DNA of 64,000 nt from Bacteroidales bacterium (GTDB taxonomy: Bacteria; Bacteroidota; Bacteroidia; Bacteroidales; F082). The notes under the pieces are model-generated. The model made no database searches. It was not told where the DNA came from and was given only the letters and a program-made list of their open reading frames with translations. The DNA lies in assembly GCA_013141455.1 (NCBI GenBank), contig JABFQW010000027.1, positions 39,635 to 103,634 on the forward strand, given 5' to 3'. The position numbers were made by a program, and so were the translations under genes. Of this stretch, positions 1 to 64,000 are shown piece after piece. Every line of letters begins with the position of its first letter. The stretch's first letter is position 1.

Positions 1-138
1 AAGAAAAAGAAAACGATGAAGAAAAGTAACTACTGGAAACACGCCAAGCAATAGAGCCGGTGCAAATTGACAACTTTAAGATTAGAAACTTACATCTTGA
101 CACAATAAAAGTTTGAAAGCTTTAAAACGGATACTGAC

Positions 139-708
139 ATGGGATTAAAAATTAGTACTTTAGCTGCAATACCTGAAAATGTAACTCGGAGTTACTACCT
201 GTACATTCTGGACTACTATAATTGGGACGAACCAATTGGTAATACCCTAAGAGATAATTTCGATAAGATAGCTGACTTTGCAGCAAAGAATGATTCTGTA
301 CTAATTCAGGGAATAAAAGAGAGCCATTTCTATTCAGAATTAATGTCGTGGGAATCGGTTAACGGTATTGACCCCAAAGAACTATTGCCAGCACTCATGA
401 TAACGACAATTCATCCAAAATACTTTCTTGACAGAAATGAAAAACAAATAGAAGGTGACCTAATTCCAGAAGACAATCTCATTTTCATCAAGATAGCAGA
501 TGTTTGTAAATCACCATTTGATGTAATTAAACTTTTGGAGAAAATATTTAGAGATATTAGTGAGAAGAAGGAGATTAAAGATTTTCGAATCAAAAAAGAG
601 CTAAAAGGTGGGATTGGAAAAATTCTAAACGACATGATAATACTTGAACCAAATATTGCTGGTATTGGGGTGAATATAAATCAATTATTTAGATTTCTCA
701 ACAAATGA
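139..708 (+). CDS. hypothetical protein (189 aa)
   Basis: Complete ORF, no motif recognised; followed by a roughly 300-bp non-coding stretch. Confidence 0.6.
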   Translation: MGLKISTLAAIPENVTRSYYLYILDYYNWDEPIGNTLRDNFDKIADFAAKNDSVLIQGIKESHFYSELMSWESVNGIDPKELLPALMITTIHPKYFLDRNEKQIEGDLIPEDNLIFIKIADVCKSPFDVIKLLEKIFRDISEKKEIKDFRIKKELKGGIGKILNDMIILEPNIAGIGVNINQLFRFLNK

Positions 709-1041
709 CAATTTCAAATGACCAAAATGCCTGGCGCTAACTTCAGCTACCCGTCAAGTACGGCAACAGTGGTTTCCGGTGTGCATCTTTCCGCCCGGTC
801 CCGGTTAACTGGGATTAATCACGCAGATGCAGAACCCGCAATCCGCAACTGCATATAGTTCCGAAAGTTACCACCAATACAAAAAAATTGTCTCCGGAAT
901 CACACAAAAATAGTACATGATATTGCACTATCTGATTGATTTAAATAAAAAAACTACTGATTAGTGCGATAAAGTGCTGTTTATTACTCTTTTTATTATT
1001 ATTATTAGATTTTATTGTACTTTTGTAATATAAAGAGCCGT

Positions 1042-1263
1042 ATGATGCACTATACAGAATTAATAAAAACAATAAAGGAGCGAAGGGAAATGTTGCAGGT
1101 AACACAGGAAACCTTAGCTGAAATATCGGGCGTTGGTTTAAGAACCTTGAAGCAATTTGAAAGCGGAAAAGGAAATCCGACACTTCTGACTTTACAAAAG
1201 ATAGCCGATGTACTCGGAATGGAAGTTAGTTTGAGACTCAAAAACTTATCCGGTAACAAATGA
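1042..1263 (+). CDS. hipB: HipB-like XRE-family helix-turn-helix antitoxin/repressor
   Basis: MMHYTELIKTIKERREMLQVTQETLAEISGVGLRTLKQFESGKGNPTLLTLQKIADVLGMEVSL: classic HTH_3/HipB sequence. ATG at 1042 preferred over the upstream non-ATG start in the ORF track. Confidence 0.9.
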   Translation: MMHYTELIKTIKERREMLQVTQETLAEISGVGLRTLKQFESGKGNPTLLTLQKIADVLGMEVSLRLKNLSGNK

Positions 1264-1589
1264 GAGAAGCAAAAGTATTATTCAAAGATCAGGAAGCAGG
1301 TATCTTAACCCAACACGATGATGGTTCATTTACATTCTGCTACCATGATGTATGGCTGGCTGACAAAGACAAACCAAATATCAGTCTTACATTGCCAAAA
1401 ATTGAACAACCGTTTCATTCGAAATTTTTATTCCCTTTTTTTTATAATATGCTACCGGAAGGCTCAAATAAGCAGGTGGTATGTAAACTTAACAGAATTG
1501 ATGAAGAGGATTATTTTGGCTTGCTGATGACTACTGCAGAAATTGATAGCATAGGTGCTGTAAGAATTTTAAAAATAGAAACGGAATGA
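1260..1589 (+). CDS. HipA N-terminal subdomain protein (HipS-like), 109 aa
   Basis: REAKVLFKDQEAGILTQHDDGSFTFCYHDVWL...ISLTLPKIEQPFHSKFLFPFFYNMLPEGSNKQ resembles the HipA N-subdomain 1 (couple_hipA); 4-bp ATGA overlap with hipB. Confidence 0.88.
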   Translation: MREAKVLFKDQEAGILTQHDDGSFTFCYHDVWLADKDKPNISLTLPKIEQPFHSKFLFPFFYNMLPEGSNKQVVCKLNRIDEEDYFGLLMTTAEIDSIGAVRILKIETE

Positions 1590-2572
1590 GTTTGCCTGAA
1601 ATAAAATATTGTCCCGGCACATTAGCTGAAGGTTTTAATACGTATAGCAGAACATGCTTGAAAAGAGTTTTTCATGGTAAGGCAGTTCATTTTGTTTTAC
1701 CGTACGACTCACCTGCATCCAATCCGGAGACGGATGAACTTTTTGAACAAAATCGAAAACATATATCCATTTCAGGAGTACAGGAAAAATTCTCTGTAAT
1801 ACTCGAAAAAAACAAGTTAAGACTAAGCAATGAGGGTGAGCGTGGTACATATATTCTAAAACCAATTCCAGGTGCGGGCAAAGATCCTGAACAAATGCCG
1901 GCCAATGAACACTTAACCATGCAAATTGCCCGTCAGGTATATGGAATTGAAACAGCCGAAAACGCATTGATATTCTTTAAAAATGGAGCTCCGGCATACA
2001 TCACCAGGCGTTTTGATGTTAGAGAAGACGGTACAAAACTTGCTCAGGATGATTTTGCATCCCTGGCTGGTAGAACGCCACAAACGCATGGAGAACATTA
2101 CAAATATCTGGGGAACTATTTAGAGCTATTTCAAGTTATGCAGACTCATTTATCTACCTATAAATTAGAAGCACCGAAACTCTTGAAAATACTTGTTTTT
2201 AACTTTCTGTTTTCAAATGGGGATGCTCACTTTAAAAACTTCTCGATACTTGAAACTCCAATGGGAGATTATAGACTAAGTCCTGCATATGACCTCTTAA
2301 ATAGCCATATGCACGTTGAAGATAAAGACTTTGCATTGGATGATGGACTATTACCAAAAAATATGGCTCAGGGGAAAATAAGTGTACAATTTGCCATACT
2401 CGCCGAGAGTGCAGGGATAAGGGAAAAGATTTTTAATGATATTATGGAGCTAATATTGTCAAAATCAATACTAGTTAACAAAATGATAACTGCTTCTTTC
2501 CTTAACGATACTTCTAAAAGAAATTATTGGCAGTCCTATCAGGGTCGTTTAAAACAATTGACAAAAGTATGA
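1586..2572 (+). CDS. HipA-family Ser/Thr kinase toxin lacking the N-terminal subdomain (HipT-like)
   Basis: SISGVQEKFSVIL Gly-rich loop, FLFSNGDAHFKNFSI (NGDxHxKN catalytic loop) and LSPAYDLLNS; 4-bp ATGA overlap with the upstream HipS-like ORF. Confidence 0.9.
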   Translation: MSLPEIKYCPGTLAEGFNTYSRTCLKRVFHGKAVHFVLPYDSPASNPETDELFEQNRKHISISGVQEKFSVILEKNKLRLSNEGERGTYILKPIPGAGKDPEQMPANEHLTMQIARQVYGIETAENALIFFKNGAPAYITRRFDVREDGTKLAQDDFASLAGRTPQTHGEHYKYLGNYLELFQVMQTHLSTYKLEAPKLLKILVFNFLFSNGDAHFKNFSILETPMGDYRLSPAYDLLNSHMHVEDKDFALDDGLLPKNMAQGKISVQFAILAESAGIREKIFNDIMELILSKSILVNKMITASFLNDTSKRNYWQSYQGRLKQLTKV

Positions 2573-2727
2573 CTTTCAAATCCTTAAACAAAGACAATGC
2601 CGAAAGAGACAAAAGGTCAAAAAAAGATATTTCCGGTTTTGAGCGGGTAATAAATTATATCCTAACTTTGACCCAAAGCTGTCCAATGGATGGGGATTAC
2701 CATAAACAACAATAAATCTATAAGAAA

Positions 2728-3027
2728 ATGAAAAAACTGATTATTTTAATTTTAGCATTAATTCCTGTTTTTTCGAGCTGTAAAAAGGATAATGAAACCG
2801 ATTCAACAATTCAGATTAGAGAAATTGCATGGATTTCATTAAGTGAACATGAAAGGTCAACTGTGATTGTTGACTGGAAACAAGCACCAGTGACAGAAAC
2901 CATTTACAAAGAAAAAAAGGCTTATGCTGTAGTGTTTAAAACTTCGGATGATGCCTTACTTGGGCCAATTACAGTATATGTCGATTCAATGAGTAAAATT
3001 GTTTTGGGTCAAAATTTAAGATTTTAA
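2728..3027 (+). CDS. small putative lipoprotein (99 aa)
   Basis: MKKLIILILALIPVFSSCKKDNET: signal peptide with lipobox-like FSSC; TTTG-N21-TAACTTTG promoter-like sequence upstream (2638-2670). Confidence 0.6.
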   Translation: MKKLIILILALIPVFSSCKKDNETDSTIQIREIAWISLSEHERSTVIVDWKQAPVTETIYKEKKAYAVVFKTSDDALLGPITVYVDSMSKIVLGQNLRF

Positions 3028-3143
3028 TTAAGGAATTCAAATTGCAGTCTGACAACCCCAATAATATCCGTCTGATTTCAAAAGGATAGCCAATGTTACC
3101 GGACAAGGTTTGGCTGAGATTTCGGGGAAATATGCAAAAAGCC

Positions 3144-3497
3144 TCAGGACACCTTCCTGACAAATTCCGATTTCAGATACATCGCCCCGATTCCATCTAC
3201 CTTACACGAAATATTATGGCCATCATTGCTTTCAACCAAACGGATGTTCTTCACTTTTGTACCGGATTTTATTCCCGATGCCGATCCTTTTACTTTCAAA
3301 TCTTTGATAACCATGACCGCATCACCATGTTGAAGGACATTCCCGTTTGAATCCACAACAATAAATTCCTTTGATTCTTCTTCCATTGCCGGTTCCGATG
3401 AGTCCCATTCATGAAAACATTCGGGGCAAATCCATACATTCATATCCTGATAGGTGTTCTCTGAATTACATTTCGGGCAGTTATGTTCGTTGTTCAT
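3144..3497 (-). CDS. yjdM: PhnA/YjdM-type zinc-ribbon protein
   Basis: [25 protein letters not shown] plus [42 protein letters not shown], the characteristic PhnA/YjdM sequence. Confidence 0.93.
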
Positions 3498-3819
3498 GAT
3501 CGTGCTTTTTCGTATTTTTTATCGGTAACTAAACGTATATTTTTAGCGTGCAAAGATAGTAATCTCCGCTGAATTCATCCAATTCACATTTAACACACAC
3601 CTGTTTAATCACTTACGAATTCTCACCGATCTGTCATAGCCCGTGTTTCTGTTCGCTCCGGTAGTAAGGGCAGTATCGTCCGACTTTCGAAATGAGGCGT
3701 TGAATTCAGTAAAACAGCAACTACTAAGTGTTTTAAATTGGTCATTGACATTTTTTTATCCTGCGAAAACCAACTTATTTTTTAAGTTAGCACTTTATTT
3801 ATTTTCAAAATGCTTCTCT

Positions 3820-5238
3820 ATGGCTCCTCAACGAAATTTGATCAGAACACTTGGATTAGGGTATGTGATCATATTTGTTATTGCAAACATCATTGGATCA
3901 GGTGTATATAAAAAAATTGCTCCTATGGCGGCCGAACTGCATTCTTCGGTGTGGATACTTGCTGCCTGGATTGTCGCAGGAATCATCACCATTTTTGGCG
4001 CCCTGAGTAATGCCGAAGTAGCCGGATTGCTGGCCGATACCGGCGGAGATTTTGTTTACTTCAAAAAAATTTACAACCGGTTTTTTGCCTTCATCTATGG
4101 CTGGTCGCTGTTTACGGTGATCCAGACGGCAACGATCTCTTCCTTAGCCTATGTTTTTGCCCAATCGTTGAACAGCGTCATCCCTCTGCCCGAGATTTTT
4201 TCGTCGCTTAGTGACTTTACCATTGGAGGCGTGTTTTTGCCTTTTCAGGATTTTGGCGTAAAACTGACCGCCATTTTCCTGATTTTATTGTTGACATTTT
4301 TGAATATCACTGGTTTAAAAAGTGGTGCAGGAGTAAGTAAAATAATCCTGTGGTTGGTCTTCACGGGTCTGTTTGTCATCGCATTTTTTGGTCTCGGCAA
4401 CATCAACGTCTTGCCAGCCAACTTTATGAATATCAGTGAACTGACGGGTGGTACCGTAACAGTATCTTCCTTTTTTACGGCGATGCTTGGTGCATTCTGG
4501 GCCTATCAGGGATGGGTTTCGGTGGGCTATATTGGCGGGGAAGTGAAAAACCCTACCAAAAACATCCCGAAAGGAATTGTGATTGGTGTTTTTGTGGTGA
4601 TCTTTATGTATCTGTTAGTAAACGTGACCTATCTCGCGCTTTTATCCATTCCGCAGTTAGAACAGATTTACGCTTCAGGCAATCAGATCGCTGCCATCGA
4701 AGCTGTCCGAAGCTTTTGGGGAACCGGGGGTGTATTGTTTATCTCACTTCTGATCCTGATCACAACGCTGGGCTGCACCAACGCCAGCATTTTAACCGGC
4801 GCCCGCCCCTACTACGCCATGTCGCGCGACCGGCTTTTCTTCCCGGCTATCGGGAAACTGAACAAGACCAATGTCCCGGGCAATTCGCTGTTGTGGCAGG
4901 GAATCTGGGCTTCGGTATTGGTTCTTTCCGGGACTTTCGATCAGTTGACCGACATGATTATTTTTGCCGTATTTATCTTTTACGGAGCCACATCCTTAGG
5001 CGTTATTATTTTGCGCCGCAAGATGCCCGATGCACACCGGCCTTACAAGGCATGGGGTTATCCGGTTGTTCCGGTTATTTTCATCATTTTCTGCCTGTTT
5101 TTGTTTTTTAATACGATTATTACCCGGCCACGTGAAGCAGCCATCGGGATGATCCTGATTTTATCGGGTATTCCAGTTTATCTTTTTTTGCAACGAAAAC
5201 ACGCCAAACAACATGATAATGGTGACAGAAGCAATTAG
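3820..5238 (+). CDS. APC-superfamily amino acid permease
   Basis: Multiple TM helices; GLGYVIIFVIANIIGSGVYKKIAPMAAEL and YQGWVSVGYIGGEVKNPTKNIPKG are typical of APC/LAT permeases. Internal ATG 3820 is a more likely start than the GTG at 3643. Confidence 0.9.
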   Translation: MAPQRNLIRTLGLGYVIIFVIANIIGSGVYKKIAPMAAELHSSVWILAAWIVAGIITIFGALSNAEVAGLLADTGGDFVYFKKIYNRFFAFIYGWSLFTVIQTATISSLAYVFAQSLNSVIPLPEIFSSLSDFTIGGVFLPFQDFGVKLTAIFLILLLTFLNITGLKSGAGVSKIILWLVFTGLFVIAFFGLGNINVLPANFMNISELTGGTVTVSSFFTAMLGAFWAYQGWVSVGYIGGEVKNPTKNIPKGIVIGVFVVIFMYLLVNVTYLALLSIPQLEQIYASGNQIAAIEAVRSFWGTGGVLFISLLILITTLGCTNASILTGARPYYAMSRDRLFFPAIGKLNKTNVPGNSLLWQGIWASVLVLSGTFDQLTDMIIFAVFIFYGATSLGVIILRRKMPDAHRPYKAWGYPVVPVIFIIFCLFLFFNTIITRPREAAIGMILILSGIPVYLFLQRKHAKQHDNGDRSN

Positions 5239-5292
5239 TACCCTGCACTGTAAACAATATCTTACTTTTGCAGCCTGATATTCAATGCCACA

Positions 5293-6474
5293 ATGATGCT
5301 TTTTTTTAAAAAATTCGGTTGCCTCATTTTGTTTCTTTTTGCCGGAGCCATGGTGATGGCTCAGTCAATCCCGTTTAAAACCCTATCGGTGGAGCTGCAA
5401 TCGCTTCAAAAACAGCTTGTACCTGACAAACGGGTCGCGATTCTCGACATCGGATTACAGGATACGCTTCAACCCAAGCCTGTAATTTCAGGAGAAACTG
5501 ACCTGCCGGAGGCAAAAGCACAGATCATTCAATATCTGACAGATAATAAGATTCAATTCATCGATTCAATCCGCCTTTTACCCGATATTGCATTGGGTGA
5601 AAAAATATGGGCCCTGGCAACCTTGTCTGTATCGAACATCCGTGCCCTGCCTGACGATGCTTCCGAACTCGTTTCACAGGCATTGATGGGAACTCCGTTA
5701 AGGGTATTGGATTACAAAAATAAATTTTACCGGGTTCAAACACCCGATAAGTATATTGGCTGGATGGATGCCGGTGGTTTGCAACTGTTCACCGAAAAAG
5801 AATTGGGCCGATGGAAAGGAACAAAACGGTTTCTGTTTATCTCCATGTCGGGCTATGCCTGTGATGCCCCACGTAAAAAGGCAGAGGTAGTAAGTGATCT
5901 TGTGATTGGCGACCTTTTCGAAGTGGAAGCGAAAGTCAGGGGATATTTAATAATACGCCTTCCGGATGGCCGCAGTGGATATGTTCGTAAATCGCATTGT
6001 ATTTCATTTGAGGATTGGAGCAATACTGACCCAAAAGTTTCGTCCATCGTATCTGTTGCCCGAAACATGATGGGTTCACCCTATTTGTGGGGTGGTGCTT
6101 CAAGCAAAGCGAATGATTGTTCAGGTTTCGTGAAAGTGGCTTATTATGCGCAGGGAATTATTCTTGCCCGGGATGCCTCGCAACAGGCTAAATACGGCGA
6201 ACCGGTTGATTTCAGTAAGATTGAAAATCTGCAACCCGGCGATCTGCTTTTCTTTGGACGCGATGAACGACATATTACCCATACCGGTATTTATCTCGGA
6301 AACGGGGATTTCATTCATTCCTCGGGCAGGGTGCTCATCAGCAGTATTGATCCTACCGACCCGAAATATAATCCTGCAAGGAAAAGCCAGGCTGCCCGAC
6401 GCGTCATGCATTCGCTCAACACGGAAGGAATTGTAAGGGTGAAAGATCATCCCTGGTATATCAATAAACCTTAA
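5293..6474 (+). CDS. secreted SH3-domain / NlpC-P60 cysteine endopeptidase
   Basis: Signal peptide; SH3-like repeats; MGSPYLWGGASSKANDCSGFVK (catalytic Cys), RHITHTGIYLGNGDFIHSSG (catalytic His). Confidence 0.92.
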   Translation: MMLFFKKFGCLILFLFAGAMVMAQSIPFKTLSVELQSLQKQLVPDKRVAILDIGLQDTLQPKPVISGETDLPEAKAQIIQYLTDNKIQFIDSIRLLPDIALGEKIWALATLSVSNIRALPDDASELVSQALMGTPLRVLDYKNKFYRVQTPDKYIGWMDAGGLQLFTEKELGRWKGTKRFLFISMSGYACDAPRKKAEVVSDLVIGDLFEVEAKVRGYLIIRLPDGRSGYVRKSHCISFEDWSNTDPKVSSIVSVARNMMGSPYLWGGASSKANDCSGFVKVAYYAQGIILARDASQQAKYGEPVDFSKIENLQPGDLLFFGRDERHITHTGIYLGNGDFIHSSGRVLISSIDPTDPKYNPARKSQAARRVMHSLNTEGIVRVKDHPWYINKP

Positions 6475-6485
6475 TTACAGCACCT

Positions 6486-7634
6486 ATGAATCCCAATCGC
6501 CGCGATTTTATACGAACCACCGGGTTATTGGCCCTGGCAGGCATGACCGGTGTGGAGTTCCTGTTTGCAGCTTCGGGCGAAAATGTTATACGCGGTTCGC
6601 AAAAAGGGCTATCGCTGAGTTTCCTGCCCTACGAACTGCAGCTACAACATGTTTTTACCTTAGCCAACAGTTCACGAAAAACCACACCCGATGTGCTCAC
6701 CCGTCTCGAATTTGATGGAGTGACTGGTTATGGCGAGGCCTCCATGCCGCCCTATCTGGGAGAAAGCGTTGTTACTGCTACACGTTTTCTTTCATCGCTC
6801 GATCTGAATCAGTTTAACGATCCGTTTCAGATGGATGACATTTTGCAGTATGTCGATTCGGTGATGCCGGGAAACACAGCGGCAAAAGCAGCGGTGGATA
6901 TTGCCCTGCACGATTTGGTTGGCAAGCTGTTGGAGCAACCCTGGTATAAAATCTGGGGTTTCGATCCGGCAGATACACCCAATACCTCATTCACCATTGG
7001 TATCGATACACCCGATATTGTCCGACAAAAAGTAGCCGAGGCTACCCCTTATAAAATTCTGAAAGTAAAACTTGGTCAGTCAACCGACCGCCAGATGATC
7101 GAAACCATTCGTTCGGTAACCGACAAACCCTTGTGTGTGGATGTGAACCAGGGCTGGACCGACCGGGTGATGGCACTCGAAACGATATATTGGCTTAAGG
7201 AAAACGGGGTTGTATTCGTTGAACAGCCCATGCCCAAAACAGCCATTGACGATATGGCCTGGCTTACCCAGAACAGTCCCTTACCCACCATTGCCGATGA
7301 ATCGTTGCAACGTCTACCAGATGTGCTGAAGGCACACGGCGTTTATCATGGTATCAACATCAAACTGATGAAATGCACCGGTATGCGCGAGGCCCACCAG
7401 ATGCTCATGCTGGCCCGTTCGCTGGATATGAAAGTGATGATAGGCTGCATGACCGAAACTTCGTGTGCCGTGTCAGCCGCAGCACAATTAGCGCCGAAAG
7501 CCGATTGGGCCGACCTCGACGGTAACCTGCTCATTTCGAACGATCCATTCTCAGGGATGCGCATCGTGGATGGTAAAGTGACTTTGGCTGACAAACCGGG
7601 GATCGGGTTGGAGGTAAAAAAGAAGGTGTTTTAA
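6486..7634 (+). CDS. enolase-superfamily dipeptide (L-Ala-D/L-Glu) epimerase with twin-arginine signal
   Basis: NPNRRDFIRTTGLLALAGMTG Tat-like leader; KVKLGQ, CVDVNQGW, VEQPMP, ADES, IKLMKCTG active-site motifs of the MR-like/AEE subgroup. Confidence 0.88.
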   Translation: MNPNRRDFIRTTGLLALAGMTGVEFLFAASGENVIRGSQKGLSLSFLPYELQLQHVFTLANSSRKTTPDVLTRLEFDGVTGYGEASMPPYLGESVVTATRFLSSLDLNQFNDPFQMDDILQYVDSVMPGNTAAKAAVDIALHDLVGKLLEQPWYKIWGFDPADTPNTSFTIGIDTPDIVRQKVAEATPYKILKVKLGQSTDRQMIETIRSVTDKPLCVDVNQGWTDRVMALETIYWLKENGVVFVEQPMPKTAIDDMAWLTQNSPLPTIADESLQRLPDVLKAHGVYHGINIKLMKCTGMREAHQMLMLARSLDMKVMIGCMTETSCAVSAAAQLAPKADWADLDGNLLISNDPFSGMRIVDGKVTLADKPGIGLEVKKKVF

Positions 7635-7659
7635 GAACAAAAATGAAAGCATCATAACC

Positions 7660-9540
7660 ATGGTCAAAGTATATATCCGTTTGTTTTTCAGGAATTTGAT
7701 GGCAACCTTGCTTTTTGTGGTCTTTGCTTCCTGTGAAGGAAAACAAACGGGTGGGAATGGTTCTACCTTCATCGAAAAAATTGAATCTGTTTTTGAAGAT
7801 GAACTACCGGATGCATATGAACCGTTGAATGCCATGCTGATCATACCGGCAAATCCCGCGCCCGGAGAGGGTTTCCGTATCCTTTCGACAGGTGGAAGCA
7901 ACATCCGTAAGGCGAAGATCATCGTGAACGGTTCCTTAGGTAATTTAGAATCGTTGAATCACACAAGCGGTAACGAATTGCCTTGCTGGCGGATAGATGA
8001 TTTTTCGGGAAGTCCGGCCGGAAAATTCCAGGCCACCCTGATGGTGGATAAAAAGGAGATCAGTACGTTGACATTTGAAATTACAGCCTGGGAGGCAATT
8101 CCCCAAAAAGGCGTTGTCTGGAAAACGACCCGCGGCTGGGATAACGAGATGGAAACGATCTATTCTGCCTGGGTAAATGCCTTGTTTCGGGGCAGTGATG
8201 AGCAGACTTCGTGGCCGGCTCTTCATGAAGTGACTCAAAATAAAGATTGTAATTTTCTATACAACTACCTCTCGTTGGGAGAAGATGATCCCATGAGTAA
8301 AAACAAAGTCATCATGGAACCCGACTGTGCCGATAATCCGTTTTTCCTGCGGGCTTATTTTGCATGGAAATTGGGACTTCCCTTTGGATATCATGTCTGC
8401 GACAGGGGTTATGTCGGGAAAAATCCGGGTACAGGTCAATGGGTCACCAATGAAAGTTCAAGCTCAAAAACCAATACTGTGCTGGCATTCAATTCGTTTT
8501 TACGAAGGATGATGGATGGAGTGCATTCGGGTACCGCACGAACGGCACTCAACAATGAAAATGCGGACTATTATCCCGTTGCGTTAGAAAGAAAATCGTT
8601 GCGTCCGGGTACCATTTACGCTGATCCTTACGGACATACCTTCATTCTTGTAAGCTGGAAAGCACAAACCAAAGACAATCCGGGCGTGCTGCTTGCCGTG
8701 GACGCCCAGCCCGATAAAACCATCGCCATCAAACGGTTCTGGAAAGGAAACTTCCTGTTTAACACGACCGAAGTGGTCGGTGAACCGGGATTCAAGGCCT
8801 TTCGACCGATTAGGTTTGATGATGGAAAATTGGCTTTGATGAAAAACGAGGCACTGAACGAATCAGCCGGGTTTGTGCCTTTTTCGTTACAACAGAAAAA
8901 AATGGAGAGTGAGGTTTTTTATCACAGCATGGAACGGGTCATCAATCCGAAGCCGCTCGATCCGGAGGCCGCCTTGCTGAACCTGATTCAGGCGCTTCAT
9001 GAGCAACTCATGGTTCGGGTAAAATCGGTGGCAAACGGAGAAGCTTATCTTCGTGAACATCCGGGGACGGTGATTCCGATGCCTTCGAACGCGAATGGTA
9101 TTTTTCAAACCGGCGGCCAATGGGAAGATTTCTCGACCCCGAACCGCGATCTACGACTTCTGATTGCCATCGATGCGGTGCTTGGTTTCCCTGACAGGGT
9201 TTCGAAATATCCGGATGATTATAACATATCAAAATCAAACTCCACCGAAGAAATAAAATATAAACTTCAGTCGCTTCTTGAAAAGAAAGTTTCGGAACTT
9301 AGCCTAAGTTATACGCGTTCGGATGGATCAATCCAGGAGCTTTCTTTAGCAGAAATCCTTCAAAGAAGAGAGGCTTTTGAAATGGCGTATAATCCAAATG
9401 ACGGGATCGAAATACGCTGGGGCGCGTCTGAAAACAGCAACGAACGGGCTACCTGCCTTCGACATGCTCCTCCCTACCAGCAAAAAACGATGCAGGCAGT
9501 TCGAAAATGGTTCAGCCAGCGGCTGCATCCGCCTACCTAA
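7660..9540 (+). CDS. hypothetical secreted protein/lipoprotein (626 aa)
   Basis: Long ORF with N-terminal hydrophobic segment and FASC lipobox-like motif; co-oriented with the NlpC/P60 and epimerase genes. Confidence 0.75.
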   Translation: MVKVYIRLFFRNLMATLLFVVFASCEGKQTGGNGSTFIEKIESVFEDELPDAYEPLNAMLIIPANPAPGEGFRILSTGGSNIRKAKIIVNGSLGNLESLNHTSGNELPCWRIDDFSGSPAGKFQATLMVDKKEISTLTFEITAWEAIPQKGVVWKTTRGWDNEMETIYSAWVNALFRGSDEQTSWPALHEVTQNKDCNFLYNYLSLGEDDPMSKNKVIMEPDCADNPFFLRAYFAWKLGLPFGYHVCDRGYVGKNPGTGQWVTNESSSSKTNTVLAFNSFLRRMMDGVHSGTARTALNNENADYYPVALERKSLRPGTIYADPYGHTFILVSWKAQTKDNPGVLLAVDAQPDKTIAIKRFWKGNFLFNTTEVVGEPGFKAFRPIRFDDGKLALMKNEALNESAGFVPFSLQQKKMESEVFYHSMERVINPKPLDPEAALLNLIQALHEQLMVRVKSVANGEAYLREHPGTVIPMPSNANGIFQTGGQWEDFSTPNRDLRLLIAIDAVLGFPDRVSKYPDDYNISKSNSTEEIKYKLQSLLEKKVSELSLSYTRSDGSIQELSLAEILQRREAFEMAYNPNDGIEIRWGASENSNERATCLRHAPPYQQKTMQAVRKWFSQRLHPPT

Positions 9541-9549
9541 TAGGTTTGA

Positions 9550-10296
9550 TCAATGCACTTCGTGCGTTCCATCGGGAAGGAAAGTTACGGTTGGAGGCAC
9601 TTTGGCCGTTTCAAACAAATCATAACTCTTTTTGAGGTCGGCCCAAAGGCTGATTTCATCTTTGTATTTCCTGTAACGGTTTGTTAACCCTGAATAGGTT
9701 TTATCATTCAAACGGGCAGGATAAATAGTCAGGTCAATCTGTGTTTGTCCGCTGTTGTAAGCCTCAATACACCACACAAACAGCTCCTTGATCTTATCAT
9801 TGGTAATGGCAAGGCAACCCGAGGACACGCATTCACCATGAATGAAAATGAAATTTCCCAAACGACCTTTCACACCCCTGATGCTGTCGGAAGCGTTCGG
9901 ATAATTGATCTGCATCGACAAATAGTATTTACTGAATGGATTCAGATCGGAGATATGGTAAAAGCCTTCCGGGACCTGAAGATCACGATAACGCCGTTTT
10001 GGCCCGACTTCACCCGAAATTTCACAGATGGGGAATTCTTTAATCAATGCGAAAACAGAGTCGGAGGTGTTTTTGGCCCACAACTCAATCTTTTTCTCAG
10101 TCTTGAAGGCGCGAAGGTATATACGCAGGCTGTCGCGCGAAATAGAATGTTCGGCAAGCGTTTTAACTACGGTTTTCTCTTTGGCAGCATAGGCTTCCCG
10201 AACGCGGGTAAATGCCATCTGCTCTTCTCTGAATGAAGGCGCATTCATCTCTAAGCCCAGGAACAACAAGGGGAAAAGGAAGATCAATAATTTCAT
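9550..10296 (-). CDS. L,D-transpeptidase (YkuD/YafK-like) family protein
   Basis: FIHGECVSSGCLAITNDKIKELFVW: His...SxGC active-site motif; RLGNFIFIHG context; N-terminal signal. Confidence 0.88.
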   Translation of the reverse strand: MKLLIFLFPLLFLGLEMNAPSFREEQMAFTRVREAYAAKEKTVVKTLAEHSISRDSLRIYLRAFKTEKKIELWAKNTSDSVFALIKEFPICEISGEVGPKRRYRDLQVPEGFYHISDLNPFSKYYLSMQINYPNASDSIRGVKGRLGNFIFIHGECVSSGCLAITNDKIKELFVWCIEAYNSGQTQIDLTIYPARLNDKTYSGLTNRYRKYKDEISLWADLKKSYDLFETAKVPPTVTFLPDGTHEVH

Positions 10297-10497
10297 GAAT
10301 GATTTTAAAATGAAGGCGCAAATTTAGTATAAAATAGCTCAAAACCGCGGCGCACGACCGGGCTTTTCTCCAATTCCCTCTTAATGTTCGAATTGACAAA
10401 TTGAAAAGAAAGAGCATTGTTGAATTCACCTCTAAAAGTTCTGAAATTGTCAGTGGTGAAGTAGCACGAGCAAAAGAAAGTTACATCCCTCCTGCTG

Positions 10498-11481
10498 TCA
10501 ATCTGTTACGATAAATTTTATCTGATACCAATAGCCACCGGTTTTAATGCGTGCAAAATAAAGCCCGCTCCCACAACGATCAAAATCGATGCTGGCTTTT
10601 GTGTTGTTATCACTGCCTTCCAGTCCGGCTGAATATACAAGGGCACCATTTGAATGATAGATTTCGATGATCGACGGCGTGGCACCGGACAATCCTGAAA
10701 TAACCAGTTTGCCGCGTGACGGATTTGGATAAATTTTCAAATCAGGCGACAAATGTGGCTCAATGCCAACCGGATTATTCGACAGTATGGTAACTTCAGA
10801 TTGCGTGAGTGCCCTGTCGTAAATACGCAGCTTGCCGATATTACCATCGAGGCACTGATTGATACTAAAATCTGACCCTACTACATCCTGTTCCTGGCCC
10901 GCCATCAGTCCATTCGGTTCAATCAACAGTGCCGAAGCATAAACATTTGCTGCCGAAGCCCTCAAAATACCATTTTTATAAAGGAAAGCATCCGTTCCCT
11001 GTCGTACAAATACTACAAAATACCATTGTAGTGCTACAATTGAATCCGTATTTTCGATGTAATAATCATCCTGCAACCACATTTGCCATTGCCCGCCTGG
11101 TCCCGAGATAAATTTCTGATAGTAAAAACCTACATTATCACCACCGCTCTTCAGGCTGTTCTCACCCGAAAGCATGGTGTTGTAATGACTACCACTACCG
11201 GTATGAAACTGATTGAATTTTACCCACATCGCCACACTAAAATCCTGTAACTGATTCATCACAGCATTTGGAATCGAAAGATAGGAAATATCGTCATAAG
11301 GAATTGACAGTGAACCGTTAATGCCCGCGTTTCCGGCAAGTGTGGCATCATACCCATTGCCACTCGAATCGACGGTGCTTTGTTTCAATGAATAATACGC
11401 TGTTAATCCATCGGTTACCTGGCTTATTCCGGTAAATGAAACCCAAAATAAAACCAACATCGTGCTGAATTTTTTTTTCAT
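10498..11481 (-). CDS. LamG/concanavalin-like domain protein with T9SS C-terminal sorting domain
   Basis: DGLTAYYSLKQSTVDSSGNGYDATLAG...IGKLRIYDRALTQSEV (LamG); KIYPNPSRGKLVISG...GLYFARIKTGGYWYQIKFIV (T9SS CTD). Start refined to MKKKFSTMLVLF. Confidence 0.9.
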   Translation of the reverse strand: MKKKFSTMLVLFWVSFTGISQVTDGLTAYYSLKQSTVDSSGNGYDATLAGNAGINGSLSIPYDDISYLSIPNAVMNQLQDFSVAMWVKFNQFHTGSGSHYNTMLSGENSLKSGGDNVGFYYQKFISGPGGQWQMWLQDDYYIENTDSIVALQWYFVVFVRQGTDAFLYKNGILRASAANVYASALLIEPNGLMAGQEQDVVGSDFSINQCLDGNIGKLRIYDRALTQSEVTILSNNPVGIEPHLSPDLKIYPNPSRGKLVISGLSGATPSIIEIYHSNGALVYSAGLEGSDNNTKASIDFDRCGSGLYFARIKTGGYWYQIKFIVTD

Positions 11482-11790
11482 GGCTTTCAGTTTTAAGATG
11501 AAGGTCAAAGATAAGAAAACTACAAATTTTGTCAAGTAAATAGTTCATATTGAGTAACTAACAAATAGTTGTATGAAAATAAACCGGTTCGGACTCATAT
11601 AATAATGATCATATATTCAGGTAAACCGATAGTTGATGAATACGATTCTTTGCCAATATTTTTTACGAAACTCATCTACTTTAAAAATTGTTTATTATTG
11701 TACATCTTATGTGGGATCCTGAGACCACTTAAATATAACGGGGTGTAACCGAAAAGCCTTATGAGTAGGGAAATCTTAAATTAATTCATT

Positions 11791-12213
11791 ATGGAAACAA
11801 ACAAAATTTTGCGTGGCGGAATTGCCGGCGGTGTGGCTTTCTTTTTGCTTGGATGGTTAATTTACGGAGTGCTGTTAATGGATTATACCACAGCCAACTT
11901 CAACCAATGTGCTGCCAGACCCATGGAAGAAATGGTTTGGTGGGCGATGATGTTATCGAACCTTGCCTTCGGGTTCATGCTATCAATCATATTCAGTTGG
12001 TCGAACACCACGGGTATGATGGCCGGTGCAAAAGTTGCAGGGATCATTGGATTATTCGTATCTGTCTCGATGGATTTCAGTGTTTATTCGATGAGCACTA
12101 TGTTTTCCTCTTTTTCTACCGTATTCGTCGACATACTTGCTTATACCATTATGTCGGTCATTTCCGGAGCAATTATTGCGCTGGCAATGGGTATGGGAAA
12201 GAAACAGGTTTAA
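11791..12213 (+). CDS. hypothetical integral membrane protein (140 aa)
   Basis: Complete ORF, about four hydrophobic segments. Confidence 0.75.
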   Translation: METNKILRGGIAGGVAFFLLGWLIYGVLLMDYTTANFNQCAARPMEEMVWWAMMLSNLAFGFMLSIIFSWSNTTGMMAGAKVAGIIGLFVSVSMDFSVYSMSTMFSSFSTVFVDILAYTIMSVISGAIIALAMGMGKKQV

Positions 12214-12690
12214 CCCAAATTTGTATTACTTATCCGGGTAAATATCTGCTCACCTGATATTATTCCCGATTCTTCACTACTAAATCAGGTAATTCCAAAT
12301 TGTCTGACATGATTTGGATTGTCGTGAAAAGCCGTTTCTTTCAAGTAGGATTTGTTGATGTTGAATCAGTCTATTCACTGCCTTTTTCTGAATAATATCG
12401 GTCTAAATCGATGTAATCTATACAACCTTGTTATTTAAAAAAAGAGCGGCCAATTATTAAAAAGAAAAAACAACCCGGCGCAATCAATAGCAGATTCAAT
12501 TGTGGTTGGAATGTGGATTATGGTGTTTCATTTTGTGCATTAGAAGTGATACAAAGCCGATTGGATAATATGATTGAAACGGTAACGAACCTTATCACAA
12601 ACCCCTGGCAGTTAAAGTAAATAATCAAAACAACAACAGTGATTTGGAATTAAAATTTAACTTCGCCAAAATTCGAAATTTAAGTAAATA

Positions 12691-13836
12691 ATGGGGAAGA
12701 AACTAATAGCAATCATGTTGATTGCGATTGCAATAAAATTTGTTTATTTCTTTTTTGCTTTAACTATTTCAGAGTTAAATGGCGGATATAATGCGAATAA
12801 TAGTGAAAGTGATTTTTTTTCATTGTTTAAAAGAAATGATTCAGGGTGGTATCAGATTGCTGCAGAACAAGGCTATCCAAAAATTTCTGATCCCATAGAT
12901 TTGGGTTATAGCGATGGTAAGTATTATAAACAAAGTGTCTGGGCGTTTTTCCCTCTATACCCGATATTAATACGACAAACTGAAAATTTGCTAAATATCG
13001 GATTTCCGCCAGCCGCATTTTTTCTATCGATAATTTTTTCCATAAGCTGCTTCATTGCCTTTTATCTACTTTGCATTAGAATTTTCAAAATCAATGAAAA
13101 AGATAGTTTTATCTATACCCTGTTTTTCATTCTTTCACCATTTCACTATTACTATTCGATGTATTATACCGAGGCTATATTTTTCACATTTCTTGGCTTT
13201 TCATTTTTATCGATTCATATTAAGAAGTATTGGCTGACAGGAATTTTAATTATACCACTGACATTAATCAGGCCGAATGGGATTGCATGTCTGATTCCAC
13301 TTTTCGTTTACTATATAGAAATTGAAGGCGGCTTCAATAAGTTCTATTCAGGTTTCAAAACATTCGATCTGAAAAAAAACATTCAGGTATTGTGGTTTTT
13401 AACAGCACCGGTGGCATTTGGCATATATTGTATTTATCAAAAATACATGACTGGTTATTACTTTGCTTTTGCGATAGCTCAGGCAGGTTGGTATAAAGAA
13501 TTCATGTTTCCCCTTTTAGCCTTATTCAGAAGGGGTGATTTTGCCACACAGTTTAACTCTGTTTACACTATTGTTTTTATGATTTTCAGTATTATTGCCT
13601 GGAAAAAATTTCCTCTTAGTATGAACATTTTGATCTGGATTAGTATTTTACTTCCTATGGCCTCAGGTTCTGCTCTTTCTATGCCACGATTTATATCAAC
13701 CATATTTCCGATGACCATTTACTTTACCTCCTTTTGTATTAAAACAAGAATGCGGTATTTGTTTTTATTTTTAGCCTTCTCACTTCAGCTTCTCACTTTT
13801 TACCCCTGGTTGATAGGCGCCCCAATCAGTTTTTAG
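12691..13836 (+). CDS. multi-TM glycosyltransferase-like membrane protein (PIG-V/mannosyltransferase-like)
   Basis: Many TM helices; NDSGWYQIAAEQGYP near N-terminus, WAFFPLYPILIR, and PLTLIRPNGIACLIPL motifs resemble PIG-V/GT-C transferases. Confidence 0.75.
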   Translation: MGKKLIAIMLIAIAIKFVYFFFALTISELNGGYNANNSESDFFSLFKRNDSGWYQIAAEQGYPKISDPIDLGYSDGKYYKQSVWAFFPLYPILIRQTENLLNIGFPPAAFFLSIIFSISCFIAFYLLCIRIFKINEKDSFIYTLFFILSPFHYYYSMYYTEAIFFTFLGFSFLSIHIKKYWLTGILIIPLTLIRPNGIACLIPLFVYYIEIEGGFNKFYSGFKTFDLKKNIQVLWFLTAPVAFGIYCIYQKYMTGYYFAFAIAQAGWYKEFMFPLLALFRRGDFATQFNSVYTIVFMIFSIIAWKKFPLSMNILIWISILLPMASGSALSMPRFISTIFPMTIYFTSFCIKTRMRYLFLFLAFSLQLLTFYPWLIGAPISF

Positions 13837-14144
13837 TAAAATATCGCTGTTTTCATGCATATAAGCTGTCTCTTGAGAATAAAATTATGAATGCTTGATC
13901 ATCAATAGTTAAACCAAGATCATGCAATGTATTTACAAAGCATATCCGGTAATAATAATGTAAATCGACAGGTTTGTTGAATTTCAATCATTTGCTAAGG
14001 CTTGATTAACCTGAAAAATCAGATGACCATCTACTCATGGCCTGCTATTGATTTTTGGATTAACAAAATTCCACCACCCTATACTTACGAAAGAATTACG
14101 ATTTTTAAAACTAATTTTGTCGGGTTAACCTTTCCCAAATTTAT

Positions 14145-14987
14145 ATGAATAGTTATCAGGTCAGAATCAATAAAGTCCTATCGCACATCGATTTTCATCT
14201 TGATGAAAAACAGGATTTGAATAGTCTGGCCGAAATGGCTTTTCTATCAAAGTTTCATTTCCATCGAATCATGAGTTCATACTTAGGTGAACCCCTTGCT
14301 GTTTATATTAACCGGATCAAACTCGAAAAAGCGGCAATTTTGCTAAAATATTCCGATAACCCTATTGAGAAAATTGCTTATACAATTGGTTATGAGTCTC
14401 CTACATCGTTTACAAAAAGTTTCAAAAAAGCATTCAAAGTATCGCCCACCGATTTTAAAAGAAATAATGCGGGTAATTTTACCATTAAACCGAAATTAAA
14501 AGCTGTTAAACAGTTTGATCTATCATCCGAAATCCGACAAATCAAACCATTTAAAGCATTGACCTATCAGGTAAAAGGAAAAGTAGGCGATGAAAAAACC
14601 TATGAAGGCTGGGCCGGGTTAGTATCCTTTTCTTCCGAAAACTGTTTGATTGATGCACTTACCAAATATATAGCCGTGCATTGGGACGATCCAACAATAA
14701 CAAAAGAACATAATTTGAGGTACGATGCCTGTATTTCGATCAATAAGGAATTAAATCAAACGGGAAAATTCACATTAAAACAATTCCCTGGCGGGAAATA
14801 TCTATGTGTTTCGTATCAAGGCGATTATATGTTTTTGCCTGATGTATATAACCAAATATTTAAAACCTATATTTTTAAGCATAATTTCCGCCTTAGAGAA
14901 GAACCTGTTTTCGAAGAATTGTTAAACAGTATCAATGACACTCCCAAAAAAAAATTAGTGACGGTAATTCATATTCCGATTGAATAA
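14145..14987 (+). CDS. AraC-family transcriptional regulator with GyrI-like effector domain
   Basis: Two HTHs (LNSLAEMAFLSKFHFHRIMSSYLGEPLAVYINRIKLEKAA; IEKIAYTIGYESPTSFTKSFKKAFKVSPTDFK) followed by a GyrI-like C-terminus (PGGKYLCVSYQGDYMFLPDVYNQIF). Confidence 0.93.
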   Translation: MNSYQVRINKVLSHIDFHLDEKQDLNSLAEMAFLSKFHFHRIMSSYLGEPLAVYINRIKLEKAAILLKYSDNPIEKIAYTIGYESPTSFTKSFKKAFKVSPTDFKRNNAGNFTIKPKLKAVKQFDLSSEIRQIKPFKALTYQVKGKVGDEKTYEGWAGLVSFSSENCLIDALTKYIAVHWDDPTITKEHNLRYDACISINKELNQTGKFTLKQFPGGKYLCVSYQGDYMFLPDVYNQIFKTYIFKHNFRLREEPVFEELLNSINDTPKKKLVTVIHIPIE

Positions 14988-15121
14988 TCAAAGCACCTCC
15001 CCCGTTTTGTAGCAAAGCCATTTACACTCGAATCAAAACATAGCAAGACTGGACAGGTAAACCATAAACCTGCCTTATACTTTTGTGTCATAATATGAAC
15101 GGTTTAAAAAATACCTAAACT

Positions 15122-16129
15122 ATGAACACAAGCATGAAAGCTTTACAAATAACAGGCTATGGAACAATGCAGGATAACCTCTGCATCCGGAATATCCAAT
15201 TACCCGAAATAACTGATGATGAGGTGTTGATTGAAATATATGCCGCGAGTCTGAACCCACACGATTATAAAACTATTCAGGGCAAATTCAGAAAAATGGA
15301 GAAGCTTACCTTTCCAGCCCAAATCGGTGGTGACGCGAGTGGAGTAATAATAAAGAAAGGGAAAAATGTAAAGGGCTTTAAAACGGGCGATGAAGTTTTT
15401 GGTATTGTTCATGGGTCGGTTGCTGAATACGGCAAAACCATTGAGGCACATATTGTTAAGAAACCAGCAAATATTACACATTTCGAAGCCTCGGGTTTTC
15501 CGATTGTCGGAATGACTACCATACAGGCTTTTGAATACGCTAAGATTAAACCTGGAGACAAAGTTTTCATTCACGCAGGCTCCGGTGGCATTGGCTCATT
15601 TGCCATACAATATGCTAAAAATAAAGGCGCTTTCGTATATACAACAACAAGTACAAATAATGTTGACTTAGTGCGCCGATTAGGCGCTGATGTGGTTATC
15701 AATTACAAAAAGGAGAATTATATGAATGTGGCAAAAGATATAGACATTGTTTATGACACCCTTGGAGAACAATACACCTTTGATGCTTTTAAAATAATTA
15801 AAAACGGCGGAAGTGTTGTAAGCATCTTACCTTCCGAAATCAATAAAGAAGTTGCCACTGAATTAGGATTACCATCTTTTGTGAAATTTATTTTTTCACT
15901 CAGATCAGGTAAAATTGAAAGACTAAGAAGAATAAAAAACGTCTTTTACAAATTTCTGTTCCTTAAAGTAAATCGTACTGAAAATCTCCTTGAAATCAGC
16001 CAGTTAGCCGAACAACATAAAATAAAGGCTGTTATTGATAAAGTATTTGATTTTGAAGAATCAATTGCCGCATTTCAGTATTTATCAACGGGAAGAGCAA
16101 AAGGTAAGGTTATCATAAAAATAAAATAA
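15122..16129 (+). CDS. NAD(P)-dependent alcohol dehydrogenase / quinone oxidoreductase (MDR superfamily)
   Basis: GDKVFIHAGSGGIGSFAIQYAKNKGA Rossmann motif and typical GroES-like N-terminus. Confidence 0.92.
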   Translation: MNTSMKALQITGYGTMQDNLCIRNIQLPEITDDEVLIEIYAASLNPHDYKTIQGKFRKMEKLTFPAQIGGDASGVIIKKGKNVKGFKTGDEVFGIVHGSVAEYGKTIEAHIVKKPANITHFEASGFPIVGMTTIQAFEYAKIKPGDKVFIHAGSGGIGSFAIQYAKNKGAFVYTTTSTNNVDLVRRLGADVVINYKKENYMNVAKDIDIVYDTLGEQYTFDAFKIIKNGGSVVSILPSEINKEVATELGLPSFVKFIFSLRSGKIERLRRIKNVFYKFLFLKVNRTENLLEISQLAEQHKIKAVIDKVFDFEESIAAFQYLSTGRAKGKVIIKIK

Positions 16130-16136
16130 CAAAACG

Positions 16137-17180
16137 ATGCAAAAGAAAAACATACTAATCACCGGAGTTTCATCAGGCATTGGGTATTCAATTGCTGAGA
16201 CAATGATTCAAAACGGATATTTTGTATTTGGAACCGTTCGTAAAGTTGAGGATGCCGAAAGTTTAAAAATGAAACTTGGAAATGGGTTTTACCCACTTAT
16301 TGTTGATATTACAGATTATAAATCCATTGAATGTGCTGTTGAAGTTGTTAAAGATGTTATATCAGAAAATGGATTAACGGCTTTAATAAACAACTCAGGT
16401 ATAGTAGTAAGCGGACCTTTAAAACATATCAATAGTAACGATTTTGAATACCAGTTCCGGGTAAATGTTTTCGGACTTCTAAAAATGACACAGGCATTGT
16501 TACCATTACTTGGCGGAGATCTGTCCACAAATATAAAAGCCGGAAAAATAATAAATATAAATTCTGTTTCCGGTTTGTTGACACTCCCTTTCATTGTTCC
16601 GTACAGCGCTTCAAAATATGCTGTCGAAAGTTTGACAGATGGCTTGCGGCGAGAATTGGCAATTTATGGGATAAGCGTTACATCCATCCATCCCGGTGCC
16701 GTTAAAACTCCAATCTGGCAGAAAGAAAAAGATAAGATAAATTCATTTCATGATACTGATTATGAGATGTTTGAAGCTTATAGTAAACATCAGATTGCAT
16801 TAGCCGAGAAAGATGGTATTGATGCACTTGTTATTGCAAAAACTGTAAATGATATTGTTGAAGGCAGAAAGCGAAAGCCAGGTTACATACTGATGAAACA
16901 TGACTTTGCTTTTAGAATAATGCTCATGCTACCTAAAACATTACAGGACAATATAGTGATGAAAATGATGTATGCAAAAACAAAAATTAGCCTTTCGGAT
17001 GAATTAAAAAGAGGCTGGTTTATTGTATCAAACATCATTCCGCCAATCGGATTTTACCTTTATTTCAGGCATAGAAAACAATATCCCAATAAAGCGCAAT
17101 CGGCGCTTAAAGGTGCAATAATCGGGATTCCGGTAGGAATTGTAATGAAATACATCTTCGATAATTTCATTTTCAGTTAA
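16137..17180 (+). CDS. short-chain dehydrogenase/reductase
   Basis: NILITGVSSGIGYSIAE (TGxxxGIG), NNSGIV, YSASKYAVE (YxxxK). Confidence 0.93.
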   Translation: MQKKNILITGVSSGIGYSIAETMIQNGYFVFGTVRKVEDAESLKMKLGNGFYPLIVDITDYKSIECAVEVVKDVISENGLTALINNSGIVVSGPLKHINSNDFEYQFRVNVFGLLKMTQALLPLLGGDLSTNIKAGKIININSVSGLLTLPFIVPYSASKYAVESLTDGLRRELAIYGISVTSIHPGAVKTPIWQKEKDKINSFHDTDYEMFEAYSKHQIALAEKDGIDALVIAKTVNDIVEGRKRKPGYILMKHDFAFRIMLMLPKTLQDNIVMKMMYAKTKISLSDELKRGWFIVSNIIPPIGFYLYFRHRKQYPNKAQSALKGAIIGIPVGIVMKYIFDNFIFS

Positions 17181-17303
17181 TACTTGTATATCAACATTTT
17201 ACAACTTTGATCACCATAGAAATGACTAACTCCGTAAAAAAATACTCCTGTCATTTCACTTAGGTTCAACATACAATTTTACTAACAAAACAAATAATTA
17301 CTT

Positions 17304-18653
17304 ATGAAAAGAGTATATTTTTCTGGCATTATGTGCAGCATTTTACTGCTTTCTATTACTGCAAATGCACAACATGACAGCCTTCCGTTTACATTGAAAA
17401 ACTGTATTGAATATAGTTTTACAAACAACGCAAATATTACAATTTACGGGAATGAAGTCGAAATTGCGAAAAACAAGAAAGCCGAATTGCTTTCCAATTT
17501 ATTGCCTCAAATTAATGGCAGTGTGTCGTTTGATGATAATTTAAAAAGGCAGACAACCATTTTCCCTGCCAATAGTTTTGGTCAGGGCTCACCTGAATCG
17601 CGGATGCAAATCGGTAGTCAATTCACCTCAAATGGCACTGTACAAATTGATCAAACCATTTTTGACCAATCGATATTCCTGGCAATCGGAATTACCCAGG
17701 TTAGTTCCCGGATTGCTGAACTTAAGGTTATACAAAACAAGGAAGACCTGATTTACAACACTGCAACAGCATATTATCAGGTGCTTGCAATCGTAGAACA
17801 GAAAAATTTATTGATGGAGAATATAAAGAAATATAATGATTTATTGGCCATCATAGCATTACAATACGAAAAAGGACTTGCAAAAAAGATTGATTTTGAC
17901 AGACTTAGGGTGAATGTCAACAACCTTACTTCACAAATAACCATTTTGGCTACTAACGAAAAATTAGCGCTGAATCAACTAAAGAACACCATGGGTATGA
18001 ATTTAAACGACACGCTTCTGATCAGCAATTCATTGAAGGCAACGTTGAATTTATCACAGCCACAATCCGAAATCTTAGAGCTAAACAATAAGATCGAATA
18101 TAAGATATTGAATGAAAATATAATCATTCAGGAACTTGAAGTACTGCGAAAAAAATCGGCATATCTTCCTTCATTATCCGGTTATGCACGTTTTGGGACG
18201 CAGGCACTGTCAGACGATTTTAATTCGGCCACTGACAAATGGGACGGTTTTAGTTCGATAGGTTTGAAATTGTCGGTTCCCATTTTCAGCGGTTTCAGGC
18301 GAATGAGCCAGGTAAACCAAAGTATTTTAAGCACATCGAATGCAAAGGAAAACAGGAAATTAATCATGCAGAATTTTCAATTGCAATTTCAAAATTCGGG
18401 CACAAAATTATTGAGTTCATACACTTCCTTGATAAATAACAAAGAAAATCTGGCGTTGGCGAAAGATGTTATGGAAAGTGTTCAATTACAATATCAAAAA
18501 GGTACTGCGTCATTGTCCGATTTCCTCAACTCCGATTATTCATATAAAGAAGCCCAAAGTAACTACATCATTTCCCTGCTCAACTTTCTGTCGGGCAAAT
18601 TAGATTACGAAAAAGCACAAGGAACTTTAAGCAACTATTTCCAACAACTTTAA
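17304..18653 (+). CDS. TolC-family outer membrane efflux protein
   Basis: Signal peptide, repeated coiled-coil OEP domains, position directly upstream of HlyD/AcrB genes. Confidence 0.92.
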   Translation: MKRVYFSGIMCSILLLSITANAQHDSLPFTLKNCIEYSFTNNANITIYGNEVEIAKNKKAELLSNLLPQINGSVSFDDNLKRQTTIFPANSFGQGSPESRMQIGSQFTSNGTVQIDQTIFDQSIFLAIGITQVSSRIAELKVIQNKEDLIYNTATAYYQVLAIVEQKNLLMENIKKYNDLLAIIALQYEKGLAKKIDFDRLRVNVNNLTSQITILATNEKLALNQLKNTMGMNLNDTLLISNSLKATLNLSQPQSEILELNNKIEYKILNENIIIQELEVLRKKSAYLPSLSGYARFGTQALSDDFNSATDKWDGFSSIGLKLSVPIFSGFRRMSQVNQSILSTSNAKENRKLIMQNFQLQFQNSGTKLLSSYTSLINNKENLALAKDVMESVQLQYQKGTASLSDFLNSDYSYKEAQSNYIISLLNFLSGKLDYEKAQGTLSNYFQQL

Positions 18654-18664
18654 TCCATTAAACA

Positions 18665-19717
18665 ATGAAAAAAATCACAATTATAATTGCTGTTTTGCTA
18701 ATATCAGTAGCAATAGTTTTCACACTGATTAGAAATAAGAAAAGTATCGATGATAAAAATATAATCATTGACCGCTCAAAAAATGCAGTAGCAGTAACAA
18801 TCCGAAAAGCAACGTTACTGCCCTTACAGTCCTACTTATCCGTACCATCTGTATTAGCTGCCAAAGAAGAGGCTGTCATTTCGGCAAATGCACAAGGAAA
18901 AATATCAGTATTATATTTCGATATTGGTTCAAAAGTATCAAAAGGCCAGGTTATTGGCAGAATAGATTGTGAACAAAAGCAAATTTCACTTCAGGCAATT
19001 GAACTTACCATCGAAAAACTTAAACAGGATTACGCACGATTTCAGGATCTGTTCAAAGGCAATGCCATTAACGAAACAACCGTGTTAGATGCCAGATACA
19101 ATTATGAAAATACACTGTTGCAGGCGCAACAAATTAAATTACAAATTGAAGATGCAAACATCATTGCGCCAATATCAGGTATTATCACAAGCCGAAGATT
19201 GGTTGCAGGCGAATTTGCTACTATGGGAATGATATTGGGAACAATTGTTAATCCTGCTAAATTAAAGACATCGGTTTTTGTTAATGAAAAAAATATTCTG
19301 AATTTGAACATAAACGATGAAGCAGTGATAACAAGTGATGTTTTCCCGGCTAAAACCTTCAGAAGCACAGTAACTTACATTAGTCCCAAAGGTGATGAAA
19401 ATCATAATTATCAGGTCGATTTATTGGTTAATGATAAAGATAACCTGCTCAAAGCGGGAACGTATATCAAAGTCAGATTCGATTTAAATACGAAAGCAAC
19501 TGTTTTACAAATACCCAAAAAAGCCTTGGTGGACGGAGTAAAAAATCCCTATGTATATGTGATTGAAGGAAATACCGCAAAACAGATTAAGCTTGTGTTG
19601 GGAAGAGAATTTAACGAAAACATCGAGGTACTCGAAGGGATAAGCGCCGGCAACTCCGTTGTTATCGATGGCCAGATTAACCTGATGGATGGCAGCCTCA
19701 TTGAAATCACAAACTAA
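18665..19717 (+). CDS. RND efflux periplasmic adaptor (HlyD/MFP family)
   Basis: EEAVISANAQGKISVLYFDIGSKVSKGQVIGRID and IIAPISGIITSRRLVAGEFATMG lipoyl/barrel motifs. Confidence 0.94.
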   Translation: MKKITIIIAVLLISVAIVFTLIRNKKSIDDKNIIIDRSKNAVAVTIRKATLLPLQSYLSVPSVLAAKEEAVISANAQGKISVLYFDIGSKVSKGQVIGRIDCEQKQISLQAIELTIEKLKQDYARFQDLFKGNAINETTVLDARYNYENTLLQAQQIKLQIEDANIIAPISGIITSRRLVAGEFATMGMILGTIVNPAKLKTSVFVNEKNILNLNINDEAVITSDVFPAKTFRSTVTYISPKGDENHNYQVDLLVNDKDNLLKAGTYIKVRFDLNTKATVLQIPKKALVDGVKNPYVYVIEGNTAKQIKLVLGREFNENIEVLEGISAGNSVVIDGQINLMDGSLIEITN

Positions 19718-19729
19718 AAACCTACAAAC

Positions 19730-22700
19730 ATGACAATAACAGAATTATCCATAAAACGACCCTTGCTGATTACGGTAATTTTCGCGACTTTAATCCTATT
19801 CGGTTACCTGAGCTACAACACACTCAATTATAATACCTTGCCAAAGTTTGACGTAAATGTTATCTCAATTCAAACGGTTTATAAAGGCGCCTCATCAAAT
19901 GAAGTTCAAACCAGCGTTACGAAACCGATTGAAGAAGCTGTTTCGGCTATCGAAGGAGTTGACGTTCTTTCATCGTCTTCCCGCGAAGGCCTTTCGTTGG
20001 TTACTGTAACCCTCAAAGCCGGAACCAACAACATTACTGCCCAAAACGACGCTGAAAGAAAGATAAACCAGATAAAATCAAATTTACCAACCGATGCCGA
20101 TGACCCTGTTGTAAATCGTTTCAGCACCGATGAAATGCCGATTTTGAGACTAAGTATAACCTCTAAAATTCCACAGACTGAATTATTCGAATTTGTTGAT
20201 CTGAAAGTGAAGCCTATGCTTACGAATGTTGCCGGAGTAGCTCAGGTTAAAATAATTGGAGGTGTTGAAAGAGAGATTCTGATTGCCTTAGATAATGACA
20301 AACTTCGTGGTTATACTATTTCGGCAACACAGGTAAATCAAATAATTTCCGGTAGCGGATTGTCGTTTCCGGCAGGTAATATCAAATCTGATAAAAACAG
20401 ATTTTCAATACGTATGGATGCCAAAATATTTGATGTTGAACAACTTAGAAATATAATAATCAGGGAGAACAGCGATGGCAGCCGCATATTGCTAAGAGAC
20501 ATTGCTTCCGTAAGCGATTTTTCTACCGAACCAACTTTATTGAATCGTATAAATGGCAAACAAGGTATTGGGATTGAGATTCTGAAACAGTCGGATGCAA
20601 ATGCTGTTAAAGTAAGTGAGGAGGTAAAAAACCGTCTGGTAGACATTAAAAAACTTTATGCCGCGACTGATTTCGATTATAAAATTGCTACCGACCAATC
20701 GACTTACACATTGGCCTCGGCAGAAGGAGTGAAACACGATTTATTTTTGGCTGTGATGATCGTTGCCTTCGTAATGATCATGTTTTTACATAGTGTCCGG
20801 AGTTCATTATTTGTACTAATCGCCATTCCATCGGCAATGATTCCGACATTTATTTTAATGTGGGTCTTTGGATTTTCGTTAAACTTAATGACCTTAATGG
20901 CTTTATCATTGGTAGTTGGCATCCTTGTGGATGATAGCATTGTGGTGTTGGAAAATATCTACCGGCATCTCGAAATGGGTAAAAACAAACATAACGCATC
21001 TTTAGATGGAAGGAATGAAATCAGTTTTACAGCCATAGCTATCACATTGGTTGATGTGGTGGTGTTCCTGCCCTTGTCATTGGCTGGTGGCCTGATAGGA
21101 AATATTCTGAAAGAGTTTTCATTGGTAATTGTTTTTTCCACACTCATGAGTTTGTTGGTTTCATTCACACTAACACCACTTTTAACATCAAAGTGGGGTA
21201 AAGTTGCCCTGCTTAATCCAAATACTTTATGGGGCAAACTCAATATTGGCTTTGAGAACGCTATCAATTCATTAAAAGAAATATACGGTGAAGTTTTAGT
21301 TTGGTCACTAAATCATAAGCGTTACATCATTGGTGGTGTTTTTGTAGTATTAACCGGAACGTTGGCCCTAATACCGGCAGGTTTTGTTGGAACATCATTC
21401 ATTGGTACTTCAGACCGCGGTGAATTTCTGGTGCAGATAGATATGGCTTCCGAAACACCATTGATACAAACCAATGCTGTGGTTAAAAGAGTTGAAGCAA
21501 TCATTCTGAATCACCCTGAAGTAATCAATGTATTTTCAAATGTTGGTACACAAACCGGTGCTGGCGGCAGTACAATTGGCGCTAACAGTAATCTGGCAGA
21601 ATTAACGGTATCGCTGGTTGATCACAATGAACGTACTGTTTCAACTGATGAATTCGGGCAAAAACTTCGCGATGAAATATCAAAAATTCCAGGAGTTAAA
21701 ATAACCATTTTACCCACATCTATCACAGGAAACTCACAAAGTCCGATTATAATTTCGGTAAAAGGCTCCGATGTTAATGATGTGTTACGCGCTGCTGCAT
21801 GTGTAAAGGATGTTGTTAGTAAAACGCCTGGTACAGATTATGTAAAGTATAGCACCAAATCAGCAAAAACAGAAATTTCGATTGATATTGACCGGGAGAA
21901 ACTTTCAAATGCCGGATTAAGTATACCCGAAGTCGGACAAGCGGTCCAACTGGCATTTCAAGGGAACAACCATACAAAATTTAAAGATGCAGGAGAAGAG
22001 TATGGTATAAATATCATGCTCGACAATTGGGATAAGCATACGAATGAAAATGTGAAAAATCTTGCGATTATGAATCGTAATGGTGCTGTTATACAATTGA
22101 GCGAAATAGCCAATGTAAATGAAATTATGGGTCAGGCAGTGCTGGAAAGAACCAATCGGCTAAACTCAGTGAATATCACCTCAGAAGCAATCGGACGGCC
22201 AACCGGAACTATCGTCGAGGACATTAAACAAAAACTGACATTGGTTGAATTACCCGAGGGAGTAACCATTGATTATGAAGGGGATACAAAAAATCAAGTT
22301 GAATCATTCAGTAGTCTTGCTTTGGCAATGGCTATCGGCATTTTGCTGGTTTACCTGATAATGGTAGCATTATACGAAAGTGTGGTGTATCCTTTCGTGG
22401 TTTTGTTCTCGATTCCGGTAGCAATGATAGGGGCAATATTAGCCTTGGCACTAACGCTTAATTCGTTAACCATATTTGCCATACTTGGCTTGATCATGCT
22501 CTTAGGTCTGGTCTCTAAAAATGCAATTTTAATTGTCGATTTTACAAATCATTTGGTACAATCAGGTATGACGGTAAAAAAGGCATTGGTTGAAGCAGGA
22601 AAAGAACGGCTACGACCCATTATGATGACCACTTTTGCCATGATATTCGGCATGTTACCCATTGCACTGGCAAGTGGTGCGGGCGCCGAAGTAAAAAACG

Positions 22701-22870
22701 GCATGGCCTGGGTAATAATTGGTGGTCTGTCGAGTTCAATGATATTCACACTTGTGTTGGTACCGTCAGTTTATCTCCTCATCGAAAATTGGAAAAACAA
22801 CGTACAGCGTTTTTTGGAGAAGCAAAAAATTCAAACCGTTACAAAACCCATTCAGCCAATAGAATCATAG
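19730..22870 (+). CDS. RND-family (AcrB/HAE1-like) efflux transporter
   Basis: 1046 aa, MTITELSIKRPLLITVIFATLILFGYLSYNTLNYNTLPKFD..., GILVDDSIVVLENIYRH, LGLVSKNAILIVDF. Confidence 0.96.
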   Translation: MTITELSIKRPLLITVIFATLILFGYLSYNTLNYNTLPKFDVNVISIQTVYKGASSNEVQTSVTKPIEEAVSAIEGVDVLSSSSREGLSLVTVTLKAGTNNITAQNDAERKINQIKSNLPTDADDPVVNRFSTDEMPILRLSITSKIPQTELFEFVDLKVKPMLTNVAGVAQVKIIGGVEREILIALDNDKLRGYTISATQVNQIISGSGLSFPAGNIKSDKNRFSIRMDAKIFDVEQLRNIIIRENSDGSRILLRDIASVSDFSTEPTLLNRINGKQGIGIEILKQSDANAVKVSEEVKNRLVDIKKLYAATDFDYKIATDQSTYTLASAEGVKHDLFLAVMIVAFVMIMFLHSVRSSLFVLIAIPSAMIPTFILMWVFGFSLNLMTLMALSLVVGILVDDSIVVLENIYRHLEMGKNKHNASLDGRNEISFTAIAITLVDVVVFLPLSLAGGLIGNILKEFSLVIVFSTLMSLLVSFTLTPLLTSKWGKVALLNPNTLWGKLNIGFENAINSLKEIYGEVLVWSLNHKRYIIGGVFVVLTGTLALIPAGFVGTSFIGTSDRGEFLVQIDMASETPLIQTNAVVKRVEAIILNHPEVINVFSNVGTQTGAGGSTIGANSNLAELTVSLVDHNERTVSTDEFGQKLRDEISKIPGVKITILPTSITGNSQSPIIISVKGSDVNDVLRAAACVKDVVSKTPGTDYVKYSTKSAKTEISIDIDREKLSNAGLSIPEVGQAVQLAFQGNNHTKFKDAGEEYGINIMLDNWDKHTNENVKNLAIMNRNGAVIQLSEIANVNEIMGQAVLERTNRLNSVNITSEAIGRPTGTIVEDIKQKLTLVELPEGVTIDYEGDTKNQVESFSSLALAMAIGILLVYLIMVALYESVVYPFVVLFSIPVAMIGAILALALTLNSLTIFAILGLIMLLGLVSKNAILIVDFTNHLVQSGMTVKKALVEAGKERLRPIMMTTFAMIFGMLPIALASGAGAEVKNGMAWVIIGGLSSSMIFTLVLVPSVYLLIENWKNNVQRFLEKQKIQTVTKPIQPIES

Positions 22871-22886
22871 TAATCAATTATAGCTA

Positions 22887-22932
22887 AATTCGCCACTGAT
22901 TTTCCTTCAAGGGGGAAAATCAGTGGCGAATT
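22887..22932. repeat. perfect 19-bp inverted repeat (hairpin) after the RND gene
   Basis: AATTCGCCACTGATTTTCC (22887-22905) / GGAAAATCAGTGGCGAATT (22914-22932), 8-nt spacer. Confidence 0.9.
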
Positions 22933-22989
22933 CAATACACCTTTTTCAATTATATAGAATCGCTCATTTACAGCGTTTAAAACAAAAAA

Positions 22990-23415
22990 ATGAAAACAAT
23001 TATCATCGCAATATTTATCTTCACGACCATCACTTCTGTCATTGCACAGGGCGATTTAAACGTAACAGTTACCGGTATTGAAAACACAAAAGGAACAATA
23101 AGAATAGCTCTGTTCAACAACGAAAGCGGTTTCCCGACAGATGAAACAAAGGCATTCAAATTGGTTGCAATTCGAATTACAGGAGAAAGTGTAAATACAA
23201 TTTTCAAAAATTTACCCTATGGGAAATACGCGATAGCTGCATTTCACGATGAAAACAACAACAGCATTTTCGACACCAATTTCATCGGTATTCCGAAAGA
23301 AGGTAACGGCGTAACGAAAGGAACGGGTAAAAGCCTGAGTACGCCCAATTATTCAGATGCCACTTTTCAATTTACCGAAAGTTCAACTAACATCAACATC
23401 AGGCTCTTTTATTAA
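22990..23415 (+). CDS. DUF2141 family secreted protein
   Basis: LNVTVTGIENTKGTIRIALFNNESGFP...PYGKYAIAAFHDENNNSIFDTNFIGIPKEG is the DUF2141 signature. Confidence 0.92.
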   Translation: MKTIIIAIFIFTTITSVIAQGDLNVTVTGIENTKGTIRIALFNNESGFPTDETKAFKLVAIRITGESVNTIFKNLPYGKYAIAAFHDENNNSIFDTNFIGIPKEGNGVTKGTGKSLSTPNYSDATFQFTESSTNINIRLFY

Positions 23416-23466
23416 ATCACCCTTACCAAATCTAAACGATAAACCGGAAACTGACCAATTGCTGAT

Positions 23467-24714
23467 TTAAAAATTCGATCGCATCGCCTCAACCGGATCG
23501 AGGCGTGAGGCTGTCCAGGCTGGAATAAAACCCGAAACCAAGCCGATAAACGCTGATACGGATAATCCGAGAACAATATTACCAAGCGATAACATCAGCG
23601 GGAAACTGGTGGTGGTGCTGATCAGTAAACTCAATCCGTAAACGATAAGCAAACCAACGATACCGCCCATTACCGAAAGGAAAATAGCCTCTATCAGAAA
23701 CTGCAGTAATATGAAATAGTTCTTTGCACCGAGCGATTTCTGAATTCCGATCTGGTTGGTTCGCTCTTTTACTGAAACAAACATGATATTAGCAATTCCA
23801 AATCCACCCACAAGCAACGAAAATCCTCCGATAATCCAGCCAACAATCGCCACAACTCCAAAAAACTGATCGAATCCTTTGGTAATGATATCCATCTCGT
23901 TGATGGCAAAATTTTCTTCGGCAGTCGGTTTTAACTTCCTTATCGAACGAAGGTTACCAACTAACTCATCTTTTAATTGTTCATTGGTAATACCAGCCTT
24001 TCCGCGTACCATAATCGATGAACCCATGTCGCGCAGATCAATTACGTTTCTTGCGAAATTCACCGGAATAAAAGCCGATTTATCATTCGAATTACCAAAA
24101 ATATTTTCGCCTTCTTTTTTCATAACACCTATCACCGTCATTCGCAGACCAAAAACCTTAATTGATTTGTTGATCGGGTCGCTATTCGGAAACAAGGCTT
24201 CGGCCAGCTCCGCTCCTATCAGGATAACATTTCTGCCGCTTTGCGATTCAAGTTGTGTAAAATAACGTCCTTCAGCAATATCAAGTGTCATCACGCGGGC
24301 AAAATCATGTGAAACAATATTGATCTGTGTACTTTGCACCGTTGTATTGAGGTAGGAAACATCACGCGAAACACCTACCATGAAAGCAAAACCCTCTGCC
24401 GAACTCATGCGGTTTTCCAATTCCTGCATCTCACGCATACTTGCCTCAGGCCGCTGCCAGTATTTCCACCAGGGATAATCATCGCCACCCATCATCCAAG
24501 GCCATTTCTGTATGAAAACAACATTATCGCCCAACGAATCTATTTCATCACGGATTTCCTTTTCGAGACTGTCGAAAACCGAAAACACCGAAATAATGGA
24601 AAAAATCCCGATTGTGATGCCAAGCAATGATAACAAGGTGCGTACCTTGTTTACAATCAGAGCCGAAATAGCGAAACGAAAACTTTCGATGATTAACCTT
24701 GCCAGTACAACCAT
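23467..24714 (-). CDS. MacB/FtsX-type ABC transporter permease
   Basis: N-terminal MacB_PCD (RTLLSLLGITIGIFSIISVFSVFDSLEKEI) and C-terminal FtsX (GGFGIANIMFVSVKERTNQIGIQKSLGAK...WTASRLDPVEAMR). Confidence 0.94.
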   Translation of the reverse strand: MVVLARLIIESFRFAISALIVNKVRTLLSLLGITIGIFSIISVFSVFDSLEKEIRDEIDSLGDNVVFIQKWPWMMGGDDYPWWKYWQRPEASMREMQELENRMSSAEGFAFMVGVSRDVSYLNTTVQSTQINIVSHDFARVMTLDIAEGRYFTQLESQSGRNVILIGAELAEALFPNSDPINKSIKVFGLRMTVIGVMKKEGENIFGNSNDKSAFIPVNFARNVIDLRDMGSSIMVRGKAGITNEQLKDELVGNLRSIRKLKPTAEENFAINEMDIITKGFDQFFGVVAIVGWIIGGFSLLVGGFGIANIMFVSVKERTNQIGIQKSLGAKNYFILLQFLIEAIFLSVMGGIVGLLIVYGLSLLISTTTSFPLMLSLGNIVLGLSVSAFIGLVSGFIPAWTASRLDPVEAMRSNF

Positions 24715-24854
24715 ATTTGCTTTTTATGAGAACAAAATCAAAGGTAAAAGTATATATAATTCATCACCACAGGGTAAGGTTTGTGGAGATTTTATGCTAA
24801 CCGACCGATCTGGTTTGTCATTTTCAGAGGCGAAAAAATGCTATACTGAATACT

Positions 24855-24884
24855 TTTCGAATTAAAAGAAAAACAGTATATTTG
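24855..24884 (+). promoter_or_regulatory. candidate Bacteroidota promoter for purH
   Basis: TTTC (24855-24858) - N18 - TATATTTG (24877-24884), close to TTTG-N19-TANNTTTG. Confidence 0.45.
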
Positions 24885-24960
24885 AAATGCAGGATTATAA
24901 TTGCAAACTGCATGGTTTTTCCGTAAAATTGCACTTTATTTCATTCAAAATTATTTCATA

Positions 24961-26475
24961 TTGAAAAAGCTAAAAAACGCCTTAATATCAGTTTATTATA
25001 AAGATCGTCTCGATGAAATTGTTGATCTGCTGGCGACATTAAATGTAAAAATATACTCCACCGGCGGCACCTACGACTTCATCCGTTCATTAGGTGTTGA
25101 AGCCGAAACTGTTGAATCGCTCACCGGTTACCCATCAATCCTGGGTGGCAGGGTAAAAACTTTGCATCCGAAAGTCTTCGGAGGTATCCTGGGACGACAA
25201 TCGAAACTGAGTGATATTGAACAGATGACCGAATATGGTATTCCTGCTTTCGATCTCGTTATCGTTGATCTTTATCCATTTGAAGAAACAGTTACCAAAA
25301 CGGACAACCCGACCGAAATCATCGAAAAAATCGATATCGGAGGTATTTCCCTTATTCGTGCAGGCGCCAAAAACTTTGATGATGTACTGATTGTTCCTTC
25401 TTCCGATTATTATTCCGAACTTATCGAACTGCTGACAAACCAACATGGCGGTACAAGTCATGCCGACCGTAAACGATTTGCCACCTACGCTTTTGGTGTG
25501 AGCTCGTATTACGATACGGCCATTTATCAGTGGATGTCGGCAAACAACACCGATCAACTTCGCATCTCGGCCAAAGAAAAAGCAAAACTCCGCTATGGTG
25601 AGAATCCACATCAGCAAGGTATTTTTCATGGAAATCTGAATCAACTATTCGAAAAACTACATGGTAAAGAATTATCATACAATAACTTACTCGATCTTGA
25701 AGCAGGAATAAACCTTATCGATGAATTTGAGGAAACCACTTTTGCCATACTGAAACACAACAATGCCTGTGGCATAGCGAGCCGTGAAACATTGAATGAA
25801 GCTTACGAAGCCGCGCTGGCCGGCGATCCCGTTTCGGCATTTGGTGGTGTATTGGTTTGCAACAGAATCGTTGACGAAGCAACAGCTGAAAGTATGAACA
25901 GTTTGTTCTTCGAAATCGTTATAGCTCCGGATTTTGAAATAAATGCGCTTAAAATCATTCAATCCCGAAAAAATAGAATAATTTTGCAGCGGAGAGGGTT
26001 TGCAACTCAAAAAAAGCAATACAGATCAATATTGAACGGAATCTTAGAGCAGGAGAAGGACTTCAGAACTGAATCAACGGCTGATTTTACATACGTTACA
26101 ACAGTTCAGCCAACCGGTGACCAGTTATCCGATATGGTTTTCGCTAACAAAATTGTAAAACATACCCGATCAAATGCCATTGTACTGGCTAAAAACAAGC
26201 AGCTGTTCGGCTCAGGTGTTGGACAAACATCGCGGGTTGACGCACTTAAACAAGCTATTGCAAAGGCAAAAGAATTTAATTTCGATTTAACAGGAGCGGT
26301 GATGGCATCCGATGCCTTTTTCCCGTTTGCCGATTCAGTCGAAATTGCAGCAAAAGCAGGGATCATATCTGTGGTTCAACCCGGTGGCTCGGTTCGCGAC
26401 CAGGACACGATTGATTACTGTAACAATAACGGTATCGGTATGGTTTTCACCGGTATCCGTCATTTTAAACATTAA
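24961..26475 (+). CDS. purH: bifunctional AICAR formyltransferase/IMP cyclohydrolase
   Basis: LATLNVKIYSTGGTYDFIRSLGVEAETVESLTGYPSILGGRVKTLHPKVFGGIL; DPVSAFGGVLVCN; LRYGENPHQQ. TTG start at 24961 inferred because homologues start around KNALISVY. Confidence 0.96.
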   Translation: MKKLKNALISVYYKDRLDEIVDLLATLNVKIYSTGGTYDFIRSLGVEAETVESLTGYPSILGGRVKTLHPKVFGGILGRQSKLSDIEQMTEYGIPAFDLVIVDLYPFEETVTKTDNPTEIIEKIDIGGISLIRAGAKNFDDVLIVPSSDYYSELIELLTNQHGGTSHADRKRFATYAFGVSSYYDTAIYQWMSANNTDQLRISAKEKAKLRYGENPHQQGIFHGNLNQLFEKLHGKELSYNNLLDLEAGINLIDEFEETTFAILKHNNACGIASRETLNEAYEAALAGDPVSAFGGVLVCNRIVDEATAESMNSLFFEIVIAPDFEINALKIIQSRKNRIILQRRGFATQKKQYRSILNGILEQEKDFRTESTADFTYVTTVQPTGDQLSDMVFANKIVKHTRSNAIVLAKNKQLFGSGVGQTSRVDALKQAIAKAKEFNFDLTGAVMASDAFFPFADSVEIAAKAGIISVVQPGGSVRDQDTIDYCNNNGIGMVFTGIRHFKH

Positions 26476-26501
26476 CAACGTAAGAAAAGAAAAGGAAAGA
26501 T

Positions 26502-27524
26502 ATGGGATTATTTTCATTCTTATCGAAAGAAATAGCCATTGACCTCGGGACGGCCAACACAATTATCATCTACAATGATAAAGTAGTTGTTGACGAACCA
26601 TCCATCGTGGCCATCGAACGCAACACTGACCGAATTATCGCCGTTGGTAAGAAAGCCATGATGATGCATGGCAAGACCCACGAAAACATACGTACAATCA
26701 GGCCATTACGCGATGGTGTGATAGCCGATTTCAGGGCTGCCGAATATATGATGCGTGAGATGATCAAGATGATCGGTATCAAAAGCAGGTTTTTTCCTCC
26801 GGCACTCAAAATGGTTATCTGTATCCCATCGGGTATTACCGAAGTTGAACAGCGTGCTGTTAAAGATTCGGCCGAACAAGCCGGCGCCAAAGAAGTAAGG
26901 CTTATTCATGAACCGATGGCTGCTGCCATTGGGATCGGTATCGATGTACTCGAACCTACCGGAAACATGATCATTGATATCGGGGGTGGAACAAGTGAAA
27001 TTGCTGTTATTGCCCTCGGTGGTATCGTAAATAACAAATCGATTCGCATCGCCGGCGACGATTTTAATGCTGATATTGAAGATTATATGCGCCGTCAGCA
27101 TAATATCCATATTGGTGAACGCACAGCCGAACGTATCAAGATCGAAGTAGGTGCTGCCCTGCCATTCCTCGATAATCCACCCGATGATTTCCTCGTTCAT
27201 GGCCGCGATATGCTGTCAGGTATTCCAAAAGAAATCAGGGTGAACTACACCGAGATTGCCCATTGTCTTGATAAAAGTATCGTCAAAATTGAAGCTGCCG
27301 TTCTCAATGCACTCGAAATGACACCACCCGAACTTTCGGCTGATATTTTTCGCACCGGTATTTATCTTGCCGGTGGCGGTTCGTTGCTTCGTGGCCTCGA
27401 TAAACGTTTGCATGCCAAAACTAAACTACCGGTTCACGTGGCCGAAGACCCGTTGCGCGCCGTGGCCCGTGGAACAGGCATCGCCTTGAAGAACTTTGAT
27501 AAATTCCCATTCCTGCTGAAATAA
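26502..27524 (+). CDS. mreB: rod shape-determining protein MreB
   Basis: IAIDLGTANTIIIYNDKVVVDEPSIVAIE; VCIPSGITEVEQRAV; AIGIGIDVLEPTGNMIIDIGGGTSEIAVI. Confidence 0.97.
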   Translation: MGLFSFLSKEIAIDLGTANTIIIYNDKVVVDEPSIVAIERNTDRIIAVGKKAMMMHGKTHENIRTIRPLRDGVIADFRAAEYMMREMIKMIGIKSRFFPPALKMVICIPSGITEVEQRAVKDSAEQAGAKEVRLIHEPMAAAIGIGIDVLEPTGNMIIDIGGGTSEIAVIALGGIVNNKSIRIAGDDFNADIEDYMRRQHNIHIGERTAERIKIEVGAALPFLDNPPDDFLVHGRDMLSGIPKEIRVNYTEIAHCLDKSIVKIEAAVLNALEMTPPELSADIFRTGIYLAGGGSLLRGLDKRLHAKTKLPVHVAEDPLRAVARGTGIALKNFDKFPFLLK

Positions 27525-27545
27525 GCGGGTAATCGATTTGTAACT

Positions 27546-28364
27546 ATGTATAACCTGCTTCGGTTTCTGCAGAAATTTAACTTCTTGTTGTTATTTCTCG
27601 TGCTCGAAGTTGTTGCTATCATGATGCTTGCCAAAAGCCACACCTACCAACGCTCAAAAATCATCAATTCGTCAAGCAGCGTTGCCGGCTATTTCTTTAC
27701 TTTCCGCGCCAATTTCGCCGACTTTTTTACCCTTCAGCATACCAATGAACTATTAGTGAAGGAAAACGCTGCTTTGCGCCATAAGCTTGAGGTTTACAGG
27801 AAATTCGAGTATCCGGTTGATACGCTCAATGCAAAACCCGATTTCGATTATATCCCGGCAAGAGTGATAAGCAATACCGTGCATCTGCGCAATAATTATA
27901 TCATCATCAACAAAGGATCGCGCCAGGGCATTGCAAAAGATATGGGCATCATGTCGTCGTCAGGGGTAGCCGGAATCGTGACCGGTGTCACCGAAAACTA
28001 TTCCATTGCCATCTCATTGCTCCACAAATATGCCAATATCAGTATTCAATTCAAACATACCGATCAATTGGCCAACGTAACGTGGAGCGGGCCTGATTTT
28101 CGTATTGGTAATATCGTTGATATTCCTACCTATGTGAATATGAAACATGGCGATACCTTGCTTACCAGCGGCAATTCGCTGATTTTCCCGGAAGGTATCA
28201 TCGTTGGAACCATCGATGAACCGCTTGAATCGGAAGCAGGTGATATGAATGCCGCGACAATGCTGTTTGCAACAGATTTTAACAAGCTGAAATCGGTTTT
28301 TGTGATTAAGAATAACAACAAATTTGAACTGAATTCGCTCAATAAGCTGAGGCCTGATGAATAG
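27546..28364 (+). CDS. mreC: rod shape-determining protein MreC
   Basis: Single TM, coiled coil, YIPARVISNTVHLRNNYIIINKGSRQGIAKDMGIMSSSGVAGIVTGV; downstream of mreB. Confidence 0.95.
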   Translation: MYNLLRFLQKFNFLLLFLVLEVVAIMMLAKSHTYQRSKIINSSSSVAGYFFTFRANFADFFTLQHTNELLVKENAALRHKLEVYRKFEYPVDTLNAKPDFDYIPARVISNTVHLRNNYIIINKGSRQGIAKDMGIMSSSGVAGIVTGVTENYSIAISLLHKYANISIQFKHTDQLANVTWSGPDFRIGNIVDIPTYVNMKHGDTLLTSGNSLIFPEGIIVGTIDEPLESEAGDMNAATMLFATDFNKLKSVFVIKNNNKFELNSLNKLRPDE

Positions 28365-28887
28365 ATATCTGATGAACACATTCAGGTTTGCCGGACTGCT
28401 CGCGCTGCAGGTACTGGTATTGAATTATATCCGTATCAACGGATATATAAACCCTTATGTGTATATCCTTTACATCATGCTTTTGCCTTTCGGTATTAAA
28501 GGCTGGACCTTGCTTGCGGCGGGTTTTGTGATGGGTTATTCGGTTGATTTATTCATGGGAACACCTGGCCTGCACGTTGCTGCCACCGTGTTTATGGCAT
28601 TTATGCGGCCAACCATCATCCGTATGTCAACCGGAGCACAGGAATCGGATAACTTATTTGAGCCCAGTTTATCGAAAATGGGCATGCGCTGGTTTTTTTC
28701 ATACGCGCTTTGGTTGGTTGTTATTCATCATTTCGCCTTATTTTTTCTCGAATCATTCAGTATCGCACAAATTGGCAACACTTTGTTACGTACCCTTTTC
28801 AGTGTGGTTTTCACGCAGTTTTTTATCCTGATACTCATGCTGATGTTTAAAACAAGTACGAAAAAAACTGAGCGAATGGCTCTGTAA
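28357..28887 (+). CDS. mreD: rod shape-determining protein MreD
   Basis: Multi-TM 176 aa protein overlapping the mreC 3' end. Confidence 0.88.
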   Translation: MNRYLMNTFRFAGLLALQVLVLNYIRINGYINPYVYILYIMLLPFGIKGWTLLAAGFVMGYSVDLFMGTPGLHVAATVFMAFMRPTIIRMSTGAQESDNLFEPSLSKMGMRWFFSYALWLVVIHHFALFFLESFSIAQIGNTLLRTLFSVVFTQFFILILMLMFKTSTKKTERMAL

Positions 28888-29010
28888 GCTTCTGGCGCCT
28901 AAAGTGAAGGTTGACTAATACTATTCGATTGCAGCGAATCAAATTTTGAGAAATTACATTTGCGAAAATCATAAATATCATTGAAATTACCAATCTGTCC
29001 TGTTTTAGAT

Positions 29011-29151
29011 AATACATTACAATGTTGTTTAGTTAAGAAAACAATCTTCGACTTCGCTCAGACTGACAGTCATCCTGGGCGGAGTCGAAGGATAGCAGAT
29101 GGATCTTTTATTGATGATTAATCCCTTAACTAAACTACATTGTAATACATT
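29011..29151. repeat. MITE-like element with about 27-bp terminal inverted repeats and internal hairpin
   Basis: AATACATTACAATGTTGTTTAGTTAAG (29011-29037) vs CTTAACTAAACTACATTGTAATACATT (29125-29151), 24/27 complementary. Internal CTTCGACTTCGCTCAG...CTGGGCGGAGTCGAAG hairpin. No ORF inside. Confidence 0.75.
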
Positions 29152-29240
29152 ACCTTTTTTTCTTCGCTTTTTTCGATCACTTAACAAAACCCACTTCGAA
29201 TTATTTATAGTTTTGTCGAATATTCACCAATATTATAATC

Positions 29241-30356
29241 ATGAAAAGAAATCTGTTATTCGTTGTTTTACTTGTTGGCACCTTATTTTCGTGCAAGCAG
29301 ACAGAAGAAAAAGATAAATTCAATGTAACTGTAGAGGTAAGGGATTTTGAAGGCAAACAAGTGGTGGTCGAGAAACGGGTAAATGATGTCTGGATCGGTA
29401 TCGACTCAAGCCTTGTCGAAAATGGCCTCGCCAAACTGAGCGGTATGGCTCCCGGTAACGAGTTCTATTTTGTGAGTCTGGAAGGTGTTAAAGGTTATGT
29501 ACTTTTCTTTGCGGAACCTACGGCCATTAGCATTTCCATCGACCCGAACAATATTCGTGATGCCGTAATAACCGGTTCACCCACCCAAAATCGGTTGAAA
29601 TCGTTTAACGACCAATACCTGGGTTTCGATGATGTGATGGCCGATTTCTATCAGGCTTATAAAGATGCGCAAGCCATGGCCGATGAGAATGCCCAAAAGA
29701 TTGCCGAACAACGGTACGACAGCACCGAGAGGGCAAAAACGAAGTTTCTGGTTGACTATGTGATGCGAAACAACAAGGACATCGTTTCGCATTATTTGTT
29801 GAGCCGCAACAGCTACCTCTTCGATCTCGATGAACTCGAACCCATGGTAAAAAACTTTGATCAAACCATGAAATCAATTTATCTTAATGAACTCGTTAAT
29901 CGTGTACAGACATTACAACGCGTTGCTGTTGGTCAGACGTTCATCGATTTTAAATTAGAAAGTGCCGATACCGGAACGGTTGCCCTATCGGAAAAGGTCG
30001 GCGCCAAACTGCTATTGGTCGATTTCTGGGCATCATGGTGTGGCCCATGCCGCGCTGAGAACCCGAATGTGGTTGCTGTTTACAACGATTTCAAGAGTAA
30101 GGGATTCGATGTATTTGGTGTTTCGTTTGACAACGACCGTGCCAAGTGGCTGGCCGCTATCGGTGACGATGGTTTAACCTGGACACATGTTTCGGACCTG
30201 AAGGGATGGGGCAGTACAGCCGGTAAACTCTATGGTATTCAGTCGATTCCACAAAATATTCTGTTAGACGAAAAAGGCGTGATCATTGGCAAAAACCTGC
30301 GTGGAGATGAACTTCGGGCTAAGGTTGCTGAGTTGCTTGACGTTAAAAATAAATAA
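29241..30356 (+). CDS. TlpA-like thioredoxin-fold lipoprotein (DUF4369-type N-terminus)
   Basis: Lipobox LFSCKQ; LLVDFWASWCGPCRAENPNVVAVYNDFKSKGF (WCGPC). Confidence 0.93.
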   Translation: MKRNLLFVVLLVGTLFSCKQTEEKDKFNVTVEVRDFEGKQVVVEKRVNDVWIGIDSSLVENGLAKLSGMAPGNEFYFVSLEGVKGYVLFFAEPTAISISIDPNNIRDAVITGSPTQNRLKSFNDQYLGFDDVMADFYQAYKDAQAMADENAQKIAEQRYDSTERAKTKFLVDYVMRNNKDIVSHYLLSRNSYLFDLDELEPMVKNFDQTMKSIYLNELVNRVQTLQRVAVGQTFIDFKLESADTGTVALSEKVGAKLLLVDFWASWCGPCRAENPNVVAVYNDFKSKGFDVFGVSFDNDRAKWLAAIGDDGLTWTHVSDLKGWGSTAGKLYGIQSIPQNILLDEKGVIIGKNLRGDELRAKVAELLDVKNK

Positions 30357-30389
30357 CTGAATAATATTTTGAATCGATTTAATGTATTT

Positions 30390-30426
30390 AAAAAAACTGT
30401 CCTAAAATTTGGGGCAGTTTTTTTTT
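30390..30426 (+). terminator. rho-independent terminator
   Basis: AAAAAACTGTCCtaaaattTGGGGCAGTTTTTTTT hairpin plus T-tract after the TlpA gene. Confidence 0.85.
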
Positions 30427-30448
30427 ATGAAAGTGCTATCGGTTAAAT

Positions 30449-31483
30449 TTATCTGGCATGGGTATCAAAGAATTTTCCAACCATATTATTCCAATCACTC
30501 AGTTTATTTGTACGCTTGGCATATGATGAATTATTGAGTTGATTTGATAAGTTAACCGCTTTGTTAAAATCTGATACCGCCTTATTATATTGATCAACAT
30601 CTATCTGATTAACATCCTTCTTACTCTTCGAATCGTAAGTTTTTTTTGCTTTTTCAAATTCATCTTTTTTGATGAAAAAATCAGTTTGAGCAGGAAAATC
30701 GTGTTTTGCTTCATCATTATAAAACTGTAGTATATTCCTTGCTGCAGTTATCAGATTTGGATCACCCTGAAAAGCTTCCAGACTTTTCAATTTCTCTATT
30801 CCTTCTACTGAATTTGATGCTAAAGCACTGATATTCTGCTCAAAACCATTAATATCACTACTTTGCAAGGCTGCAAGAGCATAAGCTTCCTGTTTGTACG
30901 ATTTGAAAAAGATCAGATAGATCACATTATAATATTTCAATGTCTCACTTGCCTTTATAATTTTTTCGGTTGTTTTGTCTTTTTCAGCACTTAAAAGTAT
31001 AATATTATGACTTTTAGCAAATTTTTCCTGTGCTGATATGAGCTCGCTATAGGCAGTATGAAGTTTATCATTCGCCATTTCTTTTGCTAATAAATAAGCC
31101 TCCATATTGTCATAGGATTGTTCTGCAATATCTTCCATATCCAGAATCTTATCGAAATCCTCCTTTAAAACAATATAATGTAAATCGAGATAATTTAGAG
31201 CCGCATTTTTTAAACTATCATCTTTTTGAAAATTTCCAAGACTATGTACTTTAGTTTTGGTATTTCGTATTTCTACTAAAAGTTTTTGTCGTTTTGCCTC
31301 AACTTTTCTGGCTCCTTTATCCCGGGTAATCGCCTTTAAATATTGCCAGGTTTCATCTTTTGTCTGATTCAGAGATTCAGTAATGCTATTCATATAACTA
31401 CCGGCTGTTCGACTTGTTTGTGCATAGCTATTTGTAAAAGTTAAACTACTTAATACCAAAAGTGTGAGTAGGAAATTTCTCAT
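30449..31483 (-). CDS. hypothetical secreted coiled-coil protein (344 aa)
   Basis: Signal peptide MRNFLLTLLVLSSLTFTNSYAQ; 4-bp gap downstream of the S41 peptidase gene. Confidence 0.8.
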   Translation of the reverse strand: MRNFLLTLLVLSSLTFTNSYAQTSRTAGSYMNSITESLNQTKDETWQYLKAITRDKGARKVEAKRQKLLVEIRNTKTKVHSLGNFQKDDSLKNAALNYLDLHYIVLKEDFDKILDMEDIAEQSYDNMEAYLLAKEMANDKLHTAYSELISAQEKFAKSHNIILLSAEKDKTTEKIIKASETLKYYNVIYLIFFKSYKQEAYALAALQSSDINGFEQNISALASNSVEGIEKLKSLEAFQGDPNLITAARNILQFYNDEAKHDFPAQTDFFIKKDEFEKAKKTYDSKSKKDVNQIDVDQYNKAVSDFNKAVNLSNQLNNSSYAKRTNKLSDWNNMVGKFFDTHAR

Positions 31484-31487
31484 CTGC

Positions 31488-33530
31488 TTACCTGTTTTTT
31501 ATGTTAACTAAATCATTAATAATATGATACGCTTCACCAAGATAATAATCTCTTTCCATTTGATCGACAGCATTTACAATGATATCTTTATTTGAAGTTC
31601 CTGTAACCGCTTCGATATCATTTCGTTTTTTAACTGAAAATGCTGACTGTTTTTTATATGTAATCCCTGTTTTCTCTTTCGATTGGATAAACTTCATAAA
31701 AGAGTTAAAATTGACCGGAACAGAAAATTTATTTTCCTCTTCTGATATTTTTTTTCTTTTGTTTTCAAGATCAATAAACACGCTATCTTTTTTTATTCTG
31801 GCTTCACTCAATGTTTTAAGCTCAGAAACTGGTTGCGGCGATTGGGGATAATAATATACTTTCTTTTCATTAAAAGTTGGATTGAGCGCAGATGCAAAAG
31901 ATCGTTCACTAACCTCATAATTGTCAAAATTATATGGCAATTCAACATCAGGTATTACACCCTTTTTTTGATGACTTTCGCCTGTTACGCGGTAAAATTC
32001 GCCGATAGTTAGTTTTACAAAATCTTTCGATGAATCCCTATATTGTTCTAATACAGGGTAATTACAAGCATCGATGGGAATTATTTGCTGCATTGTGGCT
32101 TTTCCAAATGATGTGTTGCCAACAATAACTGCTCTGTTAAGATCCTGCATGGAAGCCGTGAAAAGTTCTGAGGCCGAGGCACTATAAGAATTTATCATAA
32201 TAATAAGCGGACCATCGTAAATGGTTCCCTTCATCGCATCTTTCAGGGAAGTTGGTGGTTCATTCCGGGTTTGAATAATGCCAACAGCGCCATAGTCAAC
32301 AAATATACCTGACAGAAGAATTGCTTCCATCATCGATCCACCACCATTATTTCTCAGGTCAATAATGAGTCCGCTAATATTTTCCTTTCTGAGTTTTACT
32401 AATTCTTTCGCAACATCATTAGCAATTTGTGAATAAAAAACCGGTAAGTAAATGTATCCAATATTTTTCTCCCCTTCGAGTACAAAACTTCTAATTACAT
32501 TCTCCTCAATATCAAGCTTTTCCTTCACTAACGTGAGACTGAATTGCTTTCCATTTTTTTTACGGATAAGGAAGTCGGCTTCTTTTACTTCATCATTGGC
32601 AAGAAAAAACATTACCTCATCGGTACTAATACAATTAAAATCTTTTTCCTTTCCCAATGCCTTAACACTCATGATAACATCGCCTTCGTTCATAAGGTTC
32701 GAATTCCATGTTGGACTACCCGGAATAATCTGAAGAATTTCAATTTCACCAAAGTCGTTTCGATTAATATCAAAACCAAATGAAAATTTCTCTTTTGAAA
32801 GCTGCGTAATAAACTCACTTTGTGCAGTTTGTGAAAAATAATTGGTATGGGGATCGAATGCTGAGGCAATGGCTTTCAATAAAGCTTCAACCACATATTC
32901 CTCAATACCACCACTATAATTAATTTTCGATTTTGATCTGCAGTTTTCATTAATTAAAATAGTATTTTTTAATGCAAGTATTTTTTCGCTAGAAATTGCC
33001 TGATTTTCAGCACCCGAATCAATATCTGAAAAATATGAAGTTAAAATATGAAGTTTGATCGATTTTTCCCACCTGTCAATCAACTGATTACGGCTGACAA
33101 ACTGTGTTGTTTTAGTAAAAGTAATGATGTCATTTTGGTTAAAATCAAATTCATGATTTTCAAATGAAGTGATTAATGAATCAACAAACAAGAGTTTATT
33201 AAGATATAATTGTGTGCTTTTTTGAAGAAAACCCGATTTGTGTTGAATAATATCCTCAACAATTGAATATTTATATTGCTCCAGTTGCTCATATTCTGAA
33301 TGGGTAAAATAAAATCCATACGGGTCTAGAATATTTATGAAATTTGAAAATACAAGTTCCGAAAATTTGTCATCAACGGCTCGTGGGTTGTAGTGATACT
33401 TTTCGGCAGTTTTCACGATTAATGCTGCCCTATCACAAAAACCCATGTTTTGAGAATAGGTAACCGTAAAGCTCAGATAAAATAGGATGAAGGTTAAATA
33501 TTTATTGGGTAATTGTTTTAAAAACAGCAT
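31488..33530 (-). CDS. carboxy-terminal processing protease (S41, PDZ domain)
   Basis: SAFDPHTNYFS, PDZ, ISGLIIDLRNNGGGSMMEAI, INSYSASASELFTASMQDLNRAVIVGNTSFGKATMQQ (Ser/Lys dyad). Confidence 0.94.
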   Translation of the reverse strand: MLFLKQLPNKYLTFILFYLSFTVTYSQNMGFCDRAALIVKTAEKYHYNPRAVDDKFSELVFSNFINILDPYGFYFTHSEYEQLEQYKYSIVEDIIQHKSGFLQKSTQLYLNKLLFVDSLITSFENHEFDFNQNDIITFTKTTQFVSRNQLIDRWEKSIKLHILTSYFSDIDSGAENQAISSEKILALKNTILINENCRSKSKINYSGGIEEYVVEALLKAIASAFDPHTNYFSQTAQSEFITQLSKEKFSFGFDINRNDFGEIEILQIIPGSPTWNSNLMNEGDVIMSVKALGKEKDFNCISTDEVMFFLANDEVKEADFLIRKKNGKQFSLTLVKEKLDIEENVIRSFVLEGEKNIGYIYLPVFYSQIANDVAKELVKLRKENISGLIIDLRNNGGGSMMEAILLSGIFVDYGAVGIIQTRNEPPTSLKDAMKGTIYDGPLIIMINSYSASASELFTASMQDLNRAVIVGNTSFGKATMQQIIPIDACNYPVLEQYRDSSKDFVKLTIGEFYRVTGESHQKKGVIPDVELPYNFDNYEVSERSFASALNPTFNEKKVYYYPQSPQPVSELKTLSEARIKKDSVFIDLENKRKKISEEENKFSVPVNFNSFMKFIQSKEKTGITYKKQSAFSVKKRNDIEAVTGTSNKDIIVNAVDQMERDYYLGEAYHIINDLVNIKNR

Positions 33531-33761
33531 TTTAATGAATATTCATAGTTACATTTCTTGATTTAAAGTTGAACAGCTTGTCGATGATTGGTATGCTATT
33601 TGGTAAAAGTTATCAATTAAATATTTTTTTTGCAGAGTCCTTTTATTGTGTTTATTCCCATGAATCTGTATAGATATTTTCCATGAAAAGTTACGAACTT
33701 CAATAGTTTATTAATCTTAAAATCATAATTAAGATGGGGGAAAATGAGAATATCTCAGCTC

Positions 33762-35135
33762 TTATTTTTCATTTTGTTCCGCCCACATCTGACTAAACGA
33801 TTTTGGCGCAATCACAGGCAGTGTACGTCGTTTTCCCCAATGTTTCGAAAGGAAATGTCTTAAAAAGCGGTTCTTATTACCTCCACCAAAAAAATCGAGC
33901 CAGCGACGGTTATTCAGTATTTTCGTGGCGTTTTTCATTAAAAACCGATCCGATGAAGTAGTCAACTCTGCCTCTACCGTTTCACTTCGATTCAATAATA
34001 GTAATTCATGCAGCGGTATCTTAACCGGACAAACTTCGGTGCAGCTTCCGCAAAGTGAGGAAGCAAAACTAAGGTGACTGTAATCTTTCACAGGTTTCAA
34101 ATGCTGCATGATCACCGAACCTATCGGGCCTGTATAGGTGGCATCGTAGGTGTAACCGCCAATATTTTTATAAACCGGACAAACGTTCAAACAGGCTCCG
34201 CAACGGATACAACCGAGCGCTTCGCGCTGACGCGCCTTAGCCAACAAATCAGTTCGTCCGTTATCGAGTAAAACGACAACCATTTCTGATGGCCCTATCC
34301 CGTTTTTCGCAGGCCCGGTTACGATCGAATTATACACAGTCATTGCCTGTCCGGTACCATGGGTAGCCAGCAAGGGTAAAAACAAATCAAGATCGTCCAC
34401 CGAAGGAATAATTTTCTCGATGCCCACGATAACGATATGTAAGGTTGGGAATGCCATCGACATAAGGCCGTTGCCTTCATTTTCGGTAACCGAAATTCCA
34501 CCAATATCAGCCAGAATGAAATTTGCACCCGTTATTCCGGCGCCGGCCGAAATAAAATGATTGCGCAGATGCAGTCGTGTGAATGCGGTTATTTCTTCAG
34601 GCGTGCTTTTGGGGTCCAAACCGAACTTCTCATTATAGAGTTTCGCCACATCAGCCTTCGATTTGTGCATGGCCGGTGTAACAATATGGAAAGGTTTTTC
34701 GCCGGCAAGCTGAACAATGTATTCGCCCAGATCTGTTTCTATCGGTGCTATTTTCGATTTTTCGAGGTTATGGTTCAGATCAATCTCTTCCGTTGTCATT
34801 GATTTCGATTTGACAACTTTTTTGATCTTTCTGGTTTCAAGCAGTTTAATAATTTCTTTCAAGGCATCATCAGCATCACACGCCCAGATAACCTTTCCAC
34901 CGTTGCGAATAAAATTTGTTTCAAACTCAACCAATAATTTATCGAGTTGTGCCAACGATTTATGTTTGATACCTGCGGCACGCTGACGTGCCAGATCGAG
35001 GTTGGCGTAACGTTGCTTTCCTTTCATAACAGCCTGATCGTAACGGCCTATATTGAAGTTTATCTTTTGGCGAAGCTCCTTGTCAAAGGCCACCTTTTCT
35101 GACATTCTTTGAAAATCGCTGTGTTTTTCTGACAT
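33762..35135 (-). CDS. LutB-like iron-sulfur lactate utilization protein
   Basis: LUD domain plus CIRCGACLNVCPVYKNIGG and SSLCGSCTEVCPVKIPLHELLL 4Fe-4S motifs. Confidence 0.94.
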   Translation of the reverse strand: MSEKHSDFQRMSEKVAFDKELRQKINFNIGRYDQAVMKGKQRYANLDLARQRAAGIKHKSLAQLDKLLVEFETNFIRNGGKVIWACDADDALKEIIKLLETRKIKKVVKSKSMTTEEIDLNHNLEKSKIAPIETDLGEYIVQLAGEKPFHIVTPAMHKSKADVAKLYNEKFGLDPKSTPEEITAFTRLHLRNHFISAGAGITGANFILADIGGISVTENEGNGLMSMAFPTLHIVIVGIEKIIPSVDDLDLFLPLLATHGTGQAMTVYNSIVTGPAKNGIGPSEMVVVLLDNGRTDLLAKARQREALGCIRCGACLNVCPVYKNIGGYTYDATYTGPIGSVIMQHLKPVKDYSHLSFASSLCGSCTEVCPVKIPLHELLLLNRSETVEAELTTSSDRFLMKNATKILNNRRWLDFFGGGNKNRFLRHFLSKHWGKRRTLPVIAPKSFSQMWAEQNEK

Positions 35136-35146
35136 TCTTAGTCAAA

Positions 35147-35596
35147 TTATAATGTTTTAGAAATTTTTTCGACACGTTGCTGATGTCTGCCTCCTTCAAA
35201 ATCGGTTGACAGAAATACTTTTACCATCTCAAGCGCGGTTTCATTGCTGATGAACCGGCCGGGAAGAGTGAGAATATTGGCATTGTTATGCTGACGCGCC
35301 AATCGGGCAAGTTCAACGTTCCAACACAGTGCTGCACGCACGTTCGGATATTTATTGGCTGTTATCTGGGCGCCGTTACCACTTCCGCAAAGGATGATAC
35401 CGTAAGGATATTTGCCATCATTCAATGCTTTTGCCAATGGATGTACAAAATCCGGATAATCGACACTCGCTGAAGAATCTGTTCCGAAATCAAGCATATT
35501 ATATCCCATAGCTGTCATAATATCAACGAGATAGGCTTTCATTTCGAAGCCACCGTGATCACTCGCAATAGGAATAATTTTATTCAAGCACTCCAT
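35147..35596 (-). CDS. rpiB: ribose-5-phosphate isomerase B
   Basis: IPIASDHGGFEMKAYL...VDYPDFVHPLAKAL...GIILCGSGNGAQITANKYPNVRAALCWN...HNNANILTLPGRF. Confidence 0.96.
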   Translation of the reverse strand: MECLNKIIPIASDHGGFEMKAYLVDIMTAMGYNMLDFGTDSSASVDYPDFVHPLAKALNDGKYPYGIILCGSGNGAQITANKYPNVRAALCWNVELARLARQHNNANILTLPGRFISNETALEMVKVFLSTDFEGGRHQQRVEKISKTL

Positions 35597-36174
35597 TGTT
35601 GATAAATTTTTTCACAAAATTACGCTTTTTTTACCGCCTTCTTTGCTCAATTCTAATTCTGAACCGTTTAAAAGCACATCACAAATTGAGGGAAAAATGT
35701 AAGTGACTATGCTGCTGATATATTTAGGTTTTGAACAATATTTTGTTAATATCCTCCGAAAACTGTTACTAACTTTCAACAACTAAATATTTCTTTGCTT
35801 TCCTGGTTCAGTTGTTTATGGTTATTCACAAAACAGGGCATTTTATCAGACTTTTTCAACAAGGAAATGAACAATTCCGATGTATGTTGAAATCATAATT
35901 TATGAACAATTCCTTACTTACCATTTTTTGGCGGGATCGTAATTTTATTGAAAATGAAAAACTTAAACTATTCATTCTGTTTATTAATTGTTAATAACTG
36001 CTCATATCTCAGTAAAGCAAATTTTTTGCTAAGATTTTATCAGGCTTACTAACAACTCCAGAAACAATAACAGTTTTATAAATTTTATTAAAACAATATA
36101 TATCATCTATCAGAAGGGAGAAATTTTTCGGGTTGAATTTGTTTTAAATTTGTTCGGTGAAGCGCAGTAGGATC

Positions 36175-37122
36175 ATGGATAAATTTACGATGAAAATGAA
36201 TGTTGTACAAAAAATTCAGGAATTAAAAAAAGAGAAAAATGCGATTATTTTAGCGCATTTTTATCAGATACCTGAAATTCAGGATATTGCCGATTTTGTA
36301 GGCGATAGCTTAGCTTTGGCACAGCAGGCTGCCACTACTTCAGCCGATATGATTGTGTTTGCCGGTGTTCATTTCATGGCAGAAACTGCAAAGATTTTAA
36401 ATCCTGACAAGCTGGTTGTTTTGCCTGATATGGAAGCCGGTTGTTCGTTGGCCGATAGCTGTCCGGCAGATAAATTTGGAGATTTTTTGAAGCTGTATTC
36501 TGATCATACCGTTATTTCTTATATCAATTGTTCGGCCGATATAAAAACGATGTCCGATTTAATTTGCACTTCGGGCAATGCCATTCAATTGGTTGAATCG
36601 TTTCCGAAAGACGAAAAAATCGTGTTTGCACCTGATAAGAACCTGGGTGGATATATCAACCGTATTACAGGTCGAAATATGGTTTTGTGGGACGGAACCT
36701 GCGAAGTGCATGATATCCTTTCGGTTGAATCAATCATAAAAATGAAAATAGAACATCCCGATGCTAAGCTTATCGCACATCCTGAATGTAAGGCTCAGGT
36801 ACTCGAACTGGCCGATTTTATTGGTTCAACAACGGCTTTGCTGCAATATACTTCGAAGGACAAATCACTTAAATATATCGTCGCTACCGAAACAGGTATT
36901 TTACACAAAATGAAATTGAATTCACCAGAAAAGAACTTTCTGGTGGTTCCAAGCGATGAAACATGTAGTTGCAACGATTGTCCTTATATGAAATTGAACA
37001 CGCTCGAAAAATTGTACAATGCCATGTTAACCGGTAAACCAGAGATTATTTTACCGGTTGATGTTATGCAAAAAGCAAGAAAACCTATCGACCGGATGTT
37101 GGCCTTGTCGGTTAAACTCTGA
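36175..37122 (+). CDS. nadA: quinolinate synthase
   Basis: NAIILAHFYQIPEIQDIADFVGDSLALAQQA; FAPDKNLGGYI; AHPEC; CSCNDCPYMKLNTLEKLY. ATG 36175 preferred over GTG 36157. Confidence 0.96.
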   Translation: MDKFTMKMNVVQKIQELKKEKNAIILAHFYQIPEIQDIADFVGDSLALAQQAATTSADMIVFAGVHFMAETAKILNPDKLVVLPDMEAGCSLADSCPADKFGDFLKLYSDHTVISYINCSADIKTMSDLICTSGNAIQLVESFPKDEKIVFAPDKNLGGYINRITGRNMVLWDGTCEVHDILSVESIIKMKIEHPDAKLIAHPECKAQVLELADFIGSTTALLQYTSKDKSLKYIVATETGILHKMKLNSPEKNFLVVPSDETCSCNDCPYMKLNTLEKLYNAMLTGKPEIILPVDVMQKARKPIDRMLALSVKL

Positions 37123-37140
37123 TTAATAAAGTGATACCTT

Positions 37141-37683
37141 ATGAAACTAAATAAATTATTCATATTCATTGTATTAGCACTTACTTCATGTTCAACGAAA
37201 ACCATTTATTTTACACAGCAAACACGTAGTAAAATTGAAAGTAATGGCATTGATCTAAAGGATATTCAATACTATAACTCGCATAAAATTATCCTGCAGC
37301 GAAATTTGAGTTATGAAGAAACAAAAGTAGCTTCGGGAAACATAAGTATTGAAAACGGTGAGTTTGTCGAAATAATTACGCTGAACAGGGGAACACCCGG
37401 AATTTGTGAATCATATACTTTTAATTCTCTTGACGTATCTTTCGAAAAAGGTGAAAACAGAAAGCTCAGATTTATAATGAATTCAGAAAAAAATTACCAG
37501 ATTTCGGCTATCGAATGGAAAAATAAATTTGGAAAAGTATCGTACGATACACTCACTTATTATATCAAACCTGGAGGCGAAAAGGCCCTGCTGAAAGTGA
37601 AAAAGGATAATAATTTTGTTTATGACAAAAAGGAGCGCATTATCGAGGGACGTACAATAACAAACAATTCATCCAGAAAATAA
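37141..37683 (+). CDS. hypothetical lipoprotein (180 aa)
   Basis: MKLNKLFIFIVLALTSCSTK: signal and lipobox. Confidence 0.75.
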   Translation: MKLNKLFIFIVLALTSCSTKTIYFTQQTRSKIESNGIDLKDIQYYNSHKIILQRNLSYEETKVASGNISIENGEFVEIITLNRGTPGICESYTFNSLDVSFEKGENRKLRFIMNSEKNYQISAIEWKNKFGKVSYDTLTYYIKPGGEKALLKVKKDNNFVYDKKERIIEGRTITNNSSRK

Positions 37684-37686
37684 ACA

Positions 37687-39210
37687 ATGTTACGGAGAAT
37701 CACTTTCATTTGTCTTTCATTCGTATTCTCTGTGGGTTTATCTGCACAAAATCAGTCGGATAAGCAATTGTCCATTTTTAATTTTCCTAACGGGGACAAG
37801 TCGAGTGAAGGTTATCTGGTGGATGGAAAACCCGATGGTTATTGGAAAACCTATTACGAAAACGGAAACCTGAAATCGGAAGGAAACCGTAAAAACTTTG
37901 AACTCGACAGTGTTTGGAAATTTTATGAGGAAACCGGTAAATTAAAACTTGAAATCAATTATAGAAATAGCAGAAAAGACGGTGAACGTGTTAGTTATCT
38001 TCCTAAAGAAACGGTGCGTGAGCAGTTTGTAAATGACATAAAAACAGGTTTAACAAATCATTTTACAAAATCAGGAAAACTCATAAAATCGATTCCTTTC
38101 GATAAAGGTTTGGAAGAAGGTATTGCCAGGGAATACGATACAACCGGCAATATAACCGAATTGCTTACCTACAAAAAAGGTTTTATAACAGGCCGTGAAA
38201 AAATAAACCGTTACGATTCGGAAAATAAGCAACATGGTATCTGGAAATGGTTTTATACCGATGGAATAATTCAGTTGGAAGGCGTATATAAACATGGATT
38301 AAAAAATGGAATTTTCAAATATTACGATTCCAAGGGTAATTTGAAAACGATCGAAAAGTATGTGGACGATCTGAAACAACAAGATTCAGAGGAAGTTACA
38401 CGTCTCGAAATGAAGCGCGATTATTTTCCATCAGGGAAAGTAAAAATAGAAGGAACTTACCGGAATGGAATTGCTGAAGGCGTTCGACGCGAATACAACG
38501 AAAAGGGTGAAGTAGAAAAGGCTTTCATCATGAAAAGTGGTGTGGTTGCTGCCGAAGGAATACTCGAAACAAGTGGACTACGCAAGGGTAGCTGGATCGA
38601 ATATTATACCGATGGAAAAGTGAAAGCTAAGGGAAACTATACCGAAGATTTTAAAACAGGTAGTTGGGAATACTATCACCGGAATGGAAAGCTCGAACAA
38701 AAAGGTAGTTATGACAGCAAAGGCAAACCTGTTGGCGAATGGCAGTGGTATTACGACAATGGTGCTTTACTCCGGATCGAAAATTTCCGCAATGGTTTGA
38801 ACGACGGTTTATTGACTGAGAAAGATGAGCAGGGAAACCTGATCACCACCGGTGAGTATATTGATGGAAAAGAGGAAGGAAAGTGGATTTTTACAATTGG
38901 AGGAATGCTCACGGAAGGTGAATTTGTTGAAGGTATGCGTAACGGGGCCTGGAGGACTTTTTATCCCGATGGAACCTTGTCATTCGAAGGCCGTTTTGTT
39001 GATGACAATCCAAACGGAACCCATATATCCTATTATCCGAATGGTAAAATAAGGGAGGTAGGCGATTATCTGATGGGATTGAAAAATGGCGAATGGCAGC
39101 GGTTTGACGAAATTGGAACTATTTTAATTTCAATTGGTTATCTGAATGGCGTTGAGCGAAAATACGATGGAATGAGTATCCCTGATGAGGAACTTATTCC
39201 GGAGGATTAA
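37687..39210 (+). CDS. secreted MORN/YwqK-type repeat protein
   Basis: Signal peptide; many repeats of the form GxWxxYYxNGxLxxEGxYxxGxxxG. Confidence 0.9.
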   Translation: MLRRITFICLSFVFSVGLSAQNQSDKQLSIFNFPNGDKSSEGYLVDGKPDGYWKTYYENGNLKSEGNRKNFELDSVWKFYEETGKLKLEINYRNSRKDGERVSYLPKETVREQFVNDIKTGLTNHFTKSGKLIKSIPFDKGLEEGIAREYDTTGNITELLTYKKGFITGREKINRYDSENKQHGIWKWFYTDGIIQLEGVYKHGLKNGIFKYYDSKGNLKTIEKYVDDLKQQDSEEVTRLEMKRDYFPSGKVKIEGTYRNGIAEGVRREYNEKGEVEKAFIMKSGVVAAEGILETSGLRKGSWIEYYTDGKVKAKGNYTEDFKTGSWEYYHRNGKLEQKGSYDSKGKPVGEWQWYYDNGALLRIENFRNGLNDGLLTEKDEQGNLITTGEYIDGKEEGKWIFTIGGMLTEGEFVEGMRNGAWRTFYPDGTLSFEGRFVDDNPNGTHISYYPNGKIREVGDYLMGLKNGEWQRFDEIGTILISIGYLNGVERKYDGMSIPDEELIPED

Positions 39211-39355
39211 TTTGAAATGAGTTTAATTCGATTCAGGTAATATCAAACTGTTTACTATCATACCCATTGTATGGTTTTAAGAATTAAATTTTATTAAAAC
39301 TTTAAATCGAATTTGATACCTTTGTTGACTCGAAATAATTCAAAAACAGAATATT

Positions 39356-39937
39356 ATGAGAAAATTGATTTTAGCCGGAATGATCCTTATGCTGACCTGG
39401 TCGTGCAGCCAAACTACGAACAAAGATCAGCGTAAAGTTGCAACATTAGCGCCTGACGAACCAACCTTGGTTACCGTTGGTAATTTTTTAACCAAAGCTC
39501 CGGATTTGGTGGGTAAACCTGTTACTATCAAAGGAACCGCTGACCATATATGCAAGGGTGATGGAAAAAAATTATTTATCATCAGCATCGAAGAAGAAGG
39601 TCGTGTTAAAGTGGTTACGGGTGAAAACATGGCCGCATTCAATAGTGAAAACGAAGGACTCGATTTTGTTGTGAATGGCCTTGTTGATGAAGTGGTTGTT
39701 GATGAAGCTTATTTGCTCGAATGGGAAGAAGAAATAAAAGCAGGTATCGAGGAAAACAAACATCTTGGTGGTGGTGCCCCGATGACGGAAGAGGAAAAAG
39801 CTGCCGGAAAACATGCAGAAGAAGACCCCGGAATGGAGCAAATTAATGGTTATCGTCAGGAAATGGCCGAAAAAGGTGTAAATAAATTGTCGTTCTTCTC
39901 CATCGTTTGTACCTCCTATACCGTCGAAAAGGAATAG
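39356..39937 (+). CDS. hypothetical lipoprotein with probable OB-like domain
   Basis: Lipobox TWSCSQ; VTIKGTADHICKGDGKKLFIISIEEEGRVKVVTGENMAAF. Confidence 0.7.
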   Translation: MRKLILAGMILMLTWSCSQTTNKDQRKVATLAPDEPTLVTVGNFLTKAPDLVGKPVTIKGTADHICKGDGKKLFIISIEEEGRVKVVTGENMAAFNSENEGLDFVVNGLVDEVVVDEAYLLEWEEEIKAGIEENKHLGGGAPMTEEEKAAGKHAEEDPGMEQINGYRQEMAEKGVNKLSFFSIVCTSYTVEKE

Positions 39938-39985
39938 CGAATTCCACGAATCGAACCTTTATTATCAAACTAATCGCTTTATATT

Positions 39986-40540
39986 ATGGAATTTAAATGG
40001 CGAAAATGGAACCGTGCCATCCATCGTGATTTTGGTTATTTGTTTTTCGGAATGACCCTTATTTACGCGCTTTCGGGTATTGCCATCAACCATCGTGGTG
40101 ATTGGAATCCAAACTATGTCATTGTCGATCACGAAATTACCGGAAAATCATTTGACCACAAACTCAGCAAAGACGAGGTAATCGATTTGTTAAAGGTTTA
40201 TGATGAAGAGGATAGCTACCGGAAACATTATTATCCGTCGCCCGGTGTGCTCAAGATATTTTTGACCGGCGGCATGGTGATGTTGGATACCGAAACAGGA
40301 GAAGGATATATCGAAATCACAAGACGAAGACCTATGTTTCGCGAAATGAATTATCTGCATTATAATCCATCTGCATACTGGACCTGGTTTTCCGATATTT
40401 TTGCCGGTGCATTAGTGATCCTCGCATTAAGCGGAATACTCATTCCAAGAGGATCTGAAGGTATTTCGGCACGCGGAGCATGGATAACAATACTTGGGGT
40501 AATTATACCTGTTTTATTCATCATTTATTATCTCTACTGA
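39986..40540 (+). CDS. PepSY-associated TM helix protein
   Basis: WNRAIHRDFGYLFFGMTLIYALSGIAINHRGDWNPNYVI and C-terminal TM segments. Confidence 0.82.
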   Translation: MEFKWRKWNRAIHRDFGYLFFGMTLIYALSGIAINHRGDWNPNYVIVDHEITGKSFDHKLSKDEVIDLLKVYDEEDSYRKHYYPSPGVLKIFLTGGMVMLDTETGEGYIEITRRRPMFREMNYLHYNPSAYWTWFSDIFAGALVILALSGILIPRGSEGISARGAWITILGVIIPVLFIIYYLY

Positions 40541-40541
40541 A

Positions 40542-40715
40542 ATGACCGGACTTTGGCTATCAATCGGTTTTATTTTATGGTACATCCTTTCGTTGGTTGT
40601 ATCTGAGCAGTTTTCCGGAAAAAGCAGATTAGGAAAACAATGGATTTTCTTTATAAGTTTCATTTTTAGTCCGCTTTTGGGTTTTTGTGTTATATATTTG
40701 ACAAAGAAATCGTGA
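40542..40715 (+). CDS. small membrane protein (57 aa), missed by the ORF track
   Basis: ATG at 40542, TGA at 40713: MTGLWLSIGFILWYILSLVVSEQFSGKSRLGKQWIFFISFIFSPLLGFCVIYLTKKS; two hydrophobic segments, 1-bp gap after the PepSY gene. Confidence 0.65.
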   Translation: MTGLWLSIGFILWYILSLVVSEQFSGKSRLGKQWIFFISFIFSPLLGFCVIYLTKKS

Positions 40716-40742
40716 AAATTAATTGGCTTTATTCATTTCAAT

Positions 40743-41873
40743 ATGGAAACTAAATTCCTCTCAGCCGAACGTGCAAGCATTGAATCGGTGCAAACTGACT
40801 TTGTTAAAATCAGTAATTTTGGACATGTTAACGATATCGTAAATGCCTTACCTCATGTTGTTTTAGTTCTGAATAAGGAACGGCAATTGGTTTATGGCAA
40901 TCATGCGCTGATGAAAATGTCGGGTGTTAATGAAATGGGTGATATTTTATGCAAACGTCCTGGAGAAATTTTGCTTTGTGTTCATGCCAATGAAACAGAG
41001 GGTGGATGTGGTACCACCGAAAGTTGTCGGTATTGCGGAGCTGCCAATACAATAAAAACCTGTATTGAAACAAAAAGTAAGTCATCAGGTGAATGTCGTA
41101 TTACCTCTTTTTCAGATGGTAAGGATGTATCTTATGATTTCGAGATCACCGCTTCACCATTTAAGCATGGAGATGATGATTATGTGATTGTTTCGTTACA
41201 GGATATCAGTAACGAAAAGAGAAGGAAGGTACTTGAGCGTGTGTTTTTCCACGACATCATCAATACTGCCGGTGGATTGAATGGTTTTCTTGAATTTCTT
41301 CAAACTACCGATGATCCTGATGAAACCAAAGAGTTCATCAAAATTGCCGGAAATCTGGGTGATAAATTAGTTGATGAGATTTTGGCACAACGACAGTTGA
41401 TGGAAGCCGAAAACGGTGAACTCATTACCAACCTTAAACCCACAAATACAAGTATTATTCTAAAGGAGGTTTATCATCAGTTACATCATCATCCGGTTAG
41501 CTCAGGCAAAACCATCATCATTACGGATGATACAATTGATTATAACTTTATTACCGACCAGATTTTATTGAAAAGGATTTTGGTTAACCTATTAAAAAAT
41601 GCACTGGAAGCCTCGGCCAAAGGCCAGGTAGTTACAGTCGGATGTAAAAAGGAGGGTCAGGATGGAATCGCATTTTGGGTGAATAACGTGAATGAGATGC
41701 CCCGTCAGGTTCAGATGCAGATTTTCCAGCGATCCTTCTCTACCAAAGGCGCTTCACGCGGTATAGGAACTTACAGTATAAAATTATTCACCGAATTTTA
41801 CCTCAAGGGAAAAGTCGATTTTACCTCGAATACCAAAACCGGAACCACGTTTACCGTTCATTTTAGTGCCTGA
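40743..41873 (+). CDS. PAS-domain sensor histidine kinase with Cys-rich motif
   Basis: PAS with CKRPGEILLCVHANETEGGCGTTESCRYCGAANTI; FFHDIINTAGGL; HATPase_c NLLKNALEA...GIGTYSIKLF. Confidence 0.9.
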   Translation: METKFLSAERASIESVQTDFVKISNFGHVNDIVNALPHVVLVLNKERQLVYGNHALMKMSGVNEMGDILCKRPGEILLCVHANETEGGCGTTESCRYCGAANTIKTCIETKSKSSGECRITSFSDGKDVSYDFEITASPFKHGDDDYVIVSLQDISNEKRRKVLERVFFHDIINTAGGLNGFLEFLQTTDDPDETKEFIKIAGNLGDKLVDEILAQRQLMEAENGELITNLKPTNTSIILKEVYHQLHHHPVSSGKTIIITDDTIDYNFITDQILLKRILVNLLKNALEASAKGQVVTVGCKKEGQDGIAFWVNNVNEMPRQVQMQIFQRSFSTKGASRGIGTYSIKLFTEFYLKGKVDFTSNTKTGTTFTVHFSA

Positions 41874-41889
41874 AGAATAAAGTTCGGAG

Positions 41890-41974
41890 TTCGGAGTGAT
41901 CTAAAGTTCGAAGTTAAATTACTATAATTCAGTTTAACTTTAGCTCACTTTAGTTCACTTTAGCTCATTCCGAA
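41890..41974. repeat. imperfect inverted repeat between convergent genes
   Basis: TTCGGAGTGATCTAAAGTTCGAAGTTAAA (41890-41918) opposite TTTAACTTTAGCTCACTTTAGTTCACTTTAGCTCATTCCGAA (41933-41974). Confidence 0.7.
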
Positions 41975-41980
41975 TTTATT

Positions 41981-42955
41981 TTACCATCCCAATATATAGG
42001 CAAACATCAGCGGAGCCACAATGGTAGCATCTGATTCAACGATGAATTTGGGTGTATGGATATCGAGTTTTCCCCAGGTGATTTTTTCATTCGGAACCGC
42101 ACCGGAGTATGAGCCATAACTTGTGGTGGAATCTGAAATCTGGCAAAAATAGGCCCAGAACGGAACATCGGTCCATTCCAGGTCCTGGTACATCATCGGA
42201 ACCACGCAGATAGGGAAATCGCCGGCTATGCCACCTCCAATCTGGAAGAAACCTACGCCTTTTCCAGCCGAGTTTTTGCGATACCAATCTGATAACCAAA
42301 TCATATAATCAATACCACTTTTCATGGTGGTCGATTTCAACTGGTTTTTGATGCAATACGAAGCAAAAATATTTCCCATGGTTGAGTCTTCCCAGCCCGG
42401 TACGATAATAGGCAGGTTTTTTTCGGCTGCGGCCAGCATCCACGAGTGTTTTGGATCGATTTCGTAATATTGTTCCAACACACCCGAATTGATCATTTTA
42501 TACATAAACTCATGCGGGAAATAGCGTTCGCCCTTGTCGTTTGCGTCTTTCCAGAGTTTGTAAATATGTTTTTGCAACCGGCGGAAAGCTTCTTCTTCCG
42601 GAATACAGGTGTCGGTCACCCGGTTAAAGCCATCTTCCAATAAATCCCACTCATCTTTCGGACTGAGGTCGCGGTAATGCGGCACGCGTTTGTAGTGTGA
42701 ATGGGCAACTAAGTTCATCAGATCCTCTTCGAGGTTGGCGCCGGTGCAGGTAATAATCTGTACTTTGTCGTTGCGGATCATTTCGGCTAACGAGATGCCC
42801 AATTCGGCTGTACTCATGGCGCCGGCCAGCGTGATCATCATTTTACCACCTTCGTCGAGATGGGTTTCATAGGCTTTGGCGGCATCCACCAGCGCGGCAG
42901 CATTGAAGTGACGGTAATGGTGCAATACAAACTGCGAAACGGGTCCTTTTGTCAT
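41981..42955 (-). CDS. deoxyhypusine synthase-family protein
   Basis: ITLAGAMSTAELGISLAEMIR; TCTGANLEEDLMNLVAH; SGAVPNEKITWGKLDIHTPKFIVESDATIVAPLM (conserved WGK). Confidence 0.92.
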   Translation of the reverse strand: MTKGPVSQFVLHHYRHFNAAALVDAAKAYETHLDEGGKMMITLAGAMSTAELGISLAEMIRNDKVQIITCTGANLEEDLMNLVAHSHYKRVPHYRDLSPKDEWDLLEDGFNRVTDTCIPEEEAFRRLQKHIYKLWKDANDKGERYFPHEFMYKMINSGVLEQYYEIDPKHSWMLAAAEKNLPIIVPGWEDSTMGNIFASYCIKNQLKSTTMKSGIDYMIWLSDWYRKNSAGKGVGFFQIGGGIAGDFPICVVPMMYQDLEWTDVPFWAYFCQISDSTTSYGSYSGAVPNEKITWGKLDIHTPKFIVESDATIVAPLMFAYILGW

Positions 42956-43211
42956 GGTTTTGAATTTTTTGCAAAAATAGAAAAATTATAGATTTAGCCA
43001 TAAAAGCAAAGAGGCATACACGGGCAAAAAGAACACGACTCATAATGACTTTGTCTAATTCACCAAACTCAATTATTTTTTATTCATCTTCAAATAAAAA
43101 CTGATATCCAGTGCTTTGTTATTATCTTTGTATTAGAACACTTAATTAAACGATTTACTTTGCGTCCAATTATATGACAACCCTCAATCAAATACATAAC
43201 TAATTTATAAT

Positions 43212-44681
43212 ATGAATAGACAAATTCAATTGGATTTCACTGATGAAAACATTCAAAGTCTTTTTGGTTTCGAAGATGCAGAGAGTGAACCCATAGATAG
43301 ATTACGAGAGTATTATTTTAAAAAAGATACATTCGGTCGAGTTGAAGCTGATTTGCCAATTAGAATATTAGTTGGTCATAAAGGGACAGGAAAATCTGCA
43401 TTGTTTAAAGTTGCTATTTCGGAAGAAAGAGAAAAAGGAAATCTGCCAATATTAATTAAACCAGATGATATAGCTGAATTAGGTAAATCAGATGAGAATT
43501 TTTTATTAAGGATAAGACAATGGAAGTATGGTTTAATAAAAATTATTGGCTCAAAAGTCCTTAATGAATTTGGTCTTTTCAGTGATAGCACAAGTGGTAA
43601 GTTAGGGCAATTTGGAGTAAAAATAATATCATTCATATCCGAATCCATTGCATCAATTAGCGAAACTGTAAATTTGCAACCTTCTCAAAAATTGTTAATT
43701 GACAATTTTCTTAAGTCAAAGAAAATAATTGTGTATATAGATGATTTAGACAGAGGATGGGAAGGGAATAAAGATGATATTAATCGAATATCTGCATTAT
43801 TAAATGCAATAAGAGATATGTCTAATGATAATCAAGGGTTAATATTTAAAATTTCATTAAGGTCGGATGTTTTTTATCTTGTTCGAACATCAGATGAATC
43901 TACAGATAAGATTGAAGGTTCAGTTGTGTGGTTTAAATGGACTAATCATGAAATATTAGTCATGCTAATTAAGAGAATAATGACTTTCTTTGGTGAAAAG
44001 CCTGACGAAGCTCAATTAATGAATACACCACAAAGACATTTAAGCTTTCACCTAGACAAAGTTTTTGAAAGCAAGTTTCTTGGAAAAGGCAAATGGGATA
44101 ATGTTCCAATATATAGAATTTTAATGTCTTTAACTCGAAAACGACCAAGGGATTTAGTTAAATTATGTTCCTTAGCTGCTCAACAAGCACATCTAGGTGG
44201 TTCATTTCTAATTAGAACATCACATTTCCAAGCAATTTTTGAAGAGTATTCCCAAGGAAGGATACAGGATACTATTAATGAATACAAATCTGAATTACCT
44301 CAAATTGAAAAGCTATTATTTGGAATGAAACCCACTAAAAAGCAAAGACTAACATCAGATAGTTATATTTATAATAGTCCTGAATTACATCTAAAAATCA
44401 ACAATTTAAAACAGCAAGTTAACTTTTCTTTCTCAAATGGTAGAGATGCTACAGCAAAAGATTTGGCGCAGTTTCTTTATAAAATCAATTTTTTAACTGC
44501 AAGAAAAACACTTGAAGATGGAACAATTCAAAGAAAATACTTTGAAGAAAATAGGTATTTATCTAGCACATTTGTCGATTTTGGATATGAATGGGAAGTA
44601 CATCCAGCATTTCGGTGGGCTTTACAACCAGATAATATTGATGATATATTCTATAACTTAGCCTTAAGTTCTGATGATTAG
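43212..44681 (+). CDS. P-loop ATPase (Sll1717-like), accessory
   Basis: FGFEDAESEPIDRLREYYFKKDTF...ILVGHKGTGKSALFKVA (Walker A); KKIIVYIDDLDRGWEG (Walker B); lower-GC ORF. Confidence 0.8.
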   Translation: MNRQIQLDFTDENIQSLFGFEDAESEPIDRLREYYFKKDTFGRVEADLPIRILVGHKGTGKSALFKVAISEEREKGNLPILIKPDDIAELGKSDENFLLRIRQWKYGLIKIIGSKVLNEFGLFSDSTSGKLGQFGVKIISFISESIASISETVNLQPSQKLLIDNFLKSKKIIVYIDDLDRGWEGNKDDINRISALLNAIRDMSNDNQGLIFKISLRSDVFYLVRTSDESTDKIEGSVVWFKWTNHEILVMLIKRIMTFFGEKPDEAQLMNTPQRHLSFHLDKVFESKFLGKGKWDNVPIYRILMSLTRKRPRDLVKLCSLAAQQAHLGGSFLIRTSHFQAIFEEYSQGRIQDTINEYKSELPQIEKLLFGMKPTKKQRLTSDSYIYNSPELHLKINNLKQQVNFSFSNGRDATAKDLAQFLYKINFLTARKTLEDGTIQRKYFEENRYLSSTFVDFGYEWEVHPAFRWALQPDNIDDIFYNLALSSDD

Positions 44682-44808
44682 AAACGGTAACTATTTTGAA
44701 AATCCTTTTTTGGTATAGATTACTAATTCCGTCATTTAATCATGTAACTATTTTTATTCATTTCTCATGAAAGAAATCTTGTCCTAAATCAGGTTTGCCT
44801 TTGCGTAG

Positions 44809-44931
44809 CCTTATGCAAGCTCGCCAGAAATCCAATTCAAGCTTTCGCCCCTTATGTAAGCTCGCTAGAAACCCAATTCAAGCTTTCGCTCCTTGCACAA
44901 GTTTGCCAGAAATCCAATTTGCCATATCGCT
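44809..44931. repeat. three imperfect ~41-bp tandem repeats
   Basis: Units at 44809-44849, 44850-44890, 44891-44931, e.g. CCTTATGTAAGCTCGCTAGAAACCCAATTCAAGCTTTCGCT; copies 1 and 2 nearly identical, copy 3 more degenerate. Confidence 0.85.
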
Positions 44932-44963
44932 CCTAGCGAAGGATTGTATGAATTTTCAATACG

Positions 44964-45986
44964 TTAGTGCTTATGTTTCTGCCTTATAATTTCCTTCACA
45001 TTTTCAATTTGATCGGGAGTGCCGAGAACAAACAATTTGGCATTTTTTGCCATTACTGTTTCGCCTGGCGGGTTGATGATGTATTGTCCTTCGGGAGTTC
45101 TGAAACCAACAATATTGGCTCCGGTGAGTCGCCGGATACTCATATCATGAATAGTCCTGTCCTGGAATTCAGATGGCAAATCGGAACAAACCACTTCAAC
45201 TAAGTTAACCCCTTCATTCCCTTCGATGGATAGGTGATGGAAGAATTCGGCCAGATCGGGTTTTGCTACCAGACTCGCCATAAAAGTACCGCCGACTTTC
45301 TCGGGCATCACCACATGGGAAGCACCTGCCGTTATCAGTTTTCTTTCGGATGAGTCGTGCGATGCCCGTGAAATTATCTGTAAACCAGCATTTAAAGAGC
45401 GGGCAGTTAGCACCACATACAGGTTATCGGCATCGATAGGAAGCGTGGAAATCAAAGCGCCAGCCTTCTGTATGCCTGCCATTTCAAGGATTTCGTCTTC
45501 AGTAGCATCACCTTCAACAAAAATTACTTTCTCTTTTTCGTGCGCAACAATCAGTTCATGGCTTTTTTCGATGATAACAACTTTTTTGTTCAGCAACAGC
45601 AAATCGTGTGCGGTTTGTTGCCCGTTGCGCCCAAACCCGACAATAATGATGTGATCTTTCATTTTTGTGATTCCTCCGGTCTTTCTATTGTTTTTAAAAA
45701 ATTCTTTAATTCTTCCTTCCACCAAATAGGAAGTAATCGTGGACAACGAATAGGCAAATATGCTGAAACTGAATATGATTAGTATGATGGTAAATACTTT
45801 TCCGGGATCGGAGAGCGGATGAACTTCTTTAAAACCAACCGTGGCCACGGTTATCACTGTCATATAGGAGGCTTCGAGCAGCGTATAACCCTCAATGGCC
45901 ATATAACCGGCAATACCGGTAAATCCTATCAGCAACAGCAGACTGAGGGCAATGATAAGATTCAGATTTTGACCGGTTTTAAACAT
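44964..45986 (-). CDS. potassium channel protein with TrkA-N/TrkA-C (RCK) domains
   Basis: Pore TVITVATVGFKEV; HIIIVGFGRNGQQTAHDLL RCK Rossmann; TrkA-C. Confidence 0.93.
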   Translation of the reverse strand: MFKTGQNLNLIIALSLLLLIGFTGIAGYMAIEGYTLLEASYMTVITVATVGFKEVHPLSDPGKVFTIILIIFSFSIFAYSLSTITSYLVEGRIKEFFKNNRKTGGITKMKDHIIIVGFGRNGQQTAHDLLLLNKKVVIIEKSHELIVAHEKEKVIFVEGDATEDEILEMAGIQKAGALISTLPIDADNLYVVLTARSLNAGLQIISRASHDSSERKLITAGASHVVMPEKVGGTFMASLVAKPDLAEFFHHLSIEGNEGVNLVEVVCSDLPSEFQDRTIHDMSIRRLTGANIVGFRTPEGQYIINPPGETVMAKNAKLFVLGTPDQIENVKEIIRQKHKH

Positions 45987-46200
45987 GCAGGTAAAGTTAA
46001 CAGAAAATGTAGCGGTTACTTATATAATTTTGATAAAATCTGAAAATTGGTTAATGACTGCGGTAATCATATTCATCGAAAACCAATAAACGGAAACTAA
46101 CCAAGTCATTTACATTTCGCTGATCCCTGAGGCTGATTTTTCGTTGTAGCTTAAATAAATCAAAATTGAGCCCACTCCGAAAACTGACAAGAGAAGAAAT

Positions 46201-46292
46201 GCCACCAAAACTCCAAGACTCTAATGTACACCAAAACCTCACAATCAATGTTTTACCTTTGGTGAGATTTGGTGTTTTTGCGATTTGGTGGC
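46201..46292. repeat. 92-bp nested palindromic element
   Basis: GCCACCAAA (46201-46209) / TTTGGTGGC (46284-46292), and CACCAAAACCTCAC (46229-46242) / GTGAGATTTGGTG (46262-46274). Confidence 0.75.
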
Positions 46293-46425
46293 AATATTTG
46301 ACTTTTCGTAGAGGACTCAAAATTTAAGCTTAAATCTCTCCTGATGTGAGCCATATTTGCATACATAATGAGCTTTATTTTATAAAACAAGATTATGCCG
46401 GACGAAAAAAACTGCGGTTATCTTT

Positions 46426-48345
46426 TTACTCCCCCGGAAAAACCTTCTTTTCGGCCAGATAATGCATAATCTGTTCTGCATCAGGTGTTTCTTTCGAAGC
46501 ATCGAAGATCAGTTGAGCCGTTTCCGGAATTTCAAATATTTCGTCGGCGCCTGGCAGGTTACGCAATTCACCTTTCTCAACCTTCAGATATAAATCGGGT
46601 TTGTTGTTGCGGCAATAATCAATTCCTGCGCTCATCAAAACCAGATGGAAGCGTTCATTACCAATGATTTCACTTATTTTCCGGCGGATCGATTCAGTAG
46701 GCGAAATGAAAGAAGCAATGACAATGATTCCCTGATCGTTCAGCAACTTGCACATATGGGCCACACGACGCAGATGTTCGGCACGATCAGCCGGTGAATA
46801 GTCGAGTTCGCGCGATAATCCTGCGCGAACGGTGCTGCCTTCGAGCAAAACCACAGTGGCTCCGCTGTCGAACAAACGACGTTCGAGGTGATAAGCCAGC
46901 ATATTTTTTCCGCTACCGTGAAGTCCGGTGATCCAGATGGTTACTCCTTTTTGCTGATAACGTTTTTCGAGTTCATCGCGTCCTATCAGGCTCTGGCCAC
47001 TATCGATCATGCGGCGTGTTTCGGGGTCGGTGATGCGCGAAGGTATGTCGTTGGTATTCAGTTTATCGATGATCATCCCCACGGCTGAGGTGTTATGCGT
47101 GATGGGATCAATCAGGATAAAAGAACCGGTACTGTGATTTTTATGGTAAGGATCAAAAAAGAGCGGTTTGTTGGTGGTGATCACCACACGACCAATCTCA
47201 TTCAGCGAAAATGCTTCACAATCTGATTGTTGCAAAGTATTTACGTCCACCCGGTATTTGATCGAATCGAGCCTTGCACGCGAAGTATTGGCACTGTGCT
47301 TGATAAAAAACTGGGTGTTCGGATCCATTTTCTTTTCGTCCATCCAAACGAGCATGGCCTCAAACTGTCGTTCAAAGCGAGGCTGATTATCAGGATGAGT
47401 AAGCATATCCCCGCGTGACACATCGATCTCATCGGCCAGCGTGATGGTAACGGATTGCGGAGGAAACGCATAATCAGCAGTTCCGTTGGAAGTGATGATT
47501 TCGGTTACTATCGATTTTTTCCGCGAAGGTAAAGCCATCAGTTCGTCACCTTTTCGTACAATTCCTGAAGCTATTTTACCCGAAAATCCCCTGAAATCGA
47601 GACTTGGCCGAAGCACATATTGAATAGGGAATCGCAGGTCTTCAAAATTCCGGTCGGAAACAACATGTACGGTTTCCAGAAACTCAAGCAGACATTTGCC
47701 ATGATACCAGGGCATATTGTCAGAGTTTTCAACCACATTCTCACCTTTGAGTGCCGAAAGCGGAATGAAAGTGATATCAGGAATAGAGAGTGTAGTAGTA
47801 AATGACTTATAATCAGTACAAATCTGATCGAAAACATTTTGGCTGTATTCCATCAGATCCATCTTGTTCACTGCTACAACCACGTGTTTAATGCCGAGCA
47901 ATGAAACCAGAAAAGTGTGTCGTTTGGTTTGGGTGATCACCCCTTTGCGCGCATCGATCAGGATGATGGCTAAGTTTGCCGTGCTGGCGCCGGTGACCAT
48001 GTTCCGGGTATATTGTTCGTGGCCGGGTGTGTCGGCAATGATGAATTTTCGTTTGCTGGTCGAGAAATAACGATAGGCCACATCAATGGTGATTCCCTGT
48101 TCACGTTCGGCTTTTAAACCATCCAACAACAGGGCATAATCGATGGCTTCACCCGCATGACCCATGCGTTTGCTGTCGCGTTCAAGGGCTGAAAGCTGGT
48201 CCTCATAAATCTTTTTACTGTCGAACAATAAACGTCCGATCAGTGTCGATTTGCCGTCGTCAACCGATCCGGCAGTTAACAAACGAAGCAGATCTTTTCG
48301 CTGATCCTGATCGAGAAAATGGTTTATATCGAGGTTTGTGTTCAT
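46426..48345 (-). CDS. cysNC: bifunctional sulfate adenylyltransferase subunit 1 / adenylylsulfate kinase
   Basis: [38 protein letters not shown] (GTPase) and C-terminal [20 protein letters not shown] (APS kinase). Confidence 0.95.
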
Positions 48346-48390
48346 GTTTAATGTTTCAGGTTCAAAATTGTTTTAGGAGTTTCGTTATAA

Positions 48391-48424
48391 CTTTAGATCA
48401 CTCCGCACTTTAGATCACTCCTCA
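48391..48424. repeat. two 17-bp direct repeats between cysD and cysNC
   Basis: CTTTAGATCACTCCGCA / CTTTAGATCACTCCTCA; the core also occurs inverted at 41893-41907. Confidence 0.85.
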
Positions 48425-48425
48425 C

Positions 48426-49361
48426 TTAAAAATAGCCTTCCCTTTTCTTCTGTTCCATACTACCCTCCTGATCAAAATCGATGACACGGGTTGTGCGTTC
48501 ACTTTTGGTAACCGTCATCATTTCTTCAACAATTTTTTCTATCGTATCTGCCTCCGATTCAATGGCTCCGGTGAGCGGATAGCAACCGAGTGTTCTGAAC
48601 CTGACCATCCGCATTTTCACTTTCGCAACCATATCGGCCGGCATCCGTTTATCGTCAACCATGATAAGGTTACCATCCACTTCAACTATGGGGCGTTCTT
48701 TAGCAAAATATAACGGAACAATCGGAATATTTTCCAAACGGATATATTGCCAGATATCGAGTTCAGTCCAGTTACTGATTGGGAAAACGCGGATCGATTC
48801 GCCTTTGTGAACGCGGGTATTGTAAATATCCCACAATTCAGGCCGCTGGTTTTTTGGATCCCATTGGTGAAATTTATCGCGGAAACTGAAGATGCGTTCC
48901 TTGGCCCTCGATTTCTCTTCATCACGCCTGGCACCGCCGAAAGCAGCATCAAAGCGGTGTTTGTCTAAGGCCTGCAACAAAGCCTGGGTTTTCATCACAT
49001 CGGTATGCACCTTGCTGCCGTGTGTGAAAGGTCCGATACCAGAATCAAAGCCTTCTTTATTATATTCCACAATCAGATCCCAGTTGTTCTCTCTGGTGTA
49101 TTTTTCACGAAACTCGATCATTTCCTGAAACTTCCATTTACTGTCGATGTGCATGAGCGGAAAAGGTACCTTTCCAGGGTAAAAAGCCTTTTCGGCCAGC
49201 CGGACCATCACGCTCGAATCCTTGCCTATTGAATACAGCATGACAGGCTTTTCAAACTCTGAAGCCACTTCGCGGATGATATAAATTGCCTCTGCCTCAA
49301 GTTCCCGCAGGTTGTTGATAGTGTAGTTATTCAGTTGTTCGGCCACTTTCCGGTTTTTCAT
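48426..49361 (-). CDS. cysD: sulfate adenylyltransferase subunit 2
   Basis: [81 protein letters not shown]. Confidence 0.97.
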
Positions 49362-49449
49362 ACAAAGAAAGCAAAAAAAGCCATATCATTCGCAAATACA
49401 GAAGGTCTGGTGTTCAGATTAAATGTCTGATCCGGATAAATTCAGCGTA

Positions 49450-50250
49450 TTAACTTGTTTTTGAATACGCGATAAAGGAAGGATTGAGGAGATTTATTTT
49501 GTTGTATGACAATTCCAGTGCTGTGTTTTCGGCCAACACCAATTTTCCACCCGATGCATTTACAAGAGCATGTCCTGCAGCGGTATCCCATTCCGAGGTT
49601 GGACCAAATCGTGGGTAACAATCGGCAGTACCTTCGGCAATCATACAGAGTTTTAGCGAGCTTCCTTTCGATACGATTTCGATTTTTGAATGCTGCAACA
49701 CAAGATTTTCGATGAACAAATTTGTTTCAGCATGTTGGTGCGAACGACTCGAAACCAAGATTAATCCTATGTGCTGTTTTAGTAAAGGAAGTTTTGTCGA
49801 ATTTTCGATAAGTTTATCCATTGATTCACAATCAATCAATTGTTTCTCAGCCTTTTCAATTTTGAAAGCTTCCCTCCTATTACAGAAATATAGCAAATCG
49901 ATAGTTGGTGCATAAATTACGCCAACAACAGGTTTATTGTTCTCGATCAATGCGATGTTGACTGTAAATTCACCATTACGATTTACAAATTCCTTTGTGC
50001 CATCAAGAGGATCTACCAACCAATATTGTTTCCAGTGTTGCCTGATTTCATGGTCAATCATCTCCCCTTCCTCGCTCAAAACGGGCAGATTGGTCGATTT
50101 CATGGCTTCGCGGATGATATCATCAGCACGGCGATCGGCAAGGGTGAGCGGACTTTTATCCTCCTTGAAATCAACATCAAAATTGGTTTGATAGACTTCG
50201 AGAATGGCCTTACCGGCTAAGATGGAAGCTTTGATGGCTTTTAGTAGCAT
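49450..50250 (-). CDS. cysQ: 3'(2'),5'-bisphosphate nucleotidase
   Basis: SPLTLADRRADDII, LSEEG, YWLVDPLDGTKEFVNRNGEFTVNIALIE, EWDTAAGHALVNASGG. Start refined to MLLKAIKAS. Confidence 0.95.
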   Translation of the reverse strand: MLLKAIKASILAGKAILEVYQTNFDVDFKEDKSPLTLADRRADDIIREAMKSTNLPVLSEEGEMIDHEIRQHWKQYWLVDPLDGTKEFVNRNGEFTVNIALIENNKPVVGVIYAPTIDLLYFCNRREAFKIEKAEKQLIDCESMDKLIENSTKLPLLKQHIGLILVSSRSHQHAETNLFIENLVLQHSKIEIVSKGSSLKLCMIAEGTADCYPRFGPTSEWDTAAGHALVNASGGKLVLAENTALELSYNKINLLNPSFIAYSKTS

Positions 50251-50283
50251 AGCTTTAGTTATAAGTTCAAGTTCCAGAAACAA

Positions 50284-50309
50284 AAAAAGTGTGATTGCTC
50301 ACACTTTTC
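50284..50309 (-). terminator. rho-independent terminator downstream of tRNA-Cys
   Basis: Minus strand AAAGTGTGAGCAATCACACTTTTTTT: 7-bp-plus stem followed by a T-run. Confidence 0.8.
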
Positions 50310-50323
50310 TTTGATCTGTTTTG

Positions 50324-50394
50324 AGGTTTCGAGCGGATTCGAACCGCTGTACACGGTTTTGCAGACCGCTGCCTAACCACTCGGCCACGAAACC
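50324..50394 (-). tRNA. tRNA-Cys (GCA)
   Basis: Minus strand GGTTTCGTGGCCGAGTGGTTAGGCAGCGGTCTGCAAAACCGTGTACAGCGGTTCGAATCCGCTCGAAACCT: closed acceptor and anticodon stems, GTTCGAATC T-loop, anticodon GCA, discriminator U. Confidence 0.95.
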
Positions 50395-50436
50395 CTGAGT
50401 GTTTTGGGAGTGCAAAGATAATTTGTTTCAGCTAAT

Positions 50437-50631
50437 TCACAAATTCTTTTGTTCTGCTTTTTCATTTAACTCACGTAAACAATTCGGACACAAGCAGCTA
50501 TTATACATTTCTTCAATTTGCTGAAGCACCAGAATCGATGTGCTCACTTCGTAACACCAGCATTTTGCTGATTTACTGCAATGAAACGCAGCGCCACAAC
50601 GTGGGCAGATATCCGGGTCAATTATTTTCAT
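50437..50631 (-). CDS. cysteine-rich CWC-type small protein
   Basis: CPRCGAAFHCSKSAKCWCYEV...CLCPNCLRELN; 4-bp overlap with folB. Confidence 0.85.
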   Translation of the reverse strand: MKIIDPDICPRCGAAFHCSKSAKCWCYEVSTSILVLQQIEEMYNSCLCPNCLRELNEKAEQKNL

Positions 50632-50978
50632 CCTTCGAGTGTTACACTTACGAAATCCATTTTGCCACCCAAAGGCGGATTCATCTTACGTACTTTGATG
50701 GTGGCGTGTTTCACCGCCGGAAAATGTGACCTGACGGTGGTCAGAATTCTTCTGCCAACATGCTCAAGTAACTTCGAATTTACCATCATCTCTTTTTTAA
50801 CAACCTGATATACTGTGAGGTAATTTACGGTGTCGTGTAAGGCATCCGATTGTTCTGCTGTTGAGGTATCCACATCAAGAAACAAATCAACGATAAACCG
50901 TGTACCAATGATTTGCTCCTCGGCGAAGCAGCCATGATACGCATGAAATTCCATACCTTCTATTGAGATTGTTGACAT
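50628..50978 (-). CDS. folB: dihydroneopterin aldolase
   Basis: ISIEGMEFHAYHGCFAEEQIIGTRFIVDLFLDVD...DALHDTVNYLTVYQVVKKEM...TIKVRKMNPPLGGKMDFVSVTLE. Start refined. Confidence 0.95.
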   Translation of the reverse strand: MSTISIEGMEFHAYHGCFAEEQIIGTRFIVDLFLDVDTSTAEQSDALHDTVNYLTVYQVVKKEMMVNSKLLEHVGRRILTTVRSHFPAVKHATIKVRKMNPPLGGKMDFVSVTLEG

Positions 50979-51024
50979 AATTTTTAATTGTGATAAAATA
51001 GCTGATTTGTATAGAACTAAATTT

Positions 51025-52536
51025 TCAAATTCTTTCAATTCCGTTTTTAATACGCAAAATAGTTTCTTCTTTTCCTGTAATCTCCATAATATCACCCAAA
51101 TGCGGGCCTTTGGCAGCTCCAACAAGCAACAACCGTAAGGCGTTCATGATAGCGCCCATACCGAATTGGTTCTCTTCTAACCATGCTTTAATCGCCTGAT
51201 CGATAATCGGCGCTTCAAACGGTTCAATCGTTGCCAGCAGATTGGCCAGACTTTTCATTTGTTCAGCGCTTTGCTCGTTCCAGCGTTTTTTAACAACCTG
51301 TTCGTCATAACTTTGCGGTGCTTCGAAAAAGAAATACGTCTCGTTCCATAGGTCTTTTACAAACTGAACCCGTTCTTTCACCAATGACATAATCTTTACC
51401 AGTTTTTCGTCAGCGATCTGAATGTTTTTTGCATGCAGAATCTGGTTAAATTCTTCAGCAACAGCTTCATCCGACTTTTTGATAAGGTATTGATGGTTGA
51501 ACCATTTTGTTTTTTCAGGGTCGAATTTCGAGCCCGACTTCCCTACCCTGTCCAATGAAAACGCTTCAATCAGTTCGTCCATACTGAATATTTCCTGCTC
51601 AGTTCCTGGATTCCAGCCTAACAAGGCCAGCATGTTAACGAAGGCATCGGGGTAATAGCCTGATTCTTTGTAACCACTCGATTTTTCACCGCTCAAGGGA
51701 TCGATCCAATCAATGGGGAAAACCGGAAATCCAAGGCGATCACCATCGCGTTTACTAAGTTTCCCGTTTCCATCAGGTTTCAAAAGCAAAGGCAAATGCG
51801 CAAATTCGGGCGCTTCCCAGCCAAATGCCTGATACAATAAGATATGCAGCGGCAATGATGGTAACCACTCTTCACCGCGAATGACATGGCTTATTTCCAT
51901 CAGATGATCGTCAACAATGTTTGCCAGATGATAGGTAGGCATACCATCCGATTTGAACAATACTTTGTCGTCGAGCGATTCAGTCTGTACAACCACTTTT
52001 CCGCGAATGATATCATGCATCACTACTTCAGTATGCTCAGGAATAAGAAAACGAACCACATGTGGCACTTCTTCCTGTAAAAGTTTTTCAACTTCCTGTT
52101 TACTTAGTGTCAGGCTATTACGTAAGTTTTTTCTGCTTTCAGCATTATAGGTGAAAATTTTCTTACCTGCTTCAGCCTCCTTGCGGTTTTGCTCCAATTC
52201 GTCTGGTATATCAAAAGCGTAATAGGCATTACCAGAGGTGATCAACTGATCGCTGTATTGCTTATAAAGTTCTTTGCGTTCGCTCTGGCGATATGGCGCA
52301 TGAGGGCCACCAATCGTTACACTTTCGTCGAACTCGATGCCACACCACTGCAAGGATTCAATGATATAGTTTTCAGCGCCTTCAACAAAGCGTGCCTGAT
52401 CGGTATCTTCGACACGTAAAATCATGGTTCCGTTGTTTTTACGGGCGAAAAGATAATTATACAAAGCGGTTCTCACACCACCAATGTGAAGCGGTCCGGT
52501 TGGACTTGGTGCGAATCGTACGCGAATTTTTTTCAT
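51025..52536 (-). CDS. gltX: glutamyl-tRNA synthetase
   Basis: MKKIRVRFAPSPTGPLHIGGVRTALYNYLFARKN; KLSKRDGD (KMSKS-like). Start refined to ATG at 52536. Confidence 0.97.
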   Translation of the reverse strand: MKKIRVRFAPSPTGPLHIGGVRTALYNYLFARKNNGTMILRVEDTDQARFVEGAENYIIESLQWCGIEFDESVTIGGPHAPYRQSERKELYKQYSDQLITSGNAYYAFDIPDELEQNRKEAEAGKKIFTYNAESRKNLRNSLTLSKQEVEKLLQEEVPHVVRFLIPEHTEVVMHDIIRGKVVVQTESLDDKVLFKSDGMPTYHLANIVDDHLMEISHVIRGEEWLPSLPLHILLYQAFGWEAPEFAHLPLLLKPDGNGKLSKRDGDRLGFPVFPIDWIDPLSGEKSSGYKESGYYPDAFVNMLALLGWNPGTEQEIFSMDELIEAFSLDRVGKSGSKFDPEKTKWFNHQYLIKKSDEAVAEEFNQILHAKNIQIADEKLVKIMSLVKERVQFVKDLWNETYFFFEAPQSYDEQVVKKRWNEQSAEQMKSLANLLATIEPFEAPIIDQAIKAWLEENQFGMGAIMNALRLLLVGAAKGPHLGDIMEITGKEETILRIKNGIERI

Positions 52537-52635
52537 AATTTCGAATTTGTGCAAAGATACAACTTTGGCCAACTTCCTGAAACAACAAAGGCTTCTGCAT
52601 TGCAAAAGCCTTTGATAGAATGTGTTACATAGATA

Positions 52636-54603
52636 TTATTTGATAAACCTTTTGCTCAGATGCTGTTTTCCATCCGTGACATTGATAATATAGGCACCTG
52701 AATTCAATTCACCAATGTTGAGACGGTAATTTGCTGAATTGAAAACTTTCTGCAAAATCACTCTCCCTGACAAATCGCTGATTTGAACAGTTCTGTCACG
52801 TCCGTCAGCATTCAAAATATAGATGTTCATGTAATCTTCAACCGGATTTGGGCCGAAAGCGAAATAGTTTGGATTGTTTGTTTCCTCGATAATGACTGTG
52901 ATGGAGTTTACGATTTCGAAAGTCCAGTTATCCGGATCAACCGATATCGAGATAACCTGTTTTGGAACTTCGAATGCGAAATTCTGGATGTTGGCATTTT
53001 GGTATAACCTGACAACGGTATCAGTACCATCAGCAAAATCGAGCTTATAGTCCATCGTCATTTTGAAAAGTGGGGTAGAAGACGAAACAGATTGTGTCAC
53101 AGTCATATTCATTGTATTATTTGCCATATACCACGATATATCATATTTCGGATAACCTTCGCCATAATACCATTGGTTGATGTAATCTTCAAGATCGAGA
53201 CCCGAAACTTCTTCTGCAATGGCGACAAAATCTTCACCTGTTGCAGTGCTATCGGTATAGGTTTCCTGAAAAGTATGCATCATATCAAAGAAAACAGTGT
53301 CGTTGTTTATCTCATGGCGAAGGATATGGATGATGGCGGCGCCTTTATCGTAGGATAACCGGCCATTGAATATTCGCCATACATCATCAGGAGTAACATC
53401 CTCTTCTGGAATATAGGTGCTTCCACCCGGCGACGACATGACATTATTTTGTGTGCCAATCATGAAACTTTGTCCGGCATTCCAGCCATGCAGTTTTTCC
53501 TGGGCAAGATAATTGGTATAGGTGGCAAATCCCTCGTTTATCCAGATATCGCTCCATGTGGCGCAGGTAACATTGTCGCCGAACCACATATGACCCAGTT
53601 CGTGTGCCACCAGATTAAACGACCATCCACCTAAAGTGGTCATCGTTTGGTGCTCCATACCTCCACCTAATTCGGTGATGCAATGGCCATATTTTTCATT
53701 TTGAAAAGGATAAGTCAAAAACAGATCAGAATACAGTTCGATCATTGGTATAACAGCGTCAATACTAGTTTTGTAAGAGTTGAGATAATTCGGTGAATCA
53801 TAAATGTAGTTTTGAACCAATACCGAATCGCCCGCCATACCTGCAGGTTTGGCGTAGATGCTATAATCCTGATAATCTGCTACTGCAAACGAGATTAGAT
53901 AATAGTCAATCGGATAATTCGTTTTCCATTCGTAACGAACCATATTGTTACCCATATCAGTAATATTGGTGAGCAGGCCATTCGATCCGGCGAGATTTGT
54001 ATTTGCTGTTGTAAGAAAAATCCAGGCAGAATCGGCTTTGTCGGTTAGCACTTGTTTGCATGGCCACCAATCTTTAGCATCGAAAGGTTCCGAAAGCGTC
54101 CAGGTAACATCCTTGTCCCACTGGCCGTTGTGTGCATTGGTTATACCCGAAAAGAAACCACCTGTTGGAGGTGTTCCACCATAGCTGATTGTGGCCACAA
54201 ATGTTTGTCCGGCAGTCATTAGTTCAACGGGAAGCAACACATTGTCGCCATCCCGTACCCAGTTTTGCTGATTTTGACCATTGAAATTAACGTTTTCAAG
54301 GCTCAGGTCGGCAAGTAATTCAAAAGCAAATGTTTCGAATGGTTCGGCCAATACGGTACCATGTATGGTTACCTCTCCACCAACATCGATTGAAGTGTTG
54401 GAACAGGTTATATCAAGAAAATAGAAAGTTACATCGTAATCGTGTACCAAATCACTCTGCCAGTCGTTGCGGTAAGCATACGATGGATCGCCGGTTTGTT
54501 CGGCATAATGACGACAATATCGGTCATGAACTTCGGTTTGGTTTTGCTGACCAAATGTGACCATCGATAACAAAATAAATAAGGGTGTTAAAATCTTTTT
54601 CAT
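52636..54603 (-). CDS. M1-family metallopeptidase with T9SS C-terminal sorting domain
   Basis: GGGMEHQTM (GxMEN-like), HELGHMWFGDNVTCATWSDIWINEGFATY (HExxH-18-E); FGPNPVEDYMNIYI...SGAYIINVTDGKQHLSKRFIK. Confidence 0.95.
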   Translation of the reverse strand: MKKILTPLFILLSMVTFGQQNQTEVHDRYCRHYAEQTGDPSYAYRNDWQSDLVHDYDVTFYFLDITCSNTSIDVGGEVTIHGTVLAEPFETFAFELLADLSLENVNFNGQNQQNWVRDGDNVLLPVELMTAGQTFVATISYGGTPPTGGFFSGITNAHNGQWDKDVTWTLSEPFDAKDWWPCKQVLTDKADSAWIFLTTANTNLAGSNGLLTNITDMGNNMVRYEWKTNYPIDYYLISFAVADYQDYSIYAKPAGMAGDSVLVQNYIYDSPNYLNSYKTSIDAVIPMIELYSDLFLTYPFQNEKYGHCITELGGGMEHQTMTTLGGWSFNLVAHELGHMWFGDNVTCATWSDIWINEGFATYTNYLAQEKLHGWNAGQSFMIGTQNNVMSSPGGSTYIPEEDVTPDDVWRIFNGRLSYDKGAAIIHILRHEINNDTVFFDMMHTFQETYTDSTATGEDFVAIAEEVSGLDLEDYINQWYYGEGYPKYDISWYMANNTMNMTVTQSVSSSTPLFKMTMDYKLDFADGTDTVVRLYQNANIQNFAFEVPKQVISISVDPDNWTFEIVNSITVIIEETNNPNYFAFGPNPVEDYMNIYILNADGRDRTVQISDLSGRVILQKVFNSANYRLNIGELNSGAYIINVTDGKQHLSKRFIK

Positions 54604-54720
54604 TTAGATGTGTGCTAAGTTTATAATCCTGTTTGCTGATGCTTGTGTATATTTGTGCGCTAAAGTAGCAATCATTCAACACTTTTTGAATGATTTTAAA
54701 AAAAAGCTGCAAACTGATTA

Positions 54721-57700
54721 ATGTCCTCAACTATTCAGATACTCATCGGTAAGGTAGAAGCATATAAGCGCAAATTCTATCTGAATCAATTGATTAAAGG
54801 ATTGATAGTCTCCTTTATTTTGATTTTTCTGGGCTATTTGTCACTTAATTTAATCGAGTATTTTGCCTGGTTGCCTTCGGCTTTCAGGATGTTTTTGTTT
54901 TATTCTTTCCTATTATTTTTATTGTATGTGGTGGTTTGGTTTGTTGTAATTCCAATTTTCAATCTTGTTGGTTACAATAAGAAAATGTCGGTTGAGCAAG
55001 CGGCAGTTTTTATCGGTAAATATTTCCCTGAGATTGATGACCGTTTGTTAAATACATTTCAATTGGGGACAAATTATGCTGCAGGATTAGAAACAGATGA
55101 TTTATTGTTGGCCGCCATCGAACAGCGTACAAAAAAACTTTCTGTTTTCAAGTTTGAAAATGCGGTTAACATGCGTGAAAATTTGCGTTTTACGCCCTAT
55201 GTTTTGATTATATTTTTCTGTTTTATTATCGTATGGGTCATAAGCCCTGCCTTTTTTACTGAGCCATCAAATAGATATATCCATTATAATCAACACTTTG
55301 CAAAACCACTCCCTTTTGCGGTTACCTTATTGACCAAAAATTTGAAGGTAATGCAGTATGATGATTTAACCATCGATATTGAAGTTACCGGTGAAGAGAT
55401 ACCTGATAAATTTTTTATTATTTTCAATGGAACTACGCACCTTCTGGAGAAAAAAAGTACCAATAATTTTGAGTTTCATTTTAGCAGAGTGGCTGAGAGT
55501 TTCACCTTTCACATTGAGTCAGAGGAGTTTAAAGGTGATGATTATACCATTGTTGTAAATCCGAAACCTGTATTATTGTCATATCAGGTAGAAATTGATT
55601 ATCCAGATTACCTTCAACGTCTGCCTGAAATTAGTAAGGAAGAAAACTTCATCAGTGTTCCAACAGGATCAAAGTTGAATTGGCAATTTTATACGCGTGA
55701 CAGCCAGGGTGTTATATTACAAATGGATACAATACCGGTCGGGTTGAAAAGTAATAATGGTCGTTTCGATTATTCATACACGATCTTAAAAAATCAGCAG
55801 TTACGTGTTATTCCGTTTAATCAGAACTTTACCGAAAAACAGGGTATCACCATCATTATTGAAGTTATTAACGACAATTACCCTGAGATTAATGTATCGC
55901 TTGAAAAAGAAAATCTTGGCAAAACAAATTATTTCACTGGCATTATTTCTGACGATTATGGCTTTTCAGATTTGCGGTTCAGATACAAGTTCTTTAACGC
56001 TACTGATGAAATAATTTCAGAGGGAAATATCCGCGTGCCTTTCAGCGCCGGTTTATTGCAACAACAGTTTTATTATTCGTGGAATATCGATAGTATTTTG
56101 ATGCCGGAAAACAGTAGGATTGAGGCGTATTTTGTTGTGTTTGATTGTGATCGTATCGGTGGTCCAAAGCAACGTAAGTCATCAACATTTCAATTAAAAT
56201 TGATTACGGATAAAGAGATTGACTCTTTAATCAGGCATGACGAAAAGGAAATTGCCGACCAGTTGGATAAATTGAAGAATGAAAATAAAAAATTGAAATT
56301 TGAATACGATGAATTAGCTAAATCGCTGATGATGAAAGAGAAACTCGATTGGAAGGATAAAAATCAGTTACAGGCTTTGCTTGACAGGCAGCAAAAGCTT
56401 CAATCAAATTTCGAAGATTTGAAAGAAAAGCAGCAGTCAATGATTGAACTGAATAAGGATAAGAATACAGCTAACGAACTATTGGCGCAAAAGCAGGAAG
56501 ATATCCAAAAACTGTTTGATGATGTAATTCCCGAGGACCTTAAAAAGATGATGGAAGAACTAAAGGAGTTGTTGAAAGAAACAAATAAAGATAAGGTGAA
56601 GGAGATGCTCGAGAAATTTAAGGAGAGTAGTTCTGAAATTGAAAAAATGCTTGATCGTGATCTTGCACTTCTAAATCAATTAAAAGTTGAAAAGGAATTA
56701 AATGAATTTATTGAACAGCTTAAAAAACTTTCCGAATCAGCAAAAAATCTTGGCGACAGCCTAAAGTCGGGCGAATCAAAGGATAAAGATTTAGCGAATG
56801 AAATTGAGAAGAATCAGGATGATTTCAAAAAATTGACACAAGAACTTGATTCAATACAGTCAAAAAATAAAAAGCTTGAGCAACCGTTTGATTTACCTCC
56901 GACAGACGAAAAAGAGAACAGTGTTAATCAGAAAATGGAGGAATCCAAAGATAAAATGAGTGAAGGCGACATGGAAAACGCTGGAGAAAAACAGGAGGAA
57001 GCCGGTGATGAAATGGAAGAGATGGCTGATCAGCTTGCCATGTCGATGGAAGAAAGTATGGAAGAGCAATTGGCCGAAGATGCACAGCAATTGCGAAACT
57101 TGCTCGAAAACGTATTACGTGCTTCAAACGAACAGGAGCAGCTTTTGAATAGGGTAAAATCAATTGATGATGATGATCCGGGATTTAACGAGATTGTTAT
57201 TAAGCAAAAGAGTTTAAAGGATGGGTTTATGGTTGTTGAAGATTCGCTTATTGCATTGGCAAAGAGGCAGGTAGCGATTCAACAATTTGTATTTGATGAA
57301 TTGAAGAGTATTAAAAATCAATTTGGCATATCGCTTGGTGCCTTAAATGAAAGATATTTAGCCAAGGTGCTCGAGAGTGACCAATATACAATTATGGGAT
57401 TGAATAATCTTGCTTTGATGTTATCTGAAGCGTTGAACGAGATGGAACAGAAAATGGGCAAAGAGAGTTCAATGGGAGGTAAAGGCAAACCTAAACCCGG
57501 AAAGGGATCGGGAAAAAGTGTAAAAGGCATGAAACAGATGCAGGAAGCACTTGGAAAGAAAATGAAACAGAAAGGTGAGCAACAGGGTAAAAGTTCGGGT
57601 CAGGGAATGACGAGTGAAGAGTTTGCGAAAATGGCAGCCGAACAGGAAGCAATTCGCCAGCAATTGCAGCAATATCTGGATGAACTGAAAAAGGAGGGTA

Positions 57701-58035
57701 ATTTGGGTGAAGGCGGACTGCAAAACGCAATAAAAGACATGGAAAAAATTGAAGAAGACCTCGTAAATAAGCGGTTGAACCGGGAGATGATTGATCGCCA
57801 GCAAGAGATTATGAGTCGGTTATTGGAATCGGAAAAAGCTGAAAAGGAAAGAGATCAGGAAGAGAGAAGAGAATCGAACGAATTTAAGGGCGATAACAAA
57901 GGTAACCTTGGTGATAAATTATCGTACAAACGCTTGGATAAGGAGCAAAGTGACCTGCTTTTAAAAGCCCCGGTTGAATTACGACCTTATTACAGGAGTA
58001 AAGCGAATGAGTATTTTATGCAGATAAATAAGTAA
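54721..58035 (+). CDS. DUF4175-family large membrane protein with charged coiled coil
   Basis: 1104 aa; two N-terminal TM helices, VEQAAVFIGKYFPEIDDRLLNTFQL, then long Glu/Lys-rich coiled coil. Confidence 0.88.
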   Translation: MSSTIQILIGKVEAYKRKFYLNQLIKGLIVSFILIFLGYLSLNLIEYFAWLPSAFRMFLFYSFLLFLLYVVVWFVVIPIFNLVGYNKKMSVEQAAVFIGKYFPEIDDRLLNTFQLGTNYAAGLETDDLLLAAIEQRTKKLSVFKFENAVNMRENLRFTPYVLIIFFCFIIVWVISPAFFTEPSNRYIHYNQHFAKPLPFAVTLLTKNLKVMQYDDLTIDIEVTGEEIPDKFFIIFNGTTHLLEKKSTNNFEFHFSRVAESFTFHIESEEFKGDDYTIVVNPKPVLLSYQVEIDYPDYLQRLPEISKEENFISVPTGSKLNWQFYTRDSQGVILQMDTIPVGLKSNNGRFDYSYTILKNQQLRVIPFNQNFTEKQGITIIIEVINDNYPEINVSLEKENLGKTNYFTGIISDDYGFSDLRFRYKFFNATDEIISEGNIRVPFSAGLLQQQFYYSWNIDSILMPENSRIEAYFVVFDCDRIGGPKQRKSSTFQLKLITDKEIDSLIRHDEKEIADQLDKLKNENKKLKFEYDELAKSLMMKEKLDWKDKNQLQALLDRQQKLQSNFEDLKEKQQSMIELNKDKNTANELLAQKQEDIQKLFDDVIPEDLKKMMEELKELLKETNKDKVKEMLEKFKESSSEIEKMLDRDLALLNQLKVEKELNEFIEQLKKLSESAKNLGDSLKSGESKDKDLANEIEKNQDDFKKLTQELDSIQSKNKKLEQPFDLPPTDEKENSVNQKMEESKDKMSEGDMENAGEKQEEAGDEMEEMADQLAMSMEESMEEQLAEDAQQLRNLLENVLRASNEQEQLLNRVKSIDDDDPGFNEIVIKQKSLKDGFMVVEDSLIALAKRQVAIQQFVFDELKSIKNQFGISLGALNERYLAKVLESDQYTIMGLNNLALMLSEALNEMEQKMGKESSMGGKGKPKPGKGSGKSVKGMKQMQEALGKKMKQKGEQQGKSSGQGMTSEEFAKMAAEQEAIRQQLQQYLDELKKEGNLGEGGLQNAIKDMEKIEEDLVNKRLNREMIDRQQEIMSRLLESEKAEKERDQEERRESNEFKGDNKGNLGDKLSYKRLDKEQSDLLLKAPVELRPYYRSKANEYFMQINK

Positions 58036-58040
58036 ATCAC

Positions 58041-58508
58041 ATGAACCTTGAAAGCAAACAGATAAAATTGACACAAACAAATTTCTCCATCGTGGAACTT
58101 TTGATGGAAAAGTGTGCTAATGAATTGTATATCAATGATACTTATTACGCTGGTCTTAATGTAGCTATCGAGCAATTTTATCAATGGGCTTTTTCGGTTT
58201 GTGGTGCCAATTGTGCTGATTTAGCCTTTGAAACCGTTGCGAATAGCGGTCTTAATGTTCGTTGGTGTTTTGAAAATGTGATGTATCGTACTCTTAAAAG
58301 TAAATTTTCATCAGAAACATTCAAAGAAGTTGATATTGTTATGAGTCTTGTTGATAGAATTACCTTCCTGGACGAGATTTCATCGATTCATTTTCATTTT
58401 GTTCTTCACGACAACTTCGAAAAAGTGTATGCTTCAAGGGCTTCCGTTTTAATGGCTTATTATCGAAAAAATCATATTTCCTACAGGATTCATCATGATA
58501 CAATTTGA
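58041..58508 (+). CDS. conserved hypothetical (possible HATPase/anti-sigma-factor-like), 155 aa
   Basis: Coding ORF between DUF4175 and ybeY, overlapping ybeY by 14 bp; family weakly recognised. Confidence 0.65.
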   Translation: MNLESKQIKLTQTNFSIVELLMEKCANELYINDTYYAGLNVAIEQFYQWAFSVCGANCADLAFETVANSGLNVRWCFENVMYRTLKSKFSSETFKEVDIVMSLVDRITFLDEISSIHFHFVLHDNFEKVYASRASVLMAYYRKNHISYRIHHDTI

Positions 58509-58911
58509 GGCGGAAGATATTGATATTCCGATATTTAATACAAATGTAACGGCTGATTGGATAGCCAATGTGATCAATATATTTGGTAAGCGGGTAGGGG
58601 AGTTGAGATACATTTTTTGTACCGATGAGTTTCTATACGATTTGAATGTTAAATATCTGAATCACAATACCTATACTGATATTATTACCTTCGATACCTC
58701 AGAAAATCCTGACTACATTGCAGGCGAAATGTTCATTAGTCTCGAGAGGGTGGCCGAAAACGCTGTTGTCAATAGTAAAAGCATTGAAAATGAATTATTT
58801 AGAGTGTTAATTCATGGGGTTCTTCATTTGATTGGGTTCAATGACAAGCTCGATTCAGAGATTATTGAAATGAGGTCGCAGGAAGAAAAATGCCTATCTT
58901 TGCTGCCTTGA
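58495..58911 (+). CDS. ybeY: endoribonuclease YbeY (rRNA maturation)
   Basis: YTDIITFDTSENPDYIAGEMFISLERV; HGVLHLIGFND (HGxLHLxGxD). Confidence 0.95.
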   Translation: MIQFEAEDIDIPIFNTNVTADWIANVINIFGKRVGELRYIFCTDEFLYDLNVKYLNHNTYTDIITFDTSENPDYIAGEMFISLERVAENAVVNSKSIENELFRVLIHGVLHLIGFNDKLDSEIIEMRSQEEKCLSLLP

Positions 58912-58938
58912 AGCTTGTCTTCCTGAATGTTACAATTC

Positions 58939-58954
58939 CGTTTCACGTGAAACA
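58939..58954. promoter_or_regulatory. parS-like ParB binding site 1 (CGTTTCACGTGAAACA)
   Basis: Contains the perfect 14-bp palindrome GTTTCACGTGAAAC; 15/16 match to TGTTTCACGTGAAACA; ends 6 bp before the mnmG ATG. Confidence 0.88.
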
Positions 58955-58960
58955 TATTAA

Positions 58961-60835
58961 ATGATATTTGAAAAATACGATGTAATTGTTGTAGGTGCCG
59001 GTCATGCTGGATCAGAAGCCGCCGCCGCCGCTGCAAACCTTGGCAGTAAAGTATTGCTGATTACAATGAATCTTCAGTCAATCGCCCAGATGTCATGTAA
59101 TCCTGCCATGGGTGGAATTGCTAAAGGACAGATTGTTCGTGAGATTGATGCCTTAGGAGGTTATTCAGGGATCGTTTCGGATCGTTCCATGATTCAGTTC
59201 CGCATGTTGAATAAATCGAAAGGTCCTGCTATGTGGAGCCCAAGAGCGCAAAATGACCGGATGATATTTTCGCAGGAATGGCGGCAAATGTTGGAGAATA
59301 CAAAAAACGTTGATTTCTGGCAAGACACAGTAGTTGGTCTAGTTATTCATGATAAAACTGTAACCGGTGTTCGAACTGCCATGGGATTGACGATCGCTGG
59401 CAAATCTGTAGTTTTAACAAACGGTACATTTCTAAACGGTAAAATTCATATCGGTGAAAAATCATTTGGTGGTGGTCGAATGGCTGATAAGGCAAGTACT
59501 GGTATTACGGAGCAGCTTGTAGAACTTGGTTTTCGTGCTGAACGGATGAAAACCGGAACACCGGTTAGGGTGGATGGTCGTACCATTGATTTTACTAAAA
59601 TGGTTGAACAACCCGGTGACAAAGATATCAGAGGGTTTTCATATTTCGAAAAACCGGAATTATTGGAGCAACGTAGCTGCTGGCTCACCTATACTTCAAA
59701 AAAGGTGCACGAAACACTTAAAACCGGATTTCATTTATCACCCATGTTTGCAGGTCGTATCGAAGGAACCGGTCCAAGATATTGTCCAAGTATCGAAGAT
59801 AAAATTAACCGGTTTTCTGATAAAGATGCCCATCAGCTTTTTGTTGAACCTGAAGGATGGAAAACGGTTGAATATTATGTAAACGGTTTTAGTTCCTCTT
59901 TGCCCGAAGATGTGCAATTTAAAGCATTGCGCCAGGTTGCAGGATTTGAGAATGCAAAAATATTTAGGCCGGGTTATGCCATTGAATATGATTATTTTCC
60001 ACCTGATCAATTGCAAAACACGCTCGAAACAAAACGTATTGGACATCTTTATTTTGCAGGGCAAATTAATGGAACCACAGGCTATGAGGAAGCGGCCGCA
60101 CAAGGGTTGATGGCTGGTATCAATGCACATTTGAAGATATACGAAAAAGAACCATTTGTACTTGGAAGAGCTGAAGCATATATTGGAGTATTGATAGATG
60201 ACCTTATTACTAAGGGTGTTGATGAACCTTACAGGATGTTTACTTCAAGGGCTGAATTCAGAATATTGTTGCGACAGGACAATGCCGATTTGCGATTGAC
60301 AGAAAAGTCATTTAAAATTGGTCTGGCCTCAACAGAAAGATTTGAGCAATTTATTGCTAAGCAAAATAAAATCGACCAACTTATGGTGTTTTTGCGGTCA
60401 GAAAGTGTTACGCCAGATGTTGTTAATGGAATATTGGAATTGAATAAAACTCCGGGGATTACACAGAAGCAAAAAATTGCTACTATTCTTTTGCGCCCTC
60501 AAATTCATCTGACTGACCTTATTGCCTTAATACCATCCTTAAACGAAACCTACGGTTCGGACGAGGTTTTTGATAAAGAAATTATCGATGCAGCCGAGAT
60601 ATTATTGAAATATGAAGGTTATATAATCAAAGAAAAAGAAATGGCCGATAAAATTGGGAGGATGGAAGATGTGTATCTGAAGCCCGATTTTGACTATTCA
60701 AACCTGAAATCACTCTCGTTTGAGGCAAGGGAAAAATTGACAAAAATCAAACCGTTGTCGTTAGGTCAAGCGTCAAGGATAAGTGGAATTTCGCCGGCTG
60801 ATATCTCTGTATTGGCCATATTTTTAGGTAGATAA
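58961..60835 (+). CDS. mnmG: tRNA uridine-5-carboxymethylaminomethyl modification enzyme MnmG (GidA)
   Basis: YDVIVVGAGHAGSEAAAAAANLGSKVLLITMNLQSIAQMSCNPAMGGIAKGQIVREIDALGG; GQINGTTGYEEAAAQGLMAGINA. Confidence 0.98.
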   Translation: MIFEKYDVIVVGAGHAGSEAAAAAANLGSKVLLITMNLQSIAQMSCNPAMGGIAKGQIVREIDALGGYSGIVSDRSMIQFRMLNKSKGPAMWSPRAQNDRMIFSQEWRQMLENTKNVDFWQDTVVGLVIHDKTVTGVRTAMGLTIAGKSVVLTNGTFLNGKIHIGEKSFGGGRMADKASTGITEQLVELGFRAERMKTGTPVRVDGRTIDFTKMVEQPGDKDIRGFSYFEKPELLEQRSCWLTYTSKKVHETLKTGFHLSPMFAGRIEGTGPRYCPSIEDKINRFSDKDAHQLFVEPEGWKTVEYYVNGFSSSLPEDVQFKALRQVAGFENAKIFRPGYAIEYDYFPPDQLQNTLETKRIGHLYFAGQINGTTGYEEAAAQGLMAGINAHLKIYEKEPFVLGRAEAYIGVLIDDLITKGVDEPYRMFTSRAEFRILLRQDNADLRLTEKSFKIGLASTERFEQFIAKQNKIDQLMVFLRSESVTPDVVNGILELNKTPGITQKQKIATILLRPQIHLTDLIALIPSLNETYGSDEVFDKEIIDAAEILLKYEGYIIKEKEMADKIGRMEDVYLKPDFDYSNLKSLSFEAREKLTKIKPLSLGQASRISGISPADISVLAIFLGR

Positions 60836-60841
60836 CAAATT

Positions 60842-60857
60842 CGTTTCACGTGAAACA
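60842..60857. promoter_or_regulatory. parS-like ParB binding site 2 (CGTTTCACGTGAAACA)
   Basis: Same 16-mer as site 1; the GTG at 60850-60852 within it is the apparent start codon of the next gene. Confidence 0.88.
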
Positions 60858-61746
60858 AACAGAAAATATTTTACTAACAGAATGTCCCTGGTGTGGTTCT
60901 GTTGATATTAAACAAGGAAAGACAATCATTGATTTTTTTTTAACGAAGGAAAAATTCGCATTAGGCTCTTGTGATAAATGTGGATTGGTTTTTACTAATC
61001 CGCGTCCAAAATCCGATAATTTGTCACGATATTATGAGTCGGATAAATACTATAGCCATACGAGCAATCAGGCAGGAATTATACCGTTTATTTACCGGAG
61101 AATAAAGGAAATCAATTTAAAGACTAAATTCAAACAGGTTACGATTGGCTTAACGGGCGGTAAAGTTTTGGATATTGGATGCGGGACCGGTGATTTTTTA
61201 GCTGTTTGTCAGCGTGCAGGATTTGAAGTTTCAGGTATTGAACCCAATCCAATGGCCGCTGAATTTGCGGCTGCTAAGATTCATCGTCGGATTTTTGATC
61301 CATCACAAAGCAATGAATTATTAGATTCAGAGTTTGATCTTATTACCATGTGGCATGTATTGGAACATGTTTCTGATCTGAAAGTACAAATTTTGGAGTT
61401 GTACCGATTAACTAAAAGTGGTGGTAAAGTGGTTATTGCTTTACCGAATTATTTGTCGTTTGATGCCATGCATTATGATGAGAATTGGGCGGCATGGGAT
61501 GTGCCGCGTCATCTGTATCATTTTAGCAAACAGGTAATAGATGGGATGATGAAAGAAAATGGTTTCGAATCCGGTAAATGCTATCCGATGAAATGGGATG
61601 CATTCTATGTTTCCATGTTGAGTGAGCAAAACCGTGGATCCGCATTAGGTATTGTCAGGGCTTTTGCAATTGGATTAATATCGAATATCCGTGCACGGCG
61701 GAAGAAAAATTATTCCAGCATGGTTTATACCTATTTCAAAAAGTGA
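60850..61746 (+). CDS. class I SAM-dependent methyltransferase with N-terminal Zn-ribbon
   Basis: CPWCGSVD...CDKCGLVFTNPRPKS; GGKVLDIGCGTGDFLAVCQRAGFEVSGIEPNPMAAEFA; MWHVLEHVSDL. Confidence 0.9.
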   Translation: MKQTENILLTECPWCGSVDIKQGKTIIDFFLTKEKFALGSCDKCGLVFTNPRPKSDNLSRYYESDKYYSHTSNQAGIIPFIYRRIKEINLKTKFKQVTIGLTGGKVLDIGCGTGDFLAVCQRAGFEVSGIEPNPMAAEFAAAKIHRRIFDPSQSNELLDSEFDLITMWHVLEHVSDLKVQILELYRLTKSGGKVVIALPNYLSFDAMHYDENWAAWDVPRHLYHFSKQVIDGMMKENGFESGKCYPMKWDAFYVSMLSEQNRGSALGIVRAFAIGLISNIRARRKKNYSSMVYTYFKK

Positions 61747-62030
61747 TCAATAAATTTTTTAACATGCAGTAAATCAACGATATAATACCTGATATTTCGT
61801 TGTTTCTTTCGTTTTACTTCATTAATTTGCTGCCAAATAATTTTAATGTGTTGTAATACAATTCATTACGATAGTAAATGCTGTGTTTACAACTTACCTC
61901 AGGGCTGGAATATTTATACCTTCTATATTTTCTGATTAGAGTATCTTTGAAATTTGGTTATTAGCTCGTTTTTAAGAGCGCTTTATATGTTTTGGATATA
62001 AAGGCTCAATTAAGGCGGGAAAATTGAAGA

Positions 62031-62061
62031 TTTCAAATGGAAATTTTTGGTCTTATATTTG
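62031..62061 (+). promoter_or_regulatory. candidate Bacteroidota promoter
   Basis: TTTC (62031-62034) - N19 - TATATTTG (62054-62061) upstream of ATG 62093. Confidence 0.55.
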
Positions 62062-62092
62062 TATTTAAACTGCGGTAAATCAGCCTAATAAT

Positions 62093-64000
62093 ATGTTTTA
62101 TAGCAATTCAGGTAATTTTTTAAAAAAAAACAGGCTCCTTTTCTTTCTTTTTTTTGCCTTTGGCGCACTGTTTTACTTTGTTTCATATTTCATGGTTTTC
62201 AATGGACAAGGGAAACGTGTTGCCTCAAACATAGAATTCGGGTATAAGAAAGCCCAGGAGTCCTTCGGTTCGCATATACAACGAATAGAAACTTTGGTTT
62301 CTTCCGGTTCTACAGCGGCGCTGTTCGAGAATGACTGGCTTAGTCAAACACCTGAAGAATTGGGTTTCGTGGTGATGGTAAGAGAAGATGATTCATTGGT
62401 TTACTGGAATAGCAGCATGGTTAGTTTGCCAGATTTTCAGGTTCAATCAACAAACCCACTGGATACTTTAATGCATCTGAACAATGGATATTATCAGATT
62501 TATGTTACGCAAAATGACAAGTTTGAGATCTCACTGCTAAGCTTAGTTTATTCTGATTATGCCTACGAGAATACTTATCTCGAGAATAAATTCTCAGAAA
62601 GATTTAGCGCAGAGTCAAACCGTTTTAAACTACAAACGGAAATTGCAGGTGAGTATATTATTCATAACCTGAAAGGAAATCCTGTTTTTTCTATCACCGA
62701 AGATAAAGACAAACCAACAACCATTATTTCGTATATCTATAATTTGTTTTTGCTTGTTGTTTGGATTTCCGTGATTAACATATTGTTATTGAACTATATG
62801 CGATATATTTTTACTAGCACCGTGAATCCTGTAAAACGTATCGTAACTTTTTTTGCCAGCCTTATTTTCGTTCGGCTATTGCTTGAATTAAGTAATAAAC
62901 TGTTGGGTCTGAACGAATCAGATTTATTTAATGCCAGCTATTTTAGTTTTGGTTTTTTGTTTCCCAGTATCGGCGATTTGATTCTTAATATTCAGACTTT
63001 ACTTTTCCTGGCAATAGCTTTTGCCAGGTATGGGCGGGTTGAATCATCACAGGTTCTTTATGGGAATAAGTTTTTGGCAGGTTCACTTGTTTTCGCAATT
63101 ATCATAGTTTTTTATTTGAACATTTTCTTTGTTGAGCAGATTCTTTTTCATTCATCTATTGCATTATCATTCAGCGCGTTATATAATTTTGAGGCATTGA
63201 GCTATCTGTTGCTCATCGTTTTGGTACTGATTACATTATCTTTTTTTCTAGTTATTTACCGACTAAGTGTTTTATTGTTTCAGGTTACTGACAATTTCAA
63301 AATGCTTTCATTCATAATACTTATTCAATGTGTTGTTATACAATTAGTTAACAATATAATATCTGATTTTGGATTCCTCCCTACCATTTTTTTGATTGCT
63401 TATTTTTTGCTTGCAATGTATAACCGATCCAAATCGACTATGCAAAACCGCTTTGTATTTTTTGTTTTAGTCATCGGCTTATTTTCCATTTTGCTTACGA
63501 GCCTGTTTTATCAGGTAAACCAACATAAATCGGACAGTGAACAAATGCTTACTGCCTATAAACTGGGGTTGGAGAAAGACCCGATGTTTGAATTTTTGTA
63601 TGCTGATATGGCAACTAAAATTGCTGTTGATACAACAATACGCAGGATGATGGATGAAACGAATCCTGAATTGAGCAATGAAGATGTGAATATTGTTAAC
63701 TATTTAAAAAAGAAGTATTTCACCGGATATTTTGAACGATATGTGATAGAAGCAACTGTATGTGGTCAGTTTGAAGATTTGAATATTCAGCCCGAAAACT
63801 ATGTGGTAAACTGTAACAAATATTTCACCGAAACAATAGAATCATCAGGGACTGAAACTGATTATCCGGGGTTGTTTTATATGGAGGACAATGAACAGGG
63901 TACATATTATATTTCTCAAATCGTTATCCCTCAGCGGAATGGAATTTCTGCAACAATATTTATCGAATTTTATTTTAAATATATACCCGAGGGATTAGGT
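62093..64000 (+). CDS. large membrane sensor protein (probable histidine kinase N-terminal part), truncated by window end
   Basis: Open from ATG 62093 to the last base (636 codons, not in the ORF track because no stop): MFYSNSGNFLKKNRLLFFLFFAFGALFYFVSYFM..., several TM segments. Kinase domain not visible in the window. Confidence 0.75.
   Translation, partial: MFYSNSGNFLKKNRLLFFLFFAFGALFYFVSYFMVFNGQGKRVASNIEFGYKKAQESFGSHIQRIETLVSSGSTAALFENDWLSQTPEELGFVVMVREDDSLVYWNSSMVSLPDFQVQSTNPLDTLMHLNNGYYQIYVTQNDKFEISLLSLVYSDYAYENTYLENKFSERFSAESNRFKLQTEIAGEYIIHNLKGNPVFSITEDKDKPTTIISYIYNLFLLVVWISVINILLLNYMRYIFTSTVNPVKRIVTFFASLIFVRLLLELSNKLLGLNESDLFNASYFSFGFLFPSIGDLILNIQTLLFLAIAFARYGRVESSQVLYGNKFLAGSLVFAIIIVFYLNIFFVEQILFHSSIALSFSALYNFEALSYLLLIVLVLITLSFFLVIYRLSVLLFQVTDNFKMLSFIILIQCVVIQLVNNIISDFGFLPTIFLIAYFLLAMYNRSKSTMQNRFVFFVLVIGLFSILLTSLFYQVNQHKSDSEQMLTAYKLGLEKDPMFEFLYADMATKIAVDTTIRRMMDETNPELSNEDVNIVNYLKKKYFTGYFERYVIEATVCGQFEDLNIQPENYVVNCNKYFTETIESSGTETDYPGLFYMEDNEQGTYYISQIVIPQRNGISATIFIEFYFKYIPEGLG

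Follow-up and report, generated by a model that had tools for sequence, protein, structure and literature searches.

A probable HipBST-type toxin-antitoxin module of Bacteroidota with a Trp-less HipS and three evenly spaced predicted operators

The window analyzed here, a 64,000-nucleotide stretch of a Bacteroidales bacterium contig, carries three plus-strand open reading frames in the places expected of a HipBST module: a helix-turn-helix gene, a HipS-like gene, and a HipT-like kinase gene. The first, hipB (1045..1263), encodes a predicted Xre/Cro HTH repressor of 72 amino acids (HTH_3, 8e-14); the second, hipS (1260..1589), a stand-alone HipA N-subdomain 1 of 109 amino acids that is the predicted antitoxin; and the third, hipT (1586..2572), a 328-amino-acid Ser/Thr kinase without N-subdomain 1 (HipA_C, 1.6e-39). 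Consecutive genes are joined by ATGA overlaps at 1260-1263 (hipB/hipS) and 1586-1589 (hipS/hipT), and the order hipB-hipS-hipT, in one operon, is common to 81 close loci. An earlier note on this DNA had described a three-gene HipBST architecture whose kinase carries SISGVQEKFS and NGDAHFKN. The reading frames, overlaps, and domain matches bear this architecture out, and both motifs are present, as P-loop and catalytic motif, together with the Mg site SPAYD. The start of hipB is probably at 1045 and not, as given earlier, at 1042 (a protein of 73 amino acids), since 79 of 81 loci have a start codon aligned to 1045 and only 7 have one aligned to 1042; the correction is small. By its sequence, the locus thus combines the HipBST gene order, a stand-alone HipS domain, and a HipT core lacking N-subdomain 1 with an HTH-type HipB that appears to be devoid of the C-terminal Trp of HipBA.

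Upstream of hipB, three predicted operators follow the pattern AGTGC-N8-GCACT at fixed offsets from base 1042 (-130, -69, and -8): O3 at 912..929 (AGTACATGATATTGCACT, matching 9 of the 10 half-site bases), O2 61 bp downstream at 973..990 (AGTGCTGTTTATTACTCT, the weakest, with 8 of 10), and O1 a further 61 bp downstream at 1034..1051 (AGAGCCGTATGATGCACT, 9 of 10), where it overlaps the hipB start. A putative promoter -7 box on the plus strand (1018..1025, TACTTTTG) fits TAnnTTTG, which we take to be the Bacteroidota -7 box consensus, and this motif lies at exactly the equivalent position in 66 of 86 loci. O1 lies over both the hipB start codon and the expected start of transcription, a placement that would fit autorepression. 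Relatives were collected by a one-genome-per-species scan, which returned 284, and the best 80 of these (kinase identity 72-88%) were kept. These 80 contain 166 sites that match at least 9 of 10 bases, where block shuffling predicts 0.3; setting the arms at any other distance between 2 and 15 yields 0-3 sites, and the O3 position is retained in most of the 80. The chance of three window matches at pre-set places is about 3e-15, base composition considered. The array was recognized via comparison with relatives; a blind palindrome-pair search would not by itself single out the window promoter, where it picks 92 bp as the best pair and not 61 bp. Three evenly spaced operators are bound in EMSA by Legionella HipB (PMC10653801), and the 61-bp steps predicted here would follow the same Legionella-type plan. 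A search of the genome for a wider HipB regulon gave a single exact AGTGC-N8-GCACT site; it lies outside the window, and the count is lower than the chance level set by a reversed control.

The kinase is strongly conserved at its functional motifs. An alignment of 26 rows shows no variation at HipT residues S61, I62, S63, G64, N211, G212, D213, K217, N218, and D236, and SIS is found in all 86 close relatives scored by motif regular expression. This is the double-Ser P-loop (S-aliphatic-S) of the E. coli type, both serines of which are phosphorylated in the E. coli kinase; the single-Ser SVQ/SIQ loop of the Legionella type is absent. Among PDB sequences, HipT matches Legionella HipT best (100 bits, 2e-27), followed by E. 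coli HipT (48 bits, 1e-11). The AlphaFold2 model of HipT has low confidence (pLDDT 59) and is readable for the fold family alone; every one of its top PDB matches is a HipT or a HipA. A quick tree places the window HipT in a separate Bacteroidota lineage, with both reference kinases on very long branches, and the Legionella kinase joins the Trp-type Bacteroidota lineage weakly, by such a long branch. Given this separate lineage and these branches, we do not claim the module as Legionella-type, despite Legionella being the best PDB match.

In E. coli, HipT targets TrpS by phosphorylating Ser197 of the KMSKS motif; with S197A phosphorylation is abolished, and Ser199 has likewise been seen phosphorylated in vitro (PMC6581861). 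The sole TrpS match in the window's genome (contig C20, L120) reads KMGKS, with Gly at the Ser197 position, and judging by this residue TrpS-Ser197 cannot be the target of HipT in this host. KMGKS also occurs in every member of the window's family whose TrpS was read, and among the TrpS proteins of 31 module-bearing genomes 15 have KMGKS and 16 KMSKS. Since one tight HipT clade occurs in both kinds of host, this uniform group of kinases is probably independent of TrpS Ser197. An E. coli-type module that strikes TrpS through Ser199 or another residue would be compatible with the shared SIS P-loop and with the Ser199 equivalent, which the host TrpS retains, as do those of all 31 genomes read. 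We nevertheless regard such a module as unlikely, given that loss of Ser197 was sufficient to abolish phosphorylation in E. coli, that the clade spans hosts with and without this serine, and that the nearest PDB kinase, from Legionella, acts on neither TrpS nor GltX. The GltX of the window's genome keeps its KLSKR serine, but this motif is general and does not point to a target. In our reading, the preferred substrate is a host protein other than TrpS-Ser197.

HipS is recognized over its whole length as HipA N-subdomain 1 (Couple_hipA, 3e-20; TIGR03071, 2.8e-26, profile positions 2-100 of 101). Its AlphaFold2 model (pLDDT 88) has Legionella HipS as best PDB matches in Foldseek (7vkb_B, TM 0.85; 8ezr_A, TM 0.84), with E. 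coli HipS (7ab3) and the N-subdomain of HipA as further matches, and the identity that the earlier note proposed for the 109-amino-acid frame therefore stands. Neutralization of HipT by E. coli HipS depends on Trp65, which is pushed under the P-loop, and is lost in the W65A mutant (PMC10627512). The window HipS has Ser at this position (PEGS), as do 78 of 86 close relatives; the remainder have Thr, Pro, or Ala, none has Trp, and E67, G68, and N70 of HipS are invariant in an alignment. The HipS of Legionella, too, has no such Trp but does neutralize its kinase (PMC10653801). With an SIS loop kept in every close relative, as in E. coli, and a Trp-less HipS, as in Legionella, the module is, at the level of sequence, a mixture of the two. 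The E. coli analogy drawn previously holds for the architecture, the SIS pair, and the catalytic loop; it fails at HipS Trp65, at TrpS Ser197, and in the closest solved relatives, which are from Legionella.

Which small partner silences the kinase had earlier been considered unreadable from sequence, and this can now be narrowed. HipB proteins of HipBST systems are reported to lack the C-terminal Trp of HipBA (PMC10627512), and no Trp occurs after residue 55 in any of 81 HipB proteins of the clade, which points to HipS rather than HipB as the neutralizing partner. It is conceivable that the same three genes work in a HipBA-like manner, with HipB as the real antitoxin and HipS merely completing the kinase fold as a detached lid. 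Two characterized HipBST modules do not prove that every lineage works alike, the window HipS lacks the Trp wedge, and Legionella HipB binds HipT directly. We consider this arrangement rather improbable, however, because a HipB of 72 amino acids has no C-terminal Trp tail of the kind that enters HipA, and because in both E. coli and Legionella it is HipS that neutralizes, while HipB does not. HipS therefore remains the favored antitoxin.

The separation of hipS from hipT is genuine. The junction lies at the same place in every close relative (about 80), with a hipS-hipT distance of -4 in 38 of 81 loci and -1 in 15, and a hipB-hipS distance of -4 in 67 of 81. Measured against six close relatives, pN/pS of hipB, hipS, and hipT is 0.11-0.28, indicating purifying selection. 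Five distinct relatives (L036:2559-3000, L068, L073, L076, and L078), which fall into two separate regions of the tree, have an ORF belonging to the 23S_rRNA_IVP family (Pfam PF05635; four-helix bundle, S23) at the hipS-hipT junction, an insertion that a fused HipA protein would not tolerate. Although the two frames overlap as a frameshift would leave them, a full-length hipA split by decay or sequencing error, the concern attached to the earlier description, can be rejected with near certainty, since the junction and a start codon there are kept in all close relatives, both halves show purifying selection, and an extra gene lies between them in some relatives. The inserted ORF is accompanied by AT-rich TGATAATTGA-like repeats, with the hipT start lying inside the insert, and in L078 it is apparently truncated.

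Taken together, we assign a probability of roughly 0.8 to the reading of the locus as an intact toxin-antitoxin module of HipBST type, belonging to a Bacteroidota subtype, in which HipS is the antitoxin, HipB acts mainly as repressor, and the target is not TrpS-Ser197. HipS, as the detached N-subdomain 1 of HipA, would cap the kinase and most likely hold the P-loop (SISGVQ) ejected and ATP-free through contacts that differ from the Trp wedge of E. coli, possibly the conserved residues around M64-N70. HipB would bind the three 18-bp operators at their 61-bp steps, probably together with HipS-HipT, and thereby repress the operon. When HipS is lost or falls short, HipT would phosphorylate a host protein and growth would stop; the SIS serines may tune HipT as they do in E. 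coli. Gene structure, family assignments, the HipS fold, sequence conservation, purifying selection, the operator array, and the KMGKS of TrpS are results of the computation; kinase toxicity, HipS neutralization by P-loop ejection, HipB repression, and complex formation are steps that we infer by analogy with the characterized systems; our literature search found no experimental work on any member of the window's HipBST clade.

Comparison with known systems shows where the module departs from each. Legionella pneumophila HipBST (Lpg2368-2370; PMC10653801, PMC9325769) shares its gene order, a HipS without Trp65, and three evenly spaced 18-nt operators, and provides the best PDB match for HipT and for the HipS fold; the Legionella adelaidensis copy has ATGA junctions as well. 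The Legionella systems differ in their P-loop (SVQ as opposed to SIS), in HipT identity, which is only about 25-29%, in operator sequence, and in operator spacing, which is 71-72 bp in L. adelaidensis against 61 bp here. E. coli O127:H6 HipBST (PMC6581861, PMC10627512) resembles the window in gene order, the SIS double-Ser P-loop, a HipB without C-terminal Trp, and the HipS fold; it differs in HipS Trp65 (Ser here) and TrpS Ser197 (absent in the window host), and its 48-bit kinase match has low identity over about half the length. The hipBA operon of E. coli K-12 has the HTH and HipA parts in the same order, and its 18-bp operators (TATCC-N8-GGATA) are likewise built of 5-bp arms and an 8-bp spacer; HipA is one protein, however, HipB is an antitoxin with a C-terminal Trp, and O1 and O2 lie 28 bp apart from start to start, as counted in the published oligonucleotide.

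The module is not a new system, since HipBST-type modules of Bacteroidota have already been reported. Lin et al. (2023) state that homologues of the L. pneumophila HipBST are widespread in the FCB superphylum, and this statement most likely covers the module in the window. The main text of that study addresses presence and phylogeny; it characterizes no Bacteroidota member and gives no Trp/SIS pairing, TrpS loop, or operators for the group. Added here to a known class are two defined points at which the analogy with E. coli breaks down, together with the phased operator array and the link of this array to the type of HipS and HipT. Between the two characterized HipBST systems there is disagreement over the way HipS silences HipT and over the target of the kinase. 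An SIS loop as in E. coli, a Trp-less HipS, and hosts without the E. coli target residue come together in the present lineage, which therefore tells apart features that the two models confound.

The link between operator array and module type was followed across Bacteroidota by searching upstream of hipB for the best palindromic 18-mer pair, 25 to 110 bp apart, in representatives with less than 75% HipS identity. Where HipS lacks the Trp, the best pair lies at 60-62 bp in 28 of 35 representatives; where HipS has the Trp, it lies at 40-41 bp in 15 of 16, the remaining one being at 80 bp. The operators themselves vary by lineage (AGTGC/GCACT, ATCAC/GTGAT, ATTTAA/TTAAAT, and TATACCC/GGGTATA) at fixed spacing, so that spacing is kept while sequence drifts. 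The spacings of 40, 61, and 71 bp, the last from Legionella, lie roughly one and two helical turns apart. The P-loop varies in parallel: by regular expression, which left 18 loci unread, a Trp-less HipS is paired with an S-aliphatic-S loop in 93 of 94 loci read, the exception being Legionella SVQ, and the 36 Trp-type HipS read accompany TLT, SVP, TVT, and similar loops, never S-aliphatic-S. We tentatively suggest, as a possibility that is somewhat less than even, that Bacteroidota harbor two co-adapted HipBST types, one with an S-aliphatic-S kinase, a Trp-less HipS, and a spacing of 60-62 bp, and the other with a different P-loop, a Trp-type HipS, and a spacing of 40-41 bp, the distance being fixed such that adjacent operators bring HipB-HipS-HipT complexes into contact on one face of the DNA. 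This contact is one that we infer from the spacing. If it holds, promoter occupancy would itself be part of toxin control, and fixed operator spacing would offer a simple, testable sign of a toxin-antitoxin complex assembling on DNA as an array. Trp-type operators (L003, L027-L034, L164-L203; for example TATACCCTAAAGGGTATA) resemble the TATCC-N8-GGATA of E. coli hipBA.

Two further hipBST modules, both complete and differing in type, lie elsewhere in the window's genome. The module on contig C28 (L116:7493-8787 and upstream) has SIS, SEGF, and a 61-bp pair; that on contig C11 (L117:6805-8538) has TIT, PEGW, and a 40-bp pair. The HipB ORF on C11, at 155 amino acids, is twice the usual length. 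The HipT tree mixes orders, HipT is identical in Flagellimonas and Maribacter, and a Flammeovirga plasmid has, next to its replication gene, a 63% relative that shares the operator pair. From these sequences the module looks self-contained and horizontally moved. The 60 neighboring ORFs of relatives belong mostly to unrelated families, with a few defense-like ones (Fic, AbiEi, CBASS cyclase), which led us to reject a conserved fourth partner. A viral origin was rejected as well, the single viral contig carrying a 47% relative. A run of small plus-strand genes upstream had prompted the idea of an integron cassette, and this too was rejected: the surrounding 20 kb showed no repeated attC-like element, and no hit to an integron integrase passed the cut-off. 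The downstream flank gene has no match in same-genus genomes.

Several minor observations concern the surroundings of the module and its kinase. Upstream, at window positions 139-708, lies a gene for a 189-amino-acid protein with no Pfam, NCBIfam, or PADLOC match above cut-off. PADLOC gives, at 1586-2569, weak HipT and HipS matches to the candidate phage-defense pair PDC-M03A/B (1.6e-8 and 1.3e-4). A same-genus genome contains a hipT fragment (G016:C94:12072-12443) of 52% identity with five internal stops, a decaying gene for a related kinase.
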